The notes beneath the pieces are model-generated. The model was not told the DNA's origin. It made no database searches and was given only the letters and a program-made list of their open reading frames with translations. The position numbers and the translations under genes were made by a program. A stretch of 33,689 nucleotides of DNA from Bacteroidaceae bacterium (GTDB taxonomy: Bacteria > Bacteroidota > Bacteroidia > Bacteroidales > Bacteroidaceae), in contig JAILBW010000065.1 in assembly GCA_024680695.1 (NCBI GenBank), forward strand, positions 1-33,689. Direction: 5' to 3'. Each line of letters begins with the position of its first letter. The stretch's first letter is position 1. Shown here piece by piece: positions 1 through 33,689 of this stretch.

Positions 1-33
1 GTGCAAAGAATCCTCGACCAAAGGTCAGAGTAG

Positions 34-92
34 TGCAAACGAGTGGAATGACAAAGGAAATCCAAAGATTTCTTTTGGCATACCCGAGTGCA
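34..92. repeat. Imperfect palindrome / hairpin at the left edge
   Basis: CAAAGGAAATC (52-62) - CAAA - GATTTCTTTTG (67-77), one non-WC pair, flanked by TGCA(34-37)...CGAGTG and CCGAGTGCA. Confidence 0.6.
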
Positions 93-201
93 GCCTCATC
101 TTCGTCCGTCTTTCTGTGCCACAACGTGAGAAAATGGACAAAAACCGCAATTTGGCAGAAAGAATTGACGAAACTTGGCCTGCGGAACGAGTTTTTTTCT
201 T

Positions 202-209
202 TAACTTTG
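202..209 (+). promoter_or_regulatory. Bacteroidetes-type -7 box (TAnnTTTG): TAACTTTG
   Basis: TTTTTTTCTTTAACTTTGC about 20 bp before ATG at 230; matches the Bacteroidetes -7 consensus TAnnTTTG. Confidence 0.6.
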
Positions 210-229
210 CTGACGTAAAACAGCAAAAG

Positions 230-1765
230 ATGAATACGAGGAAGACATTCTGCCCCTTTTTTTTCGTCCTTTTCCTTGCAGCCTGCCAGCATTGTGAGGA
301 GAGTCCACGCAAATCCGAGCCTGCTCCGGGAGTCCACAATTCGCCCAGTTGCATGCCAGAATACACCCTGCCCGACGGATGCGACTCACTCCTTTCGATA
401 GCCTGCGCAGCGTATCGAGCCGGCGACATGCAGCGCGCCATCGATGCCGACACGCAAGGACTTGCCGTTGCCCGTAAAGCCGGCAACAAAGTGGCAGAGG
501 CCCTGTTCCTGTTCAACAGCGGCGCTTGCCAGACTTGGCTGGAACAGGTGGACGAAGGCCTGGGACGGATGCAGAAAGCCATGAGCGTACTGACGAGACA
601 AAGCGACTCAGCCACACTGCTGCGCCTGCCATCGTTGTGGCAGGAAATGGCCAGTGCATACATTGCGGCCGAACGTCCCGATAGTGCCATTGCAGCCTGC
701 CTCCAGCGCGAGGAAGCCATCGCAAAAGCCGCTGCCTGCACAGCCGACGACAGCATCATCGACCGCCAACGAGGGCAGAACGCAGTTATGCTGGCCACAC
801 TCTACGACCATTGCGGTCAGACCGCCCTGAGCCGTCAGGCAATTCAGCGTTTCAACGAAACACGATATGCCCTCACCGCCGAAGGAGCGCACGGCCTTCT
901 CGACTACTACAACAGCACCGAGCAGGAGGATGCCTACATCGAAACCTTTCGCAGAGCCCGGGCCTACTTCGGCAACGATACGGTGAACGAGCGCTACCGC
1001 GATGAACTGGAGTTCCTGCTGAATGCCTATTACTGGAAAGACGACATCGACGGAGTGGCCCATACCGCAGGGAGTATCGTGCAACTCACTGAGGAACTGG
1101 CCAAACGCCGGATACAGGATGCCTCGCTGGAATGGCAAGAGCGTTTCAGACTCTCGGAGGCACAACAAAGTATCGAACGCGAACGCCAGCGGCATCGCAC
1201 CATTCTCTCGATAGGCATTGTGGCGGGGAGTGCGCTGCTTCTGATTATCCTTATCCTTCTATGGAATGGGCACCGACTTCGGCGCAAGAATCTGGTTCTC
1301 ACACGGCAGGCGCTGCGCGCAGTAACTCTCGAGGAAATGCTCTCCGCGCGCCGAAGTGCCCGTCAGCCGAAGCCAGTGGAGAGCGACGAAACCATATTGG
1401 AACGAATCGGCGAATGGCTCGACACCGACGACAACTTCCTTCAGAAACTCACCATCCGGGATGCGGCCCAAGCAATAGGCTCCACCCAGAAACGCATTGT
1501 CGAAGCCTTTGCATCGAAGGGCGGTGAGGGTGGTTTCAACGAGATCATCACCCAGAAACGCATCAACCGCGCCTGCCTGCTCATTCAGCGCGAGACCAAC
1601 TACACCATCGAGGCCATAGCGAAGTTCTCGGGCTTCCCCTCCGTGCGCACCTTCTATCGGAAGTTTCAGCAAAGCATCGGCCTCACCCCGACAGAGTATC
1701 GCGAGAGTCTCAAGAAACTGCAGGAATCAAGCTCGGATGCGAGCACCGCTCCGACAGAAAACTGA
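230..1765 (+). CDS. Lipoprotein/membrane-anchored TPR regulator with C-terminal AraC-type HTH
   Basis: Preferred start ATG at 230 (MNTRKTFCPFFFVLFLAACQ, lipobox-like) just downstream of a TAACTTTG -7 box at 202-209; TPR-like helices; TM segment (TILSIGIVAGSALLLIILILLW); C-terminal ITQKRINRACLLIQRETNYTIEAIAKFSGFPSVRTFYRKFQQSIGLTPTEYRE is an AraC-type HTH. Confidence 0.85.
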   Translation: MNTRKTFCPFFFVLFLAACQHCEESPRKSEPAPGVHNSPSCMPEYTLPDGCDSLLSIACAAYRAGDMQRAIDADTQGLAVARKAGNKVAEALFLFNSGACQTWLEQVDEGLGRMQKAMSVLTRQSDSATLLRLPSLWQEMASAYIAAERPDSAIAACLQREEAIAKAAACTADDSIIDRQRGQNAVMLATLYDHCGQTALSRQAIQRFNETRYALTAEGAHGLLDYYNSTEQEDAYIETFRRARAYFGNDTVNERYRDELEFLLNAYYWKDDIDGVAHTAGSIVQLTEELAKRRIQDASLEWQERFRLSEAQQSIERERQRHRTILSIGIVAGSALLLIILILLWNGHRLRRKNLVLTRQALRAVTLEEMLSARRSARQPKPVESDETILERIGEWLDTDDNFLQKLTIRDAAQAIGSTQKRIVEAFASKGGEGGFNEIITQKRINRACLLIQRETNYTIEAIAKFSGFPSVRTFYRKFQQSIGLTPTEYRESLKKLQESSSDASTAPTEN

Positions 1766-1775
1766 CACAAAGAAA

Positions 1776-1818
1776 GGCTCCCCCTCGCCAAAGGCATAAA
1801 GCCTCGGGAGGGGGAGCC
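1776..1818. terminator. Bidirectional stem-loop between convergent genes
   Basis: Perfect 11-bp inverted repeat GGCTCCCCCTC (1776-1786) / GAGGGGGAGCC (1808-1818) between a plus gene ending at 1765 and a minus gene ending at 1849. Confidence 0.75.
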
Positions 1819-1848
1819 ACTCTCATCTGATGGATTCAGTTTCCCCTT

Positions 1849-2868
1849 TTAGCGAACGTAGTATTTCCTACCCTTTTCAATATAGAGTCCACGAGGCAGT
1901 CTGCCAGCAGGCATCTTGCGACCCGTCAGGTCGTAGATGGCATCGATGCCCTTTGTCCTGTCCGCTTCGTCTTGAACCATCTCGACGCCCGTCGCATTCA
2001 GATACTTGCCGTCTTCTTTGATGACAACACCATGCGTCGGATCGAGCACTGGCCGCTTATCCTCGCCAATGGTCTGATACCACACCTGCGTCGGACGCTC
2101 AGCCTGCAGCAGATAGGCAGCCTCGCCACTCTCGAACTGTTCTTCCGTGAGAGCTGTGCCCTGAAGCGTGGCCACCGGAACGAGATAATAGCAGTTCGTG
2201 AACTTCGTCAGTTCGGAAGATGACTGGCGCACAAGTGTCGAGCTGTTTACGGGACTGGCCTCATAGATGGTAGCTACCATGGTGTTCTGCACCTCGAGCG
2301 GCGATTTATTCCAGCCCACCAGACCACCAGTGTTGGCAGCATTGGGAGCCTCGACCTTGCCTACGAAGGCACAGTCGCGGATGACGCAGGTACCGGTCAC
2401 ATCGCGGTTGTCGGCGCAGAAACCGGAGATACTCGAGTCGCCGCTGTAGCTGGACTTCAGCGTCACGCTACTGTAAACGCGCTCCAGCACGAAGGGCTTC
2501 TCCTTGTTGTTGGTAATGAGCGAAGTAATCTTACGATAACCGCCGCCATCGACGGTGCCTGCAAGCTTCAAGTCGTGCACGGAAATGCCTCGCGTCTCCA
2601 GAATGGGAGAATATCCGTCGCGATCGGTGGCTTTCAGGTAGTATGTCAGTGTGTGGCCCTGTCCGTCAATCTCTCCGGAGAACAGATTGAGAGGCGTCAT
2701 TTCCGTAGCGCTCAGGTCGATGTCGGCCGTCAGGCGCACCTTGGCAGTACTCTCTCCGCCGTTCACCTGCTTGGTGAAGTAAGCCCAGTGAGCCACGCTG
2801 TTCACTTCGTAGTAGCCATCCTTCTTCTCGGGCAGCAGGAAGCCGAAAGAGGCATTCATCTTCTCCAT
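1849..2868 (-). CDS. C-terminal fragment of frameshifted surface beta-helix (GLUG-like) protein with secretion-type C-terminal tail
   Basis: DGYYEV...LTADIDLS...IDGQGHTL module continues the upstream ORF; ends IYDLTGRKMPAGRLPRGLYIEKGRKYYVR. No signal peptide. The same frame stays open upstream to about 2990 (AYYLDAESYATYYDLLKEIEDAYEAGSYTTDEALKAMEKMNASFG). Confidence 0.75.
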   Translation of the reverse strand: MEKMNASFGFLLPEKKDGYYEVNSVAHWAYFTKQVNGGESTAKVRLTADIDLSATEMTPLNLFSGEIDGQGHTLTYYLKATDRDGYSPILETRGISVHDLKLAGTVDGGGYRKITSLITNNKEKPFVLERVYSSVTLKSSYSGDSSISGFCADNRDVTGTCVIRDCAFVGKVEAPNAANTGGLVGWNKSPLEVQNTMVATIYEASPVNSSTLVRQSSSELTKFTNCYYLVPVATLQGTALTEEQFESGEAAYLLQAERPTQVWYQTIGEDKRPVLDPTHGVVIKEDGKYLNATGVEMVQDEADRTKGIDAIYDLTGRKMPAGRLPRGLYIEKGRKYYVR

Positions 2869-2935
2869 GGCCTTCAGTGCTTCGTCTGTGGTGTAAGAAC
2901 CGGCCTCGTAGGCATCCTCGATTTCCTTCAGCAGG

Positions 2936-5900
2936 TCATAGTATGTAGCATAGCTCTCGGCATCGAGATAGTATGCTCTGCGGGTCGAGTTTGCTCGTCA
3001 GGTCGTACATCATCCGATAGGCTTTCTTGCCCTCGAAGATATCGGAGAAGGCTTTCGAGAATTTCCCGATGAGTGCATAGCGGGCGGCGATGTCCGTGGT
3101 GTTGCCGACCTCGTCCAGCAGGTTGCGCAGTTCGGTCCTGAGTGCTTGGCTGAAGTTGGGAGCCAGTGCATAGTTTCCATCGGTAACCACTTCGTAGTTG
3201 TTCAGGATGGTGTTGGCGCGGATGACCTGTGCGTCCAGCACTCGGGCAACGCCATCGCCAGCCTCGTTCATCTCGCCCAGATAGTAGAGACGAGCGTCGG
3301 CGAAGCAAGTCAGGTTGTTGCTCACACCATTGTTATCCACACGAAGGCCCAGAGTGAGCTTGCCGTCGGTCACATTCACCAGGATGCGGTTTACATAGCG
3401 TCCGCCCTTGTAGGCATAGCTGGCACCAGTCTCATGCGAAGGCACGTAGAATTCGTCGCCGTCCATCGTGAACTGCATCTTAAAGTCGTAGGGCAGATTG
3501 TTGGGGTTCTGAATCCAGCAGTTCTCGCCGTCCCGAGCCTCCGAAGCTGCCAGTGCATCCTCGTTTACGGCCATGATGGGCACCTCGTTGTCGCCGGCAT
3601 AGAGAGTGGCGGCATAGTTGGTGTTGAGCACATTGTCCAGCGAGCGGTTTGTGAAGTGGAAGCCGTTGAGCACCAGTTCATAGACGCCGTTCTTCACACC
3701 ATTGAGCGTCTGGTAGCGATTCATCGTACCGCCATAGCAGAAGCCTACAGGCATGGCACCGGCCTTGCTCGGCGTATTGCCTCCCTTGCCGCTCCATCCG
3801 CTGTAGTTTTCAGCGAAGTTGGCGTTTACGAGCAGGTTCGTAACCTCCGAGCCAGCCGTAGCGTTGGCAGCAATCACCCTCAGCAACCATGTATCAATGC
3901 GCTTGATCTCGGCCTGCAGTTCGGCTGCAGAGAGTTCTTCGCGATCCAGAATGTAGGCCGACTCGCCATAGGGATTCTCATCGCTGGGTGCGCCTTCGCC
4001 TTGCAGATAGTCCTGAAGTGCATCGCACATCGGGCCCTGCAGTTCGGGATGAGCCTCCAGATAGGCCTTCATCTCCTCTACCTTATTAATATAGGACTGA
4101 TAGGCGGCAGCACTGGCATCGAGTGTTGCCTTCGACTTCATCAGTTCATTGTATGCTGCAGCTATCTCGGCCAGGGTGGTGAGATTGCCGGCAGCCTGGG
4201 CCTGAGCCACATAGGCTTCCTTCAGCGACTTCTGGGCCTTCATGTCGGCCACATATTCGGCGCCCGACTCGCTCAACACCGGGCGAAGCTCGGTGACGTC
4301 ACCGTTCACCACACAGCCGTATTCGCCGTTCACACAGTACACTACGCCGTGAGCATTGTTGAAGGTGGGATGAACATCCTCGCCGAGCGTCTGGTACCAC
4401 ACTACATTGGCAAACTGGTTTCCATTCAGGCGGAATGTCAGTTCGCCATTGCTTGCCATTTCCTCCGTCAAGGCTGTGAGCTGTCCCTTGCTGGAGAAGC
4501 TGTTCTTTACGGTAGCCGAGCCTCGGTAGGCCACTGATGAGCCATCCACTCCGCTCACTGCGGCCGTTGCCCAGCAGTTGGTCACCTTACCGTTCTGCAA
4601 CCAGCCGGAGAGTTGTGCGCTCTCACTGGCTCCCTTGACGGTGCCCGTCACATAACAGTTGGTCATAACAGGAGAGGCTTCGCTGCTCATATTGCAGCCG
4701 AAGATGCCGCCGGCGTTCTGGGCCGAAGCAGTTACAGAGCCTTCGTTTCCAAGACATTCCATCGTCACCGTACCGCTGCCGCTGGATCCGCCGATAAGGC
4801 CCACGTAAGCTTTTCCGCTGATGGAGCACGTTTCGTCGAGCACAAAATTCTTCACTACAACGCCCTCAGCCACACGGCCGAACATTCCTGCGTAATCGTC
4901 TCCAGTCTCCACGGTTAGGTTGCTGATAACGTGGCCCTGGCCATCGAAGGTGCCCTGATAGGCAACCCCAGAGCCGATGGGCTTGAAGGTTGCGTTGGCA
5001 TCGCTCATGTCGATGTCGGCCGTCAGTCGCGCACCGGCGTTTTTCTTGCCGCCATTCACACAGCTGGCAAACCACGACAGGGCATAGCCGTCGGCAATCT
5101 CGAAGTAGCCATCCTCGCCAGCCACAAGATAGTCGGGCTGGGCAAAGAGACAGTTCACGCAGAAACCATGCTGGAATTCGTGTTCCTGACGTTTACCAGC
5201 CTGTGCCGCATCGTTGGTGTATCCGCCACCGCCGCTCGTCGTACCGTCGCAGTTCACGTTGGCTGTCGAATATACCCTCGGATGGCTGGGGTTGGGAATG
5301 GGGAAGGCATCCTCGCTCAGCGACTGGTAGTAGGCCAAAGCGGTCTGGTCGCCGTTCAGCAGGAAGCACAATTCACCGCTGGCCACCTGCTCGGCCGTAA
5401 TCTCGGTGCAGTCGGCCGACACATTGGCAAAGCGCGATGTGTTCAGATAGTAGCAGTTGGTGTACACTGCGTTCTCAGGTTTGCGGTTGAAGGTGTTGTT
5501 GTCATTGTCGGCCAGCTGATAGCGACCCATCACGACGCAGTTCGTCACCTGCACGCCGGGCTTGCTCATGTAGCCCACCAGACCGCCGCACTTGAAGGCC
5601 TCGGGGCCTACCAGACTGCCGGCAAAGATGCAGTTCTCGACCACCGACGGCGTCTTGATGCGTCCAATCATACCGCCGCTCGTAGCATCGCCCACACAGG
5701 AGGTGGTGATGTCCACCGTACTCCAGCAGTTGCGCAGCGTCGATTCGTACATATCGCCCACGATGCTGGCAGCCAGTTTGTTCGAGGCCTTTACCGTGCC
5801 CTTGGCACCCAGGTTCTCGATTACGGCGCCGTTCTGCAGGAACTTGAAGATGGCGATGCCCTGCTCGTCGGCCGCATTGATATTGACCGTAATGGTGTGA

Positions 5901-6148
5901 TACTGTCCGTCGAAGTGACCTTCGTAGGTGGACACCATGCAGTCCTCGTTGAAGCCGTCGAGGTCGGCCATCAATCGTCCGTTAATCTTCACCTGACCAT
6001 CCTTGACCGCGTTGGCAAAGGCCTTGAAGTCGTCGATGGAAGTGATTTCGTAGTAGCCGTCCGTCTGCTTCAGTTCGGACAACTCCTTGCCGTAGCTGCG
6101 GCTTTGGGCACCGGCAAACAGCGCTAACGCCATTGCGCAGACCCTCAC
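2936..6148 (-). CDS. Large secreted surface protein with GLUG-like beta-helix modules (N-terminal part, frameshifted)
   Basis: Signal-like VRVCAMALALFAGAQS; two DGYYEI/DGYFEI modules with FDGQYHTI/FDGQGHVI, each ending SGELCFLLNG...YQSLSED / NGELTFRLNG...WYQTLGEDVHP..HGVVY; ends abruptly at 2936 where the next ORF continues in another frame. Confidence 0.75.
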   Translation of the reverse strand: MRVCAMALALFAGAQSRSYGKELSELKQTDGYYEITSIDDFKAFANAVKDGQVKINGRLMADLDGFNEDCMVSTYEGHFDGQYHTITVNINAADEQGIAIFKFLQNGAVIENLGAKGTVKASNKLAASIVGDMYESTLRNCWSTVDITTSCVGDATSGGMIGRIKTPSVVENCIFAGSLVGPEAFKCGGLVGYMSKPGVQVTNCVVMGRYQLADNDNNTFNRKPENAVYTNCYYLNTSRFANVSADCTEITAEQVASGELCFLLNGDQTALAYYQSLSEDAFPIPNPSHPRVYSTANVNCDGTTSGGGGYTNDAAQAGKRQEHEFQHGFCVNCLFAQPDYLVAGEDGYFEIADGYALSWFASCVNGGKKNAGARLTADIDMSDANATFKPIGSGVAYQGTFDGQGHVISNLTVETGDDYAGMFGRVAEGVVVKNFVLDETCSISGKAYVGLIGGSSGSGTVTMECLGNEGSVTASAQNAGGIFGCNMSSEASPVMTNCYVTGTVKGASESAQLSGWLQNGKVTNCWATAAVSGVDGSSVAYRGSATVKNSFSSKGQLTALTEEMASNGELTFRLNGNQFANVVWYQTLGEDVHPTFNNAHGVVYCVNGEYGCVVNGDVTELRPVLSESGAEYVADMKAQKSLKEAYVAQAQAAGNLTTLAEIAAAYNELMKSKATLDASAAAYQSYINKVEEMKAYLEAHPELQGPMCDALQDYLQGEGAPSDENPYGESAYILDREELSAAELQAEIKRIDTWLLRVIAANATAGSEVTNLLVNANFAENYSGWSGKGGNTPSKAGAMPVGFCYGGTMNRYQTLNGVKNGVYELVLNGFHFTNRSLDNVLNTNYAATLYAGDNEVPIMAVNEDALAASEARDGENCWIQNPNNLPYDFKMQFTMDGDEFYVPSHETGASYAYKGGRYVNRILVNVTDGKLTLGLRVDNNGVSNNLTCFADARLYYLGEMNEAGDGVARVLDAQVIRANTILNNYEVVTDGNYALAPNFSQALRTELRNLLDEVGNTTDIAARYALIGKFSKAFSDIFEGKKAYRMMYDLTSKLDPQSILSRCRELCYIL

Positions 6149-6276
6149 GTAAGTTTTTACCAGACTTGTTTTGTGTTGTTAAGTTCATCTCGTCGCACAA
6201 CTGTGAATGATTCTCGTCGTTCCCTCCCGACTGTCCGCATCGCTGCCTGACAGCACGAAGGGGTGCGATGCCCGTC

Positions 6277-6319
6277 GGTTTATCCCTCCGAAGTGCGACG
6301 ATTATCGGAGGAGAAAACC
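6277..6319 (-). promoter_or_regulatory. 5'-leader hairpin of the minus-strand surface protein gene
   Basis: GGTTT-atc-CCTCCGA-(13 nt)-TCGGAGG-aga-AAACC: two stems separated by a symmetric 3-nt internal loop, between the predicted promoter (6332-6362) and the start (6188/6148). Confidence 0.5.
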
Positions 6320-6331
6320 AAACAGGCGACG

Positions 6332-6362
6332 CAAAATTAGCAAAAAAGCGTCACTATTCAAA
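6332..6362 (-). promoter_or_regulatory. Bacteroidetes-type promoter TTTG-N19-TAATTTTG (minus strand)
   Basis: Plus-strand CAAAATTA 6332-6339 and CAAA 6359-6362; reverse complement reads TTTG-N19-TAATTTTG. Confidence 0.65.
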
Positions 6363-6492
6363 CCGTTCTTCCAGCAATAATGGGAACAAAAGCCTCACTT
6401 GTTGTGCCAAATCAGCGCAGGAAGGCACATTATCCAGTTTTGGCAGGCGACAGAGACGGCTCCCTCACCAGAAAACAGCGTTTCGAGCGGCC

Positions 6493-6564
6493 TGACGTGA
6501 GTTCTGCCGAATGTCTTGACGTGGGTTCTGTCGAATGTCTTGACGTGGGTTCTGTCGAAAGCCT
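6493..6564. repeat. 24-bp tandem repeat, 3 copies
   Basis: TGACGTGAGTTCTGCCGAATGTCT / TGACGTGGGTTCTGTCGAATGTCT / TGACGTGGGTTCTGTCGAAAGCCT. Confidence 0.9.
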
Positions 6565-6747
6565 GAAAACGCAGAGAGATGTTCCGTCATCCCTCCTCAA
6601 ATACAAAATGAGCGAGCAAGAGCCGGACACTTGTTTAAGGGCTATGCCAATCCAATGGAGCGGCAAGAGCCATCCGATCTTGCCCGAAGTTGGCCGAGTA
6701 GGGACAGAGGAAAAAGAGGTCAGCGAAGGCACCATTAGACAAAAGTT

Positions 6748-6774
6748 CAAATGCAAAATGCAAAATGCAAAATG
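6748..6774. repeat. 7-bp tandem repeat CAAAATG (3 exact copies plus one degenerate)
   Basis: CAAATG CAAAATG CAAAATG CAAAATG. Confidence 0.9.
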
Positions 6775-7253
6775 AATCCGAGTAGACCGAAAAGCACAAT
6801 ATTTATTTACAGAAAGCCTCACACAGATTGAAGCGAAAGGCGACAGGGACTTTTGCGAAGCGTCGTTCGAGGGGGAACAGCGTGCCGTTCGGGCCGATGC
6901 AACACTTAGTTCCGACCGATACAACCCGTTGTTTTTGCTCCAGAATCGCGTAAAATCGGCCAAAGCCTCACGAGACTCAGAAAAACGCCGTATTTTCGAT
7001 AACTGATTATCAGGTATTTCCGCATTCAGAAAAGCTTTTAAGGGTGAAAAATGGCGCATTTTGAGGCCAAAAACGCCACATTTTGGGGTAGGAGCGATGG
7101 AAGGGCATTCATTAGAAAACTTCCGTTTTCATTACATCATACGATTCTTTCAAGGCAATCGAGGGGAAACGGAAGGCCCTGTCGGGAGCGGCGGAAAACC
7201 TTAATTAAAATTAAAAACGCGCCTGCGCGTAAGGTTATGTCGGGAAAAAGTCG

Positions 7254-7261
7254 TAACTTTG
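7254..7261 (+). promoter_or_regulatory. Bacteroidetes -7 box TAACTTTG upstream of the efflux operon
   Basis: GGGAAAAAGTCGTAACTTTGC, 30 bp before ATG 7291. Confidence 0.6.
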
Positions 7262-7290
7262 CGCGGATTTTTAGCGAAGAAGAGAGAAAA

Positions 7291-8628
7291 ATGAAAGGAA
7301 AATTGCTTTTCGTCGTGCTGGCAAGCATGACATTCATTGCGGCCGGAGCACAGCAGGCGTGGAGCCTGCAGGACTGCATCGACCATGCGCTGCAGCACAA
7401 CATCCAAATCCAGAAGGGGCGCATCGGCGAAGACCAGGGCGAGGTGTCGCTCTGGCAGGATCGTGGGGCGCTGTTCCCAAGCCTGAGCTTCAGTACGAGT
7501 CAGTCGGCTGGCTACCGTCCCTTCGAGGAGACAACGGCTATCGTACAGAACGGGCAGGTGACGAATACGTCGAACAAGGTGACATACCAAGGCTCGTACG
7601 GACTGAACGCCAACTGGACCTTGTGGAACGGCGGCATCAACCGCAAGAATATCAAGGCGCAGGAGCTGCAGAACGAGATTACGGCGCTGGCCACCGAGCA
7701 GAGCGAGCTCACGATTCAGGAGCAGATAGCCCAGCTCTACGTACAGATAATGTACACAAAGGAGGCGCGCAAGGTGAACGAGAAGCTGCTGGAGACGGCG
7801 CAGAGCCAATACGACCGCGGCCGCGAGATGCTGGCACAGGGACAGATGGCGCGCGCCGACGTGGCTCAGCTGGAGGCACAGCTGAGCAGCGCAAAGTATG
7901 ACGTAACAAGCAGCGAATCACAGATTGCCAACTACAAGCGCCAGCTAAAGGCGCTCCTGGAACTGGACCTGACGACACCCTTCGACGTGGCTGGCGAAGT
8001 GCCGAACGACGAGAAGGTGCTGGCTGCCGTACCGAGTGCCGAGGAGGCCTACGAACGCGCATTGGCCTCAAGGCCCGAGATACGGAGTGCCGAGCTGAGT
8101 CTCGACGCGGCCGACATGCAGCTGGACATCGCCCGCCGCGGCTTCCTGCCCACCGTGGGAGTGAGTGCAGGAGTGGGCGACAGCCACTACAGCGCCAGCC
8201 CCTATGGCATCGGCAAGCAGATGAAACGCAACCTGAATGCCAGCGCCGGAGTGACGGTGAGTGTGCCCATCTTCGACAACCGCCGCAACCGCGCCAACGT
8301 GAAGCAGGCCAAGCTGCAGCGCGCCAACTCGCAGCTGGATCTGCAGGACCGGAAGAACACCCTGAGCAGCACCATCGAGCAGTACTGGATCAATGCCTGC
8401 ACCCAGCAGCAGAACTTCATTGCCGCACAGACGCGCGCCGCCAGCCAGCAAGTGAGCTACGACCTGCTGAACGAGCAGTTTGCCGCCGGGCTGAAGAGTG
8501 TGGTCGACGTCCTCGAGGGGCGCGACAACCTGCTCGCAGCCCAGCAGGCCATGCTGCAGAGCAAATACACCGCCCTGCTGAACGTTCAGCTGCTGAAGTT
8601 CTACTCGGGCGACAAGATCGATTTGTAA
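7291..8628 (+). CDS. TolC-family outer membrane efflux protein
   Basis: Start ATG 7291 with signal peptide MKGKLLFVVLASMTFIAAGAQQAWSLQDCIDHALQHNIQI; paired coiled-coil TolC repeats; first gene of a MacAB-like operon. Confidence 0.9.
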   Translation: MKGKLLFVVLASMTFIAAGAQQAWSLQDCIDHALQHNIQIQKGRIGEDQGEVSLWQDRGALFPSLSFSTSQSAGYRPFEETTAIVQNGQVTNTSNKVTYQGSYGLNANWTLWNGGINRKNIKAQELQNEITALATEQSELTIQEQIAQLYVQIMYTKEARKVNEKLLETAQSQYDRGREMLAQGQMARADVAQLEAQLSSAKYDVTSSESQIANYKRQLKALLELDLTTPFDVAGEVPNDEKVLAAVPSAEEAYERALASRPEIRSAELSLDAADMQLDIARRGFLPTVGVSAGVGDSHYSASPYGIGKQMKRNLNASAGVTVSVPIFDNRRNRANVKQAKLQRANSQLDLQDRKNTLSSTIEQYWINACTQQQNFIAAQTRAASQQVSYDLLNEQFAAGLKSVVDVLEGRDNLLAAQQAMLQSKYTALLNVQLLKFYSGDKIDL

Positions 8629-8666
8629 AGGACAGCTCAATGATAATCGGAAAATAAAAATACAAG

Positions 8667-9857
8667 ATGGAAAGGAAAAGAATCATCCAACTGACCGCTG
8701 TGCTCTGCGTGGCAACTATCGTAAGCAGTTGCGGGAAGAAACTCAACTTCACCTACACCGAGGTGGAGGTCACCAAGCAGGACATCACCACCAGCGTGAC
8801 GGCCACCGGCACCATCGAGCCGGTGACGAGCGTCGATGTGGGTACGCAGGTGAGCGGCATCGTAAGCAAGCTCTACGTGGACTACAACAGCATCGTGAAG
8901 GCTGGTGACGTCATCGCCGAACTGGACCGCACGAACCTGCTCAGCGAACTGAGCTCGGCACAGGCCAACCTGCGCAGCGCAGAGAGCGAGCTGGAGTACC
9001 AGCAGACAAACCACGACCGCTACAAGACGCTCTACGACAAGGGCCTCGTCAGCGCAAACGACTACGAACAGGCTCGGCTCACATTCATCCGCGCACAGCA
9101 GTCCGTCACCACCCAGAAGGAAAACGTGAAGAAGGCGAAGACAAACCTGGGCTACGCCACCATCACCAGCCCCATCGACGGGGTGGTGCTGAGCAAGGAA
9201 GTCGAGGAGGGACAGACGGTGGCCTCGAGCTTCAACACCCCTACCCTCTTCACCATCGCCCGGGACCTGACCGATATGCGGGTGATTGCCGACGTGGATG
9301 AGGCCGATATCGGCGAGGTGAAGGACGGACAGCGAGTAACCTTCACCGTCGATGCCTTCCCCGACGACGTATTCCAGGGCACAGTGACGCAGGTGCGCCA
9401 GCAGGCTACGACGGAGAGCAACGTAGTGACCTACGAGGTGGTCATCAGTGCGCCCAACGAGGACCTGAAGCTGAAGCCTGGACTCACGGCCAACGTGACC
9501 ATCTACACGCTGGAACTGAAGGATGTACTCGCCATCCCCAACAAGGCACTGCGCTTCAACCCCAGCGAGGCAATGCTCAACAAGGGCGAAAGCATCGTTG
9601 GCACTGAGGCAAGAATCAAGGTGTGGACAAAGAAGGGGCCCGAACTGCATGCAATGCCCGTAGAGCTGGGCACAACGAACGGCACTCTGACCCAAGTGCT
9701 CTCGGGACTGAACGAGGGCGACATGGTGATCACCGACGTGATTAATGGTGCCGCCATGATGGAGGAAGCCAACGCACCGCAGACGCAGAACCCCTTCGCG
9801 CCCAGACCCAGGAACCGCAACAACAACCGCAACGGCAACGCCAATACGAGGAAGTAA
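8667..9857 (+). CDS. Efflux periplasmic adaptor (MacA/HlyD-like membrane fusion protein)
   Basis: Lipobox SSCGKK; biotinyl-lipoyl-like TATGTIEPVTSVDVGTQVSGIV; ATITSPIDGVVLSKEVEEGQTV. Confidence 0.9.
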   Translation: MERKRIIQLTAVLCVATIVSSCGKKLNFTYTEVEVTKQDITTSVTATGTIEPVTSVDVGTQVSGIVSKLYVDYNSIVKAGDVIAELDRTNLLSELSSAQANLRSAESELEYQQTNHDRYKTLYDKGLVSANDYEQARLTFIRAQQSVTTQKENVKKAKTNLGYATITSPIDGVVLSKEVEEGQTVASSFNTPTLFTIARDLTDMRVIADVDEADIGEVKDGQRVTFTVDAFPDDVFQGTVTQVRQQATTESNVVTYEVVISAPNEDLKLKPGLTANVTIYTLELKDVLAIPNKALRFNPSEAMLNKGESIVGTEARIKVWTKKGPELHAMPVELGTTNGTLTQVLSGLNEGDMVITDVINGAAMMEEANAPQTQNPFAPRPRNRNNNRNGNANTRK

Positions 9858-9886
9858 CAGCAGGACGCAACTTAGAAGGAAAAAAC

Positions 9887-10645
9887 ATGAACAAGGAAAA
9901 CGGCCAAAAAGTCGTCATCGAACTGCAAAACGTGAAGCGAGACTTCCGGGTGGGCAGCGAGACCGTCCGAGCCCTGCGCGGCGTGAGCTTCAAGATTCAC
10001 GAAGGCGAGTTCGTGACCATCATGGGCACCTCCGGCTCGGGCAAGAGCACCCTGCTCAACCAGCTGGGATGCCTGGACACACCGACCAGCGGCGAATACA
10101 TCCTCGACGGGACGCCCGTAAGGTCGATGCGCCGCAGCGAGCGAGCCATCCTGCGCAACCGCAAGATTGGATTCATATTCCAGAACTACAACCTGCTGGC
10201 CAACACCACCGCCGTGGAGAACGTCGAGCTGCCGCTGATGTACAACAAGACCTACAACGCCAAACAACGCCGACAGGCAGCCATCCGGGCACTGCAGGCC
10301 GTAGGACTGGGCGACCGCCTCGAACATAAGAGCAACCAGATGTCGGGCGGACAGATGCAACGCGTCGCAATTGCCCGCGCACTGGTGAACAACCCAGCCG
10401 TCGTACTGGCCGACGAGGCAACCGGAAACCTCGATACGCGAACGAGTTTCGAGATCCTCTGCCTCTTCCAGGAACTGCACCGCCAGGGAAGGACCATCAT
10501 CTTCGTCACCCACAACCCCGACATCGCCCTCTACAGCAGCCGGAACATCATGCTGCGCGACGGCGTAATCTGCGAGGATAAGGAGAACACCAGCATACTG
10601 GATGCCCGCGAGGCGCTGGCTGCGCTGCCCAAGGAGGACGAATAA
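9887..10645 (+). CDS. ABC transporter ATP-binding protein (MacB/LolD type)
   Basis: Walker A GTSGSGKST; Q-loop FIFQNYNLL; signature MSGGQMQRVAIARAL; Walker B VVLADEATGNLD. Confidence 0.95.
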   Translation: MNKENGQKVVIELQNVKRDFRVGSETVRALRGVSFKIHEGEFVTIMGTSGSGKSTLLNQLGCLDTPTSGEYILDGTPVRSMRRSERAILRNRKIGFIFQNYNLLANTTAVENVELPLMYNKTYNAKQRRQAAIRALQAVGLGDRLEHKSNQMSGGQMQRVAIARALVNNPAVVLADEATGNLDTRTSFEILCLFQELHRQGRTIIFVTHNPDIALYSSRNIMLRDGVICEDKENTSILDAREALAALPKEDE

Positions 10646-10650
10646 CATAG

Positions 10651-10677
10651 GAGTAATCTGAGTAATAAGAGTAATAA
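10651..10677. repeat. 9-bp tandem repeat, 3 copies (GAGTAATCT, GAGTAATAA, GAGTAATAA)
   Basis: Direct reading in the spacer between the ATPase and permease genes. Confidence 0.85.
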
Positions 10678-10692
10678 GTTAACCATTATTCG

Positions 10693-11916
<1,224 letters not shown>

Positions 11917-11939
11917 AGAACTACAAATACAATACGAAT

Positions 11940-12518
11940 ATGAGAAAACTATTTCTGGCAATCCTGCTGAGCGTTCCATTCATGGCCTCGGCAAAAAAAG
12001 CGGTGGACGCCAAATACCTGCGCGGCGCAGTGCCCGAGGTGAACGGCATCGTCACATTCAGCCACGAATTCTCCGTCCCCGGAAAGAAGCAGGGTGACAT
12101 CTATCCAGTGATTTATAAGCTGGTGCAGGACAGCATCCTCTCCAAGGGCATCGTGGGCGAGCGCACCGGATTCATCTCCGATGGCAAGGATGATGGCACC
12201 ATTGTGGTGCGCAACGAGGAATACATGGTCTTCAAGCGCAAGCCCTTCAACCTCGACCGCACTCGCTTCCGCTACCACCTCATCGTCGAGACGAGCGACG
12301 AGCATGTCAAGATGACCCTCACGAAGATTACATATTATTATTACGAGGACAACGAGGGAAAAGGCGGCACCATATTCAAGGCCGAAGAATGGATTACGGA
12401 CAAGGAAGCCGTGAACAAGACCAACACTAAGCTGTATCCTCGCAGCGACAAGTTCCGTATCAAGACTATCGACCGCACAGAGGCAATCTTCGCCGCCGCC
12501 GAGCAGGCCCTCAAGTAG
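11940..12518 (+). CDS. Secreted DUF4468-like protein
   Basis: ATG 11940 (MRKLFLAILLSVPFMASA signal); domain resembles the DUF4468/TBP-like fold (FSHEFSVPGKKQGDIYPVIYKLVQDSI); 24 nt after the permease. Confidence 0.65.
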   Translation: MRKLFLAILLSVPFMASAKKAVDAKYLRGAVPEVNGIVTFSHEFSVPGKKQGDIYPVIYKLVQDSILSKGIVGERTGFISDGKDDGTIVVRNEEYMVFKRKPFNLDRTRFRYHLIVETSDEHVKMTLTKITYYYYEDNEGKGGTIFKAEEWITDKEAVNKTNTKLYPRSDKFRIKTIDRTEAIFAAAEQALK

Positions 12519-12539
12519 GAGTGCCGAAAACATCACACA

Positions 12540-12719
12540 ATGACCGACGAGGAGTATTACCGACAAGGCAACGAATACCGACGGCAGGGCAACTGGCAGA
12601 AAGCCATCGAATGCTATGCCGAGGCCGTAGCCATCAATCCCGACAGCCCGGCAGGCAAGGCACGCGAAATGCTGCTGAACATCCTGGACTATCGCTGCAA
12701 GGCATTGTACAATCCGTAA
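12540..12719 (+). CDS. TPR mini-protein (59 aa) leading the 2-oxoacid:ferredoxin oxidoreductase operon
   Basis: MTDEEYYRQGNEYRRQGNWQKAIECYAEAVAINPDSPAGKAREMLLNILDYRCKALYNP; one complete TPR; below the length cut-off of the supplied ORF track. Confidence 0.85.
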   Translation: MTDEEYYRQGNEYRRQGNWQKAIECYAEAVAINPDSPAGKAREMLLNILDYRCKALYNP

Positions 12720-12755
12720 ACATATAGAACCACACAAAAAAAGGAGAAAGAGAAT

Positions 12756-12986
12756 ATGGGCAAGACAAGAGGTGCCGTCGTCGTGGATACGGACCGATGC
12801 AAGGGCTGCGGCCTTTGCGTGGCAGCCTGTCCGCTGCATCTGCTGCACATTGCGGAGAAATCCGTGAACATGAAAGGCTATTCGTATGTCGTACAGGAAC
12901 AGTGGGAAGAGTGCAATGGCTGCACTTCCTGCGCAATTGTATGCCCCGACGCCTGCATCAGCGTCTATCGCACAAAAGAACCATAA
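12756..12986 (+). CDS. 4Fe-4S ferredoxin, 2-oxoacid:ferredoxin oxidoreductase delta subunit
   Basis: Two CxxCxxCxxxC clusters: CKGCGLCVAACP and CNGCTSCAIVCP. Confidence 0.9.
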   Translation: MGKTRGAVVVDTDRCKGCGLCVAACPLHLLHIAEKSVNMKGYSYVVQEQWEECNGCTSCAIVCPDACISVYRTKEP

Positions 12987-13009
12987 GGGAGGCAGAGTAT
13001 TAGAGGAAA

Positions 13010-14101
13010 ATGACTATGGTAAAAGAAAGTGAAACAATATTGCTGAAGGGCAACGAAGCCATTGCGCATGCAGCTATCCGCTGCGGCTGCGACGGATACT
13101 TCGGATACCCGATTACGCCACAGAGCGAAATCCTCGAGACACTGGCACTCGAGAAGCCTTGGGAAACTACCGGAATGGTCGTCGTACAGGCCGAGAGCGA
13201 GCTGGCCAGCATCAACATGGTGTATGGAGGCGGCGCCGTGGGCAAACGAGTGATGACATCCAGCAGCAGCCCGGGAGTGGCACTGATGCAGGAAGGCATC
13301 ACCTATATGGCCGGAGCAGAGATTCCCGGCGTCATCGTAAACGTACAGCGCGGAGGCCCTGGACTGGGAACCATCCAGCCGAGCCAGAGCGACTACTATC
13401 AGGCTACGCGCGGGGGAGGAAACGGCGACTACAACATCATCGTACTGGCACCGGCCAGCGTGCAGGAGATGGCCGACTTTATGGATTTGGCCTTTACCTT
13501 GGCCTTCCGCTATCGAATGCCCGCCATGATCCTCTCCGACGGAATCATCGGGCAGATGATGGAAAAGATGGTGCTTCCACCCTTCAAACCACGCCGCACC
13601 GACGAGGAAGTGAAGCGGGAATGCCCTTGGGCAGCTACTGGCAGGAGCGGCAGGGAAAAGAACTTCCTGACGTCGCTGAGCCTCGACCCAGCCTGGATGG
13701 AGGAACACAACAAACATCTGCAGGCCAAGTATGAGACAATCCGGCAGACAGAGGTACGCTTTGAGACCTACAACACCGAAGGTGCCGACTACCTGATTGT
13801 CGCCTTCGGAAGTGCCGCCCGCATCGCCCAGAAATCCATTGAGATCTGTCGCGAAGAGGGATTGCACATCGGCATGCTGAGGCCCATCACCTTGTGGCCG
13901 TTCCCGACACAGGCCATCCGACAACTCTCTGAACGAATGAAAGCCATAATGTGCCTGGAGATAAACGCAGGACAGATGGTGGACGACGTCCGCCTCAGCG
14001 TGGCAGAGGGCTGCCCCGTATGCCACTACGGACGAATGGGAGGAATGGTGCCCACTCCAGAAGAAATCGTACAGCAAATCAAATCGCAACTCATAAAGTA
14101 A
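13010..14101 (+). CDS. vorB: 2-oxoacid:ferredoxin oxidoreductase alpha subunit (VorB/KorA-like)
   Basis: LLKGNEAIAHAAIRCGCDGYFGYPITPQSEI; RGGPGLGTIQPSQSDYYQ. Confidence 0.88.
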   Translation: MTMVKESETILLKGNEAIAHAAIRCGCDGYFGYPITPQSEILETLALEKPWETTGMVVVQAESELASINMVYGGGAVGKRVMTSSSSPGVALMQEGITYMAGAEIPGVIVNVQRGGPGLGTIQPSQSDYYQATRGGGNGDYNIIVLAPASVQEMADFMDLAFTLAFRYRMPAMILSDGIIGQMMEKMVLPPFKPRRTDEEVKRECPWAATGRSGREKNFLTSLSLDPAWMEEHNKHLQAKYETIRQTEVRFETYNTEGADYLIVAFGSAARIAQKSIEICREEGLHIGMLRPITLWPFPTQAIRQLSERMKAIMCLEINAGQMVDDVRLSVAEGCPVCHYGRMGGMVPTPEEIVQQIKSQLIK

Positions 14102-14106
14102 ATCCC

Positions 14107-14346
14107 ATGAGCGAGCACGAAGAACTATCCCTCGAGGAACAGGTGGAACGCATCCGGCGCAAACGAAAGAAGAATTCGTCGCACGATGCCGCCCGACGCT
14201 ATCTGAACACCATCTTCCTGCTGCTGGCTGCAGTGGGACTCGTGTGGTTCTACTCCGACGACAATCATCGTCTGGCCGCACTGACCGTAATAGGCATTGG
14301 CATGATAGTGAAAATCGTCGAGTTCTTCCTGCGATTCATGGGCTGA
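14107..14346 (+). CDS. Small membrane protein (79 aa) between alpha and beta subunit genes
   Basis: MSEHEELSLEEQVERIRRKRKKNSSHDAARRYLNTIFLLLAAVGLVWFYSDDNHRLAALTVIGIGMIVKIVEFFLRFMG; two hydrophobic helices. Confidence 0.8.
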   Translation: MSEHEELSLEEQVERIRRKRKKNSSHDAARRYLNTIFLLLAAVGLVWFYSDDNHRLAALTVIGIGMIVKIVEFFLRFMG

Positions 14347-14367
14347 CACACACAAACACAAAGAAAC

Positions 14368-15165
14368 ATGACAAGAGAAGACATCATACAACCGTCAAAC
14401 CTCGTCGCAGGGCGTCCCACCCTGATGAACAACACTCCCATGCACTACTGCCCGGGATGCAGCCACGGGGTGGTACACAAACTTATTGCCGAACTGGTTG
14501 AGGAAATGGGACTCACTGAGCGATGCGTCGGCATCTGCCCAGTGGGCTGCGCCGTATTTGCACACAACTATATCGACATCGACTGGATCGAAGCAGCCCA
14601 CGGACGGGCTCCGGCCGTCGCCTGCGCCGCCAAGCGACTTTATCCTAACCACCTTATTTTCACCTATCAGGGCGACGGCGACTTGGCCTGCATCGGCACG
14701 GCCGAGACTATCCACAGCCTTAATCGTGGCGATGACATCACCATCATATTCATCAATAACGCCATCTATGGCATGACTGGCGGACAGATGGCTCCCACCA
14801 CGCTCCTCGGCATGAAGACCTCCACCTGCCCCTACGGACGCCAATCCGACCTGCACGGTTTCCCGCTGAAGATTACGGAAATCGCCGCCTCGCTCGAAGG
14901 CACTTGCTTCGTAAGCCGGCAGTCGGTGCACACCGTAGCAGCCATCAATCGCACGAAACGTGCCCTTCGTCATGCCTTCCAGAACAGTATGGAGCATCGC
15001 GGTGCATCGCTCGTCGAGGTGGTGAGCACCTGCAGCAGCGGATGGAAAATGACTCCTGTCGAAGCCAACGCTTGGATGGAGAAAAACATGTTCCCCTACT
15101 ACCCGCTGGGCGACCTGAAGGATACAACAAAAGACAACAGACCCCAGAAAACAGAAAACAGATGA
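14368..15165 (+). CDS. 2-oxoacid:ferredoxin oxidoreductase beta subunit (TPP-binding)
   Basis: HYCPGCSHGVVHKLIAE; GDGDLACIGTAETIHSLNRGDDITIIFINNAIYGMTGGQ (TPP motif). Confidence 0.9.
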   Translation: MTREDIIQPSNLVAGRPTLMNNTPMHYCPGCSHGVVHKLIAELVEEMGLTERCVGICPVGCAVFAHNYIDIDWIEAAHGRAPAVACAAKRLYPNHLIFTYQGDGDLACIGTAETIHSLNRGDDITIIFINNAIYGMTGGQMAPTTLLGMKTSTCPYGRQSDLHGFPLKITEIAASLEGTCFVSRQSVHTVAAINRTKRALRHAFQNSMEHRGASLVEVVSTCSSGWKMTPVEANAWMEKNMFPYYPLGDLKDTTKDNRPQKTENR

Positions 15166-15704
15166 AAGAAGAGATAATCATCGCAGGCTTTGGCGGACAA
15201 GGTGTACTGTCCATGGGCAAGATATTGGCCTACAGCGCACTCATGGAGGGACGCGAAGTAACCTGGATGCCCGCCTACGGTCCCGAACAGCGTGGAGGCA
15301 CAGCCAACGTGACCGTCATCATCAGCGATCAAAGCATATCAAGCCCCATACTGAGTACATTCGACACTGCAGTCATCCTGAACCAACCCTCACTGGAACG
15401 ATTCGAACCTGCCATTCGTCCGGGTGGCACACTTATCTACGACGAATACGGCATCTGCAAGCCCCCTACGCGCAAGGACATCAGCATCTACCGCATCAAT
15501 GCGATGGATGCCGCAGCCGAGATGCAGAACGTCAAGGGATTCAACATGATTGTACTGGGCGGACTGCTAAAGGTACGCCCCCTCGTGACCATAGAAAACG
15601 TACTGCAGGCGCTGCGCAAGACGCTGCCCGAACGCCACCACCACCTCATCCCCATGAATGAGGAGGCACTGCGCAAGGGCATGGAGATTATCAAACCGAT
15701 TTAG
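15162..15704 (+). CDS. 2-oxoacid:ferredoxin oxidoreductase gamma subunit
   Basis: ATGA overlap with the upstream stop; MKEEIIIAGFGGQGVLSMGKILAYSALMEGREVTWMPAYGPEQRGGTANVTVIIS. Confidence 0.9.
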   Translation: MKEEIIIAGFGGQGVLSMGKILAYSALMEGREVTWMPAYGPEQRGGTANVTVIISDQSISSPILSTFDTAVILNQPSLERFEPAIRPGGTLIYDEYGICKPPTRKDISIYRINAMDAAAEMQNVKGFNMIVLGGLLKVRPLVTIENVLQALRKTLPERHHHLIPMNEEALRKGMEIIKPI

Positions 15705-15718
15705 CCCGCCAATTGCCC

Positions 15719-17956
15719 ATGCCGAGACATTTTTCCATACTCACCGCCATCCTTGTCCTGCTCTGCTTTGCCAGCAGTGCAAAGGGACAGGTGAACCTTC
15801 GCACAGCAGGTGAGGCCGGAAACAACACCTCGACAAACAACTCGCGCACTGCTGAGAAACGCGGATCTGACCGTTTCATGAATGTGACCGACACCACCGA
15901 GGTGGAGATTCCCATCGGACAATTCCAATGGTGCATCGAGCCACGGCTCGGCACCGTCATCGACGCAGAGAACACCGACACCGCAGTGCATAACTTCCAG
16001 AACTTCAATCTCACGGAAGGATATACCGGACAATACAATTTTTTGGGCAATCTGGGCGCACCACGCCTGAATCGCATATTCCTGAACCGTGAGCAGACTG
16101 ACGACCTGCTGTTTCTCCAGCCCTTCAGCTACTTCCGCGACGCATTGGGTGACTTCCGATTCACCAACACACTGAGCCCCATCACCAACCTGGCCTACCA
16201 CAAGTGCGGCAGCAGCGAGAATGGGCAAGACCGGGTGCGCGCCTATTTCGCCAGCAATATCAATAAGGCTGCAGGCATTGGCTTCAAGCTCGACTATCTC
16301 TTTGGCCGCGGCTATTACAACAACCAGGCCAACAGCCAATTCGGCGGTACTGTCTATGGATACTATCGCGGCGACAAGTACAACGCGCATGCCTATATCA
16401 ATGTAAACCACATGAAGATGGGCGAGAACGGAGGCATCGAGGACGACCGCTACATCGAGGACCCGCAGAGCTTCCAGCAAAGCTACAGTTCGAAGGATAT
16501 CCCAGTAACGCTCTCTGACACTTGGAATCGCAACCACGAACAGACGTTCTATCTTTCGCATCGCTACAATGTGGGCATCTATCGCGACATCGAATTGCCT
16601 GACTCGCTGAAACCTAAGCCCCCCAGCGCATCCGACCTCCTCTTCCAGTTGCCCGACAGTGTGCGCATGGTGCTGCGCAAGGATAGTGTGGCCCGCGCAG
16701 CTGCAATTGATTCCCTCACCGCCGAATGGGCCAGCCAGCAGGTGACGCCGCAGGAATTCCTGCCCGTGACCAGCTTTATCCACACCATGCAGCTGCACCG
16801 CCTCAAGCACGACTACCTGTCCCATCGCACCCCGACCGACTATTACACGAACCACTACTATGGTTCATGGAATGATGTGCGCGACGAGACGCGAGCCCTT
16901 CAGCTACGCAACACGCTGGGCATCGCCCTGCGCGAGGGGTTCAACAAGTGGGCACAGAGTGGCATTTCCCTCTATGGTTCCCACCGTCTGAACACCTACA
17001 CCCTCCCTTTCATAGCCACGACAGACTCGACCTACAATCACAAATATGTGGAAAACGACCTCTCGCTGGGTGGTACACTGAGCCGAATGCAAGGCGAATG
17101 GTTCCACTACAACGTGGATGGTGAGTTCTGGCTCGCAGGACCGAAGGTGGGCGACTTCAACATTGACGGCCAGAGCGACCAGCACCTCCCCCTCGGGCAG
17201 AAAGACACACTCGACATTGACCTTCACGCCTATCTCCACCACCAAAAGGCAAACTTCTACCTGCGCCACTATCACAGCCAAGCCACCTGGTGGGACAATG
17301 GCGACCTCAACCGCGAACTGCGCACCCGCATCATGGGTACTATTGGCCTACGTCGCACCAAGACGCGCCTCACCGTCGGCATGGAGAACATGACGAACTA
17401 CACCTACTTCGCCATGCAGAACACGTTGAAAGATGGTGCTTCAGCCACAAGCACACTCACCTCCGACTACACCCACGACGTAGCCCTCAAGCAGGAGGGA
17501 GGCAACGTTCAAGTCTTCAGCGCCACCCTTGCCCAAGACCTCAAGCTTGGTCCCTTGCATTGGGACAGCGAGGTCACCTATCAGAAGACGTCCAAGGCCG
17601 ATGTGCTACCTCTGCCCGACCTCTCGCTCTACACCAACCTCTACCTGCTATTCCGCATCGCTCGCGTCCTGCGTGTCCAGGTGGGCGGCGACATGCGCTA
17701 CTTCACCTCCTACTATGCCCCCGACTATGCGCCCAGCATCTGCCAGTTTGCCACGCAGGATACACGCTTCGCTCGTACCAAGATTGGCAACTATCCCATC
17801 ATCAATGTCTATGCCAATATGCACCTGAAGCATTGCCGTCTCTATCTCGCTGTGAATCACGTAAACGAGGGCGACGGCCATGCCTTCTGGGCACCCCACT
17901 ACCCCATCGACCCGTTCACGTTCCATTTCGGCTTGAGCTGGAACTTCTTTAACTAA
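15719..17956 (+). CDS. Putative outer membrane porin (Bacteroidetes putative-porin family)
   Basis: Signal peptide MPRHFSILTAILVLLCFASSAKGQ; beta-barrel-like alternating strands; C-terminal FHFGLSWNFFN ending in aromatics. Confidence 0.7.
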   Translation: MPRHFSILTAILVLLCFASSAKGQVNLRTAGEAGNNTSTNNSRTAEKRGSDRFMNVTDTTEVEIPIGQFQWCIEPRLGTVIDAENTDTAVHNFQNFNLTEGYTGQYNFLGNLGAPRLNRIFLNREQTDDLLFLQPFSYFRDALGDFRFTNTLSPITNLAYHKCGSSENGQDRVRAYFASNINKAAGIGFKLDYLFGRGYYNNQANSQFGGTVYGYYRGDKYNAHAYINVNHMKMGENGGIEDDRYIEDPQSFQQSYSSKDIPVTLSDTWNRNHEQTFYLSHRYNVGIYRDIELPDSLKPKPPSASDLLFQLPDSVRMVLRKDSVARAAAIDSLTAEWASQQVTPQEFLPVTSFIHTMQLHRLKHDYLSHRTPTDYYTNHYYGSWNDVRDETRALQLRNTLGIALREGFNKWAQSGISLYGSHRLNTYTLPFIATTDSTYNHKYVENDLSLGGTLSRMQGEWFHYNVDGEFWLAGPKVGDFNIDGQSDQHLPLGQKDTLDIDLHAYLHHQKANFYLRHYHSQATWWDNGDLNRELRTRIMGTIGLRRTKTRLTVGMENMTNYTYFAMQNTLKDGASATSTLTSDYTHDVALKQEGGNVQVFSATLAQDLKLGPLHWDSEVTYQKTSKADVLPLPDLSLYTNLYLLFRIARVLRVQVGGDMRYFTSYYAPDYAPSICQFATQDTRFARTKIGNYPIINVYANMHLKHCRLYLAVNHVNEGDGHAFWAPHYPIDPFTFHFGLSWNFFN

Positions 17957-18005
17957 CTACCACGCAAAAACTCACTGAGCCAAAGAACTACAACACGATC
18001 CCGCA

Positions 18006-21000
18006 ATGACTTTCAGACACCTCCCCCTCTTCCTGCTTGGCATTCTCTTTTCGCCGCTCATCTGCCTTGCACAGGATTTCGACCCGCAGAGCGACACTTG
18101 GGTCTGCGTCGATGAACTCGGACGCAACGTAGCCACAAGCGACGAAGGAGTCAGCCGTACCGACATCGACGAGACATCCGTCATCGGCATGTTCTACTAC
18201 GTTTGGCATGGGCAACATGGAGCCGAGACCAAAGACAACACTCGCCTCGTGGCCGCCAATCCCGAGAACCCCGCATTTGGCGGCTGGGGTTCGTTCCATT
18301 GGGGTGGCAAGCCCGCGCTGGGCTACTACACCGGAGGCACTCCCTACATTGTGGCCCGCCACATGCAGATGCTGGTCGATGCAGGCATTGACTTCTATTT
18401 CTTTGATGTCACCAATGCCTACACCTACGACGAGCAAGTCAAGGTGGTAATGAAGGAAATCGACCGCCGCACACAACTCGGGCTCCGCTCGCCCAAACTG
18501 GCATTCCTGACGCGTTCCAGCTCCGTCGCAGTTGTCACCAACCTGTACAACGCCTTCTACGCCAATGCCGCTAACGACAAGTATTGGTACAAATGGGAGG
18601 GCAAGCCACTCATCTTCATGGAGGACAACAAGGAGACGGAACTGCCGTCGCACATCCAGTCGTACTTCACCTTCCGATACAGCTGGGCATGGAGCACCGG
18701 CTCGAAGAAATGGGCATGGCTCGCCTACTATCCCCAAGGCACGGGAACCATGAACGGCAAGACGGAGCAGATATCCGTGGGAGTGGCCATGCACCCCACC
18801 TCACGTATTGGCAAGAGCTACCACAACGGCGCGCAGCCCGCCTTCGACAAGTATGGCCTCTGCAAGGAGACCCCACAGGGCCTCTTCTTCCAGGAACAAT
18901 GGAAGCAGGCCCACAAGGTGCATCCGCCTGTGGTGATGATCACCCAGTGGAACGAATGGATGGCCCAGCGCTTCAAGATAGAGGATAGTTCCCAGTTCGG
19001 ACTTGTCCGCCCGGGTGCCACGGCAAAGATCGGCGAGACGTACTTTGTCGATGTCTACAACCAAGAGTTCAGCCGCGACATCGAACCCAGCAGCGAGCCG
19101 CTCATTCGCGACCATTACTATCTGCAGATGGTGTCGAACATCCGCCAGTATCGCGGAGTTCACAAGATTCCCACTCCGACTGTGAGCCGCAACATCGACA
19201 TCGACGGCGACTTCGAGCAGTGGGCCGATGTCACCCCCGAATTCCGCGACGAGCCCGGCGACGTCTATTATACCTCCACCACCGCCCAGTCGAGCATCGA
19301 ACGCATGCGCAACTCGAACGACATTGTCACGGCCAAGGTCACGAAGGATGCCGAAAACCTCTACTTCTATGTCTCCACGCGCGAAGAGATCCGCCAGCTC
19401 TCCACTTCGAACGAGAAGGTGCGCTGGATGTCACTGCTCCTCAACGCCGACTGCGACTACTCGAATGGCTGGTATGGCTACGACTACATGGTGAGCAACG
19501 AGTCGCAGAAGATGAAGCTCTTCCGCTACAGCGCCACCGAGTGGGAGGCCATCGCCGACGTCCGATGGCAGGCAGAAGGCAAGGAAATGATGCTCACACT
19601 CGACCGCCGCATCCTGGGCCTCGAGGCCGACACCGACTTCGACTTCAAGTGGATCGACAACATCGAGAAGGCCAACAACGACGTCCTCTACTTCCTGGCC
19701 AAGGGCGAGGCTGCACCAAACGGACGCTTCAACTATCGCTACAAAGGCTCGCGCCTGCTCACACAGAAGTTCCACGGCTACTACTACATCGAGAATGCCT
19801 ACGACGCCTGGAACGAGAAGACAACCAAGGCACTCCTCGATGCCTCGGCCGAGCGCCTCGACTGGGACACAGAGAACGAGGCCGACCTGCGCTTCGTGTG
19901 GCAGATAACACCCGAGGGCGACGCATACTCCTTTCGCAACATCGCCACAGGGCGAAGCATCGGACCTCTCTCACAACCCACGCTCAACGGCGACGGATGC
20001 GGTTCACCTGTCGCGATGAGTACCACGCCGGCGCTTCTCCACATCACGATGGGCGAAAATGGCAAGCTCCTCATCCACCACGGCGGACAATGCACACAGC
20101 ACGGCAGGCAGTGTCAATCGTTTCACGTAAACGGGCACAACACCGACAAGCCGAAGACAGCTCCCGCCCCCGATGGTGTCACCGCCTGGCTCGACGACAA
20201 CTCCGACCTTTCGACATGGACACTACGCGACGCCACAGCAGTCACCTATCGCAGTCGGCTCGAAGCACTTATCAACACTCACACCCGCGACCAATACATC
20301 GCCGGCACCGAATTCGGACAATACCTGCTGACGTTCGTAGCCGCCTATCAGGAAGCCTACGACAAGGCCATTGAACTTCTCGACAGCGAGGCCGACGCCT
20401 TCTCGCCCGCTCTGAACGATGCCATCAGCCGGCTCCAGGAGACGCTCGCCACCGTCGAGTCGCAGGGCTACATCCCGCTCAGCGACGGCTACTACTACAT
20501 CGCCAGCGCCTTCGAGTGGGACGACTTCACCACCAAGGCCTTCCATGCCGGCACGAACTACGTCAACGTAGCCGACCTCATCAAGGGGCGCGTCGAGTTC
20601 AGCGCAGGCCGTCCCATCTGCATCTTCCAGATCACCTACAATGCCGACGAAGCCCACAGCTACACCATCTACAGCCCCTCGCTCAACAAGTACGTCGGCC
20701 GGTGGAAGACCTCGCAGGTGCCCATGGTCCTCGAGGCCAGCAAGGCCCCGGTCCGCATCGTCGCCACAGGCCGCGGCACCGTACTCATGTACTTTGCCAA
20801 CGAGACCGACGAGAAGAGCTTCTATCCCGTCTATTACAACAAGTCGTCCTACACCTCCACCGGCAAGAACTACCGCATCAAGGGACAACCCGTCCAAGAA
20901 AACGCGCTCAGCGAATGGCGCCTCCTCCCTACCCTGCCGGACGAGGAAAACCCCTACGTCCTGAACGACACCCTCTGTCAGCTCGACACGCTGCTCGACT

Positions 21001-21296
21001 CCCACCCCCTGCGCCGCTACGAGGGCGGAGCCTATGATGCCCTCCTGTTGGCCAACTTCGTCAGCGCCCGCAGCGAGGCACAGCAAGCCGACGACGCCCG
21101 GCAGGGCCACTACGCCGCCGTGCTCCGGACGCTCCAGGCAGCCATCGATGCCCTCGAGGGTCGCACCGCCGTCGAAACGCTTCGCTCCAAGCCTTCCCCC
21201 GCGCTTCGCAACCTTTACGACATCTCGGGGCGGCCAGCTACGAGCCAGTTCGGGGGCGTCGTCGTGGAACAGGGAAAGAAAAGACTACGGAGATAG
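18006..21296 (+). CDS. Secreted glycoside hydrolase family 71/99-like multidomain protein with C-terminal secretion-type tail
   Basis: Signal MTFRHLPLFLLGILFSPLICLAQ; VIGMFYYVWHGQHG...HWGGKPALGYY...YFFDVTNAYTYDEQ; CBM9/DOMON-like ISRNIDIDGDFEQWADVTPEF; two GYYYI repeat modules; terminal LYDISGRPATSQFGGVVVEQGKKRLRR. Confidence 0.7.
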   Translation: MTFRHLPLFLLGILFSPLICLAQDFDPQSDTWVCVDELGRNVATSDEGVSRTDIDETSVIGMFYYVWHGQHGAETKDNTRLVAANPENPAFGGWGSFHWGGKPALGYYTGGTPYIVARHMQMLVDAGIDFYFFDVTNAYTYDEQVKVVMKEIDRRTQLGLRSPKLAFLTRSSSVAVVTNLYNAFYANAANDKYWYKWEGKPLIFMEDNKETELPSHIQSYFTFRYSWAWSTGSKKWAWLAYYPQGTGTMNGKTEQISVGVAMHPTSRIGKSYHNGAQPAFDKYGLCKETPQGLFFQEQWKQAHKVHPPVVMITQWNEWMAQRFKIEDSSQFGLVRPGATAKIGETYFVDVYNQEFSRDIEPSSEPLIRDHYYLQMVSNIRQYRGVHKIPTPTVSRNIDIDGDFEQWADVTPEFRDEPGDVYYTSTTAQSSIERMRNSNDIVTAKVTKDAENLYFYVSTREEIRQLSTSNEKVRWMSLLLNADCDYSNGWYGYDYMVSNESQKMKLFRYSATEWEAIADVRWQAEGKEMMLTLDRRILGLEADTDFDFKWIDNIEKANNDVLYFLAKGEAAPNGRFNYRYKGSRLLTQKFHGYYYIENAYDAWNEKTTKALLDASAERLDWDTENEADLRFVWQITPEGDAYSFRNIATGRSIGPLSQPTLNGDGCGSPVAMSTTPALLHITMGENGKLLIHHGGQCTQHGRQCQSFHVNGHNTDKPKTAPAPDGVTAWLDDNSDLSTWTLRDATAVTYRSRLEALINTHTRDQYIAGTEFGQYLLTFVAAYQEAYDKAIELLDSEADAFSPALNDAISRLQETLATVESQGYIPLSDGYYYIASAFEWDDFTTKAFHAGTNYVNVADLIKGRVEFSAGRPICIFQITYNADEAHSYTIYSPSLNKYVGRWKTSQVPMVLEASKAPVRIVATGRGTVLMYFANETDEKSFYPVYYNKSSYTSTGKNYRIKGQPVQENALSEWRLLPTLPDEENPYVLNDTLCQLDTLLDSHPLRRYEGGAYDALLLANFVSARSEAQQADDARQGHYAAVLRTLQAAIDALEGRTAVETLRSKPSPALRNLYDISGRPATSQFGGVVVEQGKKRLRR

Positions 21297-21306
21297 ACCA
21301 ATATAA

Positions 21307-22302
21307 ATGACAAGAAGCAATCTTAGGAAAATACGCTGGGGCTTCATCGGATGCGGCGAAGCCACGGAGAAGAAGAGCGGACCGGCCTTCAGCCAGATAC
21401 CCGGCTCGACAGTCGTTGCCGTTATGAGCCGCAGCCGGGAGAAGACGCAGGCCTACGCCGAACGTCACCACATACCGCACTGGTACACCGACGCCCAGCA
21501 ACTCATCAACGACCCCGAAGTCAACGCCGTTTACATAGCCACTCCCCCATCGTCCCACGCCACCTACGCCATCATGGCCATGCGCGCCGGCAAGCCCCCC
21601 TACGTCGAGAAGCCGCTCGCCAGCAGCTACCTCGACTGCCAGCGCATCAACCGTGTAAGCGAACAGACCGGCGTGCCCTGCTTCGTGGCATACTACAGGC
21701 GCTTCCTCCCCTACTTCCTCCGCGTACGCGAACTGGTCAGCGCCGGAGCCATCGGCAAGGTGGTCAGCGTGCAGGTGCAGTTCTCGGCTCCGCCGCGCGA
21801 CCTCGACTACCACAGCACGAACCTGCCCTGGCGCGTACAGCGCGACATTGCCGGCGGCGGCTACTTCTACGACCTCGCGCCCCACCAGATAGACATCCTC
21901 CAAGAAATCTTCGGACCCATCGTCCGCGCCAAGGGCTACAGCGCCAACCTGGGCGGGCTCTATCAGACGGAGGACACCGTGAGCGCCTGCTTCCAGTTCA
22001 ACAACGGACTGCCTGGCAGCGGCTCCTGGTGCTTCGTGAGCCACGAAAGCGTGCGCACCGACCGCATCCTGCTCATGGGCGAGACAGGGCAACTCAGCTT
22101 CTCGGTCTACACCTACGACCCCATCATGCTCTCGACGGAGTCGGGACACGAGTCAATCGCCGTGCCCAATCCGCCATTCGTCCAGATGCCGCTCATCGAA
22201 CGCGTCGTCCAGCACCTGCAGGGCATTGGCAACTGCACCGCCGACAGCCTCAGCGCCACCAGCGTCAACTGGGTGATGGACCAGATACTCGGGAAGATGT
22301 AG
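21307..22302 (+). CDS. Gfo/Idh/MocA family oxidoreductase
   Basis: Rossmann [50 protein letters not shown]. Confidence 0.9.
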
Positions 22303-22345
22303 CGGAGAGAGAGGTCAACCTGAAAAAGAAAAAAAGGGAAGAACT

Positions 22346-23062
22346 ATGCACAACAAACCGGCCACCCACCTCTTCGTCGACTTCGACGACACACTCTACG
22401 ACACTCGCGGCAACGCCGAGATAGCCCTCGCGGAACTCTTCGACGAGCTCGGCCTTGCCCGCTACTTCCCCACTCTCGAGGCCTTCACCGTGCCCTACTG
22501 GGCCGCCAACATCGAGCTCTGGACTCAGTACGCCCAAGGCACCATCGATCGCGACTTCCTGATTGTCGAACGCTTTCGCCGCCCCCTCGCCTGCGGCAAG
22601 GGACTCAACCCCACTCCCGAGTACTGCCTCCACGCCAGCGACCGTTTCCTGGCTCTCTGTGCCGTCAAGAGCGGCGTCGTCGAGGGTGCCCACGAAATCA
22701 TGGACTATCTGCGCTCCCGCGGCTATCGGATGCATCTGTGCAGCAACGGCTTCCGCGAAGTGCAATACAGCAAGCTGCGCGCCTCGCACCTTTTCGACTA
22801 CTTCGACACCATCATACTCTCCGAGCAGGCAGGCGCCAACAAGCCCAGCCCCGACTACTTCCGCTATGCATTTCGGATGAGCGGTGCACGCCCCGAAGAG
22901 ACAATCATGATAGGCGACAATTTCGAGACAGACATCCGCGGAGCTTACAACGTCGGCCTACGCACCATCTTCCTGAACCGCTACCCTGCCGACTTCACGC
23001 CTCCCGAGGGCATCGCCTCCCATATCGTCAACCACCTCCTCCAGATACGCGAGATACTGTAA
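22346..23062 (+). CDS. HAD-family hydrolase (YjjG-type pyrimidine nucleotidase-like)
   Basis: [11 protein letters not shown] motif I; LCSNGF motif [18 protein letters not shown] motif IV. Confidence 0.85.
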
Positions 23063-23146
23063 GAGTGTTCTGATTATTAACCATTGCTGTCTGGGGAAAC
23101 ATCGCAGAAGGTGCGACAGACAAATCAGTATACTAAATGCTATTTG

Positions 23147-23167
23147 CAAAATGCAAAATGCAAAATC
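23147..23167. repeat. 7-bp tandem repeat CAAAATG-like, 3 copies
   Basis: CAAAATG CAAAATG CAAAATC; same unit as at 6748-6774. Confidence 0.9.
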
Positions 23168-23191
23168 TGCGGTAACAGCAGACGGGGTGGT

Positions 23192-23253
23192 CTCCTACTT
23201 GCTGTCGCATTGACTCCTACTTGCTGTCGCATTGACTCCCGCTTGCTGTCGCA
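23192..23253. repeat. 22-bp tandem repeat, ~2.8 copies
   Basis: CTCCTACTTGCTGTCGCATTGA x2 then CTCCCGCTTGCTGTCGCA. Confidence 0.92.
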
Positions 23254-23304
23254 AAAACGCATGTATTCTGCCGCAGAAAATGCCCTTTGCCTCTTTTTGC
23301 CGAG

Positions 23305-24915
23305 TTACTTCTTGGCCTTGGCTTTTTCCCGTGCCTTGTCGTACTTCTCCCAGAGTTTATTCTTTATGGTAAGGGTTTTCTGCTCCTCGGTGCTGGCCAG
23401 CGCGGCGGCTTCGGCAGCGGCCTCATCCTCGGGCGAGGCGTAGGCGTGGCTGAACTGCGTCTGGAGGTCCCAATAGCCTCGGGTGAAGTCGGGGAAGGCG
23501 ACGGAGGCGCTGTTGTGGTCCATGCTGATGGCACCCAGCTCGGCAAGGCTGCACCACTCGGCCAGGTCATAGACATCCATGTCGAGCGGCAGTCCGTTCT
23601 GCAGGCAATAGACGAGGCGCATGTCCATGAGGAAGTCCATGCCGCCGTGGCCTCCCACCTTCTTGGCCTTCTCGCCGAAGCGTTTCAGGATGGGGTGTTC
23701 GTATTTCTCCTCGAGGGCCTTCTGCTGCTCGGCCGACATGAAGCTGTGGGTGTCGAGCTTGTCGATCTGCGGCACGCCGGTGGACTTCATCGCCGAGCCC
23801 TCGAGGGCATAGCGCGGCTCGGGGTACTTGGTGGCATAGCCCTTGGTGCCGAAGAGCTTGTAGAGGCGGTTGTAGGGGGCGTAGGTCATCACGTCGTGCT
23901 GAATCTCCACGACCTTGCCCTGAGCCGTGCGCATGAGGGTAGTGGAGTGGTCGCCGTTGCGGAAGTTGTCGCACTCACGGCCTGTACGCTTCTCCACGAG
24001 TTCCTTGCCGACGACGCTCTTGGTGTCCATCGCCGTGAGGGTGACAAAGCGGTCGCCGCGATGGATGTTCATGGCTTGGGCCACAGGGCCGAGTCCGTGG
24101 GTGGCATAGACGTCGCCACGATTCTCCATGTTGTACTTCAGTCGCCAGCCAAGGCTGTCGGGGTCGCTGCCGTCGGGATTCTTCCAATAGGCATCCCAGA
24201 AGGGCGAGAGGTTGTGAATATAGGCTCCCTCGGCGCGAACGACCTCGCCGAAGACGCCCTGCTGGGCCATGTTGAGCGCCGTCAGCTCGTACCAGTCGTA
24301 GCAGCAGTTCTCGAGTATCATGCAATGCTTGCGCGTCGACTCGGACAGGTTGATGAGCTCCCAGCACTGCTCGAGGTTCATGGCGCTGGGCACTTCGATG
24401 GCGGTGTGCTTGCCATGCTCGAGGGCGCACTTGGCTACGGGGAAGTGATGGTCCCAGTCGGTGGCCACATAGACGAGGTCGATTTCGGGATTCATGCAAA
24501 GGAGTTCGTAGCCCTTCTCGCCAGAATAGATCTCGGCAGGCGGCAGTCCGGCCTCGCGCAAGAAGCGCTGGCAGGCCTCGGCGCGCTCTTCCTCGTAGTC
24601 GCACAGCGCCACGATCTGCACGCCAGGGATGTGGGTAAAACGGCTCACGGCACCGGGACCGCGCATGCCAAGCCCAACGAAGCCTACGCGCACCGTGGCG
24701 AGGCGGGGAGCGGTAAGCCCGACGACATGCTGCTGTCCGTCGGGGCGGGCAGGAGTGTCAAGGACGATGGTCCCCTCCTCCCAATGCCATTTCGTGGAGG
24801 GGCTCGAGCTTTGGGCCATCATCATCGATGGGCAGCTGGCAAAAGCCAGTAGACAGCAGGCTGCGACCACCAGCCGCACCTGCCTGAGGAATGTAATCGT
24901 TCTCATATCGGTCAT
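23305..24915 (-). CDS. Exported Gfo/Idh/MocA-fold protein resembling GH109 (alpha-N-acetylgalactosaminidase)
   Basis: N-terminal export signal MRTITFLRQVRLVVAACCLLAFASC; VRVGFVGLGMRGPGAVSRFTHIPGVQIVALCDY; HTAIEVPSAMNLEQCWELINLSE; YATHGLGPVAQAMNIHRGDRF. Start 24933, 24915 or 24906 is uncertain. Confidence 0.82.
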   Translation of the reverse strand: MTDMRTITFLRQVRLVVAACCLLAFASCPSMMMAQSSSPSTKWHWEEGTIVLDTPARPDGQQHVVGLTAPRLATVRVGFVGLGMRGPGAVSRFTHIPGVQIVALCDYEEERAEACQRFLREAGLPPAEIYSGEKGYELLCMNPEIDLVYVATDWDHHFPVAKCALEHGKHTAIEVPSAMNLEQCWELINLSESTRKHCMILENCCYDWYELTALNMAQQGVFGEVVRAEGAYIHNLSPFWDAYWKNPDGSDPDSLGWRLKYNMENRGDVYATHGLGPVAQAMNIHRGDRFVTLTAMDTKSVVGKELVEKRTGRECDNFRNGDHSTTLMRTAQGKVVEIQHDVMTYAPYNRLYKLFGTKGYATKYPEPRYALEGSAMKSTGVPQIDKLDTHSFMSAEQQKALEEKYEHPILKRFGEKAKKVGGHGGMDFLMDMRLVYCLQNGLPLDMDVYDLAEWCSLAELGAISMDHNSASVAFPDFTRGYWDLQTQFSHAYASPEDEAAAEAAALASTEEQKTLTIKNKLWEKYDKAREKAKAKK

Positions 24916-24945
24916 AAGTTTTGCAGAATTCATGTTTTGCTGGGG

Positions 24946-24976
24946 TAAAGGTACACAAAAAAAACGAAAGTGCAAA
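24946..24976 (-). promoter_or_regulatory. Bacteroidetes-like promoter TTTG-N19-TACCTTTA (minus)
   Basis: Plus-strand TAAAGGTA 24946-24953 and CAAA 24973-24976; one mismatch to TAnnTTTG. Confidence 0.45.
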
Positions 24977-25050
24977 TAATAAGGTGATGGATTTGCCGGC
25001 GACAGAAAAAAAACTATGGGTAATCCGTGCGGAATCTCACGAAAAAGTTG

Positions 25051-25058
25051 TAGCTTTG
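25051..25058 (+). promoter_or_regulatory. Bacteroidetes -7 box TAGCTTTG upstream of rlmN
   Basis: GAAAAAGTTGTAGCTTTGCAGAC; same A-tract plus TAnnTTTGC module as at 7254 and 28598. Confidence 0.6.
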
Positions 25059-25123
25059 CAGACGAAGTACTGAGACGAAGTACCGGAATGTAGTAGTAAA
25101 AACGCTTTTCGGCTGAGCATCAC

Positions 25124-26161
25124 ATGGAGAACGGAGAGAGAAAAACGCCCCTGCTGGGCATGGCACTCGACGAGCTGCGCAACGTTGCAGCCCGTCTGGG
25201 ACTGCCTGCCTACACCGCCGGACAGATGGCGCGATGGATTTATGTGACGCGGACGAACGACATTGCACAGATGACGAATCTTTCACAAAAGGCACGACAG
25301 GCGTTAGAGGCTGACTACGAGGTGGGAGGCTGCGCACCGGTGGGACAGCAGACCAGCGTGGACGGCACGGTGAAGTACCTGTTCCCGACAGAGAGCGGCG
25401 AGCGCGTCGAGTCGGTGTTCATCCCCGATGGCGACAGGGCGACACTCTGCGTGAGCACTCAGGCTGGCTGTCGCATGGGCTGCCGATTCTGCATGACGGG
25501 ACGGCAGGGATTTCAGGGCAACCTGACGGTGCGCGACATCCTGAACCAGATATTCATGCTCCCCGAGCGCGAAAGGCTGACGAACATCGTCTTCATGGGA
25601 CAGGGCGAACCGATGGACAACATCGACGCGGTGCTGAAGGCGACCTCGCTGCTGACTGCCGACTACGGCTTCGCATGGAGCCCCAAGCGCATCACCGTCT
25701 CGACCGTAGGCGTGGGACGGGGACTGAAACGCTTCCTCGACGAGAGCGAGTGCCACCTGGCCATCAGCTTGCACAACCCCTTCCCCGAGGAGCGACAAGA
25801 GATGATGCCTGCCGAGAAAGGCTACGGCATTGCCGAGTGTCTGGACCTCCTGCGCACTCACGAATGGAGCCACCAGCGGCGGCTGAGCTTCGAATACATC
25901 GTCTTCGCAGGACTGAACGACAGCCAGCGGCACGCTCGCGAATTGGTGCGACGGCTCGGAGGATTGCATTGTCGGGTGAACCTCATCCGGTTCCACACGA
26001 TTCCCGACACTCCCTACAAGAGGGCTGCAGAGGAGAGGATGACATGGCTGCGCGACTATCTTTCGCGCCACGGACTGACCGCCACCATTCGCGCCAGTCG
26101 GGGCGAGGACATCATGGCGGCCTGCGGGCTGCTGAATACAGCGAAAAAAAATGAGTTATGA
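25124..26161 (+). CDS. rlmN: 23S rRNA (adenine(2503)-C(2))-methyltransferase RlmN
   Basis: Radical SAM CxxxCxxC in CVSTQAGCRMGCRFCMTGRQGFQGNLT; VFMGQGEPMDN; C-terminal IMAACGLL cysteine. Confidence 0.96.
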   Translation: MENGERKTPLLGMALDELRNVAARLGLPAYTAGQMARWIYVTRTNDIAQMTNLSQKARQALEADYEVGGCAPVGQQTSVDGTVKYLFPTESGERVESVFIPDGDRATLCVSTQAGCRMGCRFCMTGRQGFQGNLTVRDILNQIFMLPERERLTNIVFMGQGEPMDNIDAVLKATSLLTADYGFAWSPKRITVSTVGVGRGLKRFLDESECHLAISLHNPFPEERQEMMPAEKGYGIAECLDLLRTHEWSHQRRLSFEYIVFAGLNDSQRHARELVRRLGGLHCRVNLIRFHTIPDTPYKRAAEERMTWLRDYLSRHGLTATIRASRGEDIMAACGLLNTAKKNEL

Positions 26162-27219
26162 ACCAAGCAAATAAGAAGATGAAAAAGACAGGCTTTTTAA
26201 TTGTATTTGCTGCATTGATGCTGAGCGGCTGCAAGAAGGGGCTCATCTTCCCGATGGCCAGCGGACGCCCTTACGAGGTGCTGGTGGTCATCGACAATGC
26301 ATTATGGGAGGCACCGGCCGGACGCGCCTTGTTCGACATTCTGGACACCGATGTGCCAGGACTACCCCAGTCGGAACGTTCGTTCCGCATCTCGCAGGTC
26401 GAGCCAAAGCACATGGACCAGGCATTCCGCATCTTCCGCAACATCATTCAGGTGAACATCAACCCGCGCCAGTTCTCGCAGACGAGGATGAGATTCATGC
26501 GCGACAAATATGCCATGGAGCAGATTGTGCTCACGGTGAACTCCCCGTCCGAAGAGTCGTTCCGAGAGTTCTGCGTCGCCCATAGGCAGGAAGTGGTGGA
26601 CTTCCTGACCAAGACCGAAATGAACCGACTCATCAAGCAACTGGAGAAGAGGTATTCGAAGGTGACTTACGACCTGGCGTGGCAGAAGTTCGCATGCCGG
26701 ATGTATGCACCCGACGAACTGAAGAGCTACAAACAGGGCGACAACTTCTTCTGGACCAGCAACAACACGGCTTCGGGCATGGAGAACATCTGTATGTACA
26801 GCTACGCCTACGAGGGACCGGAAACGTTCAACAAGGAATACATCCTGCAGAAGCGCGACTCGGTGATGAAGGCCAACCTCCCGGGCGAAAAACCAGGAAT
26901 GTACATGCAGACCGACACGCTGTGCACCGTGGTGAAGCCCATCGTCGTACACGGCGGATATGCGATGGAGGCTCGCGGACTGTGGATTATGCACAACGAT
27001 GCGATGGGCGGTCCTTTCGTGAGCCACAGCCGGGTGGACATGGAGACGGGCCGCGTAGTAGTGGTAGAGGGATTCGTGTATGCACCCGAGAAGATGAAGC
27101 GCGGACTCATGCGCCGCCTCGAAGGGTCGCTATACACCCTGCAACTCCCAGCCGAGCAATACTCGCTGGAAATCGACACAGGCATTGACGAGGAGAAACC
27201 TTCAACCACGGAACAATGA
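26158..27219 (+). CDS. DUF4837-like lipoprotein
   Basis: ATGA overlap with rlmN; alternative start 26179 (MKKTGFLIVFAALMLSGCKKG, lipobox LSGC); position next to the pdxA-like gene. Confidence 0.75.
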   Translation: MNQANKKMKKTGFLIVFAALMLSGCKKGLIFPMASGRPYEVLVVIDNALWEAPAGRALFDILDTDVPGLPQSERSFRISQVEPKHMDQAFRIFRNIIQVNINPRQFSQTRMRFMRDKYAMEQIVLTVNSPSEESFREFCVAHRQEVVDFLTKTEMNRLIKQLEKRYSKVTYDLAWQKFACRMYAPDELKSYKQGDNFFWTSNNTASGMENICMYSYAYEGPETFNKEYILQKRDSVMKANLPGEKPGMYMQTDTLCTVVKPIVVHGGYAMEARGLWIMHNDAMGGPFVSHSRVDMETGRVVVVEGFVYAPEKMKRGLMRRLEGSLYTLQLPAEQYSLEIDTGIDEEKPSTTEQ

Positions 27220-27267
27220 CCCAAGCCTCCTCTAAATCCTTGCCCTCCGTCGGGCTGGGGAGAGGCT

Positions 27268-27339
27268 TTGAACCCTTGAACCCTTGCGCCCGTCTCTGCC
27301 GCTTCGCCTTTAGTGCGAAGAACTCTTGAACTCTTGAAC
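27268..27339. repeat. Two clusters of the 8-bp tandem motif TTGAACYC
   Basis: TTGAACCC TTGAACCC TTGCGCCC (27268-27291) and GAACTCTT GAACTCTT GAAC (27320-27339). Confidence 0.8.
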
Positions 27340-27351
27340 AAATCATCATAT

Positions 27352-28380
27352 ATGGAAAAGATTAAGATAGGAATCACACACGGCTACACGAACGGAGTGG
27401 GCTACGAAGTGATACTGAAAGCATTCGAGGAACCCACGTTGCTCGAGTTGTGTACACCACTTGTTTACGGCAGTCCGAAACTGGCCTCGTACTACCGCAA
27501 GGCATTGTCGCTGGCCACCAACTTCACCACCATTCAGCGAGCCGAGGATGCTGTGGCCGACCGGCTGAACATCGTGGAGTGCATTCAGGATGAGGTGAAA
27601 GTGGAACTGGGACAAAAGACCGAAGAGGCCGACAAGGCCACAACGGCAAGTATCGAAGCCGCAAGGCGCGCCTACGCCGAAAAGCAGTTCGACGCCCTCG
27701 TACTGGCTCCCGGCGACAAGACGCCCACGGACAGTGGCAGTACCATTCTATTAAATGAACGCGCGCGCGTAGGACTCTTTACCGACGGCATCTCGCTGAG
27801 CGAGGTGAGCAAGCACCTCACAGTCGAAAAGATGAGCAAGAAGCTTGCCGACTTCGACCTCTGCCTCAAGCGCGACTTCGGCATCTCGGGACCACGCATC
27901 GCCGTACTGGCCCTGAATCCCGAGCCGGGCGAAGAAGAGGAAAACATCATCAAGCCCGTCATCGAACAGGCCGCCGAGAAGCACATCTTCGCAATGGGCC
28001 CGTTTGCAGCCGACACATTCTTCGGCTCGCAGGCCTACACCCACTACGACGGCATTCTGGCCATGTATCACGACCAAGGGTACATCCCCTTCCAGGTGAT
28101 CCCGAGCGACTACAACATCATCATGCACTTCGAGGAAGACAACGAGGCAGTGACCATCGCGCAGCTCAACGACGCACAACTCGCATCGGCCGGAAAGGGC
28201 GAAGCCGAGATTACGTCCTTCTGCAACGCCATCTATGCGGCAACTGACGTACTGCGCAACCGCGCTCGCTACGACGAGGCTCGTCGCAACCCATTGCCGA
28301 AACTCTTCCACGACAAACGCGAAGATCTGAGGCGCAGCCCGAAACCTGAGGCACAGAATGCCCCCGACGAAGAGAAATAA
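27352..28380 (+). CDS. PdxA-like (4-hydroxythreonine-4-phosphate dehydrogenase family) protein, divergent active site
   Basis: IKIGITHGYTNGVGYEVILKAF; DFGISGPRIAVLALNP; GPFAADTFFG; GILAMYHDQG; FCNAIYAATDVLRNR. Fold-level PdxA match but several canonical motifs are missing (see findings). Confidence 0.8.
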   Translation: MEKIKIGITHGYTNGVGYEVILKAFEEPTLLELCTPLVYGSPKLASYYRKALSLATNFTTIQRAEDAVADRLNIVECIQDEVKVELGQKTEEADKATTASIEAARRAYAEKQFDALVLAPGDKTPTDSGSTILLNERARVGLFTDGISLSEVSKHLTVEKMSKKLADFDLCLKRDFGISGPRIAVLALNPEPGEEEENIIKPVIEQAAEKHIFAMGPFAADTFFGSQAYTHYDGILAMYHDQGYIPFQVIPSDYNIIMHFEEDNEAVTIAQLNDAQLASAGKGEAEITSFCNAIYAATDVLRNRARYDEARRNPLPKLFHDKREDLRRSPKPEAQNAPDEEK

Positions 28381-28421
28381 GCGCATTTCACTTGCGGTGG
28401 GTTCTAAGAATTAGCTTTGAA

Positions 28422-28528
28422 CTGCTCTTAGGCTATTTTAAAGCAGATTTGGCTTCATGGCCGAAGAAGCGTAGCGAGCTACGGTTCCAGGAAATGAAGG
28501 CAAAGATGCCTAAAAGAGACAAGAGCAG
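28422..28528. repeat. ~107-nt imperfect palindromic element
   Basis: Ends CTGCTCTT/AAGAGCAG, centre CGTAGC-GA-GCTACG, internal CTTCAT/ATGAAG. Confidence 0.8.
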
Positions 28529-28597
28529 ACGAAGATAATGCCCACTGGATTTACTAATTATTAGAACACACCTTGCATATTATCTGGAAAAAAATCG

Positions 28598-28605
28598 TAA
28601 CTTTG
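28598..28605 (+). promoter_or_regulatory. Bacteroidetes -7 box TAACTTTG upstream of the sigma-54 activator
   Basis: TTG at 28573-28575, then GGAAAAAAATCGTAACTTTGCA. Confidence 0.6.
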
Positions 28606-28639
28606 CAACCAAATTGCGAGGGAGGAGGAAGAATATCGT

Positions 28640-29893
28640 ATGAAGAATGACATCGACCTGAGACAGTTGAAGCTCCGCTATGGCATAGTCGGACGCGACG
28701 AGGCATTGGACGAAGCGCTGCACACAGCCGTCCAGGTGGCTCGTACCGACCTCTCGGTGCTCATTCAGGGCGAAAGCGGAGTGGGAAAGGAAGTAATCCC
28801 GCGCATCATCCACGACTTCAGCCTGCGCAAGAACAAGCGCTACATCGCCATCAACTGCGGCAGCATTCCCGAAGGCACCATCGACAGCGAGCTCTTCGGC
28901 CACGAGAAGGGTGCCTTCACAAGCGCCATCGGCGAGCATGAGGGATACTTCGGGGCGGCCGACGGCGGAACGCTCTTCCTCGACGAAGTGGGCGAACTGC
29001 CCCTGAGCACTCAGGCCAGACTGCTGCGCGTCCTCGAGACGGGCGAGTACATCCGAGTGGGCAGCAACGAGCCGCGCCACACCAATGCGCGCATCGTGGC
29101 GGCAACTAATGTGGACATTCCCCACGCCATTCGCGAAGGACGCTTCCGCGAGGACCTCTACTATCGTCTCTGCACCATCAACATACAGATGCCGCCCCTG
29201 CGCCAGCGACATGGCGATGCAGTACTGCTCTTCAAGAAATTCGCGCTGGACACAGCCGCCAAATACAACATCCCCGAGCCCATCCGCCTCACGCCCGAAG
29301 CCGAAGAGGTCGTGAACAGATACAAGTGGCCGGGGAATATACGCCAACTGCTGAACATTACCGAACAGCTCAATATCCTCTCGCAGGAGCGCACCATCAC
29401 GCCCCAGCTACTTGCCAAGTACGGCATCGTGCCCAATTCCGACGAGACAGGCATCGCGCCGCTCAAGCCCAAGACGGCAGGTACGGAGCATCGCGACTAC
29501 GAGAATGAAATAAAGTGGCTGGCGAGCGCCGTGATGGAGCTGCGCAAGGAGGTGAGCGAACTGTCGGCTCTCGTACACTCCCCGCACGACACCACGAACC
29601 TCTCCCCCGCCCCGCTCAATCAGGTTGCGCCGCAGACCACCACGCTGGCCCCACCAAACCACACCATCCATCCCGCATCGCCATCCGCGGTACGCCCCAT
29701 CGAGGACGAAATACAGACCCCAGAGGAGATCGTGGAGGAGGACGAGAACCTGAACCTCTTCGAGATGGAGAAGCGAAACATCCTCAAGGCACTCCAACGC
29801 GCCCACTATCGCCGCAAGGCTGCCGCCGAGGATCTGGGTATCAGCGAACGCACACTATACCGAAAGATTAAGGACTATGGCATCGAAGAATAA
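28640..29893 (+). CDS. Sigma-54-dependent transcriptional activator (AAA+ and Fis-type HTH, no receiver domain)
   Basis: Walker A GESGVGKE; SELFGHEKGAFTSA; GGTLFLDEVGELPLSTQARLLRVLE; Fis HTH KAAAEDLGISERTLYRKIKDYGIEE. Confidence 0.93.
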   Translation: MKNDIDLRQLKLRYGIVGRDEALDEALHTAVQVARTDLSVLIQGESGVGKEVIPRIIHDFSLRKNKRYIAINCGSIPEGTIDSELFGHEKGAFTSAIGEHEGYFGAADGGTLFLDEVGELPLSTQARLLRVLETGEYIRVGSNEPRHTNARIVAATNVDIPHAIREGRFREDLYYRLCTINIQMPPLRQRHGDAVLLFKKFALDTAAKYNIPEPIRLTPEAEEVVNRYKWPGNIRQLLNITEQLNILSQERTITPQLLAKYGIVPNSDETGIAPLKPKTAGTEHRDYENEIKWLASAVMELRKEVSELSALVHSPHDTTNLSPAPLNQVAPQTTTLAPPNHTIHPASPSAVRPIEDEIQTPEEIVEEDENLNLFEMEKRNILKALQRAHYRRKAAAEDLGISERTLYRKIKDYGIEE

Positions 29894-30419
29894 GGCGTTA
29901 CGCACCATCCGATGCCGAGCCATGCAGGCCTGCCTGCTGCTCCTGTGCATCCTGCCCGTGGCCTGCAAGGTGGAGTACCGCTTCAATGGCGCAAGCATCG
30001 ACTACACCACGACGAAGACCATCCAGATAGACAACTTCCCCATCCGTAGCGCCTACGTCTGGCCGCCGATGCAGAGCATCTTCCAGAACAAGCTGACCGA
30101 CATCTACGCCCACCAGACCAAGTTGCGGCAGGTGAAGAAGAACGGCGACCTGCAACTGGCAGGCGAGATCGTGAGCTTCGACCAATTCAACAAGTCCATC
30201 TCGAGCGACGGATATAGCAGTCAGGTGCAGCTGAAGATGACCGTAAACGTCCGCTTCGTGAACAACAACAAGCATGCCGACGACTTTGAGCGACAGTTCT
30301 CGGCTACGGCAAGCTACGACGCCTCACAGCAGCTGACGGCCGTACAGGAAGAACTCGTCACCCAGATGACGAAGGACATAACCGAACAGATTTTCAACGC
30401 AACCGTAGCCAACTGGTAA
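29877..30419 (+). CDS. LptE-family lipoprotein (LPS assembly)
   Basis: Lipobox ILPVACKVEYRFNGASIDY...TIQIDNFPI; 17-nt overlap with the sigma-54 activator gene. Confidence 0.8.
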   Translation: MASKNKALRTIRCRAMQACLLLLCILPVACKVEYRFNGASIDYTTTKTIQIDNFPIRSAYVWPPMQSIFQNKLTDIYAHQTKLRQVKKNGDLQLAGEIVSFDQFNKSISSDGYSSQVQLKMTVNVRFVNNNKHADDFERQFSATASYDASQQLTAVQEELVTQMTKDITEQIFNATVANW

Positions 30420-30434
30420 GCCTTCCCTCCTCCC

Positions 30435-31178
30435 ATGCAACGACGACTGATTGAATACATCCGCAAGCCCGACACTCTGGACGCGCACGCCATCGCCGCA
30501 CTACGCGAGACATTGCGCCAGTCGCCCTATTGCCATGCGGCACGAATACTGCTCCTGCATGCCCTCTATCGCATGCACGATGCTACGTTCGACGAAGAAC
30601 TGCGACGCAACGCCCCACTCATTCCCGACCGACGCGCCATATTCCGCCTCATCGAGGAGAAACATTATACTACCGAACAGAACAGGCTGCGCTTCGACTA
30701 CGAGATAAACGACGAGGAGGAGGTGGCCGACCGCACCCAGACACTCATCGACTCGTTCCTGCAAACGATACCCCACGAACAGCAGACGCAGCCGACGGTT
30801 GCCGATGCCACTCAAGACTACATCGGATTCCTCATGCAGCATGCCGACGAGGAAGACATCCCCCACTCGATGCCCACCATCGACGAGGAAAGCATCATCG
30901 ACGAATTCCTGCAGCAGGACACCCCGCGGATTGTCATACAAAACCAGACAGCCGACACACCTCGCGCCGAGACGACACAAAACGACACAGAAGACGACGA
31001 AAACGAGATTTTGACCGAAAGATTGGCCCATATTTACATAAAACAAGGCAAATTTGAGAAGGCAATCGAAATTATACAGCGTCTATCCTTGAAATATCCA
31101 AAAAAAAATCGTTACTTTGCAGACCAAATCCGATTTCTCGGCAAATTGGTCATCAATAACAGGAACAATAAACAATAA
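30435..31178 (+). CDS. Hypothetical helical/TPR-like protein between lptE and secG
   Basis: MQRRLIEYIRKPDTLDAHAIAALRETLRQSPYCHAARILLLHALY; C-terminal LAHIYIKQGKFEKAIEIIQRLSLKYPKKNRYFADQIRFLGKLV. Confidence 0.8.
   Translation: MQRRLIEYIRKPDTLDAHAIAALRETLRQSPYCHAARILLLHALYRMHDATFDEELRRNAPLIPDRRAIFRLIEEKHYTTEQNRLRFDYEINDEEEVADRTQTLIDSFLQTIPHEQQTQPTVADATQDYIGFLMQHADEEDIPHSMPTIDEESIIDEFLQQDTPRIVIQNQTADTPRAETTQNDTEDDENEILTERLAHIYIKQGKFEKAIEIIQRLSLKYPKKNRYFADQIRFLGKLVINNRNNKQ
31089..31119 (+). promoter_or_regulatory. Putative internal promoter TTG-N20-TTACTTTG for secG
   Basis: TTG 31089-31091, A9-containing spacer, TTACTTTG 31112-31119, inside the 3' end of the upstream CDS. Confidence 0.5.
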
Positions 31179-31194
31179 ATAATAACTCTAAAAA

Positions 31195-31578
31195 ATGTAC
31201 ACTTCTATTGTTATTCTCGTGGTGATTGCATCCGTGCTGATGTGTCTTATCGTACTCGTTCAGGAATCCAAGGGCGGCGGTCTGGCTGCCGACTATACGA
31301 ACAGCAATCAGGTGCTGGGTGCCCCCAAGACCACTAATTTCATCGAGAAAGCCACATGGACTCTGGCTGCTGCGATGATCGTGCTTAGCGTTATCAGCGT
31401 GGCATTCCTGCCCACGACGAAGGGCGGCGGCTCCGTGATGGACGCACCTGCTCTGGAGCAGAAGGCTACCAACCCGAACAACCTGCCCGGCATCACACAG
31501 CCCACGGCTACGTCCGAGAAGAGCGAGGCACCCGCAGAAACGCCCGCAGAGGCACCTGCAGAGACCCCCGCAAATTAA
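31195..31578 (+). CDS. secG: Preprotein translocase subunit SecG
   Basis: MYTSIVILVVIASVLMCLIVLVQESKGGGLAADYTNSNQVLGAPKTTNFIEKATWTLAA. Confidence 0.93.
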   Translation: MYTSIVILVVIASVLMCLIVLVQESKGGGLAADYTNSNQVLGAPKTTNFIEKATWTLAAAMIVLSVISVAFLPTTKGGGSVMDAPALEQKATNPNNLPGITQPTATSEKSEAPAETPAEAPAETPAN

Positions 31579-31633
31579 GCCGAAGGCCGACGCGCAAGAT
31601 TCTCCCGTCACTAAGACATTCGACGGAACGATC

Positions 31634-32482
31634 ATGCCTACAATCCTGACCGCAGACAGCGGCTCGACCAAGACACATTGGATCCTGTCCGGCGGACAAG
31701 ACGACATTCTGGAAATCAAGACGAGCGGCATCAACCCCGTACGCGATTCTCAGGATGTCGTCTTGCACGTATTGCATCACGAACTGCTGCCGCAGCTGCC
31801 GCCACACAGCCTGCCGCAGCACGTCTGGTTCTACGGCGCAGGCTGCATCGCCCCATTCAGCGAGACCATCCACACGGCGCTCCGCAGCCTCATGCCCGAG
31901 GCCGCCATCCACGTCGATACCGACCTCGTGGGTGCCGCCCGAGCATTGTGCGGAGACAAGCCAGGCATCGCATGCATTCTGGGTACAGGAGCGAACTGCG
32001 GACTATACGACGGGCAACACATTACGGAAAACGTACCGCCACTCGGCTTCATTCTGGGCGACGAAGGCAGCGGCGCAGTACTCGGACGCGCTCTCCTCGG
32101 CAACATCTTCAAGGGCCTGCTCAGCCCCCACCTGCGCGATGCATTCACAGCCGAGACAGGCATCACGCAAGCCGAAGCCATCCGCCGCGTATATCGCGAA
32201 AAACAGCCCAACATCTTCCTTGCCTCGCAGGTGCCCTTCATCGCGCGCCATATCAACGATGCCGAGATCCACGAAATGGTGGTCGAGGCAATGCACAGCT
32301 TCGTCGTGCGCAACGTGGTGCGGTTCAAGTCCGTCCACAACGAGGCTAATTTCGTGGGAAGCATTGCCCACATCTTCCGTCGCGAGCTACACGATGCGCT
32401 GGCCCTCGAAGGCATGCAGCTGGGCCTCGTGCTGCAAAGCCCCGCACTACGGATCACGCAATATCATTTAGCACACAAATAA
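31634..32482 (+). CDS. BadF/BadG/BcrA/BcrD ATPase / N-acetylglucosamine kinase-like protein
   Basis: ILTADSGSTKTHWILS (ATPase phosphate 1); ACILGTGANCGLYDGQHI; LGFILGDEGSGAVLGRALL. Confidence 0.85.
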   Translation: MPTILTADSGSTKTHWILSGGQDDILEIKTSGINPVRDSQDVVLHVLHHELLPQLPPHSLPQHVWFYGAGCIAPFSETIHTALRSLMPEAAIHVDTDLVGAARALCGDKPGIACILGTGANCGLYDGQHITENVPPLGFILGDEGSGAVLGRALLGNIFKGLLSPHLRDAFTAETGITQAEAIRRVYREKQPNIFLASQVPFIARHINDAEIHEMVVEAMHSFVVRNVVRFKSVHNEANFVGSIAHIFRRELHDALALEGMQLGLVLQSPALRITQYHLAHK

Positions 32483-32588
32483 GTCCTCCCGGCCTTCTTA
32501 CGGCAAGGAAAAACATACAGGACGACGAAAAAAGTTACATTTATTTCCCGTAAAATGCATAAATGTGTTATAGAACATATCACACATA

Positions 32589-32619
32589 TTGCTTAGACAG
32601 GAAAAAAGCCCTAAATTTG
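32589..32619 (+). promoter_or_regulatory. Bacteroidetes-type promoter TTG-N20-TAAATTTG (orphan, no downstream CDS on the plus strand)
   Basis: TTG 32589-32591; TAAATTTG 32612-32619; 20-bp spacer. Confidence 0.65.
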
Positions 32620-32625
32620 CACTCG

Positions 32626-32720
32626 TTATCCTGAAAACAATCTTTTTACCTTAGACTAAGCTAATACCTAAAGGAGCGAACTGGAGGTTGCTGTGAAGCA
32701 CCCTCCAGTTCATTATTTAT
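32626..32720 (+). ncRNA. Candidate ~95-nt small RNA with 5' hairpin and GUGA-capped terminator hairpin
   Basis: Promoter at 32589-32619; hairpin 1 CCTTAG (32649-32654)/CTAAAGG (32668-32674); hairpin 2 GAACTGGAGG (32678-32687)/CCTCCAGTTC (32702-32711) with inner TGCT-GTGA-AGCA, followed by ATTATTTATAT. Confidence 0.45.
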
Positions 32721-32843
32721 ATATCATGAGTTCAACGAAATATAATGGGTCAGCGTATATTCGTGTGCGAAACATGGTTCACCGATTGGAGGACCACTAA
32801 CTGGTGACCGCTTCTTGTGTGGATGGGATGAGTCGTAAAAAGA

Positions 32844-32881
32844 ACCGACGGACAATGAGCCTGCGCCCATTGTCCGTCGGT
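32844..32881 (-). terminator. Rho-independent terminator on the minus strand
   Basis: 14-bp perfect stem ACCGACGGACAATG/CATTGTCCGTCGGT followed on the minus strand by TCTTTTTAC; lies just after the small ORF stop (32903). Confidence 0.85.
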
Positions 32882-32902
32882 CGTCATGGGTTACATTCGT
32901 CT

Positions 32903-33067
32903 TTACCATTCGTTGTCCCAGAGGCCTTGACGCTCTCTGACAAGAGCCTTGTCAGTCGTCTGGGGGGAATCCGTGTAAACACCTTGTGTGATCGTAGATG
33001 TGCAAATCAAGGATACGGTTCGAATCCTAATCTGCTTCAGCTGGGGAGCTATATACTGAGTTTTCAT
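32903..33067 (-). CDS. Small protein (54 aa) co-oriented downstream of the BspA-like gene
   Basis: Hand translation of the minus strand: MKTQYIAPQLKQIRIRTVSLICTSTITQGVYTDSPQTTDKALVRERQGLWDNEW*; starts 12 nt after the upstream stop, ends just before the terminator; below the ORF-track length cut-off. Confidence 0.7.
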   Translation of the reverse strand: MKTQYIAPQLKQIRIRTVSLICTSTITQGVYTDSPQTTDKALVRERQGLWDNEW

Positions 33068-33079
33068 AATTCGCTTGCT

Positions 33080-33689
33080 TTATTTGATGAATACTTTCTT
33101 TCCGTTGATGATATACAAACCTCTTGTCGGCGCGTCGACTCGCTGACCTTGTATGTTGAATATGCCTTGTACGTTCGCATTCTCCCTGATACTCTGTACT
33201 GCAGTCTCCTCATCGTCTCCGAAAGCAAGTTTGATGGCTTTCACGCTCGATACGCTGGCAGTTGGTAGTTGCAGATAAGCTTTTCCAGCAGCCAGTTCAC
33301 CTTCGGCGGACAGCGTGTAGAAGCCTACGCCATGCGAGCCGTTGGCCAGGATGAAGTTCGTCTTGTCGCCGTCTGTGGGACTGATGGTTGTAGCAGTCGT
33401 CACACCCTTCAGCAGGTTGGAATACATCATGTCCGTAGTCGTTTCAGGAATCTCATAGCTTCCGGGTGTTCCCACGATGTATAGTCCTTCGCCTGCCGGC
33501 ACCTCCGTCACTCGCGTCAGCACCAACGTACCTGTGCTTGGGCTAAAACCGCTGGCAATATAAGCCTTAATTCCCGACACGCCCGAGAAGTCCAACGCAT
33601 TGGGGGAGCTGAAGGTGGCAAGACCCGAACTGCCGACATTCACCACATTGGGATTAACAAACTCTACAATCTCCTTGAAGTCTTTCCAA
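33080..33689 (-). CDS. C-terminal part of a BspA-like/leucine-rich surface protein (partial, runs off the window)
   Basis: Frame is open to the window edge (WKDFKEIVEFVNPNVVNVGSSGLATFSSPNALDFSGVSGIKAYIASGF...); tail IFNIQGQRVDAPTRGLYIINGKKVFIK. Confidence 0.8.
   Translation of the reverse strand, partial: WKDFKEIVEFVNPNVVNVGSSGLATFSSPNALDFSGVSGIKAYIASGFSPSTGTLVLTRVTEVPAGEGLYIVGTPGSYEIPETTTDMMYSNLLKGVTTATTISPTDGDKTNFILANGSHGVGFYTLSAEGELAAGKAYLQLPTASVSSVKAIKLAFGDDEETAVQSIRENANVQGIFNIQGQRVDAPTRGLYIINGKKVFIK

Follow-up and report, generated by a model that had tools for sequence, protein, structure and literature searches.

A probable PdxA-derived pseudoenzyme in the rlmN–DUF4837 locus of a Bacteroidaceae bacterium, and its retention in relatives without PdxJ

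The stretch analysed here (the window) is a contig of 33,689 nt (JAILBW010000065.1) from the assembly GCA_024680695.1 of a Bacteroidaceae bacterium. At positions 27352..28380 of the plus strand it carries a complete open reading frame for a 342-aa protein that derives from PdxA but has lost its catalytic residues. We consider this protein likely to be a pseudoenzyme that has been retained for a non-catalytic role older than a swap of vitamin B6 pathways, a role probably exercised by showing its C-terminal tail to a partner. The preliminary description of this DNA had already suggested a pseudoenzyme, and the suggestion is borne out by the loss of the active site, the kept fold, purifying selection on the gene and at least eight parallel transitions in the state of pdxJ among its relatives.

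The gene order rlmN–DUF4837–pdxA, previously read from the letters alone, was recovered by Pfam matches in the window. Upstream lie rlmN (25124..26161, plus strand; PF04055 and PF21016), which served as a yardstick of divergence and for the tree, and, as the immediate neighbour, a DUF4837 gene (26158..27219, plus strand; PF16125, 355.9 bits), which defines the slot in our survey of other genomes. Downstream are genes for a sigma-54 activator with an N-terminal AAA+ domain (PF00158) and a Fis-type HTH (PF02954; 28640..29893, plus strand) and for LptE (29877..30419, plus strand; PF04390), then those for a TPR protein and, at the position of secG, for a small protein. The PdxA-derived frame is uninterrupted, as had been noted. 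A GTG at 27313 provides an alternative upstream start, but the ATG at 27352 was taken as the start because it yields the MEKIKIGI beginning common to the homologues. A second, more distant DUF4837 gene (about 270–285 bits) is found elsewhere in G000 and in most genomes of the genus. On the minus strand, positions 23305–24975 of the window encode a Gfo/Idh/MocA protein with a glycoside hydrolase 109 C-terminal domain; a 521-aa open frame opposite this gene is probably spurious.

The protein scores 190.9 bits against PF04166, well over the gathering score of 27, and no other PF04166 gene, and hence no second pdxA, was found in the source assembly (83% complete). It misses by more than 100 bits the cut-off of the NCBIfam PdxA equivalog TIGR00557 (171.5 bits against 290.35) and likewise that of NF002891, D-threonate 4-phosphate dehydrogenase (64 bits against 583). 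An AF2 model based on 33 sequences (pLDDT 89, pTM 0.85) has the PdxA fold, with target-normalised TM-scores over the whole chain of 0.81 to 1yxo and 0.80 to 1ptm, in keeping with the earlier statement that the fold-level blocks of PdxA remain. The protein thus resembles PdxA (4-hydroxythreonine-4-phosphate dehydrogenase; E. coli 1PTM, 1PS6 and 1PS7, P. aeruginosa 1YXO) in its whole-chain fold and by clear sequence homology, and its gene sits in the genomic slot where the canonical pdxA of Bacteroidaceae is found. PdxA2-type D-threonate 4-phosphate dehydrogenase (6E85) and terephthalate dihydrodiol dehydrogenase (4ATY and the 8ZJ entries) belong by sequence and structure to the same fold superfamily, but the window protein scores lower against them than against PdxA itself. 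Both are active metal-dependent dehydrogenases, whereas only one of the three metal ligands is left in the window protein.

Active-site positions were mapped by alignment to E. coli PdxA and to the canonical PdxA of a congener (L053). The three metal-binding histidines (E. coli 166, 211 and 266) are represented by Gly, Glu and His: Gly146 (27787..27789) replaces His166, Glu191 (27922..27924; NPEPG versus NPHAG) replaces His211 and is followed by a 6-residue deletion, and His240-Asp241 (28069..28074) are the kept equivalents of His266-Asp267. The substrate-phosphate loop with GHT (E. coli Gly135–Thr137) is deleted, with the junction between residues 123 and 124 (27718..27723). Tyr12 (27385..27387) takes the place of the acidic residue (E. 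coli Glu13) of the N-terminal G(D/E)xxG motif, Gln248 (28093..28095) that of Lys274, and an altered segment (28111..28176) that of the GVN..AGLP..RTSPDHGT block; Ile257 and Thr268 stand at the positions of Asn283 and Arg292. All of these features are on the plus strand. The alignment agrees with the losses given in the preliminary description, namely the absence of GHTE, the replacement of His166, His211, Lys274 and the RTS block, and the change from an acidic residue to Tyr. That description had left only His266, and possibly Asn283, among the survivors; His266 is indeed kept, but Asn283 is not, and Asp247 (as D221) and Asp267 persist as well, making these three the only active-site residues retained. 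No displaced copies of the missing motifs were found in the alignment to the E. coli and congener proteins. Judged from its residues, the window protein is almost certainly devoid of catalytic activity.

The enzymes that would flank PdxA in its pathway appear to be missing too. Neither PdxB nor PdxJ was found in the source assembly (83% complete), and PdxS, the DXP-independent PLP synthase, was not found there either. G010 (the genome of L003), which is the closest congener whose genome is complete (100%), has PdxS but neither PdxJ nor the PdxB marker DUF3410; G000 and G010 are both among the genomes listed without a DUF3410 match. It is extremely improbable that the gene still encodes a 4-hydroxythreonine-4-phosphate dehydrogenase active in vitamin B6 synthesis. 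Such an enzyme would have the observed PdxA fold and PF04166 match above cut-off, but the protein misses the equivalog cut-off, retains just one of three metal ligands and lacks Lys274, the phosphate-binding loop and the RTS block; no PdxJ to take the product and no PdxB marker to supply the substrate were detected.

Of 151 Bacteroidaceae genomes, 115 had a PdxJ match and 144 a PdxA match; all full-length PdxA matches below 310 bits were in genomes without PdxJ. DUF3410 is encoded in 105 genomes, including only three without PdxJ (G026, G028 and G139), where the missing PdxJ is probably an assembly gap; G026 and G139 have a normal PdxA. All 26 genomes with PdxS lack PdxJ (Fisher p 2e-21, not corrected for phylogeny or shared ancestry); a few other genomes without PdxJ also have no PdxS match. 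As PdxS provides another de novo route, most lineages without PdxJ are not B6 auxotrophs, and auxotrophy following the loss of B6 synthesis was dropped as an explanation for most of them. The affected organisms are many Bacteroidaceae, mostly from the rumen. Several lineages of the family would thus have dropped the DXP-dependent route (PdxB, PdxJ), most of them now having PdxS, and PdxA catalysis would thereby have become useless and its active site free to erode.

The three metal histidines are present in 103 of 103 PdxJ-positive loci and all ten key residues in 102 of them (these loci come from 89 genomes, including one, G242, in which PdxJ is missing, probably owing to an assembly gap). 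Of the 88 genomes without PdxJ, 68 have none of the three histidines, 14 have one, a single genome has two and five have all three, with the alignment of the shortest proteins being uncertain. Erosion is seen at different stages, from little (G140) through several residues (G013) to most of the site (g14, g17 and g23), and the window protein is the most eroded among the near-full-length ones. When the presence of PdxJ is mapped on a tree of 103 RlmN proteins encoded in the surveyed loci, 13 changes are needed, at least eight of them forced by well-supported branches. The tree itself does not distinguish gain from loss; loss of PdxJ is the natural reading because the family in general has PdxJ and a canonical PdxA. 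Genome G054 (L219) has PdxJ but no DUF3410 match, encodes a PdxA whose residues 247 and 274 are Glu and Arg, and is sister to the PdxJ-negative genomes G001 and G031; it perhaps represents an early stage of the pathway swap. A PdxJ-negative genome titled Paludibacteraceae encodes a PdxA without His166, His211 and the C-terminal tail (L042:5001-5975), which by its sequence appears to be an independent case of a kept, degenerate PdxA outside Bacteroidaceae.

In the genus of the window, the Pfam model detects PdxA in only 73 of 139 genomes. The resulting impression that PdxA is absent from about 60 PdxJ-negative genomes of the genus is refuted by the slot itself, which carries divergent PdxA-derived frames. 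We located the slots through DUF4837 and read 64 of them from PdxJ-negative genomes together with those of G000, G010 and G060; every slot not cut by a contig end (as that of G201 is) has at the PdxA position an intact ORF of 214–400 aa. Proteins of two groups (260–280 aa and 214–239 aa) fall below Pfam recognition. In profile comparisons made without the tail, groups c and d match canonical PdxA with E values of 7e-23 and 5e-19, respectively. The body of group e (220–236 aa) falls short of canonical PdxA on its own (56% probability) and links to group d at 95% (E 2e-8), while its full-length profile matches canonical PdxA at 97%, so that the homology of group e to PdxA rests on a chain through group d, the slot and the tail. 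A model of the 280-aa L037 protein has the PdxA fold (pLDDT 85, TM 0.64 to 1r8k). The most derived orphans, i.e. PdxA-derived proteins in genomes without PdxJ, are shorter by up to about 150 residues, those of the active-site loops among them.

Several other unusual pdxA genes were encountered. In three loci of the 214–221 aa group (L156, L166 and L170), two genes that by eye are IspD-like and CDP-alcohol-phosphatidyltransferase-like separate the PdxA-derived ORF from the sigma-54 activator gene. A second PF04166 gene, which may encode a PdxA2-like enzyme, occurs in some genomes (L097 in G122, and in G058, G077 and G109); the L097 protein has no Bacteroidaceae tail. Long low-complexity C-terminal extensions bring the PdxA of L031, L032, L049 and L072 to 429–517 aa in total, with KQEPK repeats in Saprospira grandis, and in a Saprospiraceae assembly (L040:4989-6064) PdxA is split between two overlapping frames, by a sequencing error or a frameshift.

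The preliminary description had favoured selected divergence over decay, and the substitution pattern agrees with it. Pairwise Nei–Gojobori estimates, which show purifying selection without measuring its strength precisely, gave dN/dS of 0.17 (dS 0.90) for the window gene and its nearest relative (L003/L076, 76% identity), close to that of rlmN (0.15) in the same comparison; the values for the other neighbours were 0.10 (DUF4837), 0.06 (sigma-54 activator) and 0.10 (lptE). Against L154, the ratio was 0.13, at a saturated dS of 1.82. Other orphan pairs mostly fall between 0.05 and 0.47, and those at low dS agree with this: L162/L176 (0.14, dS 0.13), L198/L203 (0.19, dS 0.49), L186/L193 (0.21, dS 0.55), L147/L155 (0.23, dS 0.39) and L166/L174 (0.08, dS 0.80). 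At equal RlmN distance (0.60–0.61 identity), PdxA identity is 0.60 in PdxJ-positive pairs versus 0.36 in PdxJ-negative pairs. This faster evolution, and the fact that lineages have lost residues and length to different degrees, would suit a relic gene that has been decaying slowly and neutrally since the pathway swap. We regard such decay as very unlikely, since the dN/dS values of the window gene and of other orphans are clearly below 1, the assessable slots of the genus hold no stops despite very deep divergence, the C-terminal tail is conserved across groups, and the active site has been lost in parallel over at least eight pdxJ transitions with the ORFs intact.

The best-conserved part of all the PdxA-derived orphans is the end of the C-terminal helix together with a Bacteroidaceae-specific tail, in the window protein residues 293–325 (28228..28326, plus strand; AIYAATDVLRNRARYDEARRNPLPKLFHDKRED). 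A comparison of 59 orphans shows no conservation at any catalytic residue, and the top positions are a few core residues and AxDxxRNRxxYDEARxNPLPKLFxDKRED, which ends in the 13-residue tail motif NPLPKLFxDKRED. Canonical Bacteroidaceae PdxA has a related extension of the NPLRKQYYEKRDDSDKLKLD type, whereas E. coli PdxA has none. In the body, mean identity is 0.66 among canonical proteins and 0.27 between orphan groups; in the tail, the corresponding values are 0.62 and 0.56. The tail alone resists erosion and is therefore the prime suspect for the working part, for which we put the chances at about even. In the AF2 model, it is of low confidence (pLDDT about 50–66). It does not seem to be a motif common to other proteins: a search with the tail profile found this gene alone in each of 10 genomes, with no second match of any weight, and there was no sequence match in the PDB. 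Some PdxJ-positive genera (g11 and g12) have divergent tails. The tail cannot account for every retention, as the degenerate PdxA of the PdxJ-negative L042 is kept without it.

Synonymous sites in the tail show no depletion of changes, so that the constraint there acts on the protein. This bears on the possibility that the ORF is retained for its nucleic acid, whether to keep the operon transcribed or translated or to hold the promoter of the next gene. The same slot is occupied in all assessable PdxJ-negative genomes of the genus, and in some orphans only a few bases separate the start codon from the DUF4837 stop, as one would expect on such an account. However, it is the amino acids that are constrained, with synonymous change free, the tail included, and the downstream gene varies by lineage, so that one cis element serving one neighbour is no explanation. 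We therefore give retention at this level little credence. Retention for a non-catalytic function of the protein is, by comparison, a proposal that we hold with considerable confidence.

The preliminary description had also offered a dehydrogenase with a different substrate, which is less likely, since the lineages do not share any other conserved catalytic set. More broadly, the PdxA scaffold might have been rebuilt into a new enzyme acting on another substrate, perhaps without metal or with another metal site. Purifying selection is compatible with this, and g14 and its relatives do share a consistent altered site (GQT and Tyr at 266, with Lys274, Asn283 and Arg292 kept), as a new activity might produce. 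Nevertheless, the orphan lineages have no set of residues at the former active site in common, selection persists in the most derived orphans even though the active-site loops are among the residues that they have lost, and the most constant part, the tail, lies outside the catalytic centre. A new enzyme thus appears unlikely, although less so than decay or retention of the nucleic acid.

If the PdxA-derived protein is instead a pseudoenzyme, as we prefer, its folded body may serve as a scaffold or carrier, and putatively as a dimer scaffold, from which the tail motif NPLPKLFxDKRED could dock onto a conserved cellular partner. By analogy with PspA and PspF, we considered the protein as a regulator of the sigma-54 activator encoded next to it. 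The analogy is not supported: both the protein and its tail persist in other genera, and no sigma-54 activator gene adjoining the PdxA-derived gene was found in the flanks fetched from several of them. We propose that the protein was kept because the PdxA of the family already had a second, non-catalytic function. Bacteroidaceae PdxA would then be bifunctional, combining B6 synthesis with a widely needed non-catalytic role residing in the C-terminal tail, and repeated loss of the B6 role would have pared the protein down, in the extreme to 214-aa forms that escape recognition as PdxA; this wider proposal could as well be wrong as right.

In keeping the fold, losing catalytic residues and remaining under purifying selection, the window protein resembles other pseudoenzymes derived from metabolic enzymes, but the recurrence of the loss in parallel after a pathway swap is unusual. 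Our search of the open-access literature turned up no description of a PdxA that is dead or orphaned, or of a PdxA pseudoenzyme. Rodionov and colleagues list, for gut genomes, PdxST and PdxJ(A) as variants of B6 synthesis (PMC6593275), in passages that do not remark on the kept PdxA. A transposon study of P. gingivalis reported pdxA to be essential in vitro (PMC3547785), which fits either role of the protein.

These genomes amount to a natural experiment run at least eight times, in which the pathway around an enzyme was removed and the gene stayed. Annotation pipelines may call such proteins PdxA and so count a B6 step that is absent, and the most reduced members escape annotation altogether. 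The part that survives, some of the fold and the 13-residue tail motif, marks where the function may lie. That function is testable, and the family supplies a protein, a motif and a set of mutants for a function that is probably also present in the ordinary PdxA of gut Bacteroides.
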